DNA of 64,000 nt, taken from a virus. A program made the translations under genes and the position numbers. Numbering within the stretch: position 1 is the stretch's first letter; every line of letters starts with the position of its first letter. The stretch lies in the IMG/VR virus record IMGVR_UViG_3300032797_000632, positions 1-64,000 of that record; one strand, written 5' to 3'. Below are positions 1 through 64,000 of this stretch, one piece after another. The notes beneath the pieces were generated by a model. The model saw only the letters and a list, made by a program, of their open reading frames with translations, did no database searches and had not been told where the DNA came from.

Positions 1-168
1 GCCGAAAACAGGTTGAATGCGGTCTGGAGCTATGAGTCCATTCCCGGCTACAAACCCCGGTACAGGAGGAAGAGATCCAAAAAGCCGGGGCGAAAGCCGG
101 ATCCGGTCCGGCCCGAGGACATGTCGAGCGTCATCCCCGGGCGAGTGAAGCGCCGGATCGAATTGTGA
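1..168 (+). CDS. C-terminal end of an unidentified protein, cut by the window edge
   Basis: Frame 1 is open from the first base to TGA at 166-168 and gives 55 residues. They are basic and proline-rich, with KKPGRKPDPVRPED in the middle and RVKRRIEL at the end. No start is visible, so the gene begins upstream. The next gene follows after 10 bases with a GGAACGAG-type ribosome-binding site, suggesting one transcript. Function unknown. Confidence 0.5.
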   Translation, partial: AENRLNAVWSYESIPGYKPRYRRKRSKKPGRKPDPVRPEDMSSVIPGRVKRRIEL

Positions 169-178
169 AGGGAACGAG

Positions 179-682
179 ATGGAGGATCGGGACAAGGTAA
201 AATTTGATGTCTGCATGGTCAGGCCAACCGATTTCCGATACTGGGGATTCGGAGCCCGCGGGAAGGGATATGGGGCCCAGGTCAAGGTGGAATTCATGTA
301 CGGAAAGGTTCCGAATAAAGGCACGCCGAGTCGCACGCATCGCAGAAGCATGGATTTCGGGCGGCTCATAGGTGCGAGGCACTACATCGATGGCAAGGTG
401 ATCGAGCATGGGAACAGTGGATACAGGTTTGTGTCCGTCGGGGTTGATCAGATGCTGGCAGAGGTGGCCCGGGCGGTCGAGGAGAGGCTGTTCGCCGATT
501 GGCCGTCTGCCTGTTCCGCAAGCGATGCGATCAAGCGGAGGCTTGCGGATTTGATCACGGACGGCGAGGCAGGCAAGGGAGATGCATCCGCCTATGTGGT
601 GTTTGGCCTAGTTCAACGGGCTGCGTTCGAGCGCCAGGCCCCGCCCGATTCCTCCCGGCCAAAGAGGATGATCACGCTGTGA
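179..682 (+). CDS. Hypothetical phage protein with C-terminal RPKRMITL motif
   Basis: The product has 167 residues and I do not recognise its fold. Its last residues, SRPKRMITL, closely match the end of the protein encoded at 10488-10991 (DRPRRMITL). They resemble a G-R-P-L-R-R/M-I-D motif found in six other proteins of this window. The N-terminal half is rich in Gly and aromatic residues, and the C-terminal half looks helical. Frame 1 from 499 to 735 is also open but is a shadow of this gene. Confidence 0.7.
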   Translation: MEDRDKVKFDVCMVRPTDFRYWGFGARGKGYGAQVKVEFMYGKVPNKGTPSRTHRRSMDFGRLIGARHYIDGKVIEHGNSGYRFVSVGVDQMLAEVARAVEERLFADWPSACSASDAIKRRLADLITDGEAGKGDASAYVVFGLVQRAAFERQAPPDSSRPKRMITL

Positions 683-691
683 CCGGCTCCC

Positions 692-720
692 TTCGATGGG
701 AGTCCAATTGGGGGTATAAT
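692..720 (+). promoter_or_regulatory. Sigma-70-like promoter with consensus -10
   Basis: A perfect TATAAT lies at 715-720. A weak -35 candidate, TTCGAT at 692-697, precedes it by 17 bases. An AAGGAGG ribosome-binding site and the start of the 738 gene follow. The -10 is convincing and the -35 is not. Confidence 0.55.
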
Positions 721-737
721 AAAACAAGGAGGTAATC

Positions 738-1019
738 ATGCCGGAGGAGGAAAAGGGACAGCAGCCGATGGTCGATGCGATGCCGGAGTACATCGCATTG
801 CCCATGACCCTGATATTCGACAAGCGGGCTTTGGGGCGGGCGGTGGAGCGGGTCAAGGCCGAGGCCAAAAGGCACAAGTGGCATGCGAAGAGGATGGCGA
901 CCACTGCGGATTTCGCCGAGGCCATCCTGCAGGACCACCTATCAAAGTTCTTCGATTACGAGGCGTTCGACCCGCAGTCGGTGGCGCAGGCACTGAAAGC
1001 AGAGGGCTGGCTCGAATAG
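738..1019 (+). CDS. Small hypothetical protein
   Basis: 93 residues, start ATG seven bases after AAGGAGG. The middle is basic and helical (AVERVKAEAKRHKWHAKR) and the C-terminal part is acidic. It is the first gene after the TATAAT at 715-720. No family is recognised. Confidence 0.7.
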   Translation: MPEEEKGQQPMVDAMPEYIALPMTLIFDKRALGRAVERVKAEAKRHKWHAKRMATTADFAEAILQDHLSKFFDYEAFDPQSVAQALKAEGWLE

Positions 1020-1042
1020 CGGGATTCCATAAGCCGGACAAT

Positions 1043-1051
1043 GCACCATAG
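1043..1051 (+). repeat. GCACCATAG boundary repeat, copy 1
   Basis: Exact GCACCATAG in the gap between the 738 gene and the lipoprotein gene. It is one of seven copies, all in the same orientation and all at gene ends or in gaps. Confidence 0.7.
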
Positions 1052-1072
1052 TGTATGAGATGGGCAAGGCAT

Positions 1073-1088
1073 CTCCACAAACGTGGAG
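1073..1088. repeat. Palindrome CTCCAC-AAAC-GTGGAG
   Basis: Six-base arms around a four-base centre, in the leader of the lipoprotein gene. Its right arm runs into the ribosome-binding site GGAGGGAGGAG. It is a variant of the TTTCCAC-N4-GTGGAAA palindrome found across the window. Confidence 0.6.
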
Positions 1089-1097
1089 GGAGGAGTT

Positions 1098-1943
1098 ATG
1101 AAAAGCAAAGCGAAATGGTTATTGGGTTTGGGACTTGGTTTTCTGGCCGGGGTGGTGTTCGTAATCTCCTGCGGCCAGGAGGCCCGATCAACCGCCGAGG
1201 AAATTCTCAAGGCAATCGGGATTACCTTCGACCCTACGGGCACCGACCTGGCGGCACAGAACCTCCAGGACCTGGGGACGGAATTGGACACCAGGATCGT
1301 CGCCCTGGAAACGAAGATCGGCACTCCCGCGAACCCGGATACCGATCTCTCGGGGAGGGTTACGGCTCTGGAAACTCGAATGACCAATATAGAAACCATG
1401 CTGGTTCAGGTTCAGGGAATTGTTATCCAAATAGCAAGTATTGTAGCTACGCCCTCCCCCAATTCATTGATTCTTGAATGTTTGGAAAAGGAACTGGCAA
1501 GCTATCAGGTTCCGGCAGATTGGGTGGTTCTCGACAGCCAGACCCATGTCAATGGGTCGGTAACCTTGAGTCTGCCGTGTTCAATGTCCCTCCGATATTT
1601 GAAGATTGAAGCCACTTACACGAGTGACATGGGCCAAGTTAATATCTACGAAATCCAGGCTTTTGGCCCGGATGCACCGACCACGAACCTCGCCCTAAAT
1701 AAAACGGCGACCGCCATCTCCTCCCAGGGAGGGGACGCCGGGGGCCAAGGCCCGAGGATGGCGGTGGATGGAAATGTGGGAAGTCGATGGGCGAGTGAGA
1801 GGGGTTCGCCTGGCCCGGCGAGCGTGGCCGTTCCCCACTGGATAATGGTGGACCTCGGGCAGAACTATCAAGTCAACCAGATCGTGATCAACTCCGGGAA
1901 TTACAACGAGGATTACACCCTGCTGGGAAAGCGGGGCGAGTGA
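1098..1943 (+). CDS. Lipoprotein with coiled-coil region and truncated F5/8 type C (discoidin-like) domain
   Basis: Start ATG at 1098 follows GGAGGGAGGAG; the frame also opens upstream at a GTG that lacks a site. The N-terminus is a lipoprotein signal: MKSK, a hydrophobic stretch, then lipobox VISC near residue 25, so the product should be lipid-anchored. A helical stretch with repeated VxALETxx follows. From about residue 195 the sequence looks like an F5/8 type C carbohydrate-binding domain (NLALNKTATA, DGNVGSRWAS, HWIMVDLG). The reading frame ends inside this domain, and a second copy of its HWIVLDFG segment appears in another frame just downstream. A superinfection-exclusion or receptor-masking lipoprotein is possible but unproven. 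Confidence 0.75.
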   Translation: MKSKAKWLLGLGLGFLAGVVFVISCGQEARSTAEEILKAIGITFDPTGTDLAAQNLQDLGTELDTRIVALETKIGTPANPDTDLSGRVTALETRMTNIETMLVQVQGIVIQIASIVATPSPNSLILECLEKELASYQVPADWVVLDSQTHVNGSVTLSLPCSMSLRYLKIEATYTSDMGQVNIYEIQAFGPDAPTTNLALNKTATAISSQGGDAGGQGPRMAVDGNVGSRWASERGSPGPASVAVPHWIMVDLGQNYQVNQIVINSGNYNEDYTLLGKRGE

Positions 1944-2068
1944 CAGATTTCCACGATTGTGGATCGGGGGGCGGTAATCCGCACTGGATAGTCCTAGATT
2001 TCGGTGAGTCCCGGAGCATCGACGAGATAGCGGTAAACGCCGGGAGCTACGGGGGAGCTACATCGTCT
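1940..2068 (+). pseudogene. Second F5/8 type C fragment, out of frame with the lipoprotein gene
   Basis: The frame opening at GTG 1940 encodes GGGNPHWIVLDFGESRSIDE and then AVNAGSYG, which parallels PHWIMVDLGQNY...VINSGNYN at the end of the upstream lipoprotein. The similarity stops after about 40 residues and the rest of the frame looks non-coding up to 2123. This is best read as a remnant of a duplicated domain separated by a frameshift or deletion. A palindrome lies at the junction. Confidence 0.5.
1950..1963. repeat. Palindrome TCCAC-GATT-GTGGA
   Basis: Perfect five-base arms (TTCCAC on the left side) seven bases after the stop of the lipoprotein gene. One of nine copies in the window. 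Confidence 0.65.
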
Positions 2069-2122
2069 ACGGGCGGGCACCGTCCGGGTCCGATCCCTGC
2101 GGAAGCTGACGAAGAGGGGCCC

Positions 2123-2365
2123 ATGGGAAAAGAGAAAAAACGCTCAGAACCGGAAAAATGCAAAAGAAACCCTCTGGGGGATGATCCGCTGGCCCGCACA
2201 GGAAGGCGAAAGTATCTGCCCGGGGATCTCTCGATCATAGATTTCTATTGCGGGCCGGGGAAGCAAACGGGGCCAAGGTTGGGCGATTCACGGCGAAAGG
2301 CCAGGCCATCGGAACCGGCCCGCATAAAAAAAACTAGGGGCGGAAGTGTTCGAAAGCAGACATGA
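2123..2365 (+). CDS. Possible small basic protein
   Basis: 80 residues from ATG 2123, preceded by a weak GAAGAGGGG site. Very rich in Lys, Arg and Pro (MGKEKKRSEPEKCKRNP at the start). No family is recognised. It shares its frame with the discoidin fragment upstream, so it could also be the tail of a decayed longer gene. Confidence 0.4.
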   Translation: MGKEKKRSEPEKCKRNPLGDDPLARTGRRKYLPGDLSIIDFYCGPGKQTGPRLGDSRRKARPSEPARIKKTRGGSVRKQT

Positions 2366-2720
2366 GATCGTGATCGGCATGCTCAAGATGCATGCGAACA
2401 TCACCGTATCGTACAAGATCAAATCCCGCCCCTTTTATGAAATCACGGCGATACGGGCGTGGAAGGAGAGGGGCGGGAGGAGGAACGAATACCGGTGGCA
2501 CAAGCAGAGGGTCGGATACTGCTCTGGATGGGATCCCGACATCGTGGTGATGCGGGCGACTAGGCGCCGGCTTGGTGAATGGCATGGGCGTCGCCCCTGG
2601 CCCCGGCACCCTTGGTTCTGGGTTATGCTTGCGACCATCATGGCCCTGGCCGTGGCCAAGATCACATGGCGGAGGATCAGGCGGGGTCCCGGGTGGGAGA
2701 TGATGGAGGGGAGACAATGA
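2346..2720 (+). CDS. Small membrane protein, function unknown
   Basis: 124 residues from GTG 2346, after AGGGGCGG. The N-terminal two thirds are soluble and basic. A single membrane segment lies near residues 90-106 (FWVMLATIMALAVAK), followed by a short basic tail. The stop overlaps the next start (ATGA). No family is recognised. Confidence 0.6.
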   Translation: MFESRHEIVIGMLKMHANITVSYKIKSRPFYEITAIRAWKERGGRRNEYRWHKQRVGYCSGWDPDIVVMRATRRRLGEWHGRRPWPRHPWFWVMLATIMALAVAKITWRRIRRGPGWEMMEGRQ

Positions 2721-3004
2721 GCGGAAGGGATTTTATCGATGAGGTTTATAAAATGGCCGAGGACGAGGGCCTCGAGGTGGTGGCGGGGGTGTTCGAGGGG
2801 GAGGGCCAGCCGATAGTCGTCTGCCGAACAGGCATAAAATTCGACCATGCCTTAGTCGTGGTGAATGAGATCATAAAATGCGTGGTGCTCGCCCTGCTCG
2901 AGGGAGGTAACGATGTGGAGGCTTTGAGGGGGGCGTGGCTTCACACCATCTCCCGGGGGATCGACGATGTCCACCGGGAGTGGAAGGAGAGCCGGGGGAA
3001 TTGA
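2717..3004 (+). CDS. Small hypothetical protein
   Basis: 95 residues from ATG 2717, which overlaps the previous stop. Predicted alpha/beta with an acidic N-terminus (MSGRDFIDEVYKMAEDEG). Not recognised. It is translationally coupled on both sides: the next gene starts with TTG across its stop. Confidence 0.65.
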   Translation: MSGRDFIDEVYKMAEDEGLEVVAGVFEGEGQPIVVCRTGIKFDHALVVVNEIIKCVVLALLEGGNDVEALRGAWLHTISRGIDDVHREWKESRGN

Positions 3005-3285
3005 AAAGGTCCTGCCCGAACTGCACAAGCTACCGGCGCCCGTCCAACCTTCCCCTGCTGGATCTGTACCCGCTCCAGTTTCTCTGCATGGGGAAAAACA
3101 AGGTGATGGGGCTCCCGCTCCCGGACGGGTGCGAGCTTTACTATCCGGCATTTGAGAACCAGCACAAGGCGGCGGCGAGGCGGAGGGAGTGGAGGTTGTC
3201 GGGAAAATCAAGGAGGCCCGGGGAGGCCCGGGGCGGGGATCGCAGAGTCGCAAAGAATGAGAAGGCGGGAAAGAGGATGAGATGA
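3001..3285 (+). CDS. Small cysteine-containing protein
   Basis: 94 residues from TTG 3001, overlapping the previous TGA. The first residues carry CPNC, and further cysteines occur at FLCMG and DGCELYY, so a small metal-binding site is possible. The C-terminus is very basic. Its stop overlaps the start of the AAA+ ATPase gene, suggesting coupled expression. Function unknown. Confidence 0.6.
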   Translation: MKRSCPNCTSYRRPSNLPLLDLYPLQFLCMGKNKVMGLPLPDGCELYYPAFENQHKAAARRREWRLSGKSRRPGEARGGDRRVAKNEKAGKRMR

Positions 3286-4568
3286 GCAACAAGACAAGCA
3301 CAAACGCAGATGCCCGGCGTGCGGTTTCTAAATTTACGAAGGTTAGGACAAAATCTAAATTGAGCATAATCCTCTCCGGGGGAGTGTCCGTCGGCCTAGG
3401 AACGGACTGTATTTTCGACTACATAAGAAACCTGATCCTGCACCGGATATTCGCCGATGGCGGGGTAGTTTGCCAGCGGTGCATGATTTTCTGGGTGGCG
3501 GAGGACAAAACCGAGGCCCGCTTGAACGCAAGCGAGAGGATGGCCACAGGGGGGGGGCGGTGCGACGATTCGCCTCCGAAACCGGTCTCCGACCAAGGGG
3601 ATAAGTCGCTGGATGAGGCCCATCCCCGGCTGTTCGGGTATATGCGTTCCGCAGGACTGGAGCCGGCGTTCATGTCGCAGGATGCTGCCTTGCTCTCCTG
3701 CCCCGGGAGGGTGGTGGTCGTCGTCAAGAAGGAAGGGGCACAGATGATTGTCCACGAGTACGGGGGCGGGGATCCGGTGCTGGATGCGGACCGGATCCTC
3801 GAGGCGGCCCCCGAGCTCCGGCCAACCCCCATAATGGAGGAGCAGGAAGACGCCATTTTCATCAATGCCATGATGATCGGCGAGACGGTCAGCTTCAAGC
3901 GACTGAAGCTTTACGCAAAGCCCCTAGCCTCCTATCTGGAGACAAACTACTGCGGGGAGGTGGTCGGGGCTACCAACAGACTGATAAGGCAGATCGGGAC
4001 GAGGGAGTGCATTGGCCGGACGGTCATCCTGCAGGGCCCCCCGGGGACGGGCAAGTCCTACTGGATCAAGGGTCTGGCGAAGACGCTCGAGAAGATGTAT
4101 GTCCCGGTGCTAGTGGTCCAGCCGATGAATTTCTTCTCCAACCCGATGCCCTACCTCCACACCGTGGATAGGTACGGGGAGGACGGCGGGAGGCTGATGT
4201 TCATATTCGAGGACTGCGGGAGGATGCTGGCTACCGAGTCACAGATGGACATGCCCCAGGTAGAGTCCCTGCTCCTCAACATAAGCGACGGCCTGCTGGG
4301 ATCCGGCAGGGAGGACATATTCGTTTTCACCTTCAACTTCGAGGTGGGGTCGGTCATCCCGGCCATCCAGCGTCCGGGTCGTCTCCTAGCGGGGATCAGT
4401 TTCGCACCCCTAAACGGGGACGAGATTGCGAGGTTTGTGGCCTCGATCGGGGGCGATGGGCATGGATGGGGCGGGGAGAGCAAGACGCTGGCCGAACTTT
4501 ATTCGATGATCCTTCTCGGCCAAGGCGAGGAGGCCCCCCGGAAAAAGGCTATGGGATTCTTGAAATGA
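3282..4568 (+). CDS. AAA+ ATPase
   Basis: 428 residues. The C-terminal half is an AAA+ module with Walker A GPPGTGKS near residue 251 and Walker B MFIFEDCG near 306. It is followed by a sensor-1-like FTFNFE and an arginine-finger region QRPGRLLAG. The N-terminal 200 residues are unrecognised and include a stretch poor in regular structure (residues 90-120). Such phage ATPases remodel proteins or nucleic acids; the partner cannot be read from sequence. The start overlaps the upstream gene and the stop overlaps a 35-residue ORF. Confidence 0.85.
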   Translation: MSNKTSTNADARRAVSKFTKVRTKSKLSIILSGGVSVGLGTDCIFDYIRNLILHRIFADGGVVCQRCMIFWVAEDKTEARLNASERMATGGGRCDDSPPKPVSDQGDKSLDEAHPRLFGYMRSAGLEPAFMSQDAALLSCPGRVVVVVKKEGAQMIVHEYGGGDPVLDADRILEAAPELRPTPIMEEQEDAIFINAMMIGETVSFKRLKLYAKPLASYLETNYCGEVVGATNRLIRQIGTRECIGRTVILQGPPGTGKSYWIKGLAKTLEKMYVPVLVVQPMNFFSNPMPYLHTVDRYGEDGGRLMFIFEDCGRMLATESQMDMPQVESLLLNISDGLLGSGREDIFVFTFNFEVGSVIPAIQRPGRLLAGISFAPLNGDEIARFVASIGGDGHGWGGESKTLAELYSMILLGQGEEAPRKKAMGFLK

Positions 4569-4672
4569 TCCGGATAGAAGACATAAAGAAACGAAGCGAT
4601 AAAATGATCGCCGTAAACGAGAAGAAAGGGAGGAGAGATGAGAAAATGGGAAAAGGTAAAGTACGAGGCTGA
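4565..4672 (+). CDS. Possible 35-residue basic peptide
   Basis: ATG 4565 overlaps the ATPase stop (ATGA). The peptide is MIRIEDIKKRSDKMIAV and then lysine- and glycine-rich. It overlaps the following gene by 35 bases. Real expression is uncertain. Confidence 0.35.
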   Translation: MIRIEDIKKRSDKMIAVNEKKGRRDEKMGKGKVRG

Positions 4673-4967
4673 CATCGCCATTTTCGGCCTTGGGGCCCTC
4701 GTGGTCGTGGTCGCCGGGATCGCCCAGGGATTCAGGGCAAGCGAGGTCGTGGTGGCCGCATGCTTCCTCGCCCTGACGCTGGTCAAGGCGTTCACCTATG
4801 TCGCCCGGGAAAAACAGATGGGCGGGAAGGGACGGAAGCCGAAACCGATCAAAGAGGGGATCGAGAAAAAAGGCGGGGTGAATGAAAAGCCGGAAGCCAT
4901 GCCGGCCCCGCTCTTCGAAAAACGGGAAGGTTCGGATACTTCCCCGGCACAACCCGAAAAGATATAA
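4638..4967 (+). CDS. Small membrane protein with two transmembrane segments and charged tail
   Basis: 109 residues from ATG 4638, five bases after GGGAGGAG. Two membrane segments lie near residues 12-29 (DIAIFGLGALVVVVAGIA) and 35-53. The rest is hydrophilic, Lys/Pro/Glu-rich and ends PAQPEKI. Size and layout resemble class II holins, but no lysis cassette surrounds it, so the role is open. Confidence 0.6.
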   Translation: MRKWEKVKYEADIAIFGLGALVVVVAGIAQGFRASEVVVAACFLALTLVKAFTYVAREKQMGGKGRKPKPIKEGIEKKGGVNEKPEAMPAPLFEKREGSDTSPAQPEKI

Positions 4968-5045
4968 ATATTTAGCCCCCGTGGTGCAAGGGACTTTGCG
5001 GGTGCTTATAAGGGGAATCAGTACCAAGTAGACCATAGGACTAAC

Positions 5046-5570
5046 ATGGCGATCCGAAGAGTTGTCGAAGCTTTTAATATGGGATACAGGGTGACTAAAG
5101 ACGGAAGGGTTGTTTCGCCTGAGCAAAAGGAGAGAAAATTAAGCGTCGGACCTCAAGGATATTATACTTTTACCGTGCGAATTAGAGGTAAAAATCGGGA
5201 GGCATGGACCATCAAAGTGCATAGATTGGTCGCTTACCAAAAGTATGGTGAGGCACTTTATGAACCCGGAATTGAGGTCAGGCACTTAGACAATAATAAG
5301 TTAAATAATTGCGATGACAATATTTCCATAGGAACACACCCTGAAAACATGATGGACATACCAAGAGGAAAAAGAATATCCATTGCCAAAAATGCATCGA
5401 GTAAATCCATTTGTTTTACAAGGAAGTTAACCATAGAAAAGCTAAAAGAATTCAGAACAGATAGAAAATTGGGCATGTCCTATCATGAGCTTATGAGGAA
5501 ATACAATTTATCTAAAGATACGGTTTCGTATATTGTAAATGGCAAAACTTATGGGGATGTATCTCAATAG
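5046..5570 (+). CDS. HNH homing endonuclease, 3' end overlapping a tRNA gene
   Basis: 174 residues. The HNH core is clear: VHRLVAYQKYG, then VRHLDNNKLNN and SIGTHPENMMD. A C-terminal helix-turn-helix-like segment (SYHELMRKYNLSKDTVSYI) resembles DNA-binding repeats of such enzymes. The gene is markedly more AT-rich than its neighbours, which suggests recent acquisition. Its last six codons are the first 18 bases of tRNA-Arg, with the TAG stop in the D-loop. The 78 bases before it hold no recognised gene. It is probably a freestanding homing endonuclease settled at a tRNA. Confidence 0.85.
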   Translation: MAIRRVVEAFNMGYRVTKDGRVVSPEQKERKLSVGPQGYYTFTVRIRGKNREAWTIKVHRLVAYQKYGEALYEPGIEVRHLDNNKLNNCDDNISIGTHPENMMDIPRGKRISIAKNASSKSICFTRKLTIEKLKEFRTDRKLGMSYHELMRKYNLSKDTVSYIVNGKTYGDVSQ

Positions 5571-5629
5571 GATAGAGAATTAGTTTCCTAAACTAAAAGT
5601 TGCAGGTTCGAGTCCTGTCATCCCCACCA
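5553..5629 (+). tRNA. tRNA-Arg (anticodon CCT)
   Basis: 77 bases fold as a complete cloverleaf: acceptor GGGGATG with CATCCCC, D-stem TCTC/GAGA, anticodon stem TTAGT/ACTAA with loop TTCCTAA, a 5-base variable region, T-stem GCAGG/CCTGT with loop TTCGAGT, discriminator A and encoded CCA. The anticodon CCT reads AGG, a codon that is frequent in this phage's genes. Its 5' end is shared with the HNH gene. Confidence 0.92.
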
Positions 5630-5646
5630 TAAAAGGAAGGGCCTGA

Positions 5647-6090
5647 ATGGAAGAGTCTATGAATCACGCAGTGGTTGGGTTCATGTTTGACCCGCAAGGG
5701 AAGAATGTGGTCCTGATAAACAAAAACCGCCCCGAATGGCAGAGGGGGATGTGGAATGGCCCCGGGGGCAAGGTTCGGATGGGCCAGGAGAGTGCCCGCG
5801 AGGCGATGGCGAGGGAGTTCCGGGAGGAGGCGGGCGTGGACACCGACTCGAGCCAGTGGGTGATCGTCGTGGTGATGAATGGGGTCGACAAGGAAGGGAA
5901 AGAGTGGGCGATCACATTCATGTACTCCTGCGCCGAGCACGGGATCGAGGAGGCTAAGACGGTCACCGACGAGCGGGTCGAGGTATTTCCGGTCGGCAAA
6001 CTGCCCGACAATCTGGTGCGGGGCCTGAGGTGGATTATTCCCCTGTGCCTAGACAACATATATTTTCCATTGATGGTCATTTCAAAATAA
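5647..6090 (+). CDS. Nudix hydrolase
   Basis: 147 residues with a full Nudix box: GGKVRMGQESAREAMAREF followed by REEAGVD (about residues 39-65). This motif binds Mg and hydrolyses nucleoside diphosphates linked to another group. Phage versions clean up modified nucleotides or act on NAD or capped RNA; the substrate here is not readable. An in-frame ATG lies five codons in, but ATG 5647 follows AGGAAGGG. It lies immediately after the tRNA. Confidence 0.9.
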   Translation: MEESMNHAVVGFMFDPQGKNVVLINKNRPEWQRGMWNGPGGKVRMGQESAREAMAREFREEAGVDTDSSQWVIVVVMNGVDKEGKEWAITFMYSCAEHGIEEAKTVTDERVEVFPVGKLPDNLVRGLRWIIPLCLDNIYFPLMVISK

Positions 6091-6103
6091 GGAGGAGGAG
6101 ATC

Positions 6104-6361
6104 ATGGATCCGATCAAATGCAACATATGTAAGCTGCCGAACCAGCACTTCGCCTGGGTGGTCACGAGCGACCCGGCCAAGGCGTCGGCGGTGTGCCGGG
6201 AGTGCTTTGCCGATGGCATTCTGTTCCTCGAGGAGCTGGCGAAGTTTCTCGACGCTCTCAAGACCATATGCCCCGAGAGGCAGGTGACGGGGGAGGGGGC
6301 GAAGACCATCGGGGTGGCCGTGACGCTCCCCGAGTCCAAAGACCAGCCGGACAAGGGGTAG
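6104..6361 (+). CDS. Small zinc-finger-like protein
   Basis: 85 residues after AGGAGGAG. CNIC near residue 6 and CREC near 31 form a plausible four-cysteine zinc site, followed by a helix (ILFLEELAKFLDAL). Not further recognised. Confidence 0.7.
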   Translation: MDPIKCNICKLPNQHFAWVVTSDPAKASAVCRECFADGILFLEELAKFLDALKTICPERQVTGEGAKTIGVAVTLPESKDQPDKG

Positions 6362-6363
6362 GT

Positions 6364-6738
6364 GTGGATCCCCGGCTGGTTTTTGTCTGCTCCCGGCTGG
6401 CGGGAGATATCCATCTTAATATCAGCCTGACCGCCCACCATTGCCGGTATGTGTTCCGGCAGGGGCTCGTGCCGGTGGCCCCCCACCTGTATCTCGGGAT
6501 GATCCTCGACGACAACAGGCCGGCGGAAAGGGAGATGGGCATCGGACTCGGCAGGGAGGTTATGAACCTCTGCTCCCAGTTCTGGGCGTTCCATGATGGC
6601 GGGTTGTCGTCCGGAATGCAGGACGACATCAACTATTGGATAGCGACGCTCGGCAGGGGAGGGGGAACCGTTAGACGGATCCGCTTCCGATGCGAGGGTT
6701 TTGGATCCCCGATCTACACCCCTGACGAGGCACCATAG
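6364..6738 (+). CDS. DUF4406/DUF7768-like nucleoside 2-deoxyribosyltransferase-fold protein
   Basis: Best start is GTG 6364 just after the upstream stop, giving 124 residues. The opening strand LVFVCSRLAGD, the segment GLVPVAPHLYLGMILDD, then GREVMNLCSQFWAF and SSGMQDDI match the family with the nucleoside 2-deoxyribosyltransferase fold common in phages. Such proteins may act on modified nucleotides, but the reaction is unknown. The long frame opening upstream at 6193 is only an extension through the previous gene. The gene ends in GCACCATAG, whose TAG is its stop. Confidence 0.75.
   Translation: MDPRLVFVCSRLAGDIHLNISLTAHHCRYVFRQGLVPVAPHLYLGMILDDNRPAEREMGIGLGREVMNLCSQFWAFHDGGLSSGMQDDINYWIATLGRGGGTVRRIRFRCEGFGSPIYTPDEAP
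6730..6738 (+). repeat. GCACCATAG boundary repeat, copy 2
   Basis: Exact copy covering the last two codons and stop (A-P-stop) of the DUF4406-like gene. Confidence 0.7.
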
Positions 6739-6759
6739 AATGCGAGGGAGGGAATAGCC

Positions 6760-7227
6760 ATGAGGACGAGGGATCAGATAGCAGAGTATTACAAGGGCAG
6801 AAAGAGGTGGGATACCCTCGGGTTTGAGGCCGAGGTTCTTCTGCCGTACCTGGACACGGAGCATCTCCGGCCATTCTGTAAGGAGGGGGCGGACCTGTCC
6901 AAGCATAGAGCACAGCCCCTGACCGAGCCGAGGGTGATCCGGGAGATGAAATCCTATATGGAGTTCGCCTGGGGCAAGGTCATCGACCACCGGGGGATAT
7001 CGGCGGGGAGGAGCGTCCAGAAGATGCGGGCCTGGCTCTGGCTTTTGGGGGACGATGAGCTGGTGTCCTTCTGCGACGACGAGAGAAACTACCCGCAGTA
7101 CGGGGCCCCCATATTGAGAAGGATATGCCAGAAATACAAGCTACCGATTCCGAAGGGGGAGATGGTGGACCGGATGGCCCGGGGGCTGGCCTGCCAGGCC
7201 GGGTGTGATATGGGGTGCGGGAGATGA
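6760..7227 (+). CDS. Hypothetical protein
   Basis: 155 residues after a GAGGGAGGG site. Mainly helical, with scattered cysteines at the end (LACQAGCDMGCGR). The pattern GRSVQKMRAWLWLLGDDEL is notable but not diagnostic. It is the first gene after a GCACCATAG repeat and its stop overlaps the transglycosylase start. Confidence 0.65.
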   Translation: MRTRDQIAEYYKGRKRWDTLGFEAEVLLPYLDTEHLRPFCKEGADLSKHRAQPLTEPRVIREMKSYMEFAWGKVIDHRGISAGRSVQKMRAWLWLLGDDELVSFCDDERNYPQYGAPILRRICQKYKLPIPKGEMVDRMARGLACQAGCDMGCGR

Positions 7228-7898
7228 GGCGCGACGGGGGCGAGGTCCTGATGGTGTCGTCTCTGCTGATCCGGAGGTGGTTCGCACGCCTAGAATTGAT
7301 ATTGTACCCGGTGCTTGTGGCCGTGATCGTCTCCATCGTATGGCTTGGATGGGAGGTTTCGAAGATCAAGGTGGAACTCAAGCCACCGGTCAAGGTCCAG
7401 CGGAGTGCGAACTTCGTCAATTTCATCCTCGAGGGGAATCCCAATTTGACCCCTGCAGAGGTGGATTTCATCTTGTCGATGGTCGACGCCGTGCACAAGG
7501 TCACCGGGATCAAGCAGGAGCTGTTGCTCGCCATCCCGAGGCGGGAGAGCGACTTCAAGCCGGAGGCGGTCAGCCCGACGGGGGCGATTGGGGTGTTGCA
7601 GGTCCATCCTGCGGCGTGGGCGGATGCCAGTGCGGACCTCGAGGATGGGATGCGATCCGGATATATGAAGTTCATCCACTATTATGCCCGGGAGAATAAC
7701 AACATCGTCCGGGCACTCATGAGTTATCTTTCGGGAAGCCCCGATGGGGTTCCCCGGGGGCGGGGGCAGAGGAAGGACAAGGAATGGGTCGAGAAGAAAA
7801 AGGCGGAGGCGCGAAGATATGTTCAGGATATCTTCGACTACGTCGCTAGGTTGGAGCGGGGAGAGTGGGCAATCCCGAAAAAATCAGGCGGGAAATAG
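7224..7898 (+). CDS. Membrane-anchored lytic transglycosylase (SLT domain)
   Basis: 224 residues from ATG 7224, overlapping the previous stop. One membrane segment lies near residues 24-43 (LILYPVLVAVIVSIVWLGW), so the catalytic part would face the periplasm. The SLT signature RRESDFKPEAVSPTGAIG and VLQVHPAAW gives catalytic Glu at about 108. These enzymes cleave the glycan strand of peptidoglycan, at entry or lysis. The following small membrane-anchored protein could be its partner. The C-terminus is charged (KEWVEKKKAEARRYV). Confidence 0.82.
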   Translation: MRRDGGEVLMVSSLLIRRWFARLELILYPVLVAVIVSIVWLGWEVSKIKVELKPPVKVQRSANFVNFILEGNPNLTPAEVDFILSMVDAVHKVTGIKQELLLAIPRRESDFKPEAVSPTGAIGVLQVHPAAWADASADLEDGMRSGYMKFIHYYARENNNIVRALMSYLSGSPDGVPRGRGQRKDKEWVEKKKAEARRYVQDIFDYVARLERGEWAIPKKSGGK

Positions 7899-8083
7899 GA
7901 TCCGAGAGTCGGAATATAAGCTCCAATTCGCACAGGGGTACATTTAAGAAGGGGGCCACGGCCCGCCTGACCGGGAAGCCCATGTCGGCGTGCCCCCACC
8001 GCAGGGACAATTCATTCTCGGCGGTCCATTACAAATACTGGAGGATGGGATGGGAGTCGGCAGACCGAAAAATTATGGGCTGA
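7865..8083 (+). CDS. RMF/CrpP-like small protein
   Basis: 72 residues; GTG 7865 is the only usable start and overlaps the transglycosylase gene by 34 bases. The C-terminal half, GATARLTGKPMSACPHRRDN and then YKYWRMGWESADR, follows the pattern of ribosome modulation factor and the plasmid/phage CrpP family: G-x-x-A-x-x-G, CP-x-R, W-x-x-GW. RMF dimerises idle ribosomes in bacteria. Presence of this motif in an otherwise gene-free gap is why I call it a gene. Effect on ribosomes is inferred from family only. Confidence 0.5.
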   Translation: MGNPEKIRREIGSESRNISSNSHRGTFKKGATARLTGKPMSACPHRRDNSFSAVHYKYWRMGWESADRKIMG

Positions 8084-8373
8084 GATCCGGGCCGGAGACT
8101 ATGGAGGCCATAGCCTACGAGCCGTCGACCATAAGGGAAGAGATCGTCGGGCTATTCGAGTCGACGGGCTTGAGGATCGGGGAATACGCCCGGTTGGTGG
8201 GGATAAGCGACTCTTCGGTGAAGAACATTCTGACGGGGACAACCGCCCCGTCCGTCGAGGTTCTTCGCAAGCTGGCGATGTACCACAAGGTGGCGTTTCT
8301 GGTTCATGGCCGGCGCCGGATGATTACGGGCAGGTTCGAGTGCAAGGCCAAGGGAAACGGAAAGGGGGGATGA
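8050..8373 (+). CDS. XRE-family helix-turn-helix regulator
   Basis: 107 residues from ATG 8050, preceded by GGAGG. The central region GLRIGEYARLVGISDSSVK and ILTGTTAPSVEVLRKLA is a Cro/CI-type helix-turn-helix. It probably represses phage or host promoters; the palindromes in this window are possible operators but nothing ties them to this protein. The stop overlaps the next start. Confidence 0.8.
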   Translation: MGVGRPKNYGLRSGPETMEAIAYEPSTIREEIVGLFESTGLRIGEYARLVGISDSSVKNILTGTTAPSVEVLRKLAMYHKVAFLVHGRRRMITGRFECKAKGNGKGG

Positions 8374-8852
8374 GGATGTTTGTGGGACTGGAGGCTCCTA
8401 GGGGGGCAAAGACGATCATCGTGGTGGCCATTCTGTTGATTGCGGGGACGGCCATCTCCGCAATGATCTTCGGTGTCGCCCGGCTCGCCGGGAGGAAGGA
8501 TCAGCCCCATTCCACAATCGTGGAAATATCGGCACCTGACCAGCATCCGGCCAAGGCCCCGGAAAAGACGCAGGCGGGGCGGGCTCCGGTCCCCGGGAAG
8601 GCCATAAGCCGGGAGGAACTCCACTTGCGGGTCCAACTGGATCTGTGCCTCATCCGCCTCGAGGAGCTTCGGGACAAAAGACCAAGGATTCCGGCTAGGC
8701 CGATGGATGCGGACGAGATTCTCGAGCGGACGGAGCTGGACAGGTGGTGGGATCGGAAGGAGGACGAGGTTCGGCAGGAATGTCTGCGCCTGAAAATGAT
8801 GGCCGAAAGGGCGGAGGGAAGGCATGGCGATAAACAAGCCCATTCTTACTAA
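8370..8852 (+). CDS. Single-pass membrane protein with helical C-terminal domain
   Basis: 160 residues from ATG 8370. One membrane segment near residues 12-32 (TIIVVAILLIAGTAISAMIF) is followed by a proline/alanine-rich linker and a charged helix (ISREELHLRVQLDLCLIRLE). This layout fits an inner-membrane spanin or anchor protein, and it lies two genes after the transglycosylase, but no family signature confirms that. Confidence 0.6.
   Translation: MRMFVGLEAPRGAKTIIVVAILLIAGTAISAMIFGVARLAGRKDQPHSTIVEISAPDQHPAKAPEKTQAGRAPVPGKAISREELHLRVQLDLCLIRLEELRDKRPRIPARPMDADEILERTELDRWWDRKEDEVRQECLRLKMMAERAEGRHGDKQAHSY
8510..8525. repeat. Palindrome TTCCAC-AATC-GTGGAA inside a coding region
   Basis: Perfect six-base arms within the membrane-protein gene, encoding STIVE. 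Confidence 0.65.
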
Positions 8853-9321
8853 GCCGGCGGGGGAGTCGACGCTCGGGTCCTACGGGGGAGGATATTGGAA
8901 TAACGAGCACCACGGAACGGACGGCCCCGTGACCTGCGAGATATGCGGGACGAACCACTCGGAGGACAGGGACGGTGGCTATCTGGTGAGCACATTCCTC
9001 GGCCTGCAGGTCGTGGAGGACTGCTGCGGCAAAGTGCTGGACGTTATCTACAGTGAGTCGGGTGAGGAGTTTTGCCAGAGGTATCTTGAGGAGTTTGCGG
9101 ACAACCCGGCGGACCCCCGATATTTCATTTTCAGGAAGCGACTGGCCGAGTGCATGGCTAGGGCGTTCAAAAACATGAAGGAGGCCAGCGAGCAGTTGAT
9201 GGCCATGAAGGATTTTATAAACATGCCCGATCTCGATCTCCCGGAGGGGAAGCCGGGGGAAAAGAAGGGCAAGGGTGGAAGGCTTCTTTTGCAGGAGGGA
9301 ATGAAGGGAAGGGGAAAATGA
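8824..9321 (+). CDS. Hypothetical protein with cysteine pairs
   Basis: 165 residues. CEIC near residue 38 and DCCGKV near 67 suggest a metal site. The rest is helical, ending in a Lys/Gly-rich tail (KPGEKKGKGGR). It overlaps the previous gene by 29 bases and the next by 4. Function unknown. Confidence 0.65.
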   Translation: MAINKPILTKPAGESTLGSYGGGYWNNEHHGTDGPVTCEICGTNHSEDRDGGYLVSTFLGLQVVEDCCGKVLDVIYSESGEEFCQRYLEEFADNPADPRYFIFRKRLAECMARAFKNMKEASEQLMAMKDFINMPDLDLPEGKPGEKKGKGGRLLLQEGMKGRGK

Positions 9322-9632
9322 AGTTCGTAATCATGGAGGTGCTGACGGCGACGCTGGGGAGGATAATCAACGAGTATTGGGAGATCGAGGGGTTTGCGTC
9401 CCGCCATGAGTTTCTGGATTACTGGATCAAAATCCATCCCCGGAAGAAGTTCGTTCCGGGCCAGGTGGTGCACATGCATAGGTTCGTGGACGCCGATCCG
9501 GAGCGGACAGACAGGCGGACGGTGCGGATCCCGTTCAAGCCGGAGATGGCAGAGCTGGTGAGGGCGGGGAAAAAGACAGCAACAACTAGGACCCGCAGGA
9601 TGGGAGGCCCTGGTGATGTGTTCGAGGTTTAG
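9318..9632 (+). CDS. ASCH-domain protein with its two halves in swapped order
   Basis: 104 residues, complete between ATG 9318 and TAG. ASCH domains normally begin with a GKKT-x-T-x-R segment and a GD turn and end with an EGF-x-S-x-x-EF segment and a final strand. Here the order is reversed: IEGFASRHEFLDYWIKIHP and VVHMHRF come first, and RAGKKTATTRTRRMGGPGDV comes last. This looks like a circular permutation. ASCH domains bind RNA or modified nucleosides and some are amidohydrolases. Confidence 0.6.
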   Translation: MKFVIMEVLTATLGRIINEYWEIEGFASRHEFLDYWIKIHPRKKFVPGQVVHMHRFVDADPERTDRRTVRIPFKPEMAELVRAGKKTATTRTRRMGGPGDVFEV

Positions 9633-9641
9633 GCACCATAG
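9633..9641 (+). repeat. GCACCATAG boundary repeat, copy 3
   Basis: Exact copy directly after the stop of the ASCH gene; its final TAG is not used as a stop. Confidence 0.7.
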
Positions 9642-9656
9642 ATGGCGGAGGACATA

Positions 9657-9887
9657 ATGCCGGAGAGCAGGCCATTTCATATTTCGCAAAGGGAGCTGGA
9701 TGATTGTCCGCCGGTGGGACACGATAACAGCGTCGTGTGTCCCCACTGCGGTAAAAGGCACAAATTGATCCCGCCGGACGATTGGCTTCAAACCTACCAC
9801 TGCGGGGAAAGGCTATGCCTCGGGGCCATCAACGGGCGGGATGTAACCGGAACGATAAAAACCGAAAGCCCAAGGAGGGCGGAATGA
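9657..9887 (+). CDS. Small zinc-ribbon-like protein
   Basis: 76 residues. ATG 9657 is six bases after GGAGG and is preferred over ATG 9642, which lacks a site. CPHCG near residue 26 and a Cys pair at YHCGERLC give a zinc-ribbon-like pattern. Function unknown. Confidence 0.65.
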   Translation: MPESRPFHISQRELDDCPPVGHDNSVVCPHCGKRHKLIPPDDWLQTYHCGERLCLGAINGRDVTGTIKTESPRRAE

Positions 9888-10075
9888 GCGAGAGAGAGAA
9901 ATGCAAGGAATGCCCTTTCTGCGGATATGATCCGGCGCCGGACTGCATTTATTACTGCTTCCTAGGAAGGACACCATTGGCATGCGAAATGCTCCAAGGG
10001 CGGGCCGGGAACGAGAACAAGAAGAGGTCGCTGGCCAGCAGATCGGACAGACGAAAAAAAAGAAAGGGGGCGTAA
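9884..10075 (+). CDS. Small cysteine-rich protein
   Basis: 63 residues from ATG 9884, overlapping the previous stop after AAGGAGGCGG. Cysteines KCKECPFCG, PDCIYYC and ACEM could bind zinc. A very basic tail (RSDRRKKRKGA) suggests nucleic-acid contact. It ends immediately before ssb. Confidence 0.6.
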   Translation: MSEREKCKECPFCGYDPAPDCIYYCFLGRTPLACEMLQGRAGNENKKRSLASRSDRRKKRKGA

Positions 10076-10486
10076 ATGTCCAGTTACAGCATGGGTATCG
10101 TGTTGGGAAATCTTGTGGCCGATCCCGAGATGAGATACTTGCAGTCAGGGACGGCGGTGACTTCCATGACGGTGGCGGTCAACTACAAGATCCCGGGCCG
10201 GGACGGCGGGGAGGCCCGGGACGAGGCATCGTTCTTTGATGTAACGGTCTTCGGGAAGCAGGCGGAGAACTGCTCGCAGTACCTTCACAAGGGATCGTCG
10301 GTGCTGGTCGAGGGTCGACTCAAGCAGGACAGGTGGGAGAAGGACGGCCAGAAGCGGTCGAAGATCATCATCGTGGCCAACGCCGTGCGGTTCGTCGGCC
10401 CTAAGCAAGACCGGAGCAAGGAGCGCGAGCCGGGCGAGGAGGAGGCCAGCGGATCCGGGGGGGCGGGCGAGGACATCCCCTTCTAA
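10076..10486 (+). CDS. ssb: Single-stranded DNA-binding protein
   Basis: 136 residues with the OB-fold order of bacterial SSB: GNLVADPEMRYLQSGTAVTS, then FFDVTVFGKQAENC, then KGSSVLVEGRLKQDRWEKDG. A Gly/Glu-rich linker leads to the acidic tip EDIPF, the element that recruits repair and replication proteins. It coats single-stranded DNA during phage replication. Length is near the short end for the family. Confidence 0.93.
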   Translation: MSSYSMGIVLGNLVADPEMRYLQSGTAVTSMTVAVNYKIPGRDGGEARDEASFFDVTVFGKQAENCSQYLHKGSSVLVEGRLKQDRWEKDGQKRSKIIIVANAVRFVGPKQDRSKEREPGEEEASGSGGAGEDIPF

Positions 10487-10487
10487 G

Positions 10488-10991
10488 ATGAAAGCCCTGC
10501 AGAGCTTCTGCCTCGGAACCGTATCCATAGACTGGAAAGACGACGGGGGCGGGCAGGACCCGGTCGCCGGCCCGAACTCCTTCGAGATATTAGGTCAGGC
10601 CAACACGGAGCTTGTGGGAGTTTTTGCCCACGGCGACGAGCTGTGGGCCGTGACCACCCGGGGAGAGCCGCCGGAGCCACTTCAAGACACCGTGATGAGG
10701 GTTTCGATATTCCCCGGCCCGTCCGCCTACGCCCAATATGAGCTCGACGATCCGAATTCTGCGGATGGCCGTCCATGCGTAAAGGTATATTATGCAGGGA
10801 CGGTAATGTTCGAAAGGAGAACATGCCCGCAGATACCATCGGAGCCGGTGAGGGTTCCAGGGCGGGTTGCCGGATATCTGGCGATTGGCCATGTGATGGT
10901 CGAGGACTTCAGGGGCAGGAGTGGGGCGGGAGACTCGGCGTTTAGAGTCGGGGACCCGAAGGATCGCCCGCGGAGGATGATCACCCTTTGA
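10488..10991 (+). CDS. Hypothetical protein with C-terminal RPRRMITL motif
   Basis: 167 residues, the same length as the protein at 179-682 and sharing its end (DRPRRMITL against SRPKRMITL), although the rest is not obviously alike. Beta-rich. Its TGA overlaps the TTG start of the methyltransferase gene, so the two are probably co-translated. Function unknown. Confidence 0.65.
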   Translation: MKALQSFCLGTVSIDWKDDGGGQDPVAGPNSFEILGQANTELVGVFAHGDELWAVTTRGEPPEPLQDTVMRVSIFPGPSAYAQYELDDPNSADGRPCVKVYYAGTVMFERRTCPQIPSEPVRVPGRVAGYLAIGHVMVEDFRGRSGAGDSAFRVGDPKDRPRRMITL

Positions 10992-12496
10992 GCACCGAGT
11001 GGGACAATAAGATCCATCAGGGACACGCCCTCTCGGTCCTTCGGCAGATGCCGGATGGGTGCGTGGATTTGATCGTGACCTCTCCCCCCTATTGGGGCCT
11101 AAGAGATTACAGAACCGAACCCCTGATCTGGGACGACCCTGGAAATTGCGAACACCTGTGGGGCGAGGAATTGCCCGAGCATCACCCGGGACAAGTTGAG
11201 CAAACCAAATGGCCGGATGCGGAGGCTGCGGGCATGGGTCAAACGGCCAAGGGCGGGCGTTTCTGTACCAAATGCGGGGCGTGGATCGGGCACTTGGGAC
11301 AGGAGCCCATGTTCGAGCTTTACATCGATCACATCTGCCAAATATTCGACCAGGCGAGGCGGATACTTAAGCCGACGGGAACCCTGTGGGTGGTGATCGG
11401 GGACAGCTATTTCGGGGGCAAGGGCCGAAGCAACATGCAGTGGGTGTCCAAGGCCGAGGGCCGGAATACGATCCAAAAATCGTACCATAACATTTGCGGG
11501 GAAAACTACGGGGACGCCCGGCCAAACGATCTTCCCCAAGGAAACATCCAGCCGAAGTCCCTGATGATGATTCCCTCCCGGTTTGCGATAGCCATGATGG
11601 ATCGGGAGTGGATATTGAGGTCGGAGATTATCTGGGCCAAGGCCGTGTCCCTATCCGACACCGACTCGGGATCGTGCATGCCTGAATCTGTCGAGGACAG
11701 GCCGACCAGCTCCCATGAAAAAATATTCATGTTTGCCAAAGGCCAGAAATATCACTATGACCAGGATGCCGTGCGGGAGCCCCTGCGGGAGACATCGATC
11801 CGGAGAATAAACCAGCCGTCGTTCAGGCAACAACTGGGTGGCGAGAAGGATTATTTGCGGGGGGAAAACCCGAATCGGTCAGCGCGAAAAACCCTCGAGA
11901 ACTTCGCCAACAGATGTCGCAAGCCGGATCCCGAGGACCCGCGGAGCACTCACGGAAGCTATAAGACCGGGCATTCCGGGTTCTTTGATAGCGAGGGAAA
12001 TCTGCTGACCAATCTCAACGGCCGGAACCTTCGGAATATCTGGAGGATCAACCCCGAGCCATCTCGGGTCAAGCACTTCGCCACCTACCCCACAAGGCTC
12101 GTGCAGGTGATCCTTGATCTAGCCTGCCCGAAACGGGCGTGCGTCAAATGCGGGGTGCCGTGGGAGCCACAATTCGCTAGGACGGATATCGTTGATCCAT
12201 CCTCCAAAGGAAGCAGGTTTGATAAGGGGAAAACAGCGGAACATCAAATGGGAAGGGCACAAGATGGAGAAAGGTATTTGAGGGTGGCGTCTGGTGTTGC
12301 TCCCGGGTGTGAGTGCGGGGCGGGATTCGCCCCGGGGATAGTCCTTGATCCATTTTCCGGTAGCGGGACAACCCTCGTGGTGGCCAAACGAATGGGATTA
12401 AATTACATCGGAATAGAGTTGTCGGAGAGGTACTGCGAAATGATCCGTCGCCGGCTAAAGGACGAGATTGTCAGCCTAGAATTGTTTGGAAGATAG
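10988..12496 (+). CDS. DNA methyltransferase, beta class (N6-adenine or N4-cytosine)
   Basis: 502 residues from TTG 10988. Motif IV TSPPYWGLRDY lies near residue 32 and motif I DPFSGSGTTLVVAKRMGLNY near 455, the order of beta-class enzymes. TSPPYW leans to N4-cytosine but does not exclude adenine. Two cysteine pairs (KCGAWIG; ACVKCGVPWE with GCECGAG) interrupt the core as zinc ribbons, usual in large phage methylases. It methylates phage DNA, probably against host restriction. The next methyltransferase starts four bases later. Confidence 0.9.
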   Translation: MSTEWDNKIHQGHALSVLRQMPDGCVDLIVTSPPYWGLRDYRTEPLIWDDPGNCEHLWGEELPEHHPGQVEQTKWPDAEAAGMGQTAKGGRFCTKCGAWIGHLGQEPMFELYIDHICQIFDQARRILKPTGTLWVVIGDSYFGGKGRSNMQWVSKAEGRNTIQKSYHNICGENYGDARPNDLPQGNIQPKSLMMIPSRFAIAMMDREWILRSEIIWAKAVSLSDTDSGSCMPESVEDRPTSSHEKIFMFAKGQKYHYDQDAVREPLRETSIRRINQPSFRQQLGGEKDYLRGENPNRSARKTLENFANRCRKPDPEDPRSTHGSYKTGHSGFFDSEGNLLTNLNGRNLRNIWRINPEPSRVKHFATYPTRLVQVILDLACPKRACVKCGVPWEPQFARTDIVDPSSKGSRFDKGKTAEHQMGRAQDGERYLRVASGVAPGCECGAGFAPGIVLDPFSGSGTTLVVAKRMGLNYIGIELSERYCEMIRRRLKDEIVSLELFGR

Positions 12497-12499
12497 GGA

Positions 12500-15004
12500 A
12501 TGGCCTGGCCCGAGGATTACATCAACAAAATCGTCCGGGGGGATAGCCTCGAGGCGCTCAAATCGATGCCCGAGAAAAGCATCGACCTGATCGCCACCGA
12601 CCCTCCATACGGGTTGGGGTTTGCCGGGGAAAAGTGGGACCAGGATCTGCCCTCGGAGGATATCTGGCGGGAGTGTTTCAGGGTCCTCAAGCCCGGGGCC
12701 TTCGCCTTCGTGATAACCACCCCCCGGCAGGACTGTCTGGCAGAGCTGATCTCGAGGATGGGGCGGGCGGGGTTCGATGTCCAGTTCCCGAGCATCTACT
12801 GGACATACCTGTGTTTGTCTGCCGACACCGAGGTTTTGACAAAAGATGGGTGGATGGACCGGGAACGCTTGAATAAAACCAATACATCGACGAACATATT
12901 GGTGTATGAACCAGAAACCGGAGATTACCGCTGGGAGGTACCAGAGAAGTGGTCGTGTTATTACCACCGAGATACCGCCTACAGAATTAAATCAGATTTT
13001 ACAGACCAACTTGTCACCAGAGGCCATCGTTGCCTTATTGAACGACAGGGAGAGCTATTACTGGAATTTGCGGAAAGGCTATCCAAGCAAGAGAAGTTCC
13101 CCGTTTTGGTTTCTCTGCACGATTTGCCAGAATGCATTGTTTCGGCCATATCCCAACAAGGAGCAGAAGAATTTTGCATGCTCCAAAGAGTGCCAAGCGA
13201 AGTTGACATCGAAAAGCAATACTGGGAAATGGGACATATCGGAGAGAAAGTTAATAAAAAGAGTCTGCCAATTTTGCGGAGAGGTGTTTTATATTTATCC
13301 GGCTTGGTTGAGAAAGCAAAAGGGAAAATCTGGGACATATTGCTCGGCCAGCTGTCGCTCGAGGGTGAATATGAGAAAGTATGTACACCCGAAGATGCGA
13401 GCAAATGGTTCGTGGAAATGGACGGAGGAAAGAAAGAAAAATTGGTCCAAGAGGATAACGGGTGCGGGAAATCCATGTTGGAAGGGAGGGATAACTTACT
13501 TCAAAACGCACGGAAATTATCCTGCGGTGAAGTATGTGCGGTGTCCTCTGGAATATATGGAGATGGCCCGCAAGGACGGTTATGTAATGGAGCATCGCCT
13601 AATAGTAGCTCGGCAGATAGGGAGGCCATTAAAGCGAAGCGAAGTGGTACATCATTTGGATCACAATTCAGAAAACAATTCGACGGAGAACTTGATTTTA
13701 TTTGCGAGCAACCGGGATCACAAACTTCACGAAGGAGGAAGGGATATAGAACCACTTTGGCAAATGTCATCCCGGAATATTACGATGGAATAATTTATTG
13801 CCCCACCGTATCTACCGGATGTTTTGTGGCCCGCAGAAACGGCAAGATATTTCTTACCGGCAATTCTGGCTTTCCAAAAAGTTTAGATGTTTCCTTGGCT
13901 ATCGATTTGCGGCTCGGTGCTGAGCGTCCGGTGGCGGGCGAGGTGGCCCAGCCCGGGGGACAGATGCGGGAGTTGAGCCGGGGGGGCAGGGGGCGGGAAA
14001 AGGGCACCGCCTGGACCGGGATCAGGTATGACGATAAGCCGATAACCCCGCAGGCGGAGGCTTTCGCCGGATGGCGGAGCCCCGGGCTGAAGCCAGCGGT
14101 CGAGGTGATCGTCGTGGCCGCAAGGCCGATGTCCGAGAAGGACTATGCCAGCCAGGCGATTAGATCGCTGGAGGACGGGTCGGAGGGATCGGGGTGCTTC
14201 AACATTGGAGCCTGCCGGATCCCGTACCGGTCCCGGGAGGAGTTCGAGGAGATCCACGATGGGGCCTGCCGTTTCCGGTCCGGATCCCGCGGATTTTTCG
14301 GGTACGGGGAAAAGGGCAAGGGCGAGTGGAGGCCAGTGGACCCCGCCGGCAGGTACCCGGCAAACATGCTGGTTAGCGATAAAGCCCTGGACGACGGCGT
14401 GCAGAGGAAGGCGGGGGGATCGAGGTCGCCGGGCCGGGCAGGGCGGGGGGCTTTCCTGGCCGGCAGGGAGCACCAGTCCTTTGGGGACGAGGGATCCGCC
14501 GGCCGGCTGTTCGATCTTGATCTCTGGTGGGAGAAAATGGCGGAGTCCCTGCCGGACCGGACAAAAAGGACATTCCCGTTTCTGCTCGAGCCGAAGCCGT
14601 CCTCCGCGGAGCGGGACTCCGGGTGCGAGGGCCTTTACTGGGAGAGGGACGGAACCGAGTTCGGATACAAGCTGGTGGGCAAGGAGCGGTGGGAGGAGCT
14701 GGGCCGGGAGGAGGAGAGGATATCCGCGGAGACGGAGGCGCCCTGCAGCCTCCGCGCCCGGGGGAACATCCACATCACCGTCAAGCCCGTCAACCTGTTC
14801 TGCTATCTCATAACCCTCGCCTCGAGGGAGGGGCAGTTGATCCTCGACCCGTTTGCCGGAAGCGGAACCACCGGAGTAGCGGCCAAGATCCTCAACCGGC
14901 GGTATGTGCTGGTAGATATATATGAGGGAAACTGTGAGATCGCTCGCCGGAGGGTCCGGGATGCAGGGCTTCCCTTGTTTGATACTCGAGAAGATGCACC
15001 ATAG
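12500..15004 (+). CDS. DNA methyltransferase, beta class, interrupted by an in-frame intein
   Basis: 834 residues before splicing, about 483 after. Extein motif IV TDPPYGLGFAGEKWDQD is near residue 33 and motif I DPFAGSGTTGVAAKILNRRY near 780. The intein (residues 105-455) is inserted after IYWTYL and followed by SGFPKSLD, a block conserved in this methylase group. The host gene can only work if the intein frame stays open, and it does across the whole HNH gene in the other frame. The last codons are the GCACCATAG repeat. It is the second of two adjacent methyltransferases. Confidence 0.9.
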   Translation: MAWPEDYINKIVRGDSLEALKSMPEKSIDLIATDPPYGLGFAGEKWDQDLPSEDIWRECFRVLKPGAFAFVITTPRQDCLAELISRMGRAGFDVQFPSIYWTYLCLSADTEVLTKDGWMDRERLNKTNTSTNILVYEPETGDYRWEVPEKWSCYYHRDTAYRIKSDFTDQLVTRGHRCLIERQGELLLEFAERLSKQEKFPVLVSLHDLPECIVSAISQQGAEEFCMLQRVPSEVDIEKQYWEMGHIGEKVNKKSLPILRRGVLYLSGLVEKAKGKIWDILLGQLSLEGEYEKVCTPEDASKWFVEMDGGKKEKLVQEDNGCGKSMLEGRDNLLQNARKLSCGEVCAVSSGIYGDGPQGRLCNGASPNSSSADREAIKAKRSGTSFGSQFRKQFDGELDFICEQPGSQTSRRRKGYRTTLANVIPEYYDGIIYCPTVSTGCFVARRNGKIFLTGNSGFPKSLDVSLAIDLRLGAERPVAGEVAQPGGQMRELSRGGRGREKGTAWTGIRYDDKPITPQAEAFAGWRSPGLKPAVEVIVVAARPMSEKDYASQAIRSLEDGSEGSGCFNIGACRIPYRSREEFEEIHDGACRFRSGSRGFFGYGEKGKGEWRPVDPAGRYPANMLVSDKALDDGVQRKAGGSRSPGRAGRGAFLAGREHQSFGDEGSAGRLFDLDLWWEKMAESLPDRTKRTFPFLLEPKPSSAERDSGCEGLYWERDGTEFGYKLVGKERWEELGREEERISAETEAPCSLRARGNIHITVKPVNLFCYLITLASREGQLILDPFAGSGTTGVAAKILNRRYVLVDIYEGNCEIARRRVRDAGLPLFDTREDAP
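12812..13864 (+). other. Intein (351 residues) within the methyltransferase
   Basis: Block A is CLSADTEVLTKDGW with Cys1. Block B is QLVTRGHRCLIER. Blocks F and G are YDGIIYCPTVSTGCF and VARRNGKIFLTGN, with Ser as the +1 residue. The penultimate residue is Gly instead of His, seen in some inteins. No LAGLIDADG or HNH motif is present in this frame. The stretch between B and F coincides with an HNH endonuclease in the +1 frame. Confidence 0.85.
12906..13793 (+). CDS. HNH endonuclease encoded in the +1 frame inside the intein
   Basis: 295 residues if ATG 12906 is used; no good ribosome-binding site precedes it and the true start may lie further in. Two zinc knuckles (CTICQNALF with FACSKECQ; CQFCGEVF with YCSASC) precede NPCWKGGIT and the HNH core DGYVMEHRLIVARQIGRPL, VVHHLDHNSENNSTENLILF and DHKLHEGG. 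The gene ends just before intein block F, so it fills the place of a homing endonuclease domain but in a different frame. It probably cuts intein-less methylase alleles. The sequence is AT-richer than its surroundings. Confidence 0.85.
   Translation: MNQKPEITAGRYQRSGRVITTEIPPTELNQILQTNLSPEAIVALLNDRESYYWNLRKGYPSKRSSPFWFLCTICQNALFRPYPNKEQKNFACSKECQAKLTSKSNTGKWDISERKLIKRVCQFCGEVFYIYPAWLRKQKGKSGTYCSASCRSRVNMRKYVHPKMRANGSWKWTEERKKNWSKRITGAGNPCWKGGITYFKTHGNYPAVKYVRCPLEYMEMARKDGYVMEHRLIVARQIGRPLKRSEVVHHLDHNSENNSTENLILFASNRDHKLHEGGRDIEPLWQMSSRNITME
14996..15004 (+). repeat. GCACCATAG boundary repeat, copy 4
   Basis: Exact copy covering A-P-stop of the intein-containing methyltransferase. Confidence 0.7.
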
Positions 15005-15020
15005 GAATAAAGGAGGAGAG

Positions 15021-15212
15021 ATGCAGAATAAGATCAACTGCGGAAGGTGCGGGATCCGGTACAAGACAAGTTATGCGAGGAGAGACGAGAAGGACGACTC
15101 GTTGACCATCTGCCCGAAATGCAACCACCGGAACCCCGTCCCGCCTGCAGGCGGAACCGGTCAAGATGTGAAGCAGGAGGTGAAGCGGGATGAAGTGCCC
15201 CCGGTGCGATAA
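15021..15212 (+). CDS. Small zinc-ribbon protein
   Basis: 63 residues; ATG 15021 follows AAAGGAGGAG. CGRCG near residue 7 and CPKC near 32 form a classical ribbon. The longer frame opening at 14922 is an extension through the methylase end. Function unknown. Confidence 0.7.
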   Translation: MQNKINCGRCGIRYKTSYARRDEKDDSLTICPKCNHRNPVPPAGGTGQDVKQEVKRDEVPPVR

Positions 15213-15405
15213 GGAGATGCAAAAGGTGTACACGGGCGAGGAGGTCCGGTTTGCCCCGCCCGAGTATCCGTGGAACTGGGTCTGCGAATGCGGGGAGGCG
15301 GTGTTCGGGGGGATGGACCGGGACGGAGTGGCGTTCAAATCCAAGGTGCCCGGGCCGGCAGGGGCGAACAGGTATTACATGAATTTAGGGGCAGGGGCAA
15401 GGTAG
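15190..15405 (+). CDS. Small zinc-ribbon protein
   Basis: 71 residues, overlapping the previous gene by 23 bases. CPRCD at residue 3 and WVCECGE near 31 form a second ribbon. Two such genes in tandem suggest related roles, perhaps in transcription or protein contacts, but this is only inference. Confidence 0.7.
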   Translation: MKCPRCDKEMQKVYTGEEVRFAPPEYPWNWVCECGEAVFGGMDRDGVAFKSKVPGPAGANRYYMNLGAGAR

Positions 15406-15423
15406 GGAGGGTAATGCGGGTCA

Positions 15424-16089
15424 ATGCTCATAGCGAGGATATTTATAAACGAGGACAAAATAGGGGAGGTGGCCCTGCAGAGACTTGGGCCCCTCAACCT
15501 CGAGGGGGAGGGATGGCACGACTATGCCATCCGGATTCCCTGCGAGCACGCCGGCAAGGTTGTCAGGCATCGTTACAAGGACGGGTGGCGGGTGCTCCTG
15601 CGGATGGCAATTGAAACCATGGAGGGAGGGAAGATGGGGAAGGTGACCAAGGACATGATGTCGTTTGCGGGCAAGGCCAAGGAGGTCATGGATAGCAAAA
15701 CCGGGGCGGTTTGGTATGCCAGCAAGCCGGGATTTTATCCGCGGACATGGATGGCCCTCCGGTGGGGGGAAAAGGGGCGGGATCTTCTGGTGCTCGAAGT
15801 GATCGACGACCTCGGAATAGTGCTCGAGGAATGGCTGGAGGCCCCAAAGATGGTATCGACGGAGGTGGCTATGCTCAAAAACCCGGCGGAGACACTGGCC
15901 TACATCGACGCCCTGATCGTGTCTGCGGAGCGGGAGGCGTCCTCCCCTGGGGAGTCTTCCGAAACGGAGACGGGTGTCGCCTGCGGGCTGATCCTTGCGA
16001 TGCTCCAGCGGATCCGGCAGGAGCTGTTTGGGAGTATGCACCCGGCACTCAAGAAGGAGGATGGGGCACCCGCCCCGGGATTGAATTGA
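15424..16089 (+). CDS. Hypothetical protein with in-frame internal start
   Basis: 221 residues. The N-terminal 65 residues look like a compact beta-rich unit (LIARIFINEDKIGEVAL). At 15621-15636 a strong GGAGGGAGG and ATG lie in frame, which would give a 151-residue shorter product starting MGKVTKDM. The C-terminal part is helical. Function unknown. Confidence 0.65.
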   Translation: MLIARIFINEDKIGEVALQRLGPLNLEGEGWHDYAIRIPCEHAGKVVRHRYKDGWRVLLRMAIETMEGGKMGKVTKDMMSFAGKAKEVMDSKTGAVWYASKPGFYPRTWMALRWGEKGRDLLVLEVIDDLGIVLEEWLEAPKMVSTEVAMLKNPAETLAYIDALIVSAEREASSPGESSETETGVACGLILAMLQRIRQELFGSMHPALKKEDGAPAPGLN

Positions 16090-16090
16090 A

Positions 16091-16654
16091 ATGCTCTGGA
16101 AGATAGGAAATGTTCTGATAAACCTTGCCGAGCAGAAATCTCTGCCGAGCCTCGAGGTTTCTTATCGCCAGGAGACGGATAACACCCTTATTTATTATGT
16201 CCGGGTGGTATGGCCGCCGGCACAGGATTGTTCTAGCGCCGCATACCTAGAAAATCGAGAGGATTGCAAGGTGTTTATTAATGTCCAAATGGAGGTAGAG
16301 CTTTTCACCCGTGCGGTGGCTTATGTGCACAATCCGTCTTTGCGCATCGGGGACAGCTTGATATCGAGGCGGGACCTTTTGAATGTCGTGTCGATAAAAA
16401 AATATCCGCTGGAGGGAAAGCATGTGTTTGCACTAAATTATCCGAATTCCCAATTAAGTATAAAGTGCGATTCCGAAAAAATCGCCGACGAACTCGAGGC
16501 CAAGTGTATGGAGGAAATATCCATCCTGCGGGACCCTGACCGGCTCCGGGGGGCGGTGATAATATCGATGTCCCGTGATAAAGATCAGCCCCCGGACAAG
16601 AGGCCGCTGCGAATGATAGACATGGAAGGCAGGGCGGTGCCCGATGGCGGTTAG
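16091..16654 (+). CDS. Hypothetical protein with RPLRMIDM motif near its end
   Basis: 187 residues, beta-rich in the first half. The C-terminus KRPLRMIDMEG matches the short motif shared by eight proteins here. It overlaps the next gene, which carries the same motif, by 11 bases. Function unknown. Confidence 0.65.
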   Translation: MLWKIGNVLINLAEQKSLPSLEVSYRQETDNTLIYYVRVVWPPAQDCSSAAYLENREDCKVFINVQMEVELFTRAVAYVHNPSLRIGDSLISRRDLLNVVSIKKYPLEGKHVFALNYPNSQLSIKCDSEKIADELEAKCMEEISILRDPDRLRGAVIISMSRDKDQPPDKRPLRMIDMEGRAVPDGG

Positions 16655-17018
16655 GCTGAGCGTCAAAACCGACCACCCCCATGGTCCGGTGCTGGTGGAC
16701 CAAAACGGGGAACCGGTCAGGGGGATAATGATAGAGCGCCTAGATATCAACGCACCCGCCCAGCGTTTTCATTACGGAAACGGGAAAGACGGAATGGTGA
16801 GAATATCCGAGAGGCTGGAGATCAAGGCGGAGATATTGATAGAGGATATTTACGATGACACCGAGAGCGGGGCGAAGGGATCCGGGGCACCGACCCCGAT
16901 GCATTGGAGCGGGAGGCCCCTGCGGATGATGGACATGGACTCCACGAATGTGGAATCGCCGAGCCCCGCCGAAGGCACCATAGACACAAAGGGAAAGGAG
17001 GGGGGAGATGATCATTAA
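16644..17018 (+). CDS. Hypothetical protein with GRPLRMMDMDS motif near its end
   Basis: 124 residues, beta-rich. Near the C-terminus GRPLRMMDMDSTNVESP contains both the shared motif and, at DNA level, the palindrome TCCAC-GAAT-GTGGA. The same pairing is seen in the gene at 23305-23664. It overlaps the RNase H gene by 11 bases, and the GCACCATAG repeat lies within its last codons. Confidence 0.65.
   Translation: MAVRLSVKTDHPHGPVLVDQNGEPVRGIMIERLDINAPAQRFHYGNGKDGMVRISERLEIKAEILIEDIYDDTESGAKGSGAPTPMHWSGRPLRMMDMDSTNVESPSPAEGTIDTKGKEGGDDH
16941..16954. repeat. Palindrome TCCAC-GAAT-GTGGA inside a coding region
   Basis: Perfect five-base arms encoding STNVE, directly after the shared GRPLRMMDMD motif. 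Confidence 0.65.
16975..16983 (+). repeat. GCACCATAG boundary repeat, copy 5
   Basis: Exact copy in the last codons of the upstream gene, read in a frame where TAG is not a stop, 25 bases before the RNase H start. Confidence 0.7.
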
Positions 17019-17493
17019 TTTTGACGGTCTGTGCGAGCCCGCCCGGCCCGGGGGGCCAAGGAACCCCGGGGGCGTGGCCGCCTACGGGTACCTGATAACC
17101 TCGGACGAGGGCATAGAGCTCGCTTGCGGGTGCGGGGTTGTGGGGGAGGGCGAGGGCATGACGAACAATGTCGGGGAGTATTTCGCCTTGCTCAAGGGCC
17201 TCGAGCGGGCCCTGCTGATAGCCCCGGAGGGGGCCCGCCCGCAGTTTTTGGTCCGGGGGGACTCGCAACTTGTGATAAACCAGATGTCGGGAAAGTGGCA
17301 GATCAAATCCGAGATGCTCGGGGCGATAGCCATCGAGATCCGGGAGCTGGTGGAGGGGGCGGAGATCAAATACGAGTGGGTTCCGCGCGAGCGGAACGCC
17401 GCTGCCGACTCGATGGCCAACGAGGCGTACCAGAAGTTTTTGAAGGGCAAGATGGTGCCGGATCGAATCAGGAAAGAGGGGGGCGAGAAGTGA
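17008..17493 (+). CDS. rnhA: Ribonuclease H type I
   Basis: 161 residues. Catalytic residues are in place: Asp6 in NFDGLCEP, Glu57 in TNNVGEYFAL, Asp85 in RGDSQLVINQ and Asp134 in ERNAAADSMA. It degrades RNA in RNA-DNA hybrids, which a replicating phage needs for primer removal. The short form without a basic handle resembles the archaeal and RnhA-like (YpdQ/Rv2228c) branch. The start follows AAGGAGGGGGG. Confidence 0.9.
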   Translation: MIINFDGLCEPARPGGPRNPGGVAAYGYLITSDEGIELACGCGVVGEGEGMTNNVGEYFALLKGLERALLIAPEGARPQFLVRGDSQLVINQMSGKWQIKSEMLGAIAIEIRELVEGAEIKYEWVPRERNAAADSMANEAYQKFLKGKMVPDRIRKEGGEK

Positions 17494-17786
17494 GGCGGAG
17501 CACGGGGGGCAGAAGCCCCGGGGATTTGTTTATCCCCTACACCTCGGACTGCGAGCAATGCAAGTTCCGGCTGGACAGGTTCTCCCTGCGGTATAATGAG
17601 GCGAGGAAAAGGGTTGTGGGGTCCGGCAAGGACAGGATCCGGATGCCCTCCGGCAACAATCCGCAGATATGCTCGAACGGCGCCCCCAGGTTTCTCCGGC
17701 CATCCCTCCGGCCCGGCAAGTGCGGGAAGATGGGGGCGGGCCCGGGGCTGGACGCCATCGGGCTGAAAGAGGGGCCGGGGGCGTGA
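17490..17786 (+). CDS. Small cysteine-containing protein
   Basis: 98 residues from GTG 17490, overlapping the RNase H stop. DCEQCKF near residue 20, then QICSNG and GKCGKM, give a possible metal site. Function unknown. The next gene starts with GTG across its stop, so three genes are chained by overlaps. Confidence 0.6.
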   Translation: MRRSTGGRSPGDLFIPYTSDCEQCKFRLDRFSLRYNEARKRVVGSGKDRIRMPSGNNPQICSNGAPRFLRPSLRPGKCGKMGAGPGLDAIGLKEGPGA

Positions 17787-18130
17787 GCCCGCTGGTCTAC
17801 AAGAAGGCCTCCGGGGAGCTGGCGGAGGCCATAGAGCAGGTCCGCCAGGCGGGGGCCAAGGACATGGAGATGCCCCCGGTGGAGGAGGTGGAGCCCGTCT
17901 ACTACGCCATGAAGGAGCTGATCGGGTGGGAGGATGCCGGGCGGGAGTCGAACAGCCTAGCCCAGTACGCCGCCACCTGCGTGGTCGCCCGCAAGGGGGG
18001 GATCCCGGCCGGCATGTCCTTCGTGACCAACGACCAATGCATGCTCGAGAACCGGGGAACGCTGGAGGTGAAATACGGGATAGGTATCATATCCCTCCGG
18101 GAGCTACTGGAGATTCCCGGGGTTAAATAA
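17783..18130 (+). CDS. PIN-like protein lacking the first catalytic strand
   Basis: 115 residues from GTG 17783. The C-terminal half (NSLAQYAATCVVARKGG, SFVTNDQCMLENRG and IGIISLRELLEI) resembles the second half of PIN-domain nucleases, including the late Asp in TND. The N-terminal strand that normally carries the first catalytic Asp is not visible. It could be a degenerate PIN domain or an unrelated alpha/beta protein. Confidence 0.5.
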   Translation: MSPLVYKKASGELAEAIEQVRQAGAKDMEMPPVEEVEPVYYAMKELIGWEDAGRESNSLAQYAATCVVARKGGIPAGMSFVTNDQCMLENRGTLEVKYGIGIISLRELLEIPGVK

Positions 18131-18140
18131 AGGGGGGGTT

Positions 18141-18743
18141 ATGGAAGCGGTGGGGATTGAGAAAAAAAGCGACGAGATGGTCGCCGGCTGGTTCAAGGAC
18201 CATGTGGTCAAGGAGCATGCGACCCAAAAGATCGGCATGGCGGGGCACGAGATCGAGTTGCTCATTTGGAAGCAACCCGGCACGAGGATATACCAGATCA
18301 ACTATCTCCGGATGGACAATGTCCTGATGGTCTCGGGGGATGTGGGGGAGGCGATCTACGCCTGGTCGGAGGTGAAAGACCTCCGGTGGATTTCGGGGCT
18401 GGACATCTCCTATTTCGCAAGCAAGTGCCAGGCATCGGAGAAGGGCAGTAAATACGAAGAATGGAACAGAGACCGGGCCAAAGAGATGCTCGAGGACCGT
18501 TTCAAATCAGATGAGGAAGATGGCGACAGAAAGACCCGCAAGATCGCCGAGGACCTCGGGGTGTGGCACGCCCTGTATTTCAGAGATGAATGGCTCATCT
18601 GGCTCGCACAGAATGGCCACGAGGTTTGGGAGGACCTCTCCGACCTGGCGGACATCGGGATGGAGGTCTCGCTCCGGTGCCGGTCACATCTGGCCGGACT
18701 GCGGATGGCGTTTGAAAGGATGGACAAGGCGGATGGGAAATAA
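18141..18743 (+). CDS. Conserved-type phage protein, function unknown
   Basis: 200 residues. The segment VLMVSGDVGEAIYAWSEVKD followed by LDISYFASKCQASE is a pattern I associate with an uncharacterised protein in many phages. The C-terminal half is helical. It overlaps the DUF5131 gene by 11 bases. Confidence 0.65.
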   Translation: MEAVGIEKKSDEMVAGWFKDHVVKEHATQKIGMAGHEIELLIWKQPGTRIYQINYLRMDNVLMVSGDVGEAIYAWSEVKDLRWISGLDISYFASKCQASEKGSKYEEWNRDRAKEMLEDRFKSDEEDGDRKTRKIAEDLGVWHALYFRDEWLIWLAQNGHEVWEDLSDLADIGMEVSLRCRSHLAGLRMAFERMDKADGK

Positions 18744-19494
18744 AACCAAGATTGAGTATTGCGACGAGACGCTGAACATAGTGACCGGATGCAACCGGGG
18801 ATGTCCTTACTGCTACGCACGAAAGCTCGCCAATGGCCGGCTCAAGGACCGGTATCTCAACGGGGGCGGGATCCTCCTGACGGACAACCCGGCGGACCCC
18901 TTCGCCCCGAGGTTCTGGCCACAAAGGCTCGACGCCAGACTGCCGGGAAAGCCGTCGGTCATATTCCTGAACGACATGAGCGATGCCTGGGGAGAATGGG
19001 TGCCGGATCATGTGATCCGCCAGATGCTCGATTTCTGCCGGAAGAACATCGGCCATTCGTTTCTGCATTTGACCAAGAACCCGAAACGATACTGGATATT
19101 CAAGGATGCAATACCCCCCAATTGCTGGCTGGGGACGACCATAACCGGCGGGAGCGAGGGGCGGGACGAAGACCTGCGGGATTCCGCCGGCAAACACAGA
19201 AAATTCATATCCTTTGAGCCCCTGCTGGACAATGTGGTGGCCAACGGCGTGAGGCTCAGCGGGATCGACTGGGTCATAATCGGGGCCCAGACCAAGCCGG
19301 ATGTCCAGCCCCACACGGTATGGGTCAAGGCCATTCTGGAAAAGACGCAGAGAATGGGGATCCCGGTTTTCATGAAGGACAACCTCCGCCTGCCCTGGAT
19401 CAACGCCCAAAGGAAGAACCCGGCTAGGGAGGACTTGGGGAAAATCTCCTCCTTGATAAAGAACTGGAATAAAAAGACGCCGAGGACAAGGTGA
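18733..19494 (+). CDS. DUF5131 (phage Gp37/Gp68-like) radical-SAM-type protein
   Basis: 253 residues from ATG 18733. The N-terminal NIVTGCNRGCPYCYARKLAN contains a C-x3-C-x2-C cluster as in radical SAM enzymes. NDMSDAWGEWV, HLTKNPKRYW, CWLGTTI, ISFEPLLD and DWVIIGAQT follow in the order known for DUF5131. The family probably binds an iron-sulphur cluster and SAM; its reaction in phages is not established. Confidence 0.85.
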   Translation: MGNKTKIEYCDETLNIVTGCNRGCPYCYARKLANGRLKDRYLNGGGILLTDNPADPFAPRFWPQRLDARLPGKPSVIFLNDMSDAWGEWVPDHVIRQMLDFCRKNIGHSFLHLTKNPKRYWIFKDAIPPNCWLGTTITGGSEGRDEDLRDSAGKHRKFISFEPLLDNVVANGVRLSGIDWVIIGAQTKPDVQPHTVWVKAILEKTQRMGIPVFMKDNLRLPWINAQRKNPAREDLGKISSLIKNWNKKTPRTR

Positions 19495-19510
19495 GATCGG
19501 GTACCCCTAA

Positions 19511-19519
19511 TGGTATAAT
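19511..19519 (+). promoter_or_regulatory. Extended -10 promoter (TGG-TATAAT)
   Basis: TG, one base, then perfect TATAAT at 19514-19519, with no convincing -35. Transcription would begin about seven bases later, almost at ATG 19527. No ribosome-binding site precedes that ATG, so the mRNA may be leaderless. Confidence 0.55.
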
Positions 19520-19526
19520 TTAGACT

Positions 19527-20156
19527 ATGCCGGAGGATAAAGAAGACAGCAAGTGGCGCCTGATAGCACGCCTTTTCGGGCTGGTGGCGGAGATGGGCTT
19601 GGAGCCGGACCGCTTTGCGGACGGGGGGGGATGGAACCCGGGGCAAAAGGAAAGATGCATCGTGGAGATGCAAAGCATGGTCAATCGCATGATGGCGATG
19701 AAAGAGCCGAGGATCAACCGAATGTTCGACGATGCATTCATAATTCTTGAGGGGGTTCGAAACGGAATAGTGAGCCGGGCGATGGCCAAGAGCATGGTGG
19801 ACGCCCTGCGGGATCGGGTGGATTTAGTTACAAATGCCATAAATGACGAGAGGGAACGATCGGCAAATCCCAGGAATCGGCAGCCGGATGGCTATCTTCA
19901 TCCCGGGGTCATCTTTCGGGAGGTGAACGATGTGTCTTCCGAGCCGGAGTCCCCCACCATCCCCGCCGTGGTGACCAGATCGGCGGAGATTATGGTCAGG
20001 ACGCCGGAGGGCCGGCGACGCGCCCATGTGGACGCCGAGGGGCAACTGATCATCGGGGAGCTGGTGGATCCAAAGGTGCCCGAGCCGGCCAAGGAGGACC
20101 CGGGCCCGAGATCCACCGTGATCCCGGGCAGGCTCCTGAGGAGGATCGATGCCTGA
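19527..20156 (+). CDS. Hypothetical protein ending GRLLRRIDA
   Basis: 209 residues. The first 110 are helical (MQSMVNRMMAMKEPRINRM), then a linker and a small beta-rich unit. The end, GRLLRRIDA, matches the motif shared with seven other proteins. It starts eight bases after a perfect TATAAT. It overlaps rusA by 8 bases. Function unknown. Confidence 0.65.
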   Translation: MPEDKEDSKWRLIARLFGLVAEMGLEPDRFADGGGWNPGQKERCIVEMQSMVNRMMAMKEPRINRMFDDAFIILEGVRNGIVSRAMAKSMVDALRDRVDLVTNAINDERERSANPRNRQPDGYLHPGVIFREVNDVSSEPESPTIPAVVTRSAEIMVRTPEGRRRAHVDAEGQLIIGELVDPKVPEPAKEDPGPRSTVIPGRLLRRIDA

Positions 20157-20682
20157 GGCGACGACCGGGACTCTGCTCGAAGGGAGAACCGCAGAGATGT
20201 CGTTCGAGGTGCCGGGAATACCGATCCCGAAGCCGAGAATGACCCGCAGGGACAAATGGATAATGAAAAGGCCCCGGACGGCCAAGGACCTGGCCCGGGC
20301 CGGGGCCCTGAAAAGGTACTGGTCCTGGGTGGAGGCCGTCCGGATGTGCTTCCTGGGGACCTCCCGGGGCAGGATGAGATTCGCGCTGTGCAGGATGGGT
20401 TTCAAGTTCTTTGTGGCAGGGCATCCGGTGCTCGATCTCGACAACCTGATCAAGGGGGTCAAGGACGCCATCAAGGGGGCGGCCTTCGAGGACGACAACG
20501 CCCTCGTGGTCCGGGGGTACTACGACGATCCCGAGGTGGTATTCCTGTGCGACGACTGCAAGGAGAGGGATGTGATCTCCCGGGGCCCGAGGGCCGGGAT
20601 GCGCAAGCCCGACTGCGGGGATGTGGACCGGTGCAAACTGCCGAGGAGCGTGATCAAAATAAAGGGAGTGCTGGCGGGATAA
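20149..20682 (+). CDS. rusA: RusA-type Holliday junction endonuclease
   Basis: 177 residues. VPGIPIPKPRMTRRDKW opens the RusA fold. The acidic core GHPVLDLDNLIKGVKDAIKG and AAFEDDNALV holds the three conserved Asp residues. The C-terminus carries an extra cysteine-rich piece (FLCDDCKERD; PDCGDVDRC) absent from minimal RusA, possibly zinc-binding. It resolves branched DNA during phage recombination and packaging. ATG 20149 overlaps the upstream stop. Confidence 0.88.
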   Translation: MPEATTGTLLEGRTAEMSFEVPGIPIPKPRMTRRDKWIMKRPRTAKDLARAGALKRYWSWVEAVRMCFLGTSRGRMRFALCRMGFKFFVAGHPVLDLDNLIKGVKDAIKGAAFEDDNALVVRGYYDDPEVVFLCDDCKERDVISRGPRAGMRKPDCGDVDRCKLPRSVIKIKGVLAG

Positions 20683-20684
20683 AA

Positions 20685-20693
20685 GCACCATAG
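20685..20693 (+). repeat. GCACCATAG boundary repeat, copy 6
   Basis: Exact copy two bases after the rusA stop, in the gap before the 20711 gene. Confidence 0.7.
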
Positions 20694-20710
20694 AGACGGA
20701 GGAGGGGCGA

Positions 20711-20977
20711 ATGGACACGACGAAGGATGCCAAGAGGTACAGCGAGGAGGCGAAGCGGAGGGTTTACATGAGGCAGCTTACGAGAACGATGGAGGCGATT
20801 CGCAGGAGCGGTTACAAGCTGGCGATCCTGCCGGTGGCGGCGCTGGAGGAGGAAGGCATCATGGCCGGGAGGTCGGACGGCCACCAGATAGGCAGGCTCA
20901 CCAGGGCGGTCTGCAAGAGGCGGAGGATGCGGCAGATCGCCGACGAGTCGAGGCGGATCAACCGCCGCATCCATTAG
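20711..20977 (+). CDS. Small basic protein
   Basis: 88 residues after GGAGGAGG. Rich in Arg and Lys, mostly helical (VYMRQLTRTMEAIRRSGY; AVCKRRRMRQIADESRRINR). Nucleic-acid binding is possible. Not recognised. Confidence 0.6.
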   Translation: MDTTKDAKRYSEEAKRRVYMRQLTRTMEAIRRSGYKLAILPVAALEEEGIMAGRSDGHQIGRLTRAVCKRRRMRQIADESRRINRRIH

Positions 20978-20985
20978 GAGGAGGC

Positions 20986-21162
20986 ATGGATCTGAGGGAG
21001 TCGATTTCCAAGAAGCTGGGGGAGGTCAGGAGGGTCTGCCAAGAGTGCAAGACCTGGAATAAAGATCAAGGGTGCGAGTCGCCGGACAATTGTCCGTCGC
21101 ACATCTCCCCGCAGGCGTTAATCATCATGTTCGAGGAGATTCTGCACCAGGCGGAGGGATAG
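20986..21162 (+). CDS. Small four-cysteine protein
   Basis: 58 residues from ATG 20986 after TAGGAGGAGG. VCQECKTW and GCESPDNCPS provide four cysteines in a zinc-finger-like layout, followed by a helix. The stop TAG is followed directly by the ATG of the next gene. Function unknown. Confidence 0.65.
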   Translation: MDLRESISKKLGEVRRVCQECKTWNKDQGCESPDNCPSHISPQALIIMFEEILHQAEG

Positions 21163-21558
21163 ATGGAGGAGCCGAAGGGCAGGCCAGATGTTCTGCCTGG
21201 CAACACGGTCAAGGTGGAGACCGCCCAATGCGAGAACTGCTATGTCACCCTGAACAAGCTGGGCGACAAGGAGTACGAGATCTGGCTCCGGCACGGAAAA
21301 ATGGGGGGGTGCGAGCAGGCCCACAAGCACGCCATCGGGGTGCTCATGTCGGTCGCCCTGCAGGCGGGGGTTTCCCCGGAGGAAATAGCTAGAAAGCTCA
21401 TGAGCATCGGGTGTCCGCATCCTAACCCATGGGGCAAGAAACCAAACAAATCATGCATTGACGGGATAGCGAAGGCCGTGCTGAAAGCGATGGGAAGAGA
21501 CGAGAATGTCAAAGAGCGAGTTCAACACGATCCCGGGCCTGCTGATCCACATACATAG
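21163..21558 (+). CDS. TSCPD-domain protein (orphan relative of a ribonucleotide reductase C-terminal domain)
   Basis: 131 residues. GKMGGCEQAHKHAIGVLMSV, AGVSPEEIARKLMSIGCPHP and KSCIDGIAKAVLKAMGR follow the TSCPD pattern, where paired cysteines occur in small proteins and at the end of B12-dependent ribonucleotide reductases. No reductase lies nearby. A role in nucleotide supply or redox is inference. The final 50 bases overlap the next gene. Confidence 0.65.
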   Translation: MEEPKGRPDVLPGNTVKVETAQCENCYVTLNKLGDKEYEIWLRHGKMGGCEQAHKHAIGVLMSVALQAGVSPEEIARKLMSIGCPHPNPWGKKPNKSCIDGIAKAVLKAMGRDENVKERVQHDPGPADPHT

Positions 21559-22606
21559 GCTCGAGGTGCGGGCCGTGGCCACGCCCACGGCCATGAGGAC
21601 GCTCGCCATCCAGGCGTGCTCCATGATGGGCCTGTCCGAACTCGAGCCGGAGCTGGTCCGGATGAGCCCCTGGTGGTGCCTGCCACGGGAGGCCAAAGTG
21701 TCATCGGACGGCAGGGCCCTGCGGATGATCGACATGGGATCCGACCCGGTGCCGGCCTCCGGAAAGCCGCCCGTCGAGCTGGGGGCGATCATGGGGTGGA
21801 GCATCGGGCTCGTGGCCGACGACCAGCTTCCGCCGCACATCGTTCTGGTCAAATGCCGGGGTCCGATAGAACGCTACATCATGGGGGTGCTCGACCACCT
21901 TGCACAGCCGGAGGCCAAGGACGGCGGGGCCGAGATGATATGCCCGCGGTGCGGGGAGTCTGCCCCAATGCCGGGCGACAAATTGCCCGACGGCACCCCT
22001 GCCCCCTGGAAGTGTGGAAATAAGTGGTGCGGATATTATCCTGCAGGGGCCTACAGTATTGGACCGTCAGATTCAAGCCGGGTGTACCCTAGTGCCGCCT
22101 GTGGGGTGGTATATGGGACGACGACAAATGTTCCATTAACGCCAAGCTTCGGGGGGATGTTGCCGGTGGACAACTACGGGGTCGTGCGAGGGAATGGGGT
22201 AGGCACGCCCCCACCTACCCGGGAGGAACCCGGGGAGGAACAAGGCCCGGGGCGAATCAACATCGGCGGGCTGACCGCCGAGAATGCGGCGGAAAGGATA
22301 TGGCGACATTTTATCGAGCATACCCATTCAGAGATGTCGCTGTCCGCATACCGTGAGCAGGTGGTGACGGCGACCATGAGAAAGCGTGATCTTACTGATC
22401 AACAGAAGCACGAGATAATCAACCGCTTCGACCTCTTGGCGATCTCTCCCACAGGATGGAATGGCCTGGGAAGAGGAAGGCGAGGAAGAAGAGGGCACGA
22501 GCGGAGGATGATTGCGGCCACTCAGCAGACGGAGGCCCCCCCGAGCTCCAACGCCTCCAGACGCTGGTGGCGGGGCAACAGGGGATCGAACGGAAATGAG
22601 CGTTAA
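21506..22606 (+). CDS. Hypothetical multi-part protein with internal GRALRMIDM motif and zinc ribbon
   Basis: 366 residues. The first 85 residues end in GRALRMIDMGSDP, the motif that is C-terminal in other proteins, so this looks like one such module fused to extra sequence. A zinc ribbon follows (MICPRCGE; KCGNKWCGYY). A proline/glycine-rich stretch and a helical segment (EMSLSAYREQVVTATMRKRD) complete it, with an Arg-rich tail. It overlaps the TSCPD gene by 53 bases. Function unknown. Confidence 0.6.
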   Translation: MSKSEFNTIPGLLIHIHRLEVRAVATPTAMRTLAIQACSMMGLSELEPELVRMSPWWCLPREAKVSSDGRALRMIDMGSDPVPASGKPPVELGAIMGWSIGLVADDQLPPHIVLVKCRGPIERYIMGVLDHLAQPEAKDGGAEMICPRCGESAPMPGDKLPDGTPAPWKCGNKWCGYYPAGAYSIGPSDSSRVYPSAACGVVYGTTTNVPLTPSFGGMLPVDNYGVVRGNGVGTPPPTREEPGEEQGPGRINIGGLTAENAAERIWRHFIEHTHSEMSLSAYREQVVTATMRKRDLTDQQKHEIINRFDLLAISPTGWNGLGRGRRGRRGHERRMIAATQQTEAPPSSNASRRWWRGNRGSNGNER

Positions 22607-23303
22607 GATAAGCATCGAGTCCGGTCCGGACTCCCTGATCATCGGCGGCCTGAAAGCCGAATCCGACTACAGGCATGTCGAGCAGGTCATGAGAAACATC
22701 TCCAACAAGAGCAATCATAGCCTAGTCTACCGGCGCCGGTTCGAGGAGGGGATCATCGAGATAAGGCAAAAGATGGGATGCGAATTCAGAACTCTGGTGG
22801 AGGAGGCGGTCAGGTCGATGATCCGCAGGTCCATCGTGGCGGTGGTCGAGGAGTTCGAGATGGGGCCGCTGGCCGACAGGCTTCGCCTCGGGAAGCCGGT
22901 TTACGATCCGGGGGCCGCCAGCGTATGGCTCGTGCGGGATCCCGACACTGAATCAATTAGGTACCTTGAGGAACACGAGTACATGCTTGACGCCCAAACC
23001 GGCACCATAATATTTACGGGGACGGCGGGCAAGGTGAGTGGCTCCCTGACAGTGAGATATTTCACGGAGATGGAGTCCTTAGGGGATCCGGACAGGATGC
23101 GGGAGGCTAAGGAGTACTACGAGTACAGTGATGATCGTGGCGAAACTTGGAGAGAATATATTTATAAGGAAACGAGGAAAGAGGATTATGAGGCCCGCCC
23201 GGAGAAGCAACGACCAGAGGACCCATCCCCTCCGGCACCTGCGGATCCGGAGATGTCGGAGCGATTCGGACGCCCTCTGCGCCGAATAATGCTGGACAAG
23301 TAG
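22596..23303 (+). CDS. Hypothetical protein ending GRPLRRIMLDK
   Basis: 235 residues from ATG 22596; the frame opening at 22512 is an extension. The N-terminal part is alpha/beta, and the end GRPLRRIMLDK carries the shared motif after a proline-rich linker (EDPSPPAPADPEM). It sits in a row of three motif-bearing genes (21506, 22596, 23305). Function unknown. Confidence 0.65.
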   Translation: MSVKISIESGPDSLIIGGLKAESDYRHVEQVMRNISNKSNHSLVYRRRFEEGIIEIRQKMGCEFRTLVEEAVRSMIRRSIVAVVEEFEMGPLADRLRLGKPVYDPGAASVWLVRDPDTESIRYLEEHEYMLDAQTGTIIFTGTAGKVSGSLTVRYFTEMESLGDPDRMREAKEYYEYSDDRGETWREYIYKETRKEDYEARPEKQRPEDPSPPAPADPEMSERFGRPLRRIMLDK

Positions 23304-23304
23304 C

Positions 23305-23664
23305 ATGCCTGCGGTGCAATTCAACGGAGAGGGGAGAACGGTGATTGTGGACCAACTCACCGTTTCCCAGTTCGAGGCACTCGAGAGGCTGTTGTTCGAC
23401 TTTGCGACGATCAACGGAAACATCTCGCTTTCGACCCGCAGGGAGATGCAGGTCGGCAAGATGGTAATCCACATACCGGAATATGGGGATTACAGGAAGG
23501 TGGAGAGATTCATAATGACCGTGGTCACGGACGACGACATCTGCCCCACGCCGGAGATCAGGAAAAACTGGGAGAAAAGGCACGCCGTCCAGACATTCAG
23601 GGATGGCAGGCCAATGAGAAGGATCGACATGGATTCCACGGATGTGGAAAAACCGAAGGAATAG
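23305..23664 (+). CDS. Hypothetical protein with C-terminal GRPMRRIDMDS motif
   Basis: 119 residues. The C-terminus GRPMRRIDMDSTDVEKP parallels GRPLRMMDMDSTNVESP of the 16644 gene, including the palindrome in its DNA. The rest is alpha/beta and unlike that protein, so the shared end behaves like a portable tag. Confidence 0.65.
   Translation: MPAVQFNGEGRTVIVDQLTVSQFEALERLLFDFATINGNISLSTRREMQVGKMVIHIPEYGDYRKVERFIMTVVTDDDICPTPEIRKNWEKRHAVQTFRDGRPMRRIDMDSTDVEKPKE
23634..23649. repeat. Palindrome TTCCAC-GGAT-GTGGAA inside a coding region
   Basis: Perfect six-base arms encoding STDVE, directly after the shared GRPMRRIDMD motif. Confidence 0.65.
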
Positions 23665-23673
23665 GAGGGGGCC

Positions 23674-23997
23674 ATGTGCGACTGCTACGAGCATCCATGC
23701 CTGGCGTGCAACAAGGAGATCCCGATGCACATCGGGGACTTCGCCGTGGCGAGGAACGAGATCGCCGTGATCCACGGCAAATGCCTCGAGCAGATGAACC
23801 CGAGGCCGGACAGGTTCGTGATGTGGGAGATCATCGAGATCGATGAAACCCAGTCCCGGGTGTGCGGGCTGTCCGCCGGCGACCAGATTGCGGTGGTTCC
23901 GCTGACCGAGGACGCCATTGAAACCTACGAGGACAACCATCCCAATGTGCTCGACTGCGAGATAATGGTCATGCGTGAGATGCCCGTGGCACCATAG
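23674..23997 (+). CDS. Small protein with N-terminal cysteine cluster
   Basis: 107 residues. MCDCYEHPCLACNKE holds four cysteines, with another Cys at GKCLEQ; a small metal site is likely. The remainder is beta-rich. It ends in the GCACCATAG repeat, just before the C5 methyltransferase gene. Confidence 0.65.
   Translation: MCDCYEHPCLACNKEIPMHIGDFAVARNEIAVIHGKCLEQMNPRPDRFVMWEIIEIDETQSRVCGLSAGDQIAVVPLTEDAIETYEDNHPNVLDCEIMVMREMPVAP
23989..23997 (+). repeat. GCACCATAG boundary repeat, copy 7
   Basis: Exact copy covering A-P-stop of the upstream gene. It is the last copy seen; none was found from here to the window end. Confidence 0.7.
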
Positions 23998-24003
23998 GAT
24001 GCG

Positions 24004-25377
24004 ATGAGGCCGTTGAGATATTTTTCGATGTTTTCTGGGATCGGAGGATTTGAAGTTGGGATCGAAAAGGCGCTCTGCAAGGGGCGGACCGAAGATAATC
24101 CAGAGGAGCGACGCCCGGCTCCGGGGCAGGATCGAGGAGCGGGACATTTGCCCGACCCTGAAGGCCGGGACGAAGGCCGGGGACACGGAGCCGCTGGTGA
24201 TCGTCCAGAAGCACCAAGATTGGCGCCAGAAGGGCGAGCCCCTGCGCAAGAGGGGGGATGTCTGCCCGACCCTGCGGTCCAACATGGGGGACAACATCCC
24301 GATGGTCGCCAGGAAACGGAAGGGCGGGTTTGTGGACAACCGGCTGGCGGATCCCGAGGGGATATCCCCGACGCTGATGAGCGTTCCGAACACCGGGGGG
24401 AACCACCAGGCGGGGATGGGCCAGAAGACGCCGTGCGTGATCGTCCCTCCGAGTGCGTCGGCTACTGCGAGATCGACCCCTACGCCATCTCCATCTACCG
24501 GCGCCACTGGCCGGGGCACCGGAACCTCGGGGACGCAACTCGAATTGATCCCGCCGGCATTCCGGACTTCGACCTTCTCGTTGGCGGATTTCCGTGCCCG
24601 GATTTCAGTATTGCTGGAAAACGCCGAGGGCTCGCTGACCCCCGGGGACGCCTCTTTTTTGAGATTATGCGGATCGCTCGGCATAAAAGACCTCAGCATC
24701 TGCTCCTTGAGAATGTCCTCGGGCTCCTCTCGCATGATGAGGGACGCACATTCCTGGCTATCCTCGAGGCACTGGACGAGGTGGGGTATGATGCGGAGTG
24801 GCAAACTTGCAATGGCAAATATTGGGTTCCACAGAACAGGGACCGGATTTTCATTGTCGGACATCTTAGAGGAGGATGCTCCTGCCAGGTATTTCCTCTC
24901 GGAGAAGGCCCTCAGGTCGGCTATGGAGAGGATCGAGAGGGCGGGGGAGAAGGGGAACGGCTGGCAACAGCCCTGGATACCGGCTACGCCAAGGGACCGG
25001 ACGGAAAAAGATCCCTGATACAGCTGGGCGACATCGGGGACGAGAACCGGCAGGCACATCGGGTATATGACCCCGCCGGGGTGGCGAAAACGATAGCCGG
25101 GTGCGCCGGGGGCCAGGGGGCCAAGACCGGGCTCTATCTGGTTGAGGATAGGGACGAAGGCGGGGGCGACATGAAATCAGGAGTCCGAAGATTGATGCCG
25201 GTGGAGTGCGAGCGCCTGATGAATTTTCCTGATCAGTGGACCGAATATGGAATCGATGCCAAAGGAAACGAGGTAAAGATATCCGACAGCCAGAGGTACA
25301 AGGTGCTCGGCAACGCCGTGATCTCCGGGGTCGTGGCCGAGATCGTCGGGGAGCTTTTGAGGCAATGGACACCGTGA
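24004..25377 (+). CDS. DNA (cytosine-5) methyltransferase with an odd internal segment
   Basis: 457 residues. Motif I FSGIGGFEVGIEKAL is followed, after an unusual 120-residue stretch, by CVGYCEIDPYAISIYRRHW, catalytic GGFPCPDFSIAGKRRGLADP, LLLENVLGLLSH, VPQNRDRIFIVGHLRGG and the C-terminal RYKVLGNAVISGVVAEIVG. The enzyme methylates cytosine C5. The inserted stretch (about 24075-24455) is low-complexity in this frame, while frame 2 there reads like target-recognition repeats. The stop overlaps vsr. Activity depends on whether the insertion is tolerated. Confidence 0.85.
   Translation: MRPLRYFSMFSGIGGFEVGIEKALCKGRTEDNPEERRPAPGQDRGAGHLPDPEGRDEGRGHGAAGDRPEAPRLAPEGRAPAQEGGCLPDPAVQHGGQHPDGRQETEGRVCGQPAGGSRGDIPDADERSEHRGEPPGGDGPEDAVRDRPSECVGYCEIDPYAISIYRRHWPGHRNLGDATRIDPAGIPDFDLLVGGFPCPDFSIAGKRRGLADPRGRLFFEIMRIARHKRPQHLLLENVLGLLSHDEGRTFLAILEALDEVGYDAEWQTCNGKYWVPQNRDRIFIVGHLRGGCSCQVFPLGEGPQVGYGEDREGGGEGERLATALDTGYAKGPDGKRSLIQLGDIGDENRQAHRVYDPAGVAKTIAGCAGGQGAKTGLYLVEDRDEGGGDMKSGVRRLMPVECERLMNFPDQWTEYGIDAKGNEVKISDSQRYKVLGNAVISGVVAEIVGELLRQWTP
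24050..25018 (+). other. Long overlapping ORF in frame 2 of the C5 methyltransferase gene
   Basis: 322 codons are open. From 24120 to 24440 the frame reads like C5-methylase target-recognition repeats (DICPTLKAGTKAGDTEP, DVCPTLRSNMGDNIPMV, GISPTLMSVPNTGGNHQAG). Near 24860-24960 it contains FSLSDILEEDAPARYFLSEK, a motif I associate with phage methylase-linked proteins. Between these the frame is a shadow of the methylase core. Whether it is translated is unknown; the start at 24050 has no clear ribosome-binding site. Confidence 0.4.
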
Positions 25378-25724
25378 GCAGGGAGAAAAGAAGCGAGATC
25401 ATGTCCCGCATCCGGAGCGAGAGCGGGATAGAGCGGATCCCGGGGTTTCTGCGGGGCCTGTTCCTCCGGAGGCATCCGCGGGGGGTCTTTGGCCGGCCGG
25501 ACTTCGCCAACAAGGAGAGAATGATCGCCGTTTTTATCGACGGCTGCTTCTGGCACGGCCACAAGGGATGCTATCGGGAGCCGAAGTCCAACAGGAAATT
25601 CTGGCGGGAGAAGATAGCCAGAAACATGGAGAGGGACAGGCTGGTCAACCGAACGCTCAGGTCGGAAGGATGGGAAGTGATCCGCATTTGGGAGTGCAAA
25701 CTCCCGCGCGAGAATATGGTATAA
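25365..25724 (+). CDS. vsr: Very short patch repair endonuclease
   Basis: 119 residues from ATG 25365, overlapping the methyltransferase end. EIMSRIRSESGIERIPGF, then GRPDFANKERMIAVFIDGCF and WHGHKGCYREPKSN, and GWEVIRIWECKL match Vsr. It nicks next to T:G mismatches produced by deamination of 5-methylcytosine, so coupling to a C5 methylase makes sense. The family Asp lies in RPDF. It is slightly shorter than E. coli Vsr. Confidence 0.9.
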   Translation: MDTVSREKRSEIMSRIRSESGIERIPGFLRGLFLRRHPRGVFGRPDFANKERMIAVFIDGCFWHGHKGCYREPKSNRKFWREKIARNMERDRLVNRTLRSEGWEVIRIWECKLPRENMV

Positions 25725-25725
25725 T
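25717..25725 (+). promoter_or_regulatory. Extended -10 promoter (TGG-TATAAT)
   Basis: TG, one base, TATAAT at 25720-25725, overlapping the vsr stop. A small inverted repeat GGCGC/GCGCC follows in the leader before the gene at 25771. The -35 is not convincing. Confidence 0.55.
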
Positions 25726-25770
25726 GGTTTTCGGCGCGCGTAGCGCCTGGGCCCAACATCGGAGGCGGAG

Positions 25771-26301
25771 ATGAAGGAAGGGCAGACCGCGGACATCGAG
25801 CTCGAGCCCGTCGACACGGTGGTCGAGCAGGTGGTGCCGGCCCCGCCCGGGGCCGGGGAGATTGTCATCCCGGATATTCTCATGTTCGAGGAGGCCGTGG
25901 AGCTGGCCACAAACCTGGCCCCCGACGGCCATCTTTCGGAGGGCATCTACAACGAGATCATCGACAGGCTGGCCCCGGAGTCCCATGTGGAGTTCAGCCT
26001 CGCCCTCGCATCCCGGGGAGTGATCGTGGTGCCCCCGATGGCCCCGCCCGACGCCGAGGGGCTGCGGGAGGCCCGGCGGATCGTGATGGGCAGGGTCGAG
26101 GAGGGCGGGGGGCTCGACGAGGCGACATACCGGGACCTGCTGGCGAGGTTCGGCCCGGGCACGGGCATCTACCTGAACCAATGGATCGTCAAATCCGGCA
26201 TCCCGATCGCCGGCGACTACAAAAAGGACCTCAAGAGGAAAATACCCGTCAAGCCGAAGACGAAGACAATCACGCTCGAGAGGCGCAAGAGAATAATTTG
26301 A
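25771..26301 (+). CDS. Hypothetical acidic/alanine-rich protein
   Basis: 176 residues after GGAGGCGG. Acidic and Pro/Val-rich N-terminus, helical middle, and a basic tail (KKDLKRKIPVKPKTKT). The TGA overlaps the TTG start of the methyltransferase-fold gene. It is the first gene after an extended -10 promoter. Function unknown. Confidence 0.65.
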   Translation: MKEGQTADIELEPVDTVVEQVVPAPPGAGEIVIPDILMFEEAVELATNLAPDGHLSEGIYNEIIDRLAPESHVEFSLALASRGVIVVPPMAPPDAEGLREARRIVMGRVEEGGGLDEATYRDLLARFGPGTGIYLNQWIVKSGIPIAGDYKKDLKRKIPVKPKTKTITLERRKRII

Positions 26302-26876
26302 AGGAGTCGGTCAGGGAATTTGTGTCGATCTGCGCCGGGGCGGTCCCGGCGCCCGATCCGGTCTACGAGTTCGGATCCTTCCAGGTCGAGGGCCAGGAGG
26401 CGATAGCCGACCTGCGGGCGTTCTTCCCGGGCAGGGCCTACGTCGGATGCGACGTCCGGCCCGGGCGGGGGGTGGACAAGATCATGGACGTCATGGCCAT
26501 CCCCCTGCCGGACGAGAGCGTGGGGACGCTGATCTTTGTGGAAACGCTCGAGCACGTGCCCGATCCCTTCAGGGCGATGGCCGAGACACGAAGGGTGCTC
26601 GCCCCCCGGGGAATCCTGATCATGTCGACCTGCATGATCTTCCACATCCACGACAAGCCCATCGACTACTGGAGGTTCTGCCCGGACGGCATCAGGCTTC
26701 TGCTCAAGGGCTACGGCAAGGTCGTCCTCGAGACCCTCGGGGCGCACCCGAAAATGCCGCACTCGATAATGGCCCTGGCGTCGAAGGACCCGGGCCTCGA
26801 CACGGCCGCCCTCGAGCGGTCCCTGGCGCAGTGGAAGAGGAAGAACTCGAGGCCGGTCTACAACCTGAAAACCTGA
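26298..26876 (+). CDS. SAM-dependent methyltransferase (class I, type 11-like)
   Basis: 192 residues from TTG 26298. The Rossmann order is visible: VYEFGSFQVEG (motif I-like), AYVGCDVRPGRGVDKI (motif II), MAIPLPDESVGTLIF, VETLEHVPDPFRAMAETRRV and LAPRGILIMST. The EHV-PDP segment is typical of small-molecule and sugar methyltransferases. The substrate is unknown. Motif I lacks the usual GxG, so SAM binding might be altered. Confidence 0.75.
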   Translation: MKESVREFVSICAGAVPAPDPVYEFGSFQVEGQEAIADLRAFFPGRAYVGCDVRPGRGVDKIMDVMAIPLPDESVGTLIFVETLEHVPDPFRAMAETRRVLAPRGILIMSTCMIFHIHDKPIDYWRFCPDGIRLLLKGYGKVVLETLGAHPKMPHSIMALASKDPGLDTAALERSLAQWKRKNSRPVYNLKT

Positions 26877-26905
26877 TTGACAAGCGCCCCGAACGGGGGT
26901 AATGT
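26877..26905 (+). promoter_or_regulatory. Sigma-70 promoter with operator-like inverted repeat in its spacer
   Basis: Perfect TTGACA at 26877-26882, a 17-base spacer and TAATGT at 26900-26905. Inside the spacer CCCCG-AA-CGGGG (26887-26898) is a perfect inverted repeat. It lies upstream of the WYL gene and overlaps the end of the methyltransferase gene, so a repressor site or a weak terminator hairpin are both possible. Confidence 0.65.
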
Positions 26906-26945
26906 TCGGAGTCGCTTGAGACGGGGATTTTGATCGGAGGAGATC

Positions 26946-27218
26946 ATGGCGCCGGAAGAGAGACCCCAAAATCCGCTGAGCATCATCATCCAGGCGATGA
27001 GGGAGCGGAAAATGCTCTCCATCGTCTACACCGACAGAAAGGGCGAGAGGACGCAGAGGGCGGTCGAGCCTTACGAGATAAAGGCCGGCGCCCTCTTTGC
27101 CTTCGACCCGGCGAAGGGATCGATCAGGCAGTTCAAGCTGCCCAACATCGCCGACCCCCGTATGCTCGAGGCTTCGTTCGAGCCCCGGTGGCCGGTGCGC
27201 GACATGGCGGAGGCGTGA
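26946..27218 (+). CDS. Stand-alone WYL-domain protein
   Basis: 90 residues after GGAGGAG. IIQAMRERKMLSIVYTDRKG, then QRAVEPYEIKAGALFAFDP and RQFKLPNIAD, follow a WYL domain without the usual helix-turn-helix. WYL domains sense ligands, often nucleic acids, and regulate transcription or CRISPR and defence systems. Its own promoter carries an inverted repeat, so autoregulation is possible. Confidence 0.7.
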   Translation: MAPEERPQNPLSIIIQAMRERKMLSIVYTDRKGERTQRAVEPYEIKAGALFAFDPAKGSIRQFKLPNIADPRMLEASFEPRWPVRDMAEA

Positions 27219-27787
27219 TGAATAGCGAAGACAACGGATTGGAATTGTTTGATGATAAAACCGTTTTAAATGGAAAAGATGAATTTAATTTCTTTAAAAT
27301 ATGGCCTTCGGAAAAATATCCTGGTTATTTTTATATGGACAGAATTTGCCTCAAAGATCCCCCTGCCTACGGAGAAACAACCAGGCGTCCAATGACCAAA
27401 GAAGGGATATTTCTTCTTTTAAAGTACCTTGAGGATGAGAAAGAAATAATAACGGATCAAATTGAATGGCAAGGCGAGAAGTGGGATGGCGAGGAGTGGA
27501 ATCCCCTTGATTGTCCTCTGAAAAATAAAAACAAAGAGAATGTTTATTTTATAGAAGCTATCGGTACGGGATTTGTGAAGATAGGCAGGGGTAGCGGTAT
27601 TTGCAGGGTTGTGGAACTGCAAAACGGTTGTCCTTTTCCGCTAAGGCTGATTTGCGAAATTCAAGGAAAGCCTGGTCTTGAGCAGAAGCTTCACAAGAAG
27701 TTTAAAAATAGCATTTTCCGAGGCGAGTGGTTTTATATTTCTCAAGAGATAAAATCCTTCATTGAAAAATGCAAAATAATAAATTAA
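27218..27787 (+). CDS. T5orf172/MUG113-type GIY-YIG nuclease-like protein
   Basis: 189 residues from ATG 27218, overlapping the WYL stop. The C-terminal half (VYFIEAIGTGFVKIGRGSG, ELQNGCPFPLRLICEIQGK, EQKLHKKFKNSIFRGEWFY) matches the divergent GIY-YIG family T5orf172/MUG113. The N-terminal half is unrecognised. The gene is strongly AT-rich compared with its neighbours, a sign of recent transfer. It is likely a mobile nuclease. Confidence 0.8.
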   Translation: MNSEDNGLELFDDKTVLNGKDEFNFFKIWPSEKYPGYFYMDRICLKDPPAYGETTRRPMTKEGIFLLLKYLEDEKEIITDQIEWQGEKWDGEEWNPLDCPLKNKNKENVYFIEAIGTGFVKIGRGSGICRVVELQNGCPFPLRLICEIQGKPGLEQKLHKKFKNSIFRGEWFYISQEIKSFIEKCKIIN

Positions 27788-28251
27788 CTGATTCTGAAAA
27801 CAAGTATAGGATACTGGCAGAGGTTCCCTCTTGCTCGGGAGTTTACATTATCAGAATTCCTGGCATAGTTCTTTATGTTGGCCAGAGCGTTTGCATTAAA
27901 AACAGGATCAAGGCACATTTTGATTCTTTCCCGATGGTGCGGTGTTTGAAATTTTCCGATTTGAGCATTGAATGCCTGCCGACCACAGATAGATTAAATA
28001 AAGAAAAGGAACTTATAGAAAAGTTACAGCCTCTCTTTAATAATCGATCAAGCCAATGGGTCGGCATGGAAATAAAATCTATCCTTACCGGAAAAACATA
28101 TATGGAATTGCTCGAAGAAGAAATGGCCCAAGAAACCGATGGTGATCTTTTAATGTTATATGAAATTATCAAGAAACAAAGGATATTATGTCAGGAAATG
28201 AAGGGGCAGTTTTCGGCGAGGGTTCCCGCCCGAGACGAGCAGGAGGTTTGA
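27769..28251 (+). CDS. GIY-YIG endonuclease
   Basis: 160 residues, overlapping the previous gene by 19 bases. CSGVYIIRIPGIVLYVGQS with KNRIKAHF is a UvrC-like GIY-YIG core, and the downstream Glu (KEKELIEKLQP) fits the catalytic position. It is AT-rich like its neighbour. Two GIY-YIG genes in tandem look like one acquired unit. Confidence 0.85.
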   Translation: MQNNKLTDSENKYRILAEVPSCSGVYIIRIPGIVLYVGQSVCIKNRIKAHFDSFPMVRCLKFSDLSIECLPTTDRLNKEKELIEKLQPLFNNRSSQWVGMEIKSILTGKTYMELLEEEMAQETDGDLLMLYEIIKKQRILCQEMKGQFSARVPARDEQEV

Positions 28252-28252
28252 A

Positions 28253-29338
28253 ATGGCAAAAAAGGAAATAGAATTCCATCCCTTGGCGAACATTTTTCCC
28301 TTGATGCCCGAGAAGTTAATTTGCAGACTCGCCGATGATATTAAAAAAAATGGCCTGCAGGAAGTAATAACTATTTTTGAGGGCAAGATTCTCGACGGAC
28401 GTAACCGATACCTAGCCTGCCGAAAAGCCGAAGTTGCTCCATTATTCAAGGATTTCAAAGGTAACAATCCTTTAGCATTTGTGCTCTCTTCAAATGCCAA
28501 TCGTCAGCACTTTAACGAAAGCCAGCGGGGCTTGGTGGGGGCGAGGCTGGCGAACTTGCCTCCCCATAGACCAGAAAATAAGTCCGCATCAATGCGGACT
28601 TATTCATATACCCAGCCCGAGGCCGCCAAGCTTCTCAATGTCAGCGAGCGACTGATCCAGTATGCGAAAGTGATCCTAGAAGAAGCACCGGAGGAAGTGC
28701 CGGCAATAGAACAAGGCGACAAAACAATAATTCAAGTTATCAGGGAAATAAAAAGAAAAAATATTCAACAGAAGATATTGCAGGCCCCAAAGGGAAAGTA
28801 CCGGGTGATCTACTCCGATCCGCCGTGGCGATATTCGGACGACATGGTTGGGCTCGACGAGAAGGGCTACGGGGTGGCGGCGGAGCGGCACTATCCCACG
28901 ATGTCGATCCAGGAGCTGTGCGACCTGCCGGTCAAGGACTGGGCCGACGAGAATGCGGTCCTGTTTCTGTGGGTGACGAGCCCGATGCTCGAGGCGTGCT
29001 TCAAGGTCATAAACGCCTGGGGGTTCGAGTATACGACGAGCATCGTCTGGGACAAGGACGCCCACAACTTCGGCCATTATGTGAGCGTCAGGCACGAGTT
29101 CCTTCTGATCTGCACCCGGGGGTCCTGCCTGCCCGACACCAAGAAGCTTCTCCCCTCCGTCGTCAAGATCAAGCGGAGCAAGACCCATTCCGAGAAGCCG
29201 GAGAGGTTTAGGGAGATGATCGACGAAATGTATTGCCGGGGTCAGCGAATCGAGCTGTTTGCGAGAAATCCCGTGCCGAGGGGAAATTGGGTTTATTACG
29301 GGAACGAGGCGGATTTGCCCGATGGCAGTGAACGTTGA
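28253..29338 (+). CDS. ParB-like domain fused to MT-A70-family DNA methyltransferase
   Basis: 361 residues. Residues 1-160 are ParB/Srx-like: FHPLANIFPLMPEKLICRLA, then GKILDGRNRYLACRKAEV and a helix-turn-helix segment (YTQPEAAKLLNVSERLIQYA). From residue 182 an MT-A70 methyltransferase follows, with motif IV DPPW at 189-192 and VLFLWVTSPMLEACF. It makes N6-methyladenine, perhaps targeted by the ParB-like part. Base composition changes sharply near 28800, from AT-rich to GC-rich, suggesting a mosaic. A 28-base inverted repeat lies in the linker. Confidence 0.88.
   Translation: MAKKEIEFHPLANIFPLMPEKLICRLADDIKKNGLQEVITIFEGKILDGRNRYLACRKAEVAPLFKDFKGNNPLAFVLSSNANRQHFNESQRGLVGARLANLPPHRPENKSASMRTYSYTQPEAAKLLNVSERLIQYAKVILEEAPEEVPAIEQGDKTIIQVIREIKRKNIQQKILQAPKGKYRVIYSDPPWRYSDDMVGLDEKGYGVAAERHYPTMSIQELCDLPVKDWADENAVLFLWVTSPMLEACFKVINAWGFEYTTSIVWDKDAHNFGHYVSVRHEFLLICTRGSCLPDTKKLLPSVVKIKRSKTHSEKPERFREMIDEMYCRGQRIELFARNPVPRGNWVYYGNEADLPDGSER
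28577..28604. repeat. 28-base perfect inverted repeat inside the ParB-methylase gene
   Basis: AATAAGTCCGCAT, two bases (CA), then its exact reverse complement. It encodes part of the linker between the two domains (NKSASMRTYSY). In RNA it would form a 13-pair hairpin. Confidence 0.9.
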
Positions 29339-29870
29339 GAACATTCCGCTGAAGCCTTATGGGATTCTTCAGGAGCAATCCGACATCAGAGTGCACGTTT
29401 CCATATCGACCAGAGCTTTTTATGTTTTCAAAACGGCAGGGGTTCGGGATCTTATAATAAGCAATCCGGACAAATACAAAATAGCAAAAGCAAAACAGCC
29501 GGGTGTTGTCGGCGTGACGGCGGAAGGCTGGCTAGTCCCCGTCGAGGACGTGCCGGATTTGAGACGGGTGGAATGGAACGAAGGGGGCTTCCCTTGGTGG
29601 GACAGCTTCTCCGAGGAGGATGCGACAAGCGAGAAGGGCAGGAAGGCCACCATGATGGTCAAGTTCCTGCTGAAAAAAGGTTTGATACCATTGTGGGCCG
29701 AATCCGAAGAGCCATCGGACAACAACATTCAGATAATGGGGGTGGATATAATTTTGATAAAGAATCTTCGCCTGCAAGTTAAGTGTGACTGGCGTTGCGG
29801 TCCAAGGCCGGATGGTAGTGGAAACTTCTTCATCCAGAAGGCCGAAATAAATCCAATGAAAAAGTTCTGA
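29322..29870 (+). CDS. Possible PD-(D/E)XK-fold nuclease-like protein
   Basis: 182 residues from ATG 29322, overlapping the methylase end. The C-terminal segment NIQIMGVDIILIKNLRLQVK and CDWRCG resembles a PD-(D/E)XK core (D, about nine residues, Q-V-K). The upstream helix could supply the acidic residue. Other folds cannot be excluded. Next to a methylase, a restriction-like role is tempting but unproven. Confidence 0.45.
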   Translation: MAVNVENIPLKPYGILQEQSDIRVHVSISTRAFYVFKTAGVRDLIISNPDKYKIAKAKQPGVVGVTAEGWLVPVEDVPDLRRVEWNEGGFPWWDSFSEEDATSEKGRKATMMVKFLLKKGLIPLWAESEEPSDNNIQIMGVDIILIKNLRLQVKCDWRCGPRPDGSGNFFIQKAEINPMKKF

Positions 29871-29886
29871 TCCTTGAGGAGGTCTG

Positions 29887-30294
29887 GTGGGGAAAAAGAA
29901 AGCAATTGAGTTCGACGGCTGGGACGATCCGAATTTCGTTCCGGCACCGCAAATATTCTACGACCATTACATGGCCCATTTGACGCTGGCCGAGACCAGA
30001 ATCCTTTTGTACCTGTTCCGCCGAACCTACGGCTTCCAAAGGAGTAGCGACACGATATCGATATCCCAAATGTGCAAGGGGATGAAATCCGCGGACGGGA
30101 GGAGGCTCGACGACGGAACGAACATGAGCAAGAGATCGATCCTGCCGGCGCTGAAGTCCCTCGAGGAGAAGGGCATGATAAAAAGGGAGCGCCAGAGCGA
30201 TCATTTGGTCGGAGACAAACCAACTCGATACAGCCTGAGGTTCAGGGGCGATCCCCCAATGGATAGAAAAATCAGGAAGGCCGCCTGGAAGTAG
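29887..30294 (+). CDS. Winged-helix protein, phage replication protein O-like
   Basis: 135 residues from GTG 29887 after TGAGGAGG. FVPAPQIFYDHYMAHLTLAE, ILLYLFRRTYGFQRSSDTIS, then SKRSILPALKSLEEKGMIKR match the N-terminal winged helix of phage replication initiators of the lambda O type. A C-terminal helicase-loading part is missing, so it may act only as a DNA-binding protein. Confidence 0.7.
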   Translation: MGKKKAIEFDGWDDPNFVPAPQIFYDHYMAHLTLAETRILLYLFRRTYGFQRSSDTISISQMCKGMKSADGRRLDDGTNMSKRSILPALKSLEEKGMIKRERQSDHLVGDKPTRYSLRFRGDPPMDRKIRKAAWK

Positions 30295-30309
30295 ATGAAT
30301 TTATTGCCC

Positions 30310-30378
30310 GTGGGGAAGGAAGGTGACCACGGGGGGCGAAATGTCTTCGCCTCTCCCGTGGCGATGTTCTTTCCCCAC
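30310..30378 (+). ncRNA. Nested stem-loop structure (possible structured RNA or regulatory leader)
   Basis: Three perfect stems nest in 69 bases: GTGGGGAA/TTCCCCAC (30310-30317 with 30371-30378), CCACGGG/CCCGTGG (30327-30333 with 30355-30361) and GGCGAA/TTCGCC (30335-30340 with 30346-30351) around an ATGTC loop. No gene is convincing between 30295 and 30503; a 29-codon ORF at 30409-30498 lacks a ribosome-binding site. Confidence 0.5.
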
Positions 30379-30503
30379 ACAATATACAGAAACAGGATAT
30401 ACAGGTTTATGGGTGTATTAATTTCTTCTCTTCAGGAAATGATCACTGATATGATAGGCGGGAAAACAAAGAAGCGGGATAATCCAAACAAGGGGTGATA
30501 GGC

Positions 30504-30866
30504 ATGGGATACGAGGGGGCGGGGCAAGTGCGGGAAGAGAGTTTTGCGGATTTTTTGAAAACACTGAGTTTTTATAATATAATAGAGCAGGAGATAAGTT
30601 CATCGGTCATGGCGAGCAGGGAATGGATGAAAAGCAGATTCGCCTCTTTCCTTAAGGGACCGGCCCGGGAGTGGGATCCGGGGACGCTGGAGTTCTGCCG
30701 GGCACAGTGCCCGGAGCTGGCGGAGGCCGTATGTAAGGGGCTCCGCACGGCGGAGGCGATGATTATGGACGGGGCGGGAATGGCCGAGTTTGAGTCCGTA
30801 ATAAAAAATCTCGAGGAGTCTTGCCGGAGGGCGATGGATGCCCGGGCGGATGAAAGGCCGTTTTAA
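30504..30866 (+). CDS. Hypothetical helical protein
   Basis: 120 residues from ATG 30504, preceded by AAGGGGTGATAGG. Helical throughout, with conserved-looking EESFADFLKTLSFYN and REWDPGTLEFCRAQCPEL. A consensus-type promoter lies within the gene. Function unknown. Confidence 0.6.
   Translation: MGYEGAGQVREESFADFLKTLSFYNIIEQEISSSVMASREWMKSRFASFLKGPAREWDPGTLEFCRAQCPELAEAVCKGLRTAEAMIMDGAGMAEFESVIKNLEESCRRAMDARADERPF
30555..30583 (+). promoter_or_regulatory. Sigma-70-like promoter inside the 30504 gene
   Basis: TTGAAA at 30555-30560, a 17-base spacer and TATAAT at 30578-30583. It points toward the genes from 30886 to the portal. AT-rich coding sequence could mimic it by chance. Confidence 0.5.
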
Positions 30867-30885
30867 CACCCCAAAGGAGGAGGGT

Positions 30886-32601
30886 ATGGATTATAAAATT
30901 GGGCAGATGGTTGAGGTCGACGGGGAGTTTGGAAATGTGGTCGGATACGAGGGCGATTACGCCCTCGTTTTCATGCTGAGGCGGGGCGAGACCGTGCCGG
31001 TGGATCCGGAGAAGATCGCCGGGATCAAGGCGGAGGCCGCAGCCCCCAAGCAGAACACCGGGGAGCCGGAGGAGCCCAAGGGGGCGGCGGACACGGCCAT
31101 CAGGCTGTGGTCGATGGGCTACCGCGGGCAGCACCTGGCCGACCAGATGGAGGAGCTGGGCTTCTCGAAGGCCGAGTCCGAGAAGGCAATCGCCGCCGCC
31201 CAGGACGAGTACCGGGCCCGGAGGGAGGACGGCGGGGGGTACTGGGAGATCCAGAAGGATGAGCGGGTCAAGCTGGCCACCGGCGAGTGGGGAAGGGTCG
31301 TCGAGGCGGAGCGGGACGAATCCATCGGCGTCGAGTTCTCCGACGGGAAGCGGGAGCTGATCCTGGTGTCCGACCTGGACGACAGGTTCCTGGCCGGCAG
31401 AAGGCTGATGGGCCGGATCGACAATCTGATCGGGATGATCGAGGGTTCGCTCGAGAAGGGGGCGGACGAGGAGATCGAGATATCCTATCAGGCGCCCGGG
31501 GGCGGGCGGGAGCGCAAGCGGTTCCGCAACCAGGAGGAGATGGGCAAGTTCCTCAAGGAGATGGAGGAGTCCGGAAAGGGCAAGGTCGAGATCGAGGTCG
31601 GGGCGGCGGAGGAAGAGGAGATCGAGATCGCATATCAGGTTCCCGGCGACCCGTTCAAGCGAAAGAAATTCAGGTCCGAGAAAGAGGTGCAGAAATTTAT
31701 CGAGAAACTCAAGGACAAATATGGCGAGGGGATCAGGCTCGACATCAGAAGGCAGGCGGCGGAGCCGGCGCCCGAGCTGGAGACCGAGCCGGAGGCCGGA
31801 CCCCTGCGGGAGGAATGGAAATTTCCACGCGATAAGGTGAAGCCTATTGTGGAAATCGTTCCCGATGAAATCAGAAAGGAAGTGGAAAAAGTCGAGAGAC
31901 AAACCATTAGGCCACTCGAACATACCTTGATTGACCGCATGGAGAAGATGTTTGCTTTATACCAGGATCTTGAAATAAGGGAGACCGTACTCAAAGAACT
32001 CAAGGCTAAAGCCAAGCAAACATACGAGGCCCAGGACGCCGAGTACAAGACGCTGGACAAACAATACCGGGAGCTATTTGCCGACTTGATGTCGCAAATA
32101 AGGAGCATGGAAGGCAAGGCCGAGGATGGGAAAAGCATCCTGCGGAAATGGAAGGATGTGCTCCTGCGGATAAAAGTCCAGATCCAAAGATCCGAGGGCA
32201 AGCCGCTGGTGGTGGACGCTGAGGAGGGTTACGAACTTCTTCTGCAGAGCCTAGCGGACGAGCTGGACGATAAGGCCCTACAGACTGTGTACGACACCAT
32301 CCAGGCGATCATGGACACGAGGGAGGCTGGCGAGGAGTGGATGGAGCTCGAGCCGAAGGGGGTTAAGTCGCCCGGGCTGGTGCCCGAGGGCCGGACCGCC
32401 GGCATCCTCGAGGATGTCGGAAACCTTTTCCGGGGAATATGGGACCGGATCAGGGATCTTGGCCGGAGGTTCAACGAGGCCATGATGGGTGCCGAGAGGG
32501 TAAACAAGATGGTCGACGACCTCGAGACTACCCTAGACATGGCCGAAACGAGGTCCGCCGCCAGGCGGGCCGTCCGGGGGAGGAATGCGGTTCGTCGGTA
32601 G
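30886..32601 (+). CDS. Large coiled-coil protein with tandem internal repeat, upstream of portal
   Basis: 571 residues; ATG 30886 follows AAAGGAGGAGGG. The N-terminus is a small beta unit (DYKIGQMVEVDGEFGNVVGY). Near residues 197-290 two copies of a ~45-residue unit occur: EIEISYQAPGGGRERKRFRN and EIEIAYQVPGDPFKRKKFRS, each followed by a helix. The second half is long helical and coiled coil, ending in a basic segment (ARRAVRGRNAVRR). A structural or packaging-associated role is inferred from position. Confidence 0.7.
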   Translation: MDYKIGQMVEVDGEFGNVVGYEGDYALVFMLRRGETVPVDPEKIAGIKAEAAAPKQNTGEPEEPKGAADTAIRLWSMGYRGQHLADQMEELGFSKAESEKAIAAAQDEYRARREDGGGYWEIQKDERVKLATGEWGRVVEAERDESIGVEFSDGKRELILVSDLDDRFLAGRRLMGRIDNLIGMIEGSLEKGADEEIEISYQAPGGGRERKRFRNQEEMGKFLKEMEESGKGKVEIEVGAAEEEEIEIAYQVPGDPFKRKKFRSEKEVQKFIEKLKDKYGEGIRLDIRRQAAEPAPELETEPEAGPLREEWKFPRDKVKPIVEIVPDEIRKEVEKVERQTIRPLEHTLIDRMEKMFALYQDLEIRETVLKELKAKAKQTYEAQDAEYKTLDKQYRELFADLMSQIRSMEGKAEDGKSILRKWKDVLLRIKVQIQRSEGKPLVVDAEEGYELLLQSLADELDDKALQTVYDTIQAIMDTREAGEEWMELEPKGVKSPGLVPEGRTAGILEDVGNLFRGIWDRIRDLGRRFNEAMMGAERVNKMVDDLETTLDMAETRSAARRAVRGRNAVRR

Positions 32602-32908
32602 GATCGACGGAGAGGATGTGGAGATGGACATCACCCGCCCCCCCCGGGGGGACGGGCAGAGCTTCTGCGACGAGGCCGTGATATCCGACGCCCGGAAAGG
32701 CATGGAGCTATCCGTGCCGGTTTCCACAATCGTGGAATTTTTGACGGAGGACTGCGGGATGGATGTGGTACCCCGCCGGTCCCTCAGGGAAAAAATAAAG
32801 GACTCGGCCTCGCCCGATATGGTTCGCAAGGCCGGGCTCGTCCGGGACCGGATGGAGGGCAGAACGGGGTCGCCATACATGAGAGGGAATCTGAGGGTTG
32901 TAAAATAA
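32585..32908 (+). CDS. Hypothetical protein
   Basis: 107 residues from ATG 32585, overlapping the previous gene by 17 bases. Beta-rich N-terminus (MRFVGRIDGEDVEMDIT), then SVPVSTIVEFL, whose DNA is the dispersed palindrome. The C-terminus is basic. Function unknown. Confidence 0.6.
   Translation: MRFVGRIDGEDVEMDITRPPRGDGQSFCDEAVISDARKGMELSVPVSTIVEFLTEDCGMDVVPRRSLREKIKDSASPDMVRKAGLVRDRMEGRTGSPYMRGNLRVVK
32722..32737. repeat. Palindrome TTCCAC-AATC-GTGGAA inside a coding region
   Basis: Perfect six-base arms; the DNA encodes STIVE, as at 8510. Confidence 0.65.
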
Positions 32909-32987
32909 CGGGATCGTGAAAGAGAACGAGAATGAGACGAGGGCAGGTATCCAACCAAGGGTTTGAAAGCAACCGCAGGAGGTGTTC

Positions 32988-33506
32988 ATGGCCGCCTCGA
33001 TATCTCACGATCCAACCAGCAATGTCTTCACGATAATCGCCGACGACGGCGAGATGATGTTGGGCGTCGGGATCACCCACGCCAAGGAAATTCTGAAAAG
33101 GGAGCCGTTTCTGCTCTCGGAGCCGCAGGCACGGGAGGCCGTGCTGCAGGCGTTCTCGAGGATCGGGGCGCCGTTTTCTCTTGAGATCATAAAAAAGATC
33201 GCCTCCGGCAGGCCGATCTTGGCCGTCAACGCCTCCGAGATCATGGCCCTCGCCCTGTCCGGGGACACGGCCCGGTCCATCAGGGACGAGGATGTCACGG
33301 ACGATAACCTGACCCAGAACCTGGCTAGGGCGACAGACCTCTCGAAGAAGATCGGGACGGCCTTCGCCCAGATGTCGGACGCCGTCAAAAGGAAGATGGC
33401 CACGATGGGAACCGAGCAGAAGGCGGACAAGGCGCGCGAGGTGGGGGGCATGGCCGATGTGCTGACCGCCATCATCGACGCACTCAGGACCGTCGGAAGG
33501 CTGTAA
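32988..33506 (+). CDS. Hypothetical protein directly upstream of the portal
   Basis: 172 residues; ATG 32988 follows GCAGGAGG. The first 40 residues are beta-rich (VFTIIADDGEMMLGVGITHA), the rest helical. It may be a small structural or packaging accessory by position. Not recognised. Confidence 0.65.
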   Translation: MAASISHDPTSNVFTIIADDGEMMLGVGITHAKEILKREPFLLSEPQAREAVLQAFSRIGAPFSLEIIKKIASGRPILAVNASEIMALALSGDTARSIRDEDVTDDNLTQNLARATDLSKKIGTAFAQMSDAVKRKMATMGTEQKADKAREVGGMADVLTAIIDALRTVGRL

Positions 33507-33563
33507 AACAAATCAACCGAGAACGGGAAGAGAAGAGACGAGACCGAAGGGAGGGTCGGAAAA

Positions 33564-36500
33564 ATGGCACTGATAATCAAGGCAAACAAATACGGGAATC
33601 CGAGACAACAGGCCGCATCCTCCCCCATCTCCGATAGGGAGATGGAGAGAAGGCGGGAGGCGATGCAGAAGTTCGCCCCGATGCTTAAGGGCCGGGGCAT
33701 GAACCCGATGCGGATCCGGGGGCAGATCCCCGGCACCATGACGATGGACCAGGCCGGGACGATCGGGACCCCGGGCACAGGCGGGCGGGGGCAGATGATA
33801 ACCTCCTCCCCAATCTACTACGATCCCCGGTTTTACACCCTTGACCGATTCTACTTTCCGCGGACGAGGGAGCAGGCTTACGCCATCTGGAAGATTTTCT
33901 ATGACCGTGACCCGGCGTGCGGGGTAGGGACGGACCTCTACTGTTGCCCCAAAGATGAAAAGATAATAGTCAATTCCGGGCTTTATGATGCAGGAAAAAT
34001 AAAGGCGGGCACGAGGATTGTCGCAAACGGCGGGTACGAGACCGTCCAGAAGACATTCGAAAGGGACTTCGACGGTGATCTTTTCAGAGTGGAGGGCGTT
34101 GGAATGATGCCCTTCAGGATAACCAAAAACCACTCCATACTTGCCGTGCACGGCGAGTGGGTTCGTAACACCGATCCAAACAAGAGCAGATGGCGATTGG
34201 AGTTGAAGGGAGAGTCCTTCACCCCCGTGCAGGATTTCAATCCCGAGAGCGATTTCCTTAAGGTTCCCAAGCTCAGACAATCGATAGGCGAGCACACCGT
34301 GGATCTTCTGTCCTTGATCCAGTCGGAGCATGTTGTTTCCATCAAGAGCATGGATGGCGAGGATTACATTTGCATTTATTGCGGGGGTGGATCGGCTACC
34401 AACCATTATGTGCGGAGGTTCATAAAATTCGATTCTAATGTGGCCGAGTTGCTCGGATGGCATGTGGCCGAGGGGCATGTGGACAAAAGAAGTCGCGGAG
34501 TACAGTACTCCTTCGGTTTGATGAATTTGCTACAGGCGGTTCGGGTCTGGCAACTATTCAACGATGTGTTTCGCTTCCGGGATAAATCCGGGATCCTTAA
34601 AAAACCGATCAGCCTTGTGCGACGGGGAGGCAGATACAGGGTGATGCTCTCCTCGAAGATAGTTAATAGATTTCTGCATGAGATGTGTGGTCCTCATGGT
34701 TCGGTAAAGAAGGTTCCGCAGCCAATAATGGAGGGTCCTCGGGATTGGGCATCGGCTTTTTTGATGGGATACCTTTGGGGCGATGGGCATTTGTTTGGCA
34801 AAGGCCATGATGTGCGGGCGGGAAGCATATCGATGGCACTCTCCTACCAGATACAGTTGTTGGCCACTAAATGCGACTGCTTTTTCAGGATGCACAGAAG
34901 GCCAGCGGGGAAATCGAGGAACCGGGATTTCTACTCGCTCGACTGCACAAAGAAGCAGGTGTATCCAAACATATTCGGATGGGATCCTCCCGGGGGCAAG
35001 AAGGTTGAGAATTACATCAGGGACATGGGGGATTATTTCCTCGTCCCGATATGGACAATAGAGAAAAGCCATTATTCAGGAAGGGTGTGCGGGTTCAAGA
35101 CGCCCAGCTCTACATACTGCGTTCCGGCGGTTCTTCACAATTCCGATCTCCCGTGGAGCGATTTCGACATCCTCGGAATCGACGACCCGAAGGTCAAGCA
35201 ATTCTACGAAGATATGTTCTCGGAGCTTAACCTGCCGTCCATCCTCCCGCAGATGACGAACGAGTATTTAAAAATGGGGGTGTGCGTCCCCCATCTGGTC
35301 CTTGACGGGCGCACCGGCTATTGGAGCACGGTGTTCGCCCACAACCCCAACTACATAAGAGTCACACCCATCCCCATCCCCGGGGCCGAGCCCATGCTCG
35401 ACCTTAAGCCCAGCCCGGAGCTGAGGGATTTTGCCGTGTCCCGGGACCCGCGGGTGATGACCATGAGGGCCCTGTTGCCCGATGTTTTCATCCAGAGGCT
35501 GATGGCCGGAATGCCCATCCCCCTAGACCCGATAAACGCCACCTATCTGGCCCGCAGAAGCTCCCCCTACGATCTCGAGGGGGTTTCGCTCTATAGCCGG
35601 GTCTACCGCATAAACATGATCGAGGACTTCCTGACCAATGCCACCATCGCCGTTACGCAGCGGAACGCCGCCCCGATACGGCTTTTCAAACTCGGGGACC
35701 GGGACACCGGATGGCTCCCGGAGAAGGAGGACGAGGAGGCGTTGGCCGAGATGCTGGCGGCCTGCGAGACCGACCCGATGGGCGCCATCATCTACCACTA
35801 TGGGATCGAGGTGGAGTATGTGGGGGTGAGCGACAAGGCTTACCTGCTGGGCCGGGACTGGGACATGATCGAGCGGATCAAGTTCTTGGCGATGGGCATA
35901 AATAAGAGCTTCCTGCTGGGCGAGACCTCGTTTGCGGCGGCGGTGGCTGGCCTGCAGACGATGGCCGAGAGGCTTCTGGCCCTGCGGGACAAGTTCGAAA
36001 CACTCTGGATATACCCCAAGGTCATCAGGAATGTCGCCAAGATGAACCAGATGTATCGGCGCAAGGCGTGCGAGCTTTCCCACCGGATCCGCACCACCGC
36101 CCATATTGATTCCAACCTCATAGTGCCCAAGATCAAGTGGCGCAAGACCCTCGAGCCCACGCAGGACACCTCGCTCCTCCGGGTCTGGCAGGAGATCAAG
36201 GATAAGGGGATATGCTCCGACAGGACCTTGGCCTCGGGGGCGGGGCTCGACATAGACACGGAGCGAAAAAACCTGATTGAGGAGGCCGAGTACCGCAGGA
36301 AATCGCTTAAAGACCACCCGGAACTTATGCCCCAGGAGGCGTCGCTGATCAGAAAGGCGTTGAAGCATAGGATGTCAAAAGACAAGGACAAGACCAATGG
36401 CCGGCACAGGTACCACGCCCCCTCGCACATCCTCGAATCCAAGATATGGGACCGGGAGGGCAAGTACGCCGGGATATCCTACCAAGACATCGAGCCCATC

Positions 36501-36818
36501 GTGGAGCTACTCAAAGACGGGACCACCTCCGATCCAGAATGGGAACGCATCAAGGCCGATTGGGGGCCGATAGGGGCGGAGCTTGACCGAAGGGGCTATA
36601 CCGAGGAGCAGATCGAGCGTGTGGCCGATATTCTGCGCGAGGAGGGCATACAATCCGGGGAGCACGAGATTCTGGACATGCTGGAAGGATTCGAGCAGAA
36701 AATAAGGGAGGAGTCGCAGAAACATGAGAGGGGTCTTTCGGGGAGCAAATTCCTAGCCGGGCACGATCCAGCTAGGATCAGACTTCCGGGGCAGGACAAG
36801 GGGGTTGATCGGCAGTGA
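33564..36818 (+). CDS. Portal protein containing an intein
   Basis: 1084 residues before splicing, about 684 after. Extein segments FYTLDRFYFPRTREQAYAIW, DLPWSDFDILGIDDPKVKQF, NEYLKMGVCVPHL, FAHNPNYIRVTPI and the helical RIKFLAMGINKSFLLGETSF are what I expect of a large T4-like portal; portals form the dodecameric DNA channel at one capsid vertex. The intein sits after GTDLY and before SDLPW. The C-terminus (residues ~940-1084) is a charged, probably flexible extension. Confidence 0.85.
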   Translation: MALIIKANKYGNPRQQAASSPISDREMERRREAMQKFAPMLKGRGMNPMRIRGQIPGTMTMDQAGTIGTPGTGGRGQMITSSPIYYDPRFYTLDRFYFPRTREQAYAIWKIFYDRDPACGVGTDLYCCPKDEKIIVNSGLYDAGKIKAGTRIVANGGYETVQKTFERDFDGDLFRVEGVGMMPFRITKNHSILAVHGEWVRNTDPNKSRWRLELKGESFTPVQDFNPESDFLKVPKLRQSIGEHTVDLLSLIQSEHVVSIKSMDGEDYICIYCGGGSATNHYVRRFIKFDSNVAELLGWHVAEGHVDKRSRGVQYSFGLMNLLQAVRVWQLFNDVFRFRDKSGILKKPISLVRRGGRYRVMLSSKIVNRFLHEMCGPHGSVKKVPQPIMEGPRDWASAFLMGYLWGDGHLFGKGHDVRAGSISMALSYQIQLLATKCDCFFRMHRRPAGKSRNRDFYSLDCTKKQVYPNIFGWDPPGGKKVENYIRDMGDYFLVPIWTIEKSHYSGRVCGFKTPSSTYCVPAVLHNSDLPWSDFDILGIDDPKVKQFYEDMFSELNLPSILPQMTNEYLKMGVCVPHLVLDGRTGYWSTVFAHNPNYIRVTPIPIPGAEPMLDLKPSPELRDFAVSRDPRVMTMRALLPDVFIQRLMAGMPIPLDPINATYLARRSSPYDLEGVSLYSRVYRINMIEDFLTNATIAVTQRNAAPIRLFKLGDRDTGWLPEKEDEEALAEMLAACETDPMGAIIYHYGIEVEYVGVSDKAYLLGRDWDMIERIKFLAMGINKSFLLGETSFAAAVAGLQTMAERLLALRDKFETLWIYPKVIRNVAKMNQMYRRKACELSHRIRTTAHIDSNLIVPKIKWRKTLEPTQDTSLLRVWQEIKDKGICSDRTLASGAGLDIDTERKNLIEEAEYRRKSLKDHPELMPQEASLIRKALKHRMSKDKDKTNGRHRYHAPSHILESKIWDREGKYAGISYQDIEPIVELLKDGTTSDPEWERIKADWGPIGAELDRRGYTEEQIERVADILREEGIQSGEHEILDMLEGFEQKIREESQKHERGLSGSKFLAGHDPARIRLPGQDKGVDRQ
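33942..35141 (+). other. Intein with LAGLIDADG homing endonuclease, inside the portal gene
   Basis: About 400 residues, from Cys (CCPKDEKIIVNSG) to the C-terminal TYCVPAVLHN, with Ser as +1. Two LAGLIDADG-like helices are visible: ELLGWHVAEGHV and FLMGYLWGDGHL. Block B is TKNHSILAV. If the second Cys is residue 1 the intein starts three bases later. It should splice to restore DLY-SDLPW. Confidence 0.85.
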
Positions 36819-36934
36819 AGCCTGGCCACTTGTTATCCCCGGCCCTGGCCAGGGGGTGTCATCTACCCAACCTCGGGCCGGGGAGCGTTTAAAAGCCATT
36901 CGGGGCCGGAGATTAAATATTAAAGGAGGGGGGA
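36819..36934 (+). other. Short gap after the portal with a hairpin
   Basis: CCTGGCC and GGCCAGG (starting about 36,823) form a stem around a 19-base loop without a T-tract. No ORF of note. It could slow transcription after the portal gene. Confidence 0.35.
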
Positions 36935-37573
36935 ATGGACAGGCGGGCGAAGCTGGTCGAAAGCGACCTCCAGAAGATAAAGGACCTTTACCAGGACGCC
37001 ACAGGGGCCATAGAGGCGGTGTCTGCGGTCCGGAGGGATTTCATGCTGAGCCTCGGGTCGGATGGATATGCTTTGTCCGACGAGACTTGGGCGAGGGCAG
37101 ACGATGAGCAGAAGGCGTCCATCAGGGAGATGCAGTCGATCATTTCCGAGTCGGACGAGCTTCTCCTAAAGGCGAAGGATTCGTTGCAGTTGTTGTTATC
37201 GATCTTAAGCTATATGAAAGGGGGAAAATTTATGGCTTCGATTCGGGATTTAAGGATGGAGGCGGGGGCAAGGGCGGATCTGACGGACGAGGATGTGCGG
37301 TTGCTCGAAGGCGTGGCCGATCTCGCCCTGAATTTTCCGGGCGTAAGATCGGCGGTCCCGGATCTCGAGGAGATGGCGATGATGGCCGACGATTTCCTTA
37401 AGGCGACGCCCTCCGCCGCCACCATCGGGGGCGACGCCACGGTCCAGGCCAAACTCGAGGAGATGTTGAATGCATATGGGGAATTCATGGTGGCCGCAGA
37501 TGATGTGAAGACATATGCGAGAATAATCGGCAAAGCGGCGAAGTGGCTTTTGGCCGCCGGGGCTGGCAGGTAG
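36935..37573 (+). CDS. Helical protein with in-frame internal start
   Basis: 212 residues. The first 100 are helical (ESDLQKIKDLYQDATGAIEA). At 37216-37234 AAAGGGGG and ATG lie in frame and would produce a 113-residue form starting MASIRDLRMEAG. This resembles two once-separate genes now fused, or a gene with two products. Function unknown. Confidence 0.6.
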   Translation: MDRRAKLVESDLQKIKDLYQDATGAIEAVSAVRRDFMLSLGSDGYALSDETWARADDEQKASIREMQSIISESDELLLKAKDSLQLLLSILSYMKGGKFMASIRDLRMEAGARADLTDEDVRLLEGVADLALNFPGVRSAVPDLEEMAMMADDFLKATPSAATIGGDATVQAKLEEMLNAYGEFMVAADDVKTYARIIGKAAKWLLAAGAGR

Positions 37574-37586
37574 GGGGGGCGGGAGG

Positions 37587-37889
37587 ATGCCATACGGAAA
37601 TTTCGCCACATTCTCCGAGTCCCCGGAATATTGGGAGATGATCGTCGAGGCCATGCTGGACGCACAGGACCCGGCGGAGGCCGCTTCGGAAATAGCCAGT
37701 CTGATTAGAAATTACATAGACGAGGTAGTCCGAAGGGCCATGCCGAAGCTCATAAGGGATATAGTTGACGATGGGCTGATATCCCGGCAGGAAATGGATG
37801 AGAATTCCTCGATGCTACATGTGGACATGGTCGACAGCTATTGGGATGTCATCAAGACCGAGCTTGAGAAGATAAGGGCTCTTTTTTAG
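37587..37889 (+). CDS. Small helical protein
   Basis: 100 residues, acidic, helical (PEYWEMIVEAMLDAQDPAEA). It is first in a run of three genes of 93-100 residues. Function unknown. Confidence 0.6.
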   Translation: MPYGNFATFSESPEYWEMIVEAMLDAQDPAEAASEIASLIRNYIDEVVRRAMPKLIRDIVDDGLISRQEMDENSSMLHVDMVDSYWDVIKTELEKIRALF

Positions 37890-37897
37890 GGGGGCAA

Positions 37898-38194
37898 ATG
37901 AGGCTTGCGCGGAACATCGATGAGATTGAGGGCCTGCTCGAGTCGCTCGAGGACGGTGCCTTCGATCTGGTGGGGGTGGCGGAGTACCTGATCATCATCC
38001 TTGGGGACATGGAGGACACGGGGGTGGGGATGGATGTGATTCGCCTAGCGGCGGACGAGATCGCCGGCCAGATGGACGAGGTGCTGGACCGGGTGGAAAT
38101 AATCCGGACGGAGATGTTTGCGGCGGTCAAGGCCCGGCCCGAGCCCACAAGTGCGGAAAAGGGCGATTCGACATTGGAGTATTTTTTCCAGTGA
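37898..38194 (+). CDS. Small helical acidic protein
   Basis: 98 residues after GGGGGGC. Helical with regular Leu/Ile (IDEIEGLLESLEDGAFDLVG). Function unknown. Confidence 0.6.
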   Translation: MRLARNIDEIEGLLESLEDGAFDLVGVAEYLIIILGDMEDTGVGMDVIRLAADEIAGQMDEVLDRVEIIRTEMFAAVKARPEPTSAEKGDSTLEYFFQ

Positions 38195-38203
38195 GGAGGA
38201 AAC

Positions 38204-38485
38204 ATGCCGAGAATGGTTGAGGATCCGGTAAGCATCGAAGAGGCATCGGAGGAATTCAAAGACGAGATGATGGGCCACTATGAAGAGATGACGGATATCT
38301 TCGACGACCTGGAAGAATGCCTGCAGGAATTTGTGGCCTATGCGGCGAGGGGGGACGAGTTGTTCGGCGGAAAACTGGGCGAGGAAACGAACAGGCTGGC
38401 CGATGCCATAAGGTCGGCAATACAAGGCGTTAGGAGTGCATTGAGGCCCGTGGTGGATCAAATATCGAAGATCAAGGATTTTTAA
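38204..38485 (+). CDS. Small helical acidic protein
   Basis: 93 residues after GAGGAGG. Acidic helices (EEMTDIFDDLEECLQEFV). Similar in size and composition to the two genes before it, without clear sequence identity. Function unknown. Confidence 0.6.
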   Translation: MPRMVEDPVSIEEASEEFKDEMMGHYEEMTDIFDDLEECLQEFVAYAARGDELFGGKLGEETNRLADAIRSAIQGVRSALRPVVDQISKIKDF

Positions 38486-38497
38486 GCAAAGGGAAAA

Positions 38498-39121
38498 ATG
38501 CCGGCGAGCGACAAAACCCTTTCCATGCTTCTGGATCCGGCAATAAGCCGGGACTCCAACGGCCTGCTTATAAACGGCAACTTTGCCGGTCAGCAGGAGC
38601 AGACCCGGTTTCTGGCGGATCTGCTCTACCGGATAAGGCCAGCCAAGATTCTGGAGACCGGAACCCTCGGCGGGCTGTTCTGCTACTTCGCCCTAGAGCT
38701 TCTGAAAAAAACGGCCATCTTCACTTTCGACATCGACCCCCATGCTCAAAAGGCGGTGGACATTTTAAACGAGCATTACGGAAACCGGATAAAATTCACC
38801 CTGGGGGACAGCAAGGCGACCCTGCGGGCACTCGGCGAGCCCGGGATCAGGTTCGCATGGATAGACGGGGGGCATGACCAGAAGACCTGCTTCTACGATT
38901 TACGGAACTGCTCGAGGCTGGGGATCCCCCACATATGCGTGGACGATTACAAGATGTGCCCGGGGGTGAGGCCGGCCGTGAGGGATTTCTGCGGGCTGGG
39001 GGCGTATGCGGTGGCCGGGGCGGACGACTTCAAAAAGGACAACAGGGGAATTGTCTATCTAAGGAGACAGGTCAAAAAGAATAAAACGAAAGGGAGGCAA
39101 CATGGATCGGGATCGGTTTAG
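38498..39121 (+). CDS. SAM-dependent methyltransferase (type 24-like)
   Basis: 207 residues. AKILETGTLGGLFCYFALEL is motif I, IFTFDIDPHAQKAVDILNEH motif II, and RFAWIDGGHDQKTCFYDLRN with ICVDDYKM the later core. The pattern is that of O-methyltransferases of the class found in cephalosporin/sugar modification and many phages. The substrate is unknown. It overlaps the next gene by 20 bases. Confidence 0.78.
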   Translation: MPASDKTLSMLLDPAISRDSNGLLINGNFAGQQEQTRFLADLLYRIRPAKILETGTLGGLFCYFALELLKKTAIFTFDIDPHAQKAVDILNEHYGNRIKFTLGDSKATLRALGEPGIRFAWIDGGHDQKTCFYDLRNCSRLGIPHICVDDYKMCPGVRPAVRDFCGLGAYAVAGADDFKKDNRGIVYLRRQVKKNKTKGRQHGSGSV

Positions 39122-40112
39122 AATGAGGCGGTTTTCGAAGGTTTACCCCTCGGAGCGGAGGATGTTCCTTCCCAAGCCTCCGGTATGGGTGGCGGACAGG
39201 GATCTGTGGGAGAAGATTTCCAAGAAGGTCGGCGGCTACGGGCGGGGATATGGCTGGTCCCTGACCGAGGCCACGAGGATCTACCGGGAGGAGGGCGGCG
39301 CGATCCGGCGGGCACCGGCCCGGTTCGACGAGTACAAGAAGGCCTCCCGCATGCGGGCGAGGATCGCCCGCCTCGGAGTTCTGCGGGCGGAACGGGAGGA
39401 GAGGCTGGGGGCCCCTCGCCGGGATCCACGCAGAGGGGGATCGGACATCTGGGACGAGTTGGTTGGGGGTTTTGCCGGCCCGGAGGAAATCGCCCACGGT
39501 CTAAACATTATGCTCGAGACAGCCGAATTGATCTTCGAGGCCATATCCACTATTCCTCGGGCCAAGATTGAAAAGGCCCAACAGAAGTATGAACGCAGAA
39601 TGGGCCTGGAGGAGTCGGACCGGCCAGTATCCCCACACCTGCGGATGGGGGCTAAGGGTGCCGGGAGGGTGTCGGAGGCTGTCGGATCAATAAGAAGGAG
39701 GATGGGCATGGCGATGGGGGACATGAAGGCCTTCAACCAGAGGTTTTTCAAGGATGTCCCGCAGGGGAAGGACATCAAATGGTACGGCAACAAGGGCGTG
39801 CTCGCACTCCCCGGGGGAAAGAATGCGGAGATAAAGCTGAACGACAGCCACATTTCTCGTCATTATGACGAGTATGTCGTGAGCATCATCGACGCCACGG
39901 GGCACGGGAAGATCACATCGCATCGGTTCCCCTTCGAGCAGTATTTGGACCCGAGCAAGCGCAAGGATAAACGGGGGGATTACGAGGGGTTCTACGCCTG
40001 GCAGTACTCGTCGGCACAACCGCTGGAATGGTACATCGCCGTCCCCTCCGACGACAATGTCCGGGCGATGGCCGAGGAGATCATGAGCTTCATCAAGGAC
40101 TACACCGTTTAG
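39102..40112 (+). CDS. Hypothetical protein with basic N-terminal half
   Basis: 336 residues. The first 120 are Arg-rich (SRMRARIARLGVLRAEREER) and helical; the last 130 form an alpha/beta unit (KDIKWYGNKGVLALPGGKNA; HRFPFEQYLDP). A virion-associated DNA-binding role is conceivable. Not recognised. Confidence 0.6.
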   Translation: MDRDRFRMRRFSKVYPSERRMFLPKPPVWVADRDLWEKISKKVGGYGRGYGWSLTEATRIYREEGGAIRRAPARFDEYKKASRMRARIARLGVLRAEREERLGAPRRDPRRGGSDIWDELVGGFAGPEEIAHGLNIMLETAELIFEAISTIPRAKIEKAQQKYERRMGLEESDRPVSPHLRMGAKGAGRVSEAVGSIRRRMGMAMGDMKAFNQRFFKDVPQGKDIKWYGNKGVLALPGGKNAEIKLNDSHISRHYDEYVVSIIDATGHGKITSHRFPFEQYLDPSKRKDKRGDYEGFYAWQYSSAQPLEWYIAVPSDDNVRAMAEEIMSFIKDYTV

Positions 40113-40121
40113 GGGGGATTT

Positions 40122-41072
40122 ATGGGCATCAACGCCAAGGTGATCAGAATCAGGGAAATGGTGGCCGGGGAAAAACGGACTCCGAGGCGCATGGCCTTGA
40201 CCGACTTCCCCCGGAATTGGGACGTGGCCAAGGAGGTCACGGACTGGAATTCCGCCCTAGACTTCCTTGACAAATACAAGGACCGGGCCAAGGAATGGTG
40301 GAACCAGCTTCTGGACCGCCTAAAGCATGACGACTACGACAAGCCGGCCGGCCTGATAGACAAGGCCCTCGGGGCGATTCCCCTGCCGGCCAGCCGGAGA
40401 ATCCACAGGGCGGATGTGGACAGATCGAAAATATCGGAGGTGCGGAGGGCGGTCAAAAAGGAGTTCCCCAATTTGAGGTTCAACATCAGGGAGGTGGGGT
40501 TCTCCGATTTGGCCAGAGGCTCCCGGTATTTTTTCAGCGCCTCGAATTGGGACAGCCCCGAGACCTTCAAGCGGGTCGAGGAGATCGTCAAAAGCATCGC
40601 CCCCGAGATCATCGTAAGCGAGGGGGGCGTGATGATGGGTCCGGAACCCGCAAGCCGGCGGGAAAGGCATCAAAAAAGGAGGGAGATTGTCATGGAAGGA
40701 AAATCGGGGATGATCCTGCGGAGGGGCCTGGAGGAGGGGGAGGAGGAATTGGCTACCGTAGAATATGACGATGTTTTTGATGACAAAACCTCCGAGGTTT
40801 ACAGCAGGATAGAGAGCGAATGCACGGAGGCCGCCGACAAGGTGCAGGAGGCGATTGTCGAGGCCATCAACGAGATGGAGGAATCGCTGGTGGATATCGT
40901 GGAGGGCGTGATCGACGAGATGGAAACCGCCCTCGACCGGAAGCTTACCGAAGACGAAAAGGGCGAGGTGAGGGAAAAGCTGGCGGACGATTACAGGGAT
41001 GTCGCCAGCCAGTTCAGCACTGCGGAGTATGATTTCCACTCCTCGGTCGCATACTGGAACCCGAGGCGGTAG
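40122..41072 (+). CDS. Two-part hypothetical protein with in-frame internal start
   Basis: 316 residues. Residues 1-185 are mixed (RRIHRADVDRSKISEVRRAV). At 40676-40694 AAGGAGGGA and ATG lie in frame and would give a 126-residue acidic helical protein starting MEGKSGMILRRGLEEG. Fusion of two genes or dual translation are both possible. Function unknown. Confidence 0.6.
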   Translation: MGINAKVIRIREMVAGEKRTPRRMALTDFPRNWDVAKEVTDWNSALDFLDKYKDRAKEWWNQLLDRLKHDDYDKPAGLIDKALGAIPLPASRRIHRADVDRSKISEVRRAVKKEFPNLRFNIREVGFSDLARGSRYFFSASNWDSPETFKRVEEIVKSIAPEIIVSEGGVMMGPEPASRRERHQKRREIVMEGKSGMILRRGLEEGEEELATVEYDDVFDDKTSEVYSRIESECTEAADKVQEAIVEAINEMEESLVDIVEGVIDEMETALDRKLTEDEKGEVREKLADDYRDVASQFSTAEYDFHSSVAYWNPRR

Positions 41073-41075
41073 ACC

Positions 41076-41726
41076 GTGCCCGAGTTCAAACTGAAAATAA
41101 CCATCGATGGCCGGCAGGCGGCGATTATGGTCGTCAGCGCCGACACGAAGGAGGAGGCGATGAGAAACATCAGGGAGCGGATCGACATCTCCGTGGTGGG
41201 GCAGGAGCCCCGGGGGTCGAGGCGGGTGCGGAGCCGGAGGTCGCTCCGCGAATGGGCCGACGACATTATGAACGCCGCCAAGGAGATCAAGTCGAAGCAG
41301 GAGGAGCTGGGCCAGAAGGCATGGAACATCATAATGCCTTCCCTCAAGGAGATCGTAATCGCCGCACAGGCGATTCAGTATGATCTTTTCTCGGAGTCGT
41401 TGCGAAACGCCTCCTTGAGGGAGGTCAAATCCCAGGAAGTGGCCGATGTGGTGTCCGACCCCGGGTTCCAGGAGCTGGTCGCCCCGGTGTCCGAGGGCAT
41501 AGTACAGCAGATGGGCGAGGTGGTGATGAGGACCGTCGACCAGATCGCCGGGCCGATCGAGGAGGTCCTTGATCGCCCCCTGGCCGAGGAGGAGCTGCCC
41601 GATGTCCACGAGGTGGCCACCGACATGGTCCAGGAGTCGCTCTCCCAGGTGTCCCGGGGGATCGCCGAGACCGCCCCGGCTCCCGGGGTCGAGGCCAGAA
41701 GGAGGGCCCGTTGGGCGAGGGGCTGA
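41076..41726 (+). CDS. Hypothetical protein
   Basis: 216 residues from GTG 41076. A beta strand pair opens it (FKLKITIDGRQAAIMVVSAD), then long acidic helices. The opening resembles small signal-like beta hairpins also seen at 46239. Function unknown. Confidence 0.6.
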   Translation: MPEFKLKITIDGRQAAIMVVSADTKEEAMRNIRERIDISVVGQEPRGSRRVRSRRSLREWADDIMNAAKEIKSKQEELGQKAWNIIMPSLKEIVIAAQAIQYDLFSESLRNASLREVKSQEVADVVSDPGFQELVAPVSEGIVQQMGEVVMRTVDQIAGPIEEVLDRPLAEEELPDVHEVATDMVQESLSQVSRGIAETAPAPGVEARRRARWARG

Positions 41727-41728
41727 TA

Positions 41729-42712
41729 ATGACAAACCTGGTCGAGCTGGCCAGGGGGAGGATCGGCAAGCTCCCGGGCGTGGTGTCCGTGGGGCTGGCG
41801 GACATAAGCGGCATGGAGTACCTGTCCGTGACCCTAAAGCCCGGGGCCAAGAAGGGCGATGTGGTCCGGGCGATCAAGAGCCTGGAAAAGGAGGGCGACG
41901 GGGCGATCCCCTACGCCATCTGGCGGAAGGGGGAGCCGGTGCCAGAGGAGACGAGGCCCGGGATCCCGGAGCCCAAACCAAGGAAAAAGGGGGGCAGCAT
42001 GGGGTTGGTGGGGAAATCAATGGCCATAAGACGGATGCTCGGCAAGGAGGGCAAGGAGGCGGTCGAGGCGATGGTGGTCGAGTTTCTGTCCGGGAACCCG
42101 ACCCCGTCCGACCCGGAGGTGCATGAGTTCGCCGAGGGGATCGGCGAGGATACGGAGGCGGTCGAGGCCGCCTTCTACGCTCTGGCCGGAAAGTTCGTCG
42201 AGGTCCTGATGGCGGGCCGGGCCAACGAGAAGGGGTTCAGCGTCGAGGACGCCGACCCGGACGAGCTGGCGATGGGGATCAAGGTCGAGATGGAGCACAC
42301 CGGAAACAAGGACCTGGCCCAGAGGATCGCCCTGGACCATCTGGCCGAGGCGGACAAATACTATTCGGCACTCAAGGAAATGGAGGCGGGTTTGGGGATC
42401 GAAGGGAGGGAGGTCAAGGCCAAGATGATCCCGGCGCTCGAGTTCATCGAGGGGGCCGGGAGCACGCAGCCCTTGGCCGTCAACCGGTTCGACTCGGGGG
42501 AGCAGGCGGCGAAGTACGTCAGGAAGCTGGAGTCGCTCGGGGCGAAGGTTTTCATTGACGAGACCTATGGCGAGGGGCCCGACAAGTGGGCGGACGCCAT
42601 CATGGTGAAGCTCCCTAGGAGCATAACCCCGGATCTCCTCAAGGTGGTCGCCGAGGGAAGGGCCGACGACATGGGCATGCAGGGAGAGTATTTCCGGATG
42701 TGGTGGGATTAA
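41729..42712 (+). CDS. Multi-part protein with DUF5661-like domain
   Basis: 327 residues from ATG 41729. Near residues 180-230 PDELAMGIKVEMEHTGNKDL followed by IALDHLAEADKYYSALKEME matches DUF5661, found in phage structural operons and of unknown function. At 41986-42001 AAAAGGGGGGC and ATG are in frame, giving a possible 237-residue form. The C-terminal part (RFDSGEQAAKYVRKLESLGA) is a small alpha/beta unit. Confidence 0.65.
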   Translation: MTNLVELARGRIGKLPGVVSVGLADISGMEYLSVTLKPGAKKGDVVRAIKSLEKEGDGAIPYAIWRKGEPVPEETRPGIPEPKPRKKGGSMGLVGKSMAIRRMLGKEGKEAVEAMVVEFLSGNPTPSDPEVHEFAEGIGEDTEAVEAAFYALAGKFVEVLMAGRANEKGFSVEDADPDELAMGIKVEMEHTGNKDLAQRIALDHLAEADKYYSALKEMEAGLGIEGREVKAKMIPALEFIEGAGSTQPLAVNRFDSGEQAAKYVRKLESLGAKVFIDETYGEGPDKWADAIMVKLPRSITPDLLKVVAEGRADDMGMQGEYFRMWWD

Positions 42713-42727
42713 ACGGGAGGGGGCGAA

Positions 42728-43327
42728 ATGATATCCCAAAAGGCGAAAGCGATAAGGAGCCGGCTGGTGGGGGCAGGAATCCCTCCAGAATGGTCGAAGC
42801 GGGAGGACATTCTCAAGATCGATGCCGGCGGAGTTTATGCGGTCTTGAATCGGAAATATCTGGGCGACTACCAATGGATGCTCAAGGAAGCCAATACCCG
42901 ATGGAACAGTGCCGTGGAGGGATTTCAAGAGTCGTTGGTCTCGGGTGCGGACTTCTGGGCCAATTTCAAGGGGGCACCGATTCAGAATATGACATCGGAG
43001 CAGTTAGATATGGCGCTTGATACTGCCGGGGACATCGAGGAGCAAGGACTCGGTTTACCAAAACCTCCCGCCCAATATTTTATCGCCACCGATGGCCAGC
43101 GCCGGGTGGCGGTGGATTCGGAGGGATATGAATATTGGAGGTATGTTGGAATCATCATTCCCGAAGCGACAGGGTTAATAAAGCTGGCGCAAATGATGCT
43201 GAACGACAATCCCGACATCAAGTACATCGCCATCGAGGAAGATGGAGATTTTATGGCCGGATATGATTCCCGTGGCGAGATGCTCGATGGCATTGAAATA
43301 GAGGAAGATTATTCCTTCGGGGGATAG
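42728..43327 (+). CDS. Hypothetical protein
   Basis: 199 residues after GGGAGGGGGCG. It opens with helices (SQKAKAIRSRLVGAGIPPEW) and ends with beta strands (QYFIATDGQRRVAVDSEGYE) and an acidic tip. Function unknown. Confidence 0.6.
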   Translation: MISQKAKAIRSRLVGAGIPPEWSKREDILKIDAGGVYAVLNRKYLGDYQWMLKEANTRWNSAVEGFQESLVSGADFWANFKGAPIQNMTSEQLDMALDTAGDIEEQGLGLPKPPAQYFIATDGQRRVAVDSEGYEYWRYVGIIIPEATGLIKLAQMMLNDNPDIKYIAIEEDGDFMAGYDSRGEMLDGIEIEEDYSFGG

Positions 43328-43335
43328 GAGGCGGG

Positions 43336-43632
43336 ATGCGAAGGGAAATAATGGCGATCAGGAGAATGCTTCGGAAGGCCGGACCATATCCATATCTGGA
43401 GGAGTCCATGCTCAAGGCGAGCCACTCGCTCGGATTTGCCATCGACGACCTCGAGGAGGCGTCTCGGGAGGCGGAGAAAGCCGGCATCACGGGCATGGCC
43501 AACCGCATGGACGAGATCAGGGAGGCCCTGCTGGAGCAGAAAAAGGGGCTGGATTCCAACCTGGGGCTGGCGTCGCAGTGGGGCCCGAGTGGGCCGATGC
43601 CGGAGCCGTGGGTGGAGAGGAAAAGGCGATGA
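43336..43632 (+). CDS. Small helical protein
   Basis: 98 residues after TAGGAGGCGGG. The N-terminus is basic (MRREIMAIRRMLRKAG), resembling internal starts at 41999 and 47423. Its stop overlaps the start of the adenine methyltransferase. Function unknown. Confidence 0.6.
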   Translation: MRREIMAIRRMLRKAGPYPYLEESMLKASHSLGFAIDDLEEASREAEKAGITGMANRMDEIREALLEQKKGLDSNLGLASQWGPSGPMPEPWVERKRR

Positions 43633-44651
43633 CGATAACGAGGGATGCAAGGCGCCTGCGGGCGATGCTCGAGGTTTTCGCCGTCCCCGATCCCCTCGGG
43701 GGATACATCGGGTGCAAGCAGAAGATAGTCGAATGGATCATGGAAAACATCCCGGAGGAGGCCGGGTGGGGGCTGGACGCCTTCTCCGGTAGTGCCGTGG
43801 TGGGTTACAACATGAAGGAGAAGGGCATGAAGGTCTGGACCAACGACGCCCTCCTCTATCCCTACCACCAGGCCCGGGCCCTGGTCCAGAATTCCAAGGA
43901 AAAGCTGACCGACGACGAGATCAAGGCCCTCGGGGCGCTCAATGGCAAGGCGGGGTTCATCACCGAGATTTACGGCGGGGTGTTCCTCAGCCCCGGAATC
44001 CTTCAGTACATGGACGCCGTGCGGGAGAAGCTCGAGGAGCTGGAGGGGTTCAAGCGGGACATCGCCCTGGCCGCCCTCTGCAAGCTGGCAATAAGGGCCA
44101 AGAGCCACGGGCGGTTCTCCGGCAAGGGTGTGGAGCTGACCCCGGAGAAATTCAAGGAGGGATACCCCGAGCTGCTCGGCGCCTACAACGACCTGATCAT
44201 CGAGGGCGACGAGTGCGAGGCCCACAACGAGAACATATTCGACCTCCTCCCCGAATTCGAGGGGGACTTCGTATATTACGATCCGCCCTACGTGACCGAG
44301 TTTTCCAACACCCGGTATGACCGGGACTACAACTTTCTCGAGGTGGTGTGCATCGGCCCGGAGGTCGAGCTGCTCAGCGAGGAGGAGCAAAAGAAAACCA
44401 GGAAGGTGGATGTGGCGGGGGACTTCATAACCAAGGGCACCGCTGTGGAGTGGTTCGAGCGCCTGTTCGAGGCGTCGAAGAACATTCCTTTCTGGATCCT
44501 GTCCTACCCCGACCATTCCATCCCCACGGATACGGAGCTCAAAAAGATGATCCCGGGCAAGGTCGAGCAGAAAAGCAAGGACTTCGATTACCGGGGGGCG
44601 CACGAGAAGAGCAAGAACCGGAAGGAGCACATTTTCATCGTTAAGGTATAG
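43629..44651 (+). CDS. D12-class DNA adenine methyltransferase (Dam-like)
   Basis: 340 residues from ATG 43629. GGYIGCKQKIVEWIMENIPE and LDAFSGSAVVGYNMKEKGMK form the N-terminal SAM motif of D12 enzymes, and DFVYYDPPYVTEF is motif IV. It makes N6-methyladenine. It lies among structural genes and far from the other methylases, perhaps as a separately acquired gene. The C-terminus is charged (GAHEKSKNRKEH). Confidence 0.85.
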   Translation: MTITRDARRLRAMLEVFAVPDPLGGYIGCKQKIVEWIMENIPEEAGWGLDAFSGSAVVGYNMKEKGMKVWTNDALLYPYHQARALVQNSKEKLTDDEIKALGALNGKAGFITEIYGGVFLSPGILQYMDAVREKLEELEGFKRDIALAALCKLAIRAKSHGRFSGKGVELTPEKFKEGYPELLGAYNDLIIEGDECEAHNENIFDLLPEFEGDFVYYDPPYVTEFSNTRYDRDYNFLEVVCIGPEVELLSEEEQKKTRKVDVAGDFITKGTAVEWFERLFEASKNIPFWILSYPDHSIPTDTELKKMIPGKVEQKSKDFDYRGAHEKSKNRKEHIFIVKV

Positions 44652-44661
44652 GAGGCGGAAG

Positions 44662-44883
44662 ATGCGGGAAGATAAAAGGATGCTGATTTTCAAGATCGTC
44701 AAATACGGCATGCTGGCCACCTTTGCCTGCCTAGGGGTGCTGGTGATGATGGCCAGCGGGCTGGGGACCGGGAAGATCGTCTCCGGGGCTTATTTGGCTG
44801 CCGGGGTTTTTATGGTGGCGGTCCCCATCATCATCCTCGTGGTCGATGTCTGGTTTACGGACGAGGGGGACGGGAAGGGTTAA
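44662..44883 (+). CDS. Small membrane protein next to the ftsZ-like gene
   Basis: 73 residues after TAGGAGGCGG. Two membrane segments lie near residues 9-32 and 40-63 (YLAAGVFMVAVPIIILVVDV), with a short acidic tail. It could be a holin-like protein or a membrane partner for the FtsZ homologue that follows 30 bases later; neither is shown. Confidence 0.6.
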   Translation: MREDKRMLIFKIVKYGMLATFACLGVLVMMASGLGTGKIVSGAYLAAGVFMVAVPIIILVVDVWFTDEGDGKG

Positions 44884-44885
44884 GG

Positions 44886-44903
44886 TTTCCACGATAGTGG
44901 AAA
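44886..44903. repeat. Palindrome TTTCCAC-GATA-GTGGAAA before the ftsZ-like gene
   Basis: Seven-base perfect arms in the 30-base gap, ten bases before ATG 44914. Its right arm leads into the weak AAAGGTGG ribosome-binding site, so the hairpin or a bound protein could control translation. Confidence 0.8.
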
Positions 44904-44913
44904 GGTGGCATAA

Positions 44914-45849
44914 ATGGTAAAAACATCGATAATCGGAATCGGCGGGGCGGGTGCCAACATCGTGGGATCCATTTGCGGGGCGTTCAAGGGGAAAAACCTC
45001 CCCGCCGAGTTTGCCGTCCTGAACACGGATGTGCAGGCACTCGGATCGATAGTCGAAAGGCATAAGCTGGATCCGGCGATATCCCACCAGATAGGCAAGC
45101 GGTCCACCAATGGCCTCGGGGCAGGAAGCATTCCCGAGATCGGGGCTGCCGCCGCCAAGGAGGATATTGCATTAATAAGAAGCCTAGTTCAGGGCCGGGA
45201 TCTCGTCATGGCCGTGGTCGGCATGGGAGGGGGGACCGGATCCGGGGCCTCCCCTATCCTCATGCACGAGGCCCGGGAGGCCGGAGCTCTGACCGTCTGC
45301 TGGATGGTAATGCCCTTCTCCTGCGAGGGGGCCAAGAGGGCCAAAATCGCCCGGGCGGCACAGAAGGAGGCCGAGGCAGAGTCGGACGCCCATGTGGTGG
45401 TGGCCAACGATGTGGTCGAGGACTTGGTTTTCAAGGATGCGATGGCGAATATCAACTCGACCATTGGCCGGGGGATCGAGGTCATGATCCAGGTGCTACT
45501 TGACCCTAGCCTGATCAACTTGGACTTCGCTGACTTCCGGACTGTGCTCAAGGCCGGGGGCCGGGCACTATTCTCCTTCGCCGGATACGATGGGGAGAGG
45601 CGGGCCGGCAAGGTGTCGGACGATCTGCTGAAATTCTCCCTCCAGCCGGCCACAAACACCAAGCGAATCAGGCAGTGCATAATATTCATCCGCGGGGGAT
45701 CCGACATGAGGCGGGACGAGATCGAGGGCGTATCCACCGCAGTGCAGAAAAAACTGGATGAGGACGCCCTGATGCTCATGGGCGTATCGGTGGGAGCGGA
45801 AAAGGGCCCGCTCGAGGCCGTGTTCTTCGGGACGATGGCGGAGAAATAA
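44914..45849 (+). CDS. FtsZ/tubulin-family GTPase
   Basis: 311 residues. FtsZ landmarks occur in order: GIGGAGANIV (residues 8-17), LNTDVQAL (36-43), GLGAGSIPEIGAAAAKE, tubulin signature GGGTGSGASP (105-114), VMPFSCEGAKRAKIA, and LINLDFADFRTVLKAGGRAL. They bind GTP and polymerise. Length matches the FtsZ core without the C-terminal tail that binds FtsA/ZipA. It is closer to FtsZ than to PhuZ or TubZ by these motifs. Possible roles are centring phage DNA, partition, or blocking host division. It is preceded by a palindrome. Confidence 0.9.
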   Translation: MVKTSIIGIGGAGANIVGSICGAFKGKNLPAEFAVLNTDVQALGSIVERHKLDPAISHQIGKRSTNGLGAGSIPEIGAAAAKEDIALIRSLVQGRDLVMAVVGMGGGTGSGASPILMHEAREAGALTVCWMVMPFSCEGAKRAKIARAAQKEAEAESDAHVVVANDVVEDLVFKDAMANINSTIGRGIEVMIQVLLDPSLINLDFADFRTVLKAGGRALFSFAGYDGERRAGKVSDDLLKFSLQPATNTKRIRQCIIFIRGGSDMRRDEIEGVSTAVQKKLDEDALMLMGVSVGAEKGPLEAVFFGTMAEK

Positions 45850-45864
45850 ACCAGGAGGGAAACC

Positions 45865-46221
45865 ATGCCAGTGGACTACGGAAGGTTCAGGGTTGAGTTT
45901 GAGGTCGAATGGAACATCAACATCCGCGAGGTTTTACCCGATAACCCGATCGACATCATCAAAGATTTTGATTACCGTCTGGCCAACAGGCTGGTTGCTA
46001 TGTCCAAGGTGGAGGCGGATTATGACCGCCTGCCCGAGGAACCAATTGTGATCATTATAAAAGGATGGGCCGAGATCGATGTGCCATTGCCTGAGGACAC
46101 GGAGGGCATGTCGGATAAGGACATCGAGTCGGAGTTGAAGTCCAATGCGAGATACGAGCTGGTGCGGGATCTAAAAATTGATCAAGTGGATGTGGATGTC
46201 CTGAGCATAGTTCAGGCGTGA
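45865..46221 (+). CDS. Hypothetical protein
   Basis: 118 residues after AGGAGGGAAA. Alpha/beta, acidic (FRVEFEVEWNINIREVLPDN). It follows the ftsZ-like gene by 15 bases and may be in the same operon. Function unknown. Confidence 0.6.
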   Translation: MPVDYGRFRVEFEVEWNINIREVLPDNPIDIIKDFDYRLANRLVAMSKVEADYDRLPEEPIVIIIKGWAEIDVPLPEDTEGMSDKDIESELKSNARYELVRDLKIDQVDVDVLSIVQA

Positions 46222-46238
46222 AACATAAGGAGGGCAAG

Positions 46239-47159
46239 ATGCCATTATGGGAAGCCGAAGTGACCATTGGATTCGAGGAGAGCTTGATCATTAAGGCCAC
46301 GGAAGAAATGGTGAAAAAGCTCTACGAGGACTCTTTAAGCAAGGTGCTGGCGGAGGAGATTCTTGAAAGCCCCGAGCTTAATTTCGGATCTTCGGCCATG
46401 CTGGGATCCGTCGACGAGCCGAACATGAGGTTCGGGGTGCGGGGGAAAATCCGGACGGAGGCCAAAGACAAGGAGTCTGCCCGGGCGGATATCAAAGCCA
46501 GAATCAAGAGCAAGTTGGAGTTGTCGGGGCTGGGGGTTTACGCCGTGGCCATAAGGAGCATAAAGGAATTGGAGCAGCCGAAGGAGGGCAGGATGCACAA
46601 CATCGGGGCAGACAAGGGGAGCGTCGCCGAGAAGGCGTGGCTGTGGATCGTTGACGAACTGGAGAGCGACGGCCCTTACAAAAGCAACGACGAGGTATGG
46701 GATGCCTTTTGGGAGAAGGCCCACGAGTGGGCAAAGGATCCCGATAACGCCAAGGCCCTAGAGGATGCAGACATGGCGGTGGACGACATCACCGACCACA
46801 TCGAGGGGACCGAAGACATCGAGATATGGTTCGTCGAGGGTCAGCAAGAACAGGAAAAGCTCGATGATCCCGTCATCGCCCGGATCGAGAAGGTGGAGGA
46901 GTTCAAGCGGGGCGGGCCGAACTACGGTGCCGACATCGGGATGAACCCCGGGGATGAGGTGCTCATCTGGCATGACAAAGTGGTCATGTCCTCCGGTGGT
47001 TTTCAGGAGGGATATTACCGGGTCGGGCTCCGGGGAAAAATCAACCCGGATGGAACCACCGTCATATTCACCCACTATTGGTGGGAGGACATGCCGGAGG
47101 CTTACGAGGACATGCTTTACGATGATGCGATGGCACTTGCAGATTCTGTAGGGGAATAA
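46239..47159 (+). CDS. Two-part hypothetical protein with in-frame internal start
   Basis: 306 residues; ATG 46239 follows AAGGAGGG and is preferred over ATG 46218 upstream. Residues 1-118 are alpha/beta (LWEAEVTIGFEESLIIKATE). At 46581-46595 a second AAGGAGGG and ATG are in frame, giving a 188-residue protein starting MHNIGADKG, helical then beta. Function unknown. Confidence 0.6.
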   Translation: MPLWEAEVTIGFEESLIIKATEEMVKKLYEDSLSKVLAEEILESPELNFGSSAMLGSVDEPNMRFGVRGKIRTEAKDKESARADIKARIKSKLELSGLGVYAVAIRSIKELEQPKEGRMHNIGADKGSVAEKAWLWIVDELESDGPYKSNDEVWDAFWEKAHEWAKDPDNAKALEDADMAVDDITDHIEGTEDIEIWFVEGQQEQEKLDDPVIARIEKVEEFKRGGPNYGADIGMNPGDEVLIWHDKVVMSSGGFQEGYYRVGLRGKINPDGTTVIFTHYWWEDMPEAYEDMLYDDAMALADSVGE

Positions 47160-47173
47160 ATAAAGGAGGAAAT

Positions 47174-47740
47174 ATGGATCGCAGAGAAATGAGGCGTCGA
47201 CGGGCGGTTTATGGGGATATTGTTGATTTTAGCATTCGAGATATTTCCGAATTTCAATTGGATAAATTGAGCGACGAACTCGAATCGCTAGGCTTGGCAA
47301 TGGGGGATGATTACGGCTGGAGAAAGCGCGACAAGACAGGCTGGATAAGGCGGGAGTTCATTCAGGGCGATGTCGCCGCCGCTCTCGAAGAATACGGATT
47401 AGTTGAAACGAAGGAGGGCAATATGAGTCGCACGGACATAAGGCGACGGCGGGCGGCGGAGCCGATTCTTGAGATCGAGAAGGCGGACGAAGAGATGCTT
47501 GGGGGCCTGTTCGAGAAGGCCCTGCGGGAGGAGGCGATAAGGGGGAAGATAATGGAGATGGCGTGGGATGCGGCGGAGCACATCGCACAGGAAGGTCCCC
47601 ACATGGATCGGCTTGCACAGATCGTGATGGAGGAGGGGTTTGCCGACAATGAGTCCGACGCCATCGATATAGTCATCGAGCTGGCCGAATGGTGGATGCC
47701 CGAGGTATCGGCCATGATTCGCAAAGGCATCGATCAATAA
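47174..47740 (+). CDS. Two-unit protein; second unit paralogous to the next gene
   Basis: 188 residues. Both units begin with a basic stretch: MDRREMRRRRAVYG and, at the in-frame ATG 47423 after AAGGAGGG, MSRTDIRRRRAAEP. The second unit (EGPHMDRLAQIVMEEGFADN, then AIDIVIELAEWWMPEVS) is clearly related to the protein at 47754-48056. It looks like a recent gene fusion in a duplicated family. Function unknown. Confidence 0.65.
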   Translation: MDRREMRRRRAVYGDIVDFSIRDISEFQLDKLSDELESLGLAMGDDYGWRKRDKTGWIRREFIQGDVAAALEEYGLVETKEGNMSRTDIRRRRAAEPILEIEKADEEMLGGLFEKALREEAIRGKIMEMAWDAAEHIAQEGPHMDRLAQIVMEEGFADNESDAIDIVIELAEWWMPEVSAMIRKGIDQ

Positions 47741-47753
47741 AGGAGGAGGAGAA

Positions 47754-48056
47754 ATGGGCAGGGAATTATTGAGGAGAAGGGCGGTGCACGCCGACGAGCT
47801 GGACCCGGAAGATGTCAAGATGCTCGGGCGACTGTTCGTCAAGGCGATAAAGGGGGTCGAGAAGGAGATCGCTGGCGAGGTGGAGGAGTTCGTCATGGAG
47901 CTGGTCCTGGGCGGACCGCACCAGAAGCTTCTCTGGCAGATCGTGATCGACGAGGGATTCGCCGGAGACACGGACGAGGCTTCCGACTTGGTGATCGACC
48001 TGACGCACCTGTGGGAGCCGGAAATCACGAGGATCGTCCACGAGGCGATTCCGTAG
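47754..48056 (+). CDS. Small helical protein, paralogue of the preceding unit
   Basis: 100 residues after AAAGGAGGAGG. MGRELLRRRAVHADEL and GGPHQKLLWQIVIDEGFAGD, then DLVIDLTHLWEPEITRIVHE, align with the second unit of the previous gene. Function unknown. Confidence 0.65.
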   Translation: MGRELLRRRAVHADELDPEDVKMLGRLFVKAIKGVEKEIAGEVEEFVMELVLGGPHQKLLWQIVIDEGFAGDTDEASDLVIDLTHLWEPEITRIVHEAIP

Positions 48057-48058
48057 GC

Positions 48059-48421
48059 ATGCTGGAGACCCCAAAACCCAGGGTCGTCTACGATCTGGAC
48101 GGGACCCTGTGCGAGTATGCATACCCGGACTTCGGGCCCCCGCGGTGGGATGTCATCGAGACCGTCTGGGAGTTCAAGCGGGCGGGGTTCGAGGTGTGGG
48201 TGAGTAGCTCGAGGACGAGCCCGCTGGCCAACCCGGACCCGGCGGAGAGGGAGAGGCATTTCCAGATGATGCTGGCATTTCTGGAGGAGATCGGGTTCCC
48301 GGCGGACTATGTGGACGACGGCACCCTGGGGAAGATCCCGGGGTTTAAGATAGACGACGAGTGCGTGTCGGCTTTTAGGGCGGAGGATATCTTGGCCGCC
48401 CTAGGCACGATGATGGATTAA
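48059..48421 (+). CDS. HAD-superfamily phosphatase
   Basis: 120 residues from ATG 48059. VVYDLDGTLCEYAYPDFGPP holds the nucleophile Asp12 (DxDGT), VWVSSSRTSP the motif II Ser region, and FKIDDECVSA the acidic motif IV. The layout resembles the phosphatase half of polynucleotide kinase-phosphatases and other small HADs. The substrate is unknown. Confidence 0.75.
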   Translation: MLETPKPRVVYDLDGTLCEYAYPDFGPPRWDVIETVWEFKRAGFEVWVSSSRTSPLANPDPAERERHFQMMLAFLEEIGFPADYVDDGTLGKIPGFKIDDECVSAFRAEDILAALGTMMD

Positions 48422-48431
48422 AGGAGGAAAG

Positions 48432-48650
48432 ATGCCCGACATATGGAGCTTTGACACGGTCATCGAGATGATCGTCGAGGATGTGGAGGAGATGATGAGG
48501 CAGTATTGGAAGGAAGAGCCGACGGAAGGATCCCGAGTCATGGGACCGTGGATCGGGCTTGCGATGGACGCCTTTGCCGAGGAGATCGCCGCCCGGGTGG
48601 AGAGGGCCGTTGTGGACGCCCTTGTAAAAAAGAGGTACGAGATAGTTTAA
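48432..48650 (+). CDS. Small helical acidic protein
   Basis: 72 residues after AAAGGAGG. Helical, acidic (FDTVIEMIVEDVEEMMRQYW). It resembles in character the small proteins at 37.6-38.5 kb. Function unknown. Confidence 0.6.
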   Translation: MPDIWSFDTVIEMIVEDVEEMMRQYWKEEPTEGSRVMGPWIGLAMDAFAEEIAARVERAVVDALVKKRYEIV

Positions 48651-48660
48651 GGAGGATGCC

Positions 48661-49296
48661 ATGCCCAAATTGACATTCAAGACCGATGATCTGCTCGAGA
48701 TGTTCGGGCTTCCGACCATCGAGCAAATGGAGGATACCGGCGAGCAGATGGTCGATTATGCCTACCAGGAAAAGGACATCGACGAGACGCTCGAGGATTA
48801 CGGGATCGAGGACACGGAGAAAAACCGGGAGTCCGTGCGGATGGCCCTGATCGACGCCATATCGTTGGCCACGAGGGGAAACGCCGTGCAGCAGGTGCTC
48901 CAGACCCTCGGGTCCGTGCTGGACGAGTTCTCGGATTACAAGTACAGCTACGACATCATGGGCGAGAAGGGGTTCGAGGGGATGCAAGGAAAGGCCCGGG
49001 GGATCATTAGCCACAATATCGACTGGGAGAAAACGGTGGTCGAGGTGGCCGACGATTTCGGGCATGTGATCAACGATCTTCTGTCCGGGGAGGGAACGAT
49101 TCCGCCGGGCACCTATGCCGAGGATTACGACGCGAAGCAAATGCAGGGGTCGTTTCATGTTTTGAGCATGTATTGGGATGTCTACGGCGGGAGGATGCCC
49201 GAGGTCGGGGATTTCGACGCCGACATTGATAAGCATTATTTCAAGGAAAGGCTGGAGGAAGAGGGGCTCCTGAAAAAGCCCCGGAGGAGGAGATAA
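48661..49296 (+). CDS. Hypothetical helical protein
   Basis: 211 residues after AAGGAGG. Mostly helical and acidic (MVDYAYQEKDIDETLEDYGI), ending in a basic tip (LLKKPRRRR). Function unknown. Confidence 0.6.
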   Translation: MPKLTFKTDDLLEMFGLPTIEQMEDTGEQMVDYAYQEKDIDETLEDYGIEDTEKNRESVRMALIDAISLATRGNAVQQVLQTLGSVLDEFSDYKYSYDIMGEKGFEGMQGKARGIISHNIDWEKTVVEVADDFGHVINDLLSGEGTIPPGTYAEDYDAKQMQGSFHVLSMYWDVYGGRMPEVGDFDADIDKHYFKERLEEEGLLKKPRRRR

Positions 49297-49298
49297 AC

Positions 49299-49676
49299 AT
49301 GCCCGGCAAAAGACGCCTCGATCTTGGGAGCAGGACATTCGAATCCAGCAGTGTTTTCGACGAGGAGGCCGACGGCCCGATCCCGAGGAAGGAGCAGATG
49401 GCCGAGTGGGTGAAGTATATCATCGAAGAGCAGGCGGACCTGGAGGGAAGCTTGCCTGATGATTGGACGGATTGGGATGTGGAGATATCCGGCGAGGTGG
49501 CCGGCAAGGAGGACGACCCGGACATGGACTGGTCTTGTGAGGCCGAGTTTGAGCTGACCGATCCGGACGGGCATCCCGCCGTGTGGGGCACCATCTGGGT
49601 GCAGGGCCACCACCCCGACCCGAGGAAGATCGATTCGATTGTGGTGCACGAGGTGGGCATATCCGCGGAGGTCTGA
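49299..49676 (+). CDS. Hypothetical acidic protein
   Basis: 125 residues. The N-terminus is basic (MPGKRRLDLGSR), the rest acidic and beta-rich (WDVEISGEVAGKEDDPDMDW). It ends one base before the ATG of the UGA-containing gene and holds that gene's ribosome-binding site. Function unknown. Confidence 0.6.
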   Translation: MPGKRRLDLGSRTFESSSVFDEEADGPIPRKEQMAEWVKYIIEEQADLEGSLPDDWTDWDVEISGEVAGKEDDPDMDWSCEAEFELTDPDGHPAVWGTIWVQGHHPDPRKIDSIVVHEVGISAEV

Positions 49677-49677
49677 C

Positions 49678-50436
49678 ATGGAGCGAGAGGCATACATCAG
49701 CAAGGAAAAAGGCAAGTGGTGAGTTCGTAGCGAGAAAAACCCCTCCTGGTCAGGAGGCTGCTACGACACCAAGCCAGAGGCCGAGGACAGGTTGGCACAG
49801 GTAGAAAGGATCAAGCACATGAAAGGCGGTGCCATGAACAAGGAAGGCGGGTTGCCGAAAACGGAAGAGGAGCTGAAGAATTATTATTGCCCGGAGTGCG
49901 GGCAGAACCCCGACAACCCGGAGCAGATCGTCTACGAGCCGAACCCGCATTATTTCTCCCCCTATGTTTGCACCGACTGCGGAAAGAGCGTGATCCCCGT
50001 CAGCAAGGACACGGGGAAGCAAATAAGCATTGAGGAATGGAAAAAGGAGCGCGAACTCCTGAAAGGAGGATCGATGGGAAAAGGCGTGATATCTGACGGC
50101 ATCAAAAAGATCGAGGACATCTTGGCCGCCAAGGAGGAGCCCGAGGAGAAGGCGGAGGGCGGGGAGGCTGAGGGTGGCGAGGAAGAGGAGCTTGTCCTCG
50201 AAACCGAGGAGGATGTGGCGGAGCTCTACGAGGAGGCCAAGGAAAAGGCCATTGAGCTTCTCGACGCCGTCATCGAGGCCACCATCGAGGAGGAGGGAAA
50301 TCCTCCCAAGTGGGTCAAGAACCCGGCGATCTGGGAGAAGGCCAAGGAGGCGGTGGAGCCGTACAGGGATAAGTATGATGAGCCCTACGCTGTTATCTCT
50401 TGGCTCTACCAAAGGCTCGGCGGAAAAATTAAGTAA
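49678..50436 (+). CDS. Candidate selenoprotein: conserved-looking domain interrupted by in-frame UGA
   Basis: ATG 49678 lies seven bases after GCGGAGG. Fourteen codons later the frame meets TGA (49720-49722) and continues open to 50436. The sequence across it, KEKGKW-UGA-VRSEKNPSW then GGCYDTKPEAEDRLAQVERI, is a domain I know from phage proteins, where Cys usually fills this place. A hairpin follows 19 bases later. Further on come a zinc ribbon (YYCPECGQ; VCTDCGK), an in-frame SD-ATG at 50062-50076, and NPPKWVKNPAIWEKAKEAVE. If UGA stops translation, only the part from about 49834 or 50074 would be made. Confidence 0.6.
49742..49757 (+). promoter_or_regulatory. Hairpin downstream of in-frame UGA, SECIS-like
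   Basis: CCTCCT-GGTC-AGGAGG is a perfect six-pair stem with a four-base loop starting with GG. The loop begins 26 bases after the UGA. As I recall, bacterial SECIS elements have a G in the first two loop positions and lie 16-37 bases from the UGA, so it fits. Confidence 0.5.
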
Positions 50437-50489
50437 ATCCATTGGGTTGGGGGAGAAAACTGCTTCGGCATAACCGAAAGGAGCCGATC

Positions 50490-50846
50490 ATGGGCGTGGC
50501 ATTGAAGGCGGGAATCGTCAGGCGGGCCCTGCGCACCGGCATGAGGCGGGTGGCCGGATACACGCACTACTGGAGCTATCCGCAGGGAAGCGAGTTCGGG
50601 GGCAGGCGAAACGCCCGGGGCGAAGGCGTCGTGGGAGTTGGGGCATGGAACGATTTGCTTGGCGGAATTCACGACATTGACGTCAAAATCGATACCGCCA
50701 TATCGGCCATCGGAACCGTGGGGCTTGGATTATACAATGCGGATCAAGTGCTCAAGGCCATAAAGCCCGCCCTCAAGGAGGCTTCCGAAAAGCTGGCGGA
50801 GGTGAATAAAATCGCTAGGGATATAGCGGAGACCTACTACAGGTAA
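50490..50846 (+). CDS. Hypothetical protein
   Basis: 118 residues from ATG 50490 after AAAGGAG; the frame upstream to 50442 is an extension. The N-terminus is basic (IVRRALRTGMRRVAGYTHYW), then a helical half (DQVLKAIKPALKEASEKLAE). Function unknown. Confidence 0.6.
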   Translation: MGVALKAGIVRRALRTGMRRVAGYTHYWSYPQGSEFGGRRNARGEGVVGVGAWNDLLGGIHDIDVKIDTAISAIGTVGLGLYNADQVLKAIKPALKEASEKLAEVNKIARDIAETYYR

Positions 50847-50852
50847 TGCCCA

Positions 50853-51617
50853 ATGAGACGCAGGTCGTACTATCTCGGGATTGACCGGGCGACGCCAGTC
50901 GAGAACACCGAGGAGTCCTTCGATATGTATCAGTGGGACCAGACGGTGATGGACGAGCCCCATCCGCCGGCCCGGGTGGAGCAGTACCCGCCCCGGTGGA
51001 GCCTCGATATCCAGCGCCGGGAGCGGTGGCGGGAGAGGATGTACCGCCCGTTTCGCACGGACAAGTCCCGCACGCCGGCCTTCATAAAGAGGAGGCGGGA
51101 GACAAACCCGCGGGTGGAGATCGGAATGCAGGCGGGCATCATCCGCCTCATCTTGGCCGGGTATTTCGATATCGACCCCGAGAAAATCCACACTCTTTAC
51201 CACTCCACCCCTTCCACGAATGTGGAAAGCATCATGTCCCGTGGGCTGGTCCCCGGCCCTCCCCATAAGGGGGAAGATCCGGCGAAGCCGTGGCTCAAAA
51301 ATGTCGTGTGGATGGCCGACAGTCCGGAGGCGGCCAAGCACCACGGGCTCAGGCAGATGGAAAAGAAGGATGTGGCCGGGGGGCTGACGGTGCTCGAGAT
51401 CCAGTTCGACCCCAAGAAGATCAACCTTTACAAGGCACTGGCCCCCGGGTTTTTCACGACGGACGAGGCAATTCCCCCGGAATGGATCAGGGTGGTGGAG
51501 ACGGTCAAGAGGGCGGAGACGGGGGCGGATATGCATCCTTTGTTGGCGGAGAATCTCCGCAGGGCCCGGGAGGCAGTTGGAAGATTGGCGGAAAGATACA
51601 GGAAGGGATCCTCTTGA
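50853..51617 (+). CDS. ADP-ribosyltransferase-like (ART fold) protein in the structural region
   Basis: 254 residues. The N-terminal 110 are Arg-rich (IQRRERWRERMYRPFRTDKS). From about residue 112 the ART order appears: TLYHSTPSTNVESIMSRGL, VVWMADSPEAAKHHG, VLEIQFDPKKINLYKALAPG and DEAIPPEWIRVVE. KptA-like RNA phosphotransferases and toxin-type ARTs share this pattern. It could be carried in the virion and modify a host protein or RNA; that is inference. Confidence 0.65.
   Translation: MRRRSYYLGIDRATPVENTEESFDMYQWDQTVMDEPHPPARVEQYPPRWSLDIQRRERWRERMYRPFRTDKSRTPAFIKRRRETNPRVEIGMQAGIIRLILAGYFDIDPEKIHTLYHSTPSTNVESIMSRGLVPGPPHKGEDPAKPWLKNVVWMADSPEAAKHHGLRQMEKKDVAGGLTVLEIQFDPKKINLYKALAPGFFTTDEAIPPEWIRVVETVKRAETGADMHPLLAENLRRAREAVGRLAERYRKGSS
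51212..51227. repeat. Palindrome TTCCAC-GAAT-GTGGAA inside the ART-like gene
   Basis: Perfect six-base arms encoding STNVE, just after the LYHSTP motif. Confidence 0.6.
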
Positions 51618-51647
51618 CGATGAAGTTAGGCAATGAATAGATTTCCA

Positions 51648-52712
51648 TTACATTACCCTTTGAATGCTCGGGGACTCCAGGCTCCCGAGGGTCGGCAGGG
51701 TGCGGGCGAGGATGTTCCGCGCTCCGACGGTGTCGGCGTCGTTTGCGTGGCCGCAGGCGACGCACAGAAAGTCCTCTCCCCTGCGATTCAGCATGTCAGT
51801 CGTGCCACAGACGGGGCATTGCCGGGAGGTGTTGGCCGGATCCACGGCCACGGGCAGAACACGGTTCTCCCGGGCTTTGAGCTCGATCCGGTTGAGCACC
51901 CGCCGGTAAACCCACGGCGACATGGCCTTGCGAAATGCTTTATTTCTGTTCGGCTTCTTTCCGGTCTTGAGATGCTTGAGCTTCTCGATGCCTACGGCCC
52001 GGAGCTCGGGCCACGGGAGCTGGTTGACGGTGCGGTTGATGAGGTTGTCCCGCTCCCGGTGGGCCCGGAGTCGGCCCTTGGATCCTGGCCGGCGCCGGCG
52101 GACTCGATCCCTGATGCACTTGAAGTCGGTGCCGTAGTGGTGGCCATCGGAGTCGGAGATCAGCTTATTGACGCCGAGGTCGAGGCCGAGGATCCGGCCC
52201 TCGGTCTTGGGGGCTTGGTCGGGGATGTCGACCCAGAGGATCATCGAGTCTTCGGAGAGAGAGCATCCCTGAATGATCCTCGCCCCGGGCTGGGCCAGCC
52301 ACTTGTTGAGCACGGCGGTTTTCCGGGTGGGGATGGTGATCCGATGGCCTTGATTCAAAACCGAGAGTTTGATGATCAGATCAAAGGACTCCTCGCCCTC
52401 CTCGACGGCGACGAACTTGGCGTCGAGGGTGGCGTTGCCGTCGAACACCGGGCGGGAGGGGGGTTTGCCGAGTTCCCGGGCGGACCGTTGGGTGGCGATG
52501 ACGATTTCGATGGCTTGCTTGAGTGCGGTGCTTTTGTACCGAGCGGAGAGGCGGGAGTGCTCGAGGATTTGGTATGGGGGGATTCCGGGTTCGTCCCACA
52601 AGTTTTTGATGTAGAAGTTGACGGCGACCCGGTAGGATTCGAGGAGTGCATTAATGGCCCGTCGTTTCCGGGCGGTAGCGAATTTGAGGGTGATTTTGCA
52701 GGCCCGCTTCAT
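51648..52712 (-). CDS. tnpB: TnpB RNA-guided nuclease (IS200/IS605-type)
   Basis: 354 residues, complete. RuvC I is LGLDLGVNK (Asp178), RuvC II VGIEKLKHL (Glu243) and RuvC III NDADTVGARNI (Asp327); the zinc ribbon has CPVC and CVAC. All catalytic residues are present. No TnpA is in the window, so the element depends on one elsewhere. It lies in a gap between phage genes and appears not to break any. The guide RNA would read through its 3' end near 51,640. Confidence 0.9.
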   Translation of the reverse strand: MKRACKITLKFATARKRRAINALLESYRVAVNFYIKNLWDEPGIPPYQILEHSRLSARYKSTALKQAIEIVIATQRSARELGKPPSRPVFDGNATLDAKFVAVEEGEESFDLIIKLSVLNQGHRITIPTRKTAVLNKWLAQPGARIIQGCSLSEDSMILWVDIPDQAPKTEGRILGLDLGVNKLISDSDGHHYGTDFKCIRDRVRRRRPGSKGRLRAHRERDNLINRTVNQLPWPELRAVGIEKLKHLKTGKKPNRNKAFRKAMSPWVYRRVLNRIELKARENRVLPVAVDPANTSRQCPVCGTTDMLNRRGEDFLCVACGHANDADTVGARNILARTLPTLGSLESPSIQRVM

Positions 52713-52759
52713 CGATGGTAATGGTTGATCATGAAAGATATATAGTCAAGAGAAATTAG

Positions 52760-52788
52760 TTGTTGTGTGATGGAAGTTTCAATATAAT
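52760..52788 (+). promoter_or_regulatory. Sigma-70-like promoter downstream of the TnpB element
   Basis: TTGTTG at 52760-52765, a 17-base spacer and TATAAT at 52783-52788. The surrounding 60 bases are AT-rich, in contrast to the genome. It points into the capsid maturation genes and may be carried by the element or predate it. Confidence 0.55.
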
Positions 52789-52829
52789 ACAATGAAGAGC
52801 AAGGGTAGGCATCGGGAGAGGAGGACGAG

Positions 52830-53006
52830 ATGAGCATGTTTAAAACGGGAGAGGCGAAGATCGAGGCGGTTCTTGAGCTCTGCTGCAAATGCGGCAAGAA
52901 CTTCGTCAAGGCCGGCGAAGGGGCGATCTGCCCTGCATGCCTGGCGAAGGCGGAGACGGGCGGGGACCGAGGCGAGGAATGCAAAGGGGCGGGGAAACCC
53001 GAATAA
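52830..53006 (+). CDS. Small zinc-ribbon protein
   Basis: 58 residues from ATG 52830 after GGAGAGGAGGACGAG. ELCCKCGKNF and AICPACLAK give two cysteine pairs. Located 17 bases before the protease gene. Function unknown. Confidence 0.65.
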   Translation: MSMFKTGEAKIEAVLELCCKCGKNFVKAGEGAICPACLAKAETGGDRGEECKGAGKPE

Positions 53007-53022
53007 ATAAGGAGGGATTCGA

Positions 53023-53868
53023 ATGCACTTCATCACGGCCAATGCGAAGGTCACGGCGGCGGGAGTAATGGGCGGGGCCCCGGGGAAGGACATTCTCCGG
53101 AGGTTCGGAGCGAGGAAGGAGCTACTCGATCCGCAGATCTTCTCCGCCGTGGCGGAGAGGTACCGGATATCTAGGAACCCCCAGGACTATGTCTACACCA
53201 TTGCCCGGGCGGTGTCGACGGATGTCCCCAACCACAACGGGGACGCATTCCCCGAGGAGGAGCTGCTGAGCCTGAACCCGCACGCTGGGGTCATGGTCTA
53301 CCAGACCTTCATCAACGACCCTCTGCACATCGAGCATCTGAGCGACGATCCGACCACCGCCCTCGGGTTCATCCTCGACTCCCACTACAACACCGAGGCC
53401 CAGCACGACAAGTTCGTCGAGACCCTTGTGCTGGTGGACAAAAAGAAAAACGTCGCCCTGGCGTCGGAGATCGCCTCCGGGCGGAGGGATTCCTTCTCCA
53501 TGGGGTGCCTCTGCGAGATCGAGGTGTGCTCCTACTGCAATAAGGCGTCGAGGTCGGACGACGAGTTCTGCGACCACATGATGCACATGCGGATGCAGAG
53601 AATCGCCGGCCAGCTGGTCTACGGGAAATGCTACGGGGTCACATTCACCGAGCTATCATCGGTGGCCCAGCCGGCGGACGCCAAGGCCCGACAGAGGTTC
53701 CTGCTGGCGGCCTCGAGCCGGCGGAAGGCCGAGTCAGTACCCCTCATAGCGAGGATCGGGTTCTCCGGGGACAAGGCCCGGGAGGTTGCCCGCTATCTCG
53801 AGGCCCGCATGGGGGAGTTGCCCCCGGCGATGGTCGAGTTGGGCGAGAAGCTTTTCGGGGAGGTTTGA
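53023..53868 (+). CDS. Prohead maturation protease
   Basis: 281 residues. ARAVSTDVPNHNGDAFPEEE, then IEHLSDDPTTALGFILDSHY and RRDSFSMGCLCEIEVCSYCN, fit large-phage prohead proteases with a His (EHL) and Ser (SFSMG) pair as in the HK97/T4 gp21 type. A cysteine cluster (CSYCNKA, EFCDHMMHM) is a zinc-like insertion. It cleaves scaffold and capsid proteins during maturation. Position three genes before the capsid proteins supports this. Confidence 0.75.
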   Translation: MHFITANAKVTAAGVMGGAPGKDILRRFGARKELLDPQIFSAVAERYRISRNPQDYVYTIARAVSTDVPNHNGDAFPEEELLSLNPHAGVMVYQTFINDPLHIEHLSDDPTTALGFILDSHYNTEAQHDKFVETLVLVDKKKNVALASEIASGRRDSFSMGCLCEIEVCSYCNKASRSDDEFCDHMMHMRMQRIAGQLVYGKCYGVTFTELSSVAQPADAKARQRFLLAASSRRKAESVPLIARIGFSGDKAREVARYLEARMGELPPAMVELGEKLFGEV

Positions 53869-54078
53869 TTGGATCCGGTCAAGCTCCAGGCGGTGTACGC
53901 ATTCATCGAGGAGGTCCTCGCTGAGAACTTCTACGGGAAGATAGTGCTTAACTGCCAGGGCGGGGTGGTGAGTACGGTGCAGGTGGAGAACACGGTCAGG
54001 GTTTCGGATCTGGTGGACGCCATGGGCGAGGCCGGCGAGCCTGGGGAGATTGCGGAGGAGGAGGTACCGGAGGAATGA
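53869..54078 (+). CDS. Small protein after the protease
   Basis: 69 residues from TTG 53869, directly after the protease stop. Beta strand pair (GKIVLNCQGGVVSTVQVENT), then an acidic tail (EIAEEEVPEE). Function unknown. Confidence 0.55.
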   Translation: MDPVKLQAVYAFIEEVLAENFYGKIVLNCQGGVVSTVQVENTVRVSDLVDAMGEAGEPGEIAEEEVPEE

Positions 54079-54086
54079 CCCGGGTA

Positions 54087-54115
54087 TTGACAAGGGGTTT
54101 CTGCTGGTGTATTTT
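54087..54115 (+). promoter_or_regulatory. Sigma-70 promoter for the capsid operon
   Basis: Perfect TTGACA at 54087-54092, a 17-base spacer and TATTTT at 54110-54115. It precedes a leader of about 170 bases that ends in a terminator immediately before the next gene. Confidence 0.7.
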
Positions 54116-54265
54116 GGAAGCAATTGAGCATGAAAAGGCGATGAATCGTTAGAGAAACGGAACCGAGTATGTAGGCAAGGGCGAGACGAGGAAAATCGGA
54201 GGGCCAATCATGGCGACGGGGACAACCCGAGCCCGGCCCGCAAACCGAGACATCGGACGAGGAGG

Positions 54266-54298
54266 AAGGCTCCAGCCGAAAAGGCAGGAGCCTTTTTT
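54266..54298 (+). terminator. Rho-independent terminator at the end of a leader
   Basis: AAGGCTCC pairs with GGAGCCTT, an inner GCC-GAAAA-GGC extends the stem, and six T follow at 54293-54298. It stands only three bases before ATG 54302, so it would block the capsid genes unless bypassed. The leader holds no convincing gene. Confidence 0.85.
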
Positions 54299-54301
54299 AT
54301 T

Positions 54302-54727
54302 ATGGGAAAAATCGAGCTGGAAAGAATGGTCGGAAGGTTCCTGCGGAGGGCCCAGCCCCCCGAGGGCGAGCCCGAGGAGAAGATAGAGGAAGTGGAGGAG
54401 AAGATCGATGAGCATGAGGAAAAGCTGAACGAGCAAGAGGAGAAGATGGATGATTTGGCCGACGAGGTGCCCGGATCGGCCCCGGCGGGTTCGCCGGAGC
54501 AGGACGAGAACCTGTTTCAGGAGGTGAGGGATCTCAGGAGGAAGCTCGAGGAATTGCTCGAGACCTCGGTCGGGACGCAGGAGACGATCACGAACATGAT
54601 GGACCTGATTGTCGAGACCAACCCCAACCTGATGGACAGGCGGATCGAAAAGATGAAGGACCGAGTCAGGCCAGACACCACGATTACCGAACAAGAGTTC
54701 GGGATCATGAGCCCAGGTTACTACTAA
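54302..54727 (+). CDS. Coiled-coil protein, possibly scaffold
   Basis: 141 residues with a highly charged coiled coil (EEKIEEVEEKIDEHEEKLNE) and a helical C-terminal half. Position just before capsid genes suits a scaffolding or core protein. The ATG has a poor ribosome-binding site because the terminator occupies the space, so translation may require another mRNA form. Confidence 0.6.
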   Translation: MGKIELERMVGRFLRRAQPPEGEPEEKIEEVEEKIDEHEEKLNEQEEKMDDLADEVPGSAPAGSPEQDENLFQEVRDLRRKLEELLETSVGTQETITNMMDLIVETNPNLMDRRIEKMKDRVRPDTTITEQEFGIMSPGYY

Positions 54728-54746
54728 ACGGAGAAGGAGGTCGACT

Positions 54747-55664
54747 GTGGCCAGAAACGCAAATGTACTGAGGGCCTTGAGGAATCGCAGGATTTCCAAG
54801 AGGCAAATTTCCGCCCAACCGGCGGAAGAGGCCCCCAAGACCCTGTCCGAGCAGGTGAAGCTCGAAGAGGTCAAGGACCAGATGGAGACCGTCAAGCCTC
54901 CGCAGCCGGAAATCACCACCGAGAAGCAGCTTCAGAAGGTCACCGAGGAGACGAAGGAAAAGCTCCCCGAGACCATGAAGCCCGAGGAGCTCTCCGCCCG
55001 GGTCGAGGGCGAGGATGTGGTGATTCTCCACCAGCGGAAGCCGGCGTTCGTCATCCCGTCCGCGGGCCTCAAAAAGCTCCAGAAGGAGGTCAAGGGGAGC
55101 AGGGGACTGCAGAGCCGCATCCTCAAGGAGGTTTTGAGTGACGGACTGGCGGCGGTCCTCAAGAGGTACGGTGCCAAGAAGGTAGGCGAGGAGAAGGCGA
55201 AGGGCATGGAGACGCAGGAGGCTTATGCGGCCATCCGTTCCCATCTGAAACGCTGTCTCCAGCTGGCCTTTACGGCGATGGGCAAGAACATCATGGACAA
55301 CCCCATCAAGCACGAGTTCCACGAGGCGCTCGAGGCTGCGGGTATCGAGGACCCGGTCCCGGTGATCGAGTCCGCATACTCCCGGTCCATCGGGCCGGCG
55401 CTCGAGGCGGCCTTCGCCAAGGCCGATGAGTACTCTAGGCTGACCGACGAAGGGTTCGTGGAGGTGGAGGCCGAGATCGAGAAGGCGGGCACGATCACGC
55501 CCCGGGCCGAGAGCAAGGAAAGTGCGGAAGCCGAGACGATGAAGAGGAGGGCAAGCCTCGGATCGCTCACCCCGATGGGGCTGGGCTCCGGGGACCCGGT
55601 GGACGAGCGGAGAGCCAAATACAGGGACATCATTCCGAGGATCGGGGTGTTCCGGAGCATGTAG
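54747..55664 (+). CDS. Capsid-region protein, possibly prohead core or scaffold
   Basis: 305 residues from GTG 54747 after GAAGGAGG. The N-terminus is basic (MARNANVLRALRNRRISKRQ), followed by a Glu/Lys/Pro-rich helical section and a mixed C-terminal half (RRAKYRDIIPRIGVFRSM at the end). Scaffold-like composition, but no family signature. Confidence 0.55.
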   Translation: MARNANVLRALRNRRISKRQISAQPAEEAPKTLSEQVKLEEVKDQMETVKPPQPEITTEKQLQKVTEETKEKLPETMKPEELSARVEGEDVVILHQRKPAFVIPSAGLKKLQKEVKGSRGLQSRILKEVLSDGLAAVLKRYGAKKVGEEKAKGMETQEAYAAIRSHLKRCLQLAFTAMGKNIMDNPIKHEFHEALEAAGIEDPVPVIESAYSRSIGPALEAAFAKADEYSRLTDEGFVEVEAEIEKAGTITPRAESKESAEAETMKRRASLGSLTPMGLGSGDPVDERRAKYRDIIPRIGVFRSM

Positions 55665-55703
55665 GCCCGTAAAAGAAGAAGAAAGGAATAAGGAGGAAAG
55701 ACC

Positions 55704-56405
55704 ATGTTAGATAAAAATCGTTGCACCGTGAACAACAGGTTCTCCTATGTGGTGGACCCGGGCATCCAGTTCGAGGCCGGCCAGGTCGGCAAGCTCGTTC
55801 TCGGTGCCGACGGGCAGCCCACCATCGAGCTCTGCAACAGCGGGGAGCTTCCCCACGGGATCCTGTGGAACGACAAGGCGCTGGGGATGACGATGACCGT
55901 GAACGAGGAAGAGGTGACCTTCAATGTGGTGACCAAGAGCCTGAAACACAACAACCTGGTGGCCAGTCAGGAGCGGGTGACCAACACCGCCAGGACCATC
56001 ACCTATGTCAAGGGTGTGGACTACAACCTTGACGAGTCCGCCGGCCAGATTTCGAGGATTCCGGGCATGGGCATCGCTGCCAGCCAGAAGGTCCTCGTGA
56101 CCTACCGGTTCCAGATCCTGGCCAAGGACCTGTACATCTACGGGCAGGGCCAGAATTTCATCAACGACTCCACCCTGGGCTCCGGCAAAATCGCCGTGGC
56201 AGAGGATTTTGCCATCATCTACTCCTACATCTACGACACCCAGGTCCCCTACGCCATCGGGGACCCCCTGAGGGTCAAGGACGGCGGAATCATCACCTCC
56301 GACCCCTACGAGGTCGGACCGGTGATCGGCAAGGTCATCAAGCCCCCGATGGCCGGCGATCCGGCGCTCGGGTTCGAGACGAGAATAGTGCTGCCGAACG
56401 ATTAG
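55704..56405 (+). CDS. Probable capsid decoration or minor head protein
   Basis: 233 residues after AAGGAGG. Beta-rich (EAGQVGKLVLGADGQPTIEL; QISRIPGMGIAASQKVLVTY). It stands directly before the major capsid gene, the place where head-stabilising proteins are usually encoded. No specific family is recognised. Confidence 0.65.
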   Translation: MLDKNRCTVNNRFSYVVDPGIQFEAGQVGKLVLGADGQPTIELCNSGELPHGILWNDKALGMTMTVNEEEVTFNVVTKSLKHNNLVASQERVTNTARTITYVKGVDYNLDESAGQISRIPGMGIAASQKVLVTYRFQILAKDLYIYGQGQNFINDSTLGSGKIAVAEDFAIIYSYIYDTQVPYAIGDPLRVKDGGIITSDPYEVGPVIGKVIKPPMAGDPALGFETRIVLPND

Positions 56406-56444
56406 TATCGGTTTCGGCCAACCAACGAAACGGAGGTGTGAACA

Positions 56445-57566
56445 ATGAGTTCTCCCTACATTACAAAACCGGTGCTGGACAGGCGGACCGGCGAGCCTGT
56501 CAACATGCAGGCCTTCGGCGGATTCACCAGAGCGGGGTCCCCGAAGTACAGCGAAAAGGAAAAGATGTTCAATGACGCCGGCGTGATCAACGCCTCGAAT
56601 CCGGCCGACGCCCTGCGGATGATTCAGCATATCCTCTCGCAGGTCGGCTCCGGAGAGATCCAGCCGGTTCCGGCAATCCCCGAGCGGGCTGTCCCGCCCG
56701 AGGAGGTCGTGGCCAGGATCAAAGAGGCCATGCTCGACGAGTCTGGCGTGGGGATGAAAATCCTCGGCCAGGAAATCCTGAACCCCATCCGGGAGGTCAT
56801 CGACTACGAGGGCTTCTCGAGGAAGGTCCTGCTCCCCCGGCCGGTGGGCCCGGGCGAAGTCGTGAGGTACGACAAAGATCCGTACATCGTGGCCTGGGTC
56901 ATCGCCGAGGACGGCATCACCCCGGAATCCCGCGCTGGCGGAGCCTATGTCTACCCGCCGGAATTCGAGGTGACCTCCAGGCCGACCATCGAATTGCGGC
57001 ACATCTACCAGGCGCAGTTCGATATCCTCTCCAGGATCATGGACCGCGCCAGGCAGGGCATCGAGCAGCAGGAGGATGAAAACCTCGTCAAGCTGCTCCG
57101 GTCTGCGGCCAATGTGGTCAACACCACGCAGGGCTTCAGCGCCCTGACGGTCAATGCCCTCGAAAACCTGCGGTACGAGGTCGAGAGGCACCGCCTGATC
57201 GTCGAGAAGTTCCTCATCCACCGGCGGGAGATCACCGACATCGTCGCCCTGGCCCAGCTGGGCTATGTCGACCCGGTGACCCAGAGAGAGCTGATCATGG
57301 CCGGCTACATCGGTTATGTGCTGAACGCCATGATCATCACCACCGCTGGCGTCGGGACCAACGAGTTCAAGGTCCTCGAGCCGGGCGAGGTTTTCGCCGT
57401 GTGCGGCGGGGACCACCTCGGAGGCATGCCGGTGAGGGTGGAGCTCTTCAACGAGCCGATCGTCGGGTTCCACGAAGGCAAGCCCGTCCGGGGCTGGTTC
57501 TTCTACGAGCTCGTCGGTCAGATCATCATCAACTCCAAGGCGGTGGCACGCGGGGTGAAGATCTAA
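56445..57566 (+). CDS. Major capsid protein (HK97-fold type)
   Basis: 373 residues after CGGAGG. MKILGQEILNPIREVIDYEG and FSRKVLLPRPVGPGEVVRYD suggest the N-arm and E-loop; then helical QAQFDILSRIMDRARQGIEQ and a P-domain/A-domain end (GEVFAVCGGDHLGGMPVRVE). The pattern fits large-phage capsid proteins. The N-terminal ~60 residues could be removed by the upstream protease. Confidence 0.8.
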   Translation: MSSPYITKPVLDRRTGEPVNMQAFGGFTRAGSPKYSEKEKMFNDAGVINASNPADALRMIQHILSQVGSGEIQPVPAIPERAVPPEEVVARIKEAMLDESGVGMKILGQEILNPIREVIDYEGFSRKVLLPRPVGPGEVVRYDKDPYIVAWVIAEDGITPESRAGGAYVYPPEFEVTSRPTIELRHIYQAQFDILSRIMDRARQGIEQQEDENLVKLLRSAANVVNTTQGFSALTVNALENLRYEVERHRLIVEKFLIHRREITDIVALAQLGYVDPVTQRELIMAGYIGYVLNAMIITTAGVGTNEFKVLEPGEVFAVCGGDHLGGMPVRVELFNEPIVGFHEGKPVRGWFFYELVGQIIINSKAVARGVKI

Positions 57567-57585
57567 CCGAAAGGAGGCAGATCCC

Positions 57586-58476
57586 ATGTTGGAAAAAAAG
57601 AGAGCCATGATCCAGGCCGAGATCGACCTGATCGCCTCCGACCTTGACCGGTCGGGGTACCCGGATCTGGCGGAAGGGGTGGATCGCCTCGGGTTCGAAT
57701 TCTCCCGCGGGGAGATCGGTGCCGAGAAAGTGACCGCGGATCTCAGGGTAATCAACGCCAGGGTGGCCGAGGACAGGGCCAAGGTCCGGGAGTCCAAGAA
57801 GGAGAAGGAGCCGGCGGAGAAGGAAAAAGAGGAGACCGAGGAGGAGCGGGAAGCCGCCCTTAAACAGCTCGATCTTCTGGCCGCCGACCTTGACCGGAGC
57901 GGACACCGGCGCATGGCCGAGATCGTCGATGACCTGGCCCGCGAGTACTCCCGGGGAAGCATGAGAGACTCCGAGGTCGAGGCAGAGCTGGACAGGGTCC
58001 GGCACGCCATCTCCTACGGGCGGTTCGCAAAGAAGGAAAAACCCGAGGAGAAGGAAGAGGAAGAGAAGGAAAAAGAGGCCAGGCGGCTGCGGATCGCCCG
58101 CATGCGCATAAGGCTGCGCGCCGCCCGCCGGGCAAGGGAGATGCGGGAGCGGGGGTTCCGCATCAGACCGCTGGGGCTCAGGGGCGGGCGCCCCGAGTCC
58201 GAGGTTCCGGACCGCGAGGCCAGGAGGGAGCGCATTCAAAGGCTCCTGATGCGGTCCAGGCGGGAGATGCGTACCGGCCTGGGGGGCGGGGAGACGGGCT
58301 TGTCCCGGATCCGGCGCCCCGACATCCGGGAACGCATGGAGGCCCGCCGGAGGCTCGCCGAAAGGCTCCGGGAGCGCCAGAGGCTCTCCCGGGAAACCGA
58401 GCCCCGGAGGCCGCTGCGAAGCCGGTTAGGGGAGCGATACCCCGTCAGCCGGTTTCGGCCCCGCAGGAGCTGGTAG
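57586..58476 (+). CDS. Protein with duplicated N-terminal unit and Arg-rich tail
   Basis: 296 residues. Two copies of a helical unit occur: IDLIASDLDRSGYPDLAEGV and LDLLAADLDRSGHRRMAEIV, each ending in a YSRGS-like turn. A Glu/Lys linker and a 150-residue Arg-rich tail follow (ARMRIRLRAARRAREMRERG). The tail could bind packaged DNA. Function otherwise unknown. Confidence 0.65.
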   Translation: MLEKKRAMIQAEIDLIASDLDRSGYPDLAEGVDRLGFEFSRGEIGAEKVTADLRVINARVAEDRAKVRESKKEKEPAEKEKEETEEEREAALKQLDLLAADLDRSGHRRMAEIVDDLAREYSRGSMRDSEVEAELDRVRHAISYGRFAKKEKPEEKEEEEKEKEARRLRIARMRIRLRAARRAREMRERGFRIRPLGLRGGRPESEVPDREARRERIQRLLMRSRREMRTGLGGGETGLSRIRRPDIRERMEARRRLAERLRERQRLSRETEPRRPLRSRLGERYPVSRFRPRRSW

Positions 58477-58487
58477 CGGATCATCCC

Positions 58488-58504
58488 CGGCCCCTCGGGG
58501 GCCG
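58488..58504 (+). terminator. GC-rich hairpin between structural genes, weak terminator candidate
   Basis: CGGCCCC-TCG-GGGGCCG, seven perfect pairs, without a T-tract. It lies in the 42-base gap after the Arg-rich protein gene. It may pause or process the mRNA. Confidence 0.4.
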
Positions 58505-58518
58505 TGGAGTGGCGAGAC

Positions 58519-58836
58519 ATGGCGGAGCTTGCCGATCTGCTGGGAAAGGTTATCCGCCTGAACAGGGCAGACAGCACGATCAACGGCATCTTCTTCAACC
58601 CCCTATTCGCGGAGAGGATGCCGGATCTGCTGCCCTCCCTGGCCGAGGCAGGTTTCTCGTTCGGGACTTCTGAGCATGAGCTGTTCGATGCGGACATCGT
58701 GGCGGCTAGGCTCGAGGCCCCGAACGGGAAAAGCCTCGATCTCGGCGAGGTGGCGGTGACCCCCGAAGGGGATATCGAGCCCTCCGGGCTCGTAAGAATA
58801 ACGAGGCTATTGGGCTTCGTTTCGGAGAATGAGTAG
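58519..58836 (+). CDS. Hypothetical structural-region protein
   Basis: 105 residues; ATG 58519 follows GGAG and is preferred over GTG 58504. Alpha/beta (LADLLGKVIRLNRADSTING). Position suggests a head-completion role. Not recognised. Confidence 0.6.
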   Translation: MAELADLLGKVIRLNRADSTINGIFFNPLFAERMPDLLPSLAEAGFSFGTSEHELFDADIVAARLEAPNGKSLDLGEVAVTPEGDIEPSGLVRITRLLGFVSENE

Positions 58837-58854
58837 CGACGAAAGGAGGATGAG

Positions 58855-59469
58855 ATGGCGGAGTTAAATCTGAACAGACTGATCGAGGCCAAGAAGGACA
58901 TCTGGGTCCGGAATCCGAGCAGGGACATGAGGATCAACCTCAAGGTCACCGGCATGGAGGGCGTGCTTCCTGCCATAGACCCGGGGGAGACCAGGTGCCT
59001 GTCGGAGGAGCTGAGCTACAAGCAGATCGACGAGAGCGACCTGCGGAAGCTCATCCGCCCGCGGGGGGGCAAGCCGGCCCCGCTGATGTTGCTCGACCCT
59101 GACGAGATGGAGGGCACGCCCAAGGTCCCCAAGCAGCTCGAGCCCGTCCCCGATGTGACCGCGGAGGACCAGGAGGCCAGCCGTGTCAAGACGACCATCA
59201 TCACCGAGGCGGAAGTAAACCCGAGGATCCAGCAGATCAGGCTCTCGCTCACGGGCAAGACGATGGACGCCCATGCGGCCATCGAGGAGCTTCGGAGGCT
59301 CGAGCCCAACCTGCAGGATCAGGACCTGGCGTTCATGCAGACGGGGAAGGATGTCCCGGCCGCGGTCAAAAAATGGGCGGCCACGGCCCTCGATAAGAGG
59401 CAGAGGCCGCCGGCTCCGGCCCCGAAGGGCAAGCAGGCGGGGCATGACCAGCCGGCCACAACCACATAA
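58855..59469 (+). CDS. Hypothetical structural-region protein
   Basis: 204 residues after AAAGGAGGATG. The opening beta-rich half (DIWVRNPSRDMRINLKVTGM) resembles small domains placed in phage head-tail connector operons. A Pro-rich tail ends it (PPAPAPKGKQ). Function unknown. Confidence 0.6.
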   Translation: MAELNLNRLIEAKKDIWVRNPSRDMRINLKVTGMEGVLPAIDPGETRCLSEELSYKQIDESDLRKLIRPRGGKPAPLMLLDPDEMEGTPKVPKQLEPVPDVTAEDQEASRVKTTIITEAEVNPRIQQIRLSLTGKTMDAHAAIEELRRLEPNLQDQDLAFMQTGKDVPAAVKKWAATALDKRQRPPAPAPKGKQAGHDQPATTT

Positions 59470-59484
59470 AGGAGCGTCGGGAGA

Positions 59485-59778
59485 ATGGCCGAAGAGATCA
59501 AATTCCGCGAGGAAGACAGGCATAAATGGTCCGCATTCTGGCGGACCGCCGGGGGAGAGCAGGGATGCAGGAAGATTGCCGAGGAGCTCGGATTAAACGG
59601 GCCGAGGTTCGTGAACGCCATCCGGAGCTTCCTGTTCCCGTCCCCCGACCACGAGAGGGCGGCCCGCCTTCTCGAGGGCCTGAGAGAAGTGAGGGAGACG
59701 ATAAGGAGGGGTGTTTATGAAGGTGACCGATCGGGGATTGGCGGCTTTTCTGTACATGCGGAACATTCCGCTCGTTAG
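59485..59778 (+). CDS. Small helical protein
   Basis: 97 residues. FWRTAGGEQGCRKIAEELGL is a possible helix-turn-helix. The last 62 bases overlap the next gene. Function unknown. Confidence 0.55.
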   Translation: MAEEIKFREEDRHKWSAFWRTAGGEQGCRKIAEELGLNGPRFVNAIRSFLFPSPDHERAARLLEGLREVRETIRRGVYEGDRSGIGGFSVHAEHSAR

Positions 59779-59974
59779 TTGGCGAAAGATCGACGGGGGC
59801 AGTGGCAGGGGTGGAAGGCTGGAGTTCGATTTTGAAATAGGCGAGCAGGCGTTCGACGAGCAAAAGATCCAGTACTTCAACTCGCAATTGCAGAAGTTCG
59901 ACCAGGCCAAGATAAGCCTGATGAAGATCGTCGACAGCGGATCGTATGAGAGAAAGGCCGCCTCCCCCGCATAA
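59717..59974 (+). CDS. DUF5659-like small phage protein
   Basis: 85 residues from ATG 59717 after AAGGAGGGG. TDRGLAAFLYMRNIPLVSWR, GRLEFDFEI and NSQLQKFDQAKISLMKIV match DUF5659, small proteins of head-tail regions with no known activity. Confidence 0.65.
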   Translation: MKVTDRGLAAFLYMRNIPLVSWRKIDGGSGRGGRLEFDFEIGEQAFDEQKIQYFNSQLQKFDQAKISLMKIVDSGSYERKAASPA

Positions 59975-59989
59975 AGGGGGGATGGCCCG

Positions 59990-60898
59990 TTGGAATTCAA
60001 CGACCAAAACATAATCATCATGCGGAGGCGGACGGCCACCAAGTTTCCGCTGGTGATAGTCGATCCCGAGAAGGATGTCCCCCTCCAGATAAAGAAGGTG
60101 ACATACTCCTTCGTCGACTCTTTCGACAAGGAGGTTTGGGGCGGGGAGTTCGGGCCGGAGGGGGACCACGACCACGGGATCGACAAGGATCCCACGAAGC
60201 CGAACCTTTTCTGGTTTTCGATGGACCTCAGGAAGGCCTTCGGCGGGATCGAGTACCTCTCCTTCTTCGAGTCGGAGCTGCAGGGGGCCGACTCGGAAAT
60301 TCTGAGGAACTACAAGCTCATCAAATGCCTGGACAACGTCTATTACCGCTTGATGCCAGTCCTCCGGGGACAGATAGACAAGGCGCGGAAGACAGCCCAG
60401 CGCCTCGACATCGACGGCAAAGACTATAATTTCGACGGGCTGGACTGGGACTACAAGGACTACCAGCTAGCCACATACCTCGATCTGGGGGTGCAGATGA
60501 TAAACCTGATCAGCCCCCAGACCTACTTCTCGGTGAACAACTTCCCGCACCAGTATTTCGGGTCGCTCCTGATACTGGCCGCCATGATCTCCGCACTCGA
60601 CGCGCAGAAGCTTTTCTCGATAGACACGGACTTCGACTACTCCCTCGGGGGCAACGCCATCCGGGTGGACCATTTCACCCCCCTGAACACGTTCAACCGG
60701 GACATCGTCGAGCGCTTCAACGCCACGGTCAAGGTTTTCAAGCAGAGATATAGGAGCAAGGGCACGGCGATAATCCAGGTCCAGTACGGGATCGGGCTCG
60801 GGCGGTTCCTGAATGTGGTGCCGTCCGGCTGGTGGAGCCGGTTCGGGATAGCCGTGACCCCGCCGTCGATACCGACGAGGTTCAGCAACTGGAGCTGA
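59990..60898 (+). CDS. Structural protein, function unknown
   Basis: 302 residues from TTG 59990, after GGGGGGATGG. Mixed fold with NLFWFSMDLRKAFGGIEYLS and a C-terminal beta-rich half (GGNAIRVDHFTPLNTFNRDI). In head-tail order it would be a connector or completion protein. Not recognised. Confidence 0.6.
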   Translation: MEFNDQNIIIMRRRTATKFPLVIVDPEKDVPLQIKKVTYSFVDSFDKEVWGGEFGPEGDHDHGIDKDPTKPNLFWFSMDLRKAFGGIEYLSFFESELQGADSEILRNYKLIKCLDNVYYRLMPVLRGQIDKARKTAQRLDIDGKDYNFDGLDWDYKDYQLATYLDLGVQMINLISPQTYFSVNNFPHQYFGSLLILAAMISALDAQKLFSIDTDFDYSLGGNAIRVDHFTPLNTFNRDIVERFNATVKVFKQRYRSKGTAIIQVQYGIGLGRFLNVVPSGWWSRFGIAVTPPSIPTRFSNWS

Positions 60899-60900
60899 TC

Positions 60901-61794
60901 GTGAGTCTATTCTGGACAGAGCCTCAGCGAGTATTAAGCCGGACATGGAAGGTCAGTTTGGCCGTCCGGCAGAACCACCATCTGCTTCAAATAGCCGGCG
61001 AGCCGGTCTATCTCCTGCGGAGGATCCGGGCCGAGGACAGGGAGCCGATCGAGGGGAAAAACCCCTCCGTGGACATCGACCCGGTGACCGGACTCTATTA
61101 TTTCAATATCTGGCAGGACCCGTCCGACAAGCCGTTCCCCGACGACCGGAGCATTGCGGTGACGGTAAACGGCGAGGCTTGGCAGCAGGCATTCGACAAA
61201 TACAGCCTCGTGGGCGGCGACAAGGAGTTTGCCATCGAGATTTTCAGGAACGCCATAACGCCGGCCGGCACCCCGATAGGGGACAAGGTGGTGATCTGGC
61301 TGAGCACCCCGCCGTTTGCCCCCGCCGACGCCGTGGCATACACCTACAAGGAAATCCAAAAGACGGTGGACACGAGGACCATGCAGCCGGGTCGGGTGGA
61401 CTGCCCCGCCGGCGGTTCCGGGGCGGGTCCGGGTGCGGACAGCAAATCCCTATATGGCCTCGAGCAGTACAAAAACCCCCGGTCCATGTGGAGGGGAAAG
61501 CTTCTGCCGAACACATTCCCCCTGGCCTTTCCGGATGTCATGCGGGACAGGGTAGAGCTGTCAAACGCCGGATTCGTGAGGATATCGGAGATGAAGCATT
61601 GGACCTCCCCTCCCCCCCTGTGCCCGGCGGTGCGCGAGCACGACTATATCGTCCGCAGGACAAACGGGCGCCGGTACGAGGTGACGAATCAAACGGAGAT
61701 CAGGCTGGGGTACCGGCTGGTCCAGCAGCAGTTTGATGTGACGGAGGTCGACGCCTCGAGCTCGGTGCAGAACATCCCGGTGGAGACGAACTAA
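60901..61794 (+). CDS. Structural protein, function unknown
   Basis: 297 residues from GTG 60901. Beta-rich (GEPVYLLRRIRAEDREPIEG), with short cysteine/glycine loop VDCPAGGSGAG. It is probably in the tail-completion group by position. Its stop abuts the next ATG. Confidence 0.6.
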   Translation: MSLFWTEPQRVLSRTWKVSLAVRQNHHLLQIAGEPVYLLRRIRAEDREPIEGKNPSVDIDPVTGLYYFNIWQDPSDKPFPDDRSIAVTVNGEAWQQAFDKYSLVGGDKEFAIEIFRNAITPAGTPIGDKVVIWLSTPPFAPADAVAYTYKEIQKTVDTRTMQPGRVDCPAGGSGAGPGADSKSLYGLEQYKNPRSMWRGKLLPNTFPLAFPDVMRDRVELSNAGFVRISEMKHWTSPPPLCPAVREHDYIVRRTNGRRYEVTNQTEIRLGYRLVQQQFDVTEVDASSSVQNIPVETN

Positions 61795-62232
61795 ATGTAT
61801 ACGATGGAGATCAGGCCATTCAACAGGGCGGCCAAGAAGCTGGCCAACCCGCGGATGTTCCGGGATAGCCTCATCCGGCAGATCCCGATCCTGGCGGACG
61901 CCACCTACGGGATTCTGGTCAAGGAGGCCGTCAACCGGGGCTTTCTGGATTTCGCCATGAGCGTGACCCTAGACCCCAAAAGGGGCCGTATTTACACGAT
62001 CCCCGGGGCGTATGTGCAAAAGGGGCAGGCGAAGGGCATGGAGGCCACCACGCAGAAGGCAATGGCCAAGGACATGCTTGAGAGGGCCAAGGAAAAGGCC
62101 GGGGAAGGGGACGAAAAGGCCGTAAGGGGCACGATCAAGCCCACAAGCGAGGAATTGTCCTCCCTTATCAAGGCCGTGGCCCCACGGGCGTTTGATGCGG
62201 TACGAGAAGACATGGTGGAGGAGCTGGCATAG
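61795..62232 (+). CDS. Possible tail-completion protein
   Basis: 145 residues from ATG 61795 (ATG 61804 is an alternative). FRDSLIRQIPILADATYGIL and SLIKAVAPRAFDAVREDMVE are helical, as in small neck proteins. Function inferred from position only. Confidence 0.5.
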   Translation: MYTMEIRPFNRAAKKLANPRMFRDSLIRQIPILADATYGILVKEAVNRGFLDFAMSVTLDPKRGRIYTIPGAYVQKGQAKGMEATTQKAMAKDMLERAKEKAGEGDEKAVRGTIKPTSEELSSLIKAVAPRAFDAVREDMVEELA

Positions 62233-62828
62233 TGTTTTACTACCGGCTGACAAAAAAGGCGTCCCTCGAGCTGATAAACTATTTCAAGAAGTGCTTTTTC
62301 GCCTGGGAAAAGGGGCGGATTCAATTTGCGGACGGGCAAAACAAGATCCCGTTATGCAAGATGCCGGAGGTCATGCGGGAGGAGAAGTGGGAGCTTCGGA
62401 CATATCCGGCGGTCCTCGTGGGGTCCCCCCGGGGCGATCCTTTTCCAATGTCCATCAACAAGGATTATATGGACACGGACGAGACATACGGGAAGCCGGT
62501 CTACGGGTCCTATGTGGAAATGACCCTGCCGGTTTCCACGATTGCGGAAACCCGGGAGGAGAGCAACGACCTGGCGGACTTCTGCCTGATGATGATCCTC
62601 CGCCCGGACGCCAAGGAATATCTTCTCGGGTTGGGGATCGAGATACCGAAGCCCCCAAGCCTAGACGGAGACTCCTACCTCAAGGATCAAACATCGGAGT
62701 TTGGGCTCTACCGGACGGACATAGGAGTGTCCCTGAATTTTCATTGGGCAGAGATATTCGATCCGCTTGAGACGGTGCTGGATATATTCACGGATCCGGA
62801 GTTTGTGTCAGCGTTTGAATTGATATAG
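62232..62828 (+). CDS. Possible neck/tail protein
   Basis: 198 residues from GTG 62232, overlapping the previous stop by one base. Alpha/beta (FYYRLTKKASLELINYFKKC; WELRTYPAVLVGSPRGDPFP). VSTIAE at residue ~102 carries the imperfect palindrome. Tail-terminator-like proteins have similar size. Not proven. Confidence 0.5.
   Translation: MFYYRLTKKASLELINYFKKCFFAWEKGRIQFADGQNKIPLCKMPEVMREEKWELRTYPAVLVGSPRGDPFPMSINKDYMDTDETYGKPVYGSYVEMTLPVSTIAETREESNDLADFCLMMILRPDAKEYLLGLGIEIPKPPSLDGDSYLKDQTSEFGLYRTDIGVSLNFHWAEIFDPLETVLDIFTDPEFVSAFELI
62533..62550. repeat. Imperfect palindrome TTTCCAC-GATT-GCGGAAA
   Basis: Matches the dispersed palindrome with one mismatch (GCGG for GTGG). Confidence 0.5.
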
Positions 62829-62845
62829 AATATTATAAAAGAGGG

Positions 62846-62865
62846 CCGGCCACCAAACTGGCCGG
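62846..62865 (+). terminator. Hairpin in the gap before the broken tail gene
   Basis: CCGGCCA pairs with TGGCCGG around CCAAAC. There is no T-tract. A GC-rich palindromic run follows before ATG 62903. It may be a weak terminator between neck and tail genes. Confidence 0.45.
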
Positions 62866-62902
62866 GGGTTGCCGGGGCCCCATCCCGGGGCATGGAGGAA
62901 AC

Positions 62903-62955
62903 ATGGGATACTTTGACACTCTCCCGATCAAGATGCCGGGGGATTCTCGGGACTT
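62903..62955 (+). pseudogene. 5' fragment of a phage gene broken by the TnpB element
   Basis: ATG 62903 follows GGAGG and encodes MGYFDTLPIKMPGDSRDLW before the minus-strand TnpB element takes over near 62,950. The place after neck genes suggests a tail protein (sheath or tube), but 19 residues do not identify it. The rest may lie beyond the window. Confidence 0.6.
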
Positions 62956-64000
62956 GTGGTGCAAGGGTACCGAAGGGCCTGCCCGGCCCTTAAAATGTTA
63001 AGGGATGCGTTGAGATCACGATGGATGGTGAGACCACAGTGAGGACAGCGATGGATGCGGATGCTCAGGTCTTTGGGCACGAGGATTCCGCACCGGGAGC
63101 ACACCTGCGAGGTGTTCTTGGCCGGGACTTCGACGATCTGGCGGGCAACAGCTTCTTCCGCTTTTTGCCTGAGAATCGTGAAGAACCCGAACCACGCCAC
63201 ATCCCTCATGGATTTGTTAAGCGATCTCCAACTATTCCAAGATTTCATTTGTTCGATATAAATAATGTCATAGCTTTTGAGCAGACTGTTGGCAGTCTTA
63301 AAATGGAAGTCCCGACGCTGATTAGCGATCTTGGCGTGGGTACGGGCGACAAGAATTTGGGCCTTGTGCCTACGGCCAGAACCCTTCTGCCTCCCATCTT
63401 TCCGACGCTGGCGCATAGCAAGCTGGCTCTCGGATTGTTTGAAGAATCTGGGGTTGTCGACGATCTTTCCGTCGCTGGAGGTAAAGAACGATTCGCATCC
63501 CACATCGATGCTGGCCTCCCTGCCCGTTGGTGGCATGGGTCGGGTAGGAACATCATCGCAGGAAAAGGAAACAAACCATTGGCCAGCAGAGGTTCGGCGG
63601 ATAGTTACGGTCTTTATTTTTCCTTCGATGGGGCGGGAGAGGCGGATTGTGAATCGGCCTACCTTCTTGATAATCAGATGTTTGCCGTTGAGCTTCCATC
63701 CTGCCTGTTCGAGGGTAAAGGAATCGTAGCGATCCCGGCCCCTAAACCGAGGCAATCCTGGCCTATTGTCTCCCAGTTTCCATTGCTTTATTCTTCGAAA
63801 GAAACCTTTGTAGGACGAATCCAATCGTTCAAGGACATCTTGGAGAACTTGCGAACCGACCTTACTGAACTCGGGGAATTCTGCCTTCAGAGCAGGAAGT
63901 TCTTTCATCTGGGCATATTTATTGATGGATATTCGGTTTTGCCTGTAGGCGGAGATCCGTTGCTCGAGAGCAGTGTTATACAATCGACGGCAAAGCTCAA
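62928..64000 (-). CDS. tnpB: TnpB RNA-guided nuclease, N-terminus beyond the window
   Basis: At least 356 residues; the frame continues past the window edge (upstream codons read LCRRLYNTALEQR, typical for TnpB), so the TTG at 63983 is not necessarily the start. RuvC I is ASIDVGCESFF, RuvC II IYIEQMKSW and RuvC III HRDLNASLNIL, all with their acidic residues; the zinc ribbon has CSRCG and CPHCG. The last seven codons and stop are supplied by the phage gene it has entered. It is a different lineage from the TnpB at 51.6 kb. Confidence 0.88.
   Translation of the reverse strand, partial: ELCRRLYNTALEQRISAYRQNRISINKYAQMKELPALKAEFPEFSKVGSQVLQDVLERLDSSYKGFFRRIKQWKLGDNRPGLPRFRGRDRYDSFTLEQAGWKLNGKHLIIKKVGRFTIRLSRPIEGKIKTVTIRRTSAGQWFVSFSCDDVPTRPMPPTGREASIDVGCESFFTSSDGKIVDNPRFFKQSESQLAMRQRRKDGRQKGSGRRHKAQILVARTHAKIANQRRDFHFKTANSLLKSYDIIYIEQMKSWNSWRSLNKSMRDVAWFGFFTILRQKAEEAVARQIVEVPAKNTSQVCSRCGILVPKDLSIRIHRCPHCGLTIHRDLNASLNILRAGQALRYPCTTSPENPPAS

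What the first reader, a model, noticed from the sequence alone, without database searches (positions are those of the whole stretch)
49678..50436. Candidate phage selenoprotein: in-frame UGA with a SECIS-like hairpin
After a good ribosome-binding site and 14 codons, UGA interrupts a domain whose sequence continues directly afterwards (KEKGKW-UGA-VRSEKNPSW; GGCYDTKPEAEDRL). In proteins of this kind I expect Cys at that place, the residue selenocysteine replaces. A perfect CCUCCU-GGUC-AGGAGG hairpin starts 19 bases after the UGA, with its loop 26 bases away and GG in the first loop positions, as in bacterial SECIS elements. TGA is an ordinary stop elsewhere in this genome, so the code itself is not changed.
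Basis: partly seen in the sequence, partly recalled or inferred. Interest (0 to 1): 0.85.

Follow-up and report, generated by a model that had tools for sequence, protein, structure and literature searches.

The report
Candidate selenoprotein gene in a phage
A bacterial virus gene has a UGA "stop" exactly where its relatives have cysteine, followed by an RNA hairpin of the kind bacteria use to read UGA as selenocysteine, so it is probably a phage selenoprotein, a class I found no report of; its host, and so the needed decoding machinery, is unknown.

Summary
The UGA (49720-49722) interrupts an intact 252-codon frame after a good ribosome-binding site. A second, strain-level-different assembly of the same phage carries it too. 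The first 52 residues form a widespread small phage domain (predicted beta-beta-beta-alpha). In 29 homologues I inspected, the UGA column is Cys in all 11 that also have Cys at the second cysteine column, and non-Cys in all 18 that lack it; this protein keeps the second Cys. The nearest relatives all read Cys there. Codon usage after the UGA is coding only in this frame. Downstream lies a two-part hairpin with a GGUC loop 25 nt from the UGA; it meets the published bacterial SECIS criteria and shares its loop with E. coli fdhF. Only 0.8% of synonymous recodings fold as well, and two rare codons sit in the stems.

Best reading: a phage selenoprotein with a cross-strand Sec-Cys pair, decoded by host SelB/tRNA-Sec (about 0.72). 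The main rival is a recent nonsense mutation.

Limits: the host is unknown, the phage record has no selA, selB, selD or tRNA-Sec, and no other IMG/VR record was found with UGA at this column, so evolutionary conservation of the UGA cannot be shown.

The parts
49678..50436 (+). Candidate selenoprotein ORF, 252 codons plus TAA stop, one in-frame UGA
   Evidence: one TGA inside the open frame; coding score positive in this frame on both sides of the UGA
49667..49671 (+). Ribosome-binding site GGAGG, 6 nt before ATG 49678; the upstream gene stops 1 nt before this ATG
   Evidence: Sequence
49678..49833 (+). N-terminal small phage domain (52 codons), predicted beta-beta-beta-alpha, holding the UGA/Cys pair (residues 15 and 28)
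   Evidence: Alignments A1 and A3; AlphaFold2 model mean pLDDT 80.3, strands 5-10, 13-18, 25-29, helix 32-49
49720..49722 (+). In-frame UGA, candidate selenocysteine codon (residue 15)
   Evidence: Cys in all homologues with the partner Cys
49723..49770 (+). Candidate bacterial SECIS element: lower stem plus apical stem-loop
49725..49766 (+). Lower stem: UCGUAGC (49725-49731) with GCUACGA (49760-49766)
   Evidence: Fold
49742..49757 (+). Apical stem-loop CCUCCU-GGUC-AGGAGG, -7.9 kcal/mol alone, GGUC loop as in E. coli fdhF
49759..49761 (+). Cys codon TGC (residue 28), partner of the UGA column
49888..49980 (+). CxxC...CxxC zinc-ribbon-like segment (Cys 71, 74, 98, 101)
   Evidence: Sequence; Pfam zinc-ribbon models only below their cut-offs
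50233..50433 (+). C-terminal segment (EAKEKAIELLDA...WLYQRLGGKIK), no homologue found

Best explanation
The gene is a phage-encoded selenoprotein. Ribosomes start at ATG 49678 and meet UGA at codon 15. The hairpin just downstream would be bound by the host's SelB, which delivers Sec-tRNA-Sec to the UGA, so translation continues through the domain, the zinc-ribbon-like segment and the C-terminal part. The selenocysteine would lie across a beta-hairpin from Cys28 and form a Sec-Cys (selenenylsulfide) pair in place of the Cys-Cys pair of its relatives. Shown here: intact frame, UGA at a Cys column tied to a retained partner Cys, hairpin beyond coding constraint, no Sec machinery found in the phage record. 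Inferred: SelB binding, Sec insertion, a Sec-competent host, the bond and the biochemical role.
For: Cys/Cys versus non-Cys/non-Cys partition, 11 to 18 with no exception among the homologues inspected (Fisher 3e-8 uncorrected for relatedness). Nearest relatives (L031 76% identical, L003/L004 about 60-66%) all read Cys. Residues 15 and 28 fall opposite each other on adjacent strands 13-18 and 25-29 (plus inference). Codon score of 49723-49833: +3.5 in frame, -12 to -24 in the other five frames. Hairpin: GGUC loop 25 nt from the UGA, -18.7 kcal/mol, within the published model of 3-9 nt loop, 4-16 bp stem, G in the first two loop positions, 16-37 nt spacing, MFE at most -7.5 (PMC13188914); same GGUC loop and two-part plan as E. 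coli fdhF fetched and folded here. Of 20000 synonymous recodings with phage codon usage, 0.8% reach both stem and energy; CGT (96 of 2643 Arg codons) and TCA (85 of 1980 Ser codons) are rare and take part in the stems. A random nonsense change would fall on codon 15 as TGA in only 2-3% of cases. Two assemblies carry it.
Against: No diverged relative with UGA at this column: two pattern scans of IMG/VR matched only the same phage plus chance out-of-frame matches, and a stricter scan of one genome each for 84,980 bacterial and archaeal species gave none. The two assemblies are the same strain but for two clusters of differences, so they give no evolutionary depth. Host unknown; phage record has no selA, selB, selD or tRNA-Sec. 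Many family members lack the Cys pair, so Sec is not an obvious catalytic need. The SWSGG peptide itself favours some hairpin: 9% of recodings reach the 6-pair stem.
Confidence: 0.72

Rival explanations
1. A recent nonsense mutation (TGC to TGA) at the Cys codon. The N-terminal domain is lost and the rest is made from an internal start such as ATG 49819, ATG 49834 or ATG 50074.
For: In-frame internal starts have possible ribosome-binding sites; the one before ATG 50074 (AAAGGAGG) is strong. The UGA is known from one phage only.
Against: Needs the mutation to hit the Cys codon (2-3% of random nonsense changes) and a hairpin of this quality there by chance (about 1% at Cys codons). The domain after the UGA shows no decay: every invariant residue is kept and codon usage is intact.
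Confidence: 0.18
2. Programmed or leaky read-through of UGA by an ordinary near-cognate tRNA (Trp, for example), helped by the downstream structure, making a short peptide and a long product.
For: The structure starts close after the UGA; an open frame of 237 codons follows.
Against: Does not explain why the UGA sits at the Cys of a Cys pair or why the hairpin has a SECIS-type GGUC loop at SECIS distance.
Confidence: 0.07
3. Assembly or sequencing error at this base.
For: A single base would be enough.
Against: The same TGA stands in a second IMG/VR contig that differs elsewhere from this record.
Confidence: 0.02

Closest known systems
Bacterial selenoprotein genes with bSECIS, e.g. E. coli fdhF
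   Same: In-frame UGA followed at once by a stem-loop with GGUC loop (18 nt away in fdhF, 25 nt here); UGA at a position held by Cys in relatives
   Different: Gene lies in a phage; the protein is a small accessory domain fused to a zinc-ribbon-like segment, not a known redox enzyme; the internal loop between the stems is larger
Phages reported to carry tRNA-Sec (Basilisk-like Bacillus phages, PMC6145125; wastewater huge phages, PMC10747093)
   Same: A link between phages and selenocysteine decoding
   Different: Those papers report the tRNA gene; in the passages read they name no selenoprotein gene. Here it is the reverse: a candidate selenoprotein gene and no tRNA-Sec
Poxvirus glutathione peroxidases (molluscum contagiosum, fowlpox; PMC8310308)
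   Same: Virus-encoded selenoproteins that use the host's decoding machinery
   Different: Eukaryotic SECIS and captured host enzymes; here bacterial-type SECIS and a phage-specific domain
Cys-pair members of the same phage domain (L031, L003, L004, L006, L007, L017, L023, L024, L025, L032, L071)
   Same: Same domain, same two positions
   Different: Cys (TGT/TGC) where this phage has UGA

Membership tests
Bacterial selenoprotein gene | In-frame UGA inside a conserved coding frame | tested here: met
Bacterial selenoprotein gene | Cys-containing homologues align Cys to the UGA | tested here: met
   11 of 11 homologues with the partner Cys
Bacterial selenoprotein gene | bSECIS: 3-9 nt loop, 4-16 bp stem, G in first two loop positions, 16-37 nt from UGA, MFE at most -7.5 | tested here: met
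   4 nt loop, 6 bp, GG, 25 nt, -7.9 for the apical hairpin alone and -18.7 for the whole; criteria from PMC13188914
Bacterial selenoprotein gene | UGA-containing homologues in other organisms | tested here: not met
   None in IMG/VR by two patterns or in genome contigs by one; a supporting filter in the literature, not an absolute requirement
Bacterial selenoprotein gene | Cell with SelA, SelB, SelD and tRNA-Sec | not testable with these tools
   Host unknown; the phage record itself has none of them
Bacterial selenoprotein gene | Selenium in the product | not testable with these tools
   Needs an experiment
Altered genetic code (UGA reassigned) | TGA not used as stop | tested here: not met
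   52 of 154 predicted genes end in TGA

The most novel reading that the evidence does not exclude
A tailed phage encodes a true selenoprotein of a family not known to contain selenocysteine, with its own bSECIS, and depends on the host's selenium and Sec-decoding machinery to make it.
Probability: 0.7. Interest if true: 0.85.

Novelty: new variant of a known kind. Interest (0 to 1): 0.72.

Why it matters
I found no paper in the open-access library that reports a selenoprotein gene in a phage; a 2026 review of prokaryotic selenoproteins does not use the words phage or virus. If true, a phage gene would depend on the host's selenium metabolism, would point to Sec-decoding hosts, and would show Sec in a small non-enzymatic-looking domain as one half of a cross-strand Sec-Cys pair.

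Tried and rejected
Sec machinery in the phage: none (a 23.7-bit hit is the tRNA-Met at 105160). Other in-frame UGA genes in the phage: the remaining candidates end at neighbouring genes or look like antisense shadow frames. UGA-type homologues: pattern hits L032 and L071 turned out to be Cys members matched out of frame. Host: TnpB search of genome contigs found no relative; TnpB in plasmids: the best-covering places are only about 24-33% identical; closest known phage by portal and capsid is Virus Rctr197k from a DAMO/AAA enrichment culture, host not named; the 41 kb of it that I searched match in capsid, portal and protease but not in the UGA gene. Closer relatives by capsid protein: only the same phage. 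Solved-structure and fold searches gave nothing convincing. Sample name not found in papers. tRNA-Sec in records that hold Cys-type relatives: none over the cut-off.

Full report
WHAT IS THERE. The window is the first 64 kb of a 126,141-base virus record. It carries a portal protein (phrog_16240), major head protein, head maturation protease and a PhuZ-like tubulin, so it is a tailed phage. Its closest known phage by portal and capsid is Virus Rctr197k, from an enrichment culture labelled DAMO/AAA (39% over 36% of the portal, 42% over 95% of the capsid). The ORF in question starts at ATG 49678, one base after the stop of the upstream gene, with GGAGG six bases before it. It meets TGA at codon 15 (49720-49722) and then runs open to TAA at 50436. 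Its parts are a 52-residue N-terminal domain, a CxxC...CxxC zinc-ribbon-like segment (Pfam models only below cut-off), an acidic stretch and a C-terminal segment without detected relatives.

IS THE TGA REAL. A second IMG/VR contig, 39.8 kb, is identical over this gene and has the same TGA. It differs from the window's record by 36 bases in two clusters elsewhere, so it is another assembly of a slightly different strain. This speaks against an assembly error but gives no evolutionary depth.

WHAT STANDS AT THIS COLUMN IN RELATIVES. The N-terminal domain is widespread in phages, on its own or fused to larger proteins. Among 29 homologues that I read by eye, 11 have Cys at the UGA column and all 11 have Cys at the second column (Cys28 here); 18 have another residue at the UGA column (E, Q, Y, N, F, T, S, V) and none of them has Cys at the second. 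Fisher's test gives 3e-8, or 9e-7 with the closest duplicates collapsed; neither number corrects for shared ancestry. This protein keeps Cys28, so its partner column predicts Cys at the UGA. The nearest relatives, L031 (76%), L003 and L004, all read Cys. The AlphaFold2 model (pLDDT 80) puts residue 15 on strand 13-18 and residue 28 on strand 25-29 of a hairpin; from the register I infer that they face each other, which fits a bond across the strands. That is an inference, not a measured distance.

IS THE FRAME AFTER THE UGA UNDER CODING CONSTRAINT. By codon usage of the phage's own genes, 49723-49833 scores +3.5 in this frame and -12 to -24 in the other five. All invariant residues of the family are kept. 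There is no decay.

THE HAIRPIN. From the UGA on, the RNA folds into a lower stem (UCGUAGC with GCUACGA) and an apical stem CCUCCU-GGUC-AGGAGG, -18.7 kcal/mol, z -2.65. It meets each constraint of the published bSECIS model (PMC13188914). E. coli fdhF, fetched and folded here, has the same GGUC loop, 18 nt from its UGA. How special is it? The loose model is weak in this GC-rich genome, as about a third of all TGAs would have a 4-pair stem with a G in the loop. The strength seen here is rarer: 13 of 3152 TGAs match stem, GG loop and energy; 4 of 408 real Cys codons match stem and energy, none with GG. Holding the peptide fixed and drawing codons by phage usage, 0.8% of 20,000 sequences reach both stem and energy. 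The stem alone is reached by 9%, so part of it comes with the peptide SWSGG. The rare codons CGT (3.6% of Arg) and TCA (4.3% of Ser) contribute bases to the two stems.

ALTERNATIVES. A nonsense mutation would need to hit this codon (2-3% of random nonsense changes in the domain) and find this hairpin by chance (about 1%). These two together favour Sec strongly, against a low prior for phage selenoproteins and against the selection effect of a scan over many windows; I settle at 0.72. Read-through by an ordinary tRNA explains neither the Cys column nor the SECIS form. TGA is a normal stop in 52 of 154 genes, so the code is not changed.

WHAT IS MISSING. No other record was found in IMG/VR with UGA at this column (two scans), nor in GTDB one-per-species contigs by one stricter pattern. 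The patterns require particular neighbours, so unusual members could be missed. The phage record has no selA, selB, selD or tRNA-Sec; it may be incomplete, and a phage could use the host's. The host could not be found.

HOW IT WOULD WORK. Host SelB binds the hairpin and brings Sec-tRNA-Sec to the UGA; efficiency is probably partial, with 14-residue peptides released in the remaining cases, as in other selenoprotein genes (established knowledge of SelB decoding, applied by inference). Role of the product: the gene lies in the structural module before the head protease and capsid genes, but the domain occurs in many contexts, so I propose only that a Sec-Cys pair replaces a Cys-Cys pair as a redox-responsive or more easily formed bond in a small binding domain. 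This last step is a guess.

KNOWN OR NEW. Phages with tRNA-Sec genes are reported (PMC6145125, PMC10747093) and poxviruses have selenoproteins (PMC8310308). In the open-access library I found no phage selenoprotein gene; subscription papers and preprints were not searched.

Noticed in passing
window 51648-52712 (-) and genome 80147-81205 (-), i.e. L008:16147-17205: Two TnpB-like genes (Cas12f1-like TNB domain) in one phage, 79% identical in protein; no close relative found in genome contigs by a short-pattern scan, nor an obvious one among the best-covering plasmid hits.
   Followed up: partly
genome 66765-66803 and 84815-84987 (L008:2765-2803 and L009:815-987): Between two assemblies of the phage all 36 differences sit in two tight clusters (7 in 39 bases; 29 in about 170 bases at the contig end, within a 1353-aa ORF), the rest of 39.8 kb being identical.
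   Followed up: no
window 44914-45849: FtsZ/PhuZ-like tubulin gene (phrog_4733, E 4e-5) in a 126-kb record with portal and capsid of a jumbo-phage-like group.
   Followed up: no
L063:115-738, L064:118-741, L040:1510-2910, L005, L018 and others: The same small beta-beta-beta-alpha domain sits at the ends or inside of many unrelated phage proteins (for example the C-terminus of the gp57B-like protein of KP15 and RB43), with or without a co-occurring Cys pair; no Pfam family matched it at E up to 10.
   Followed up: partly
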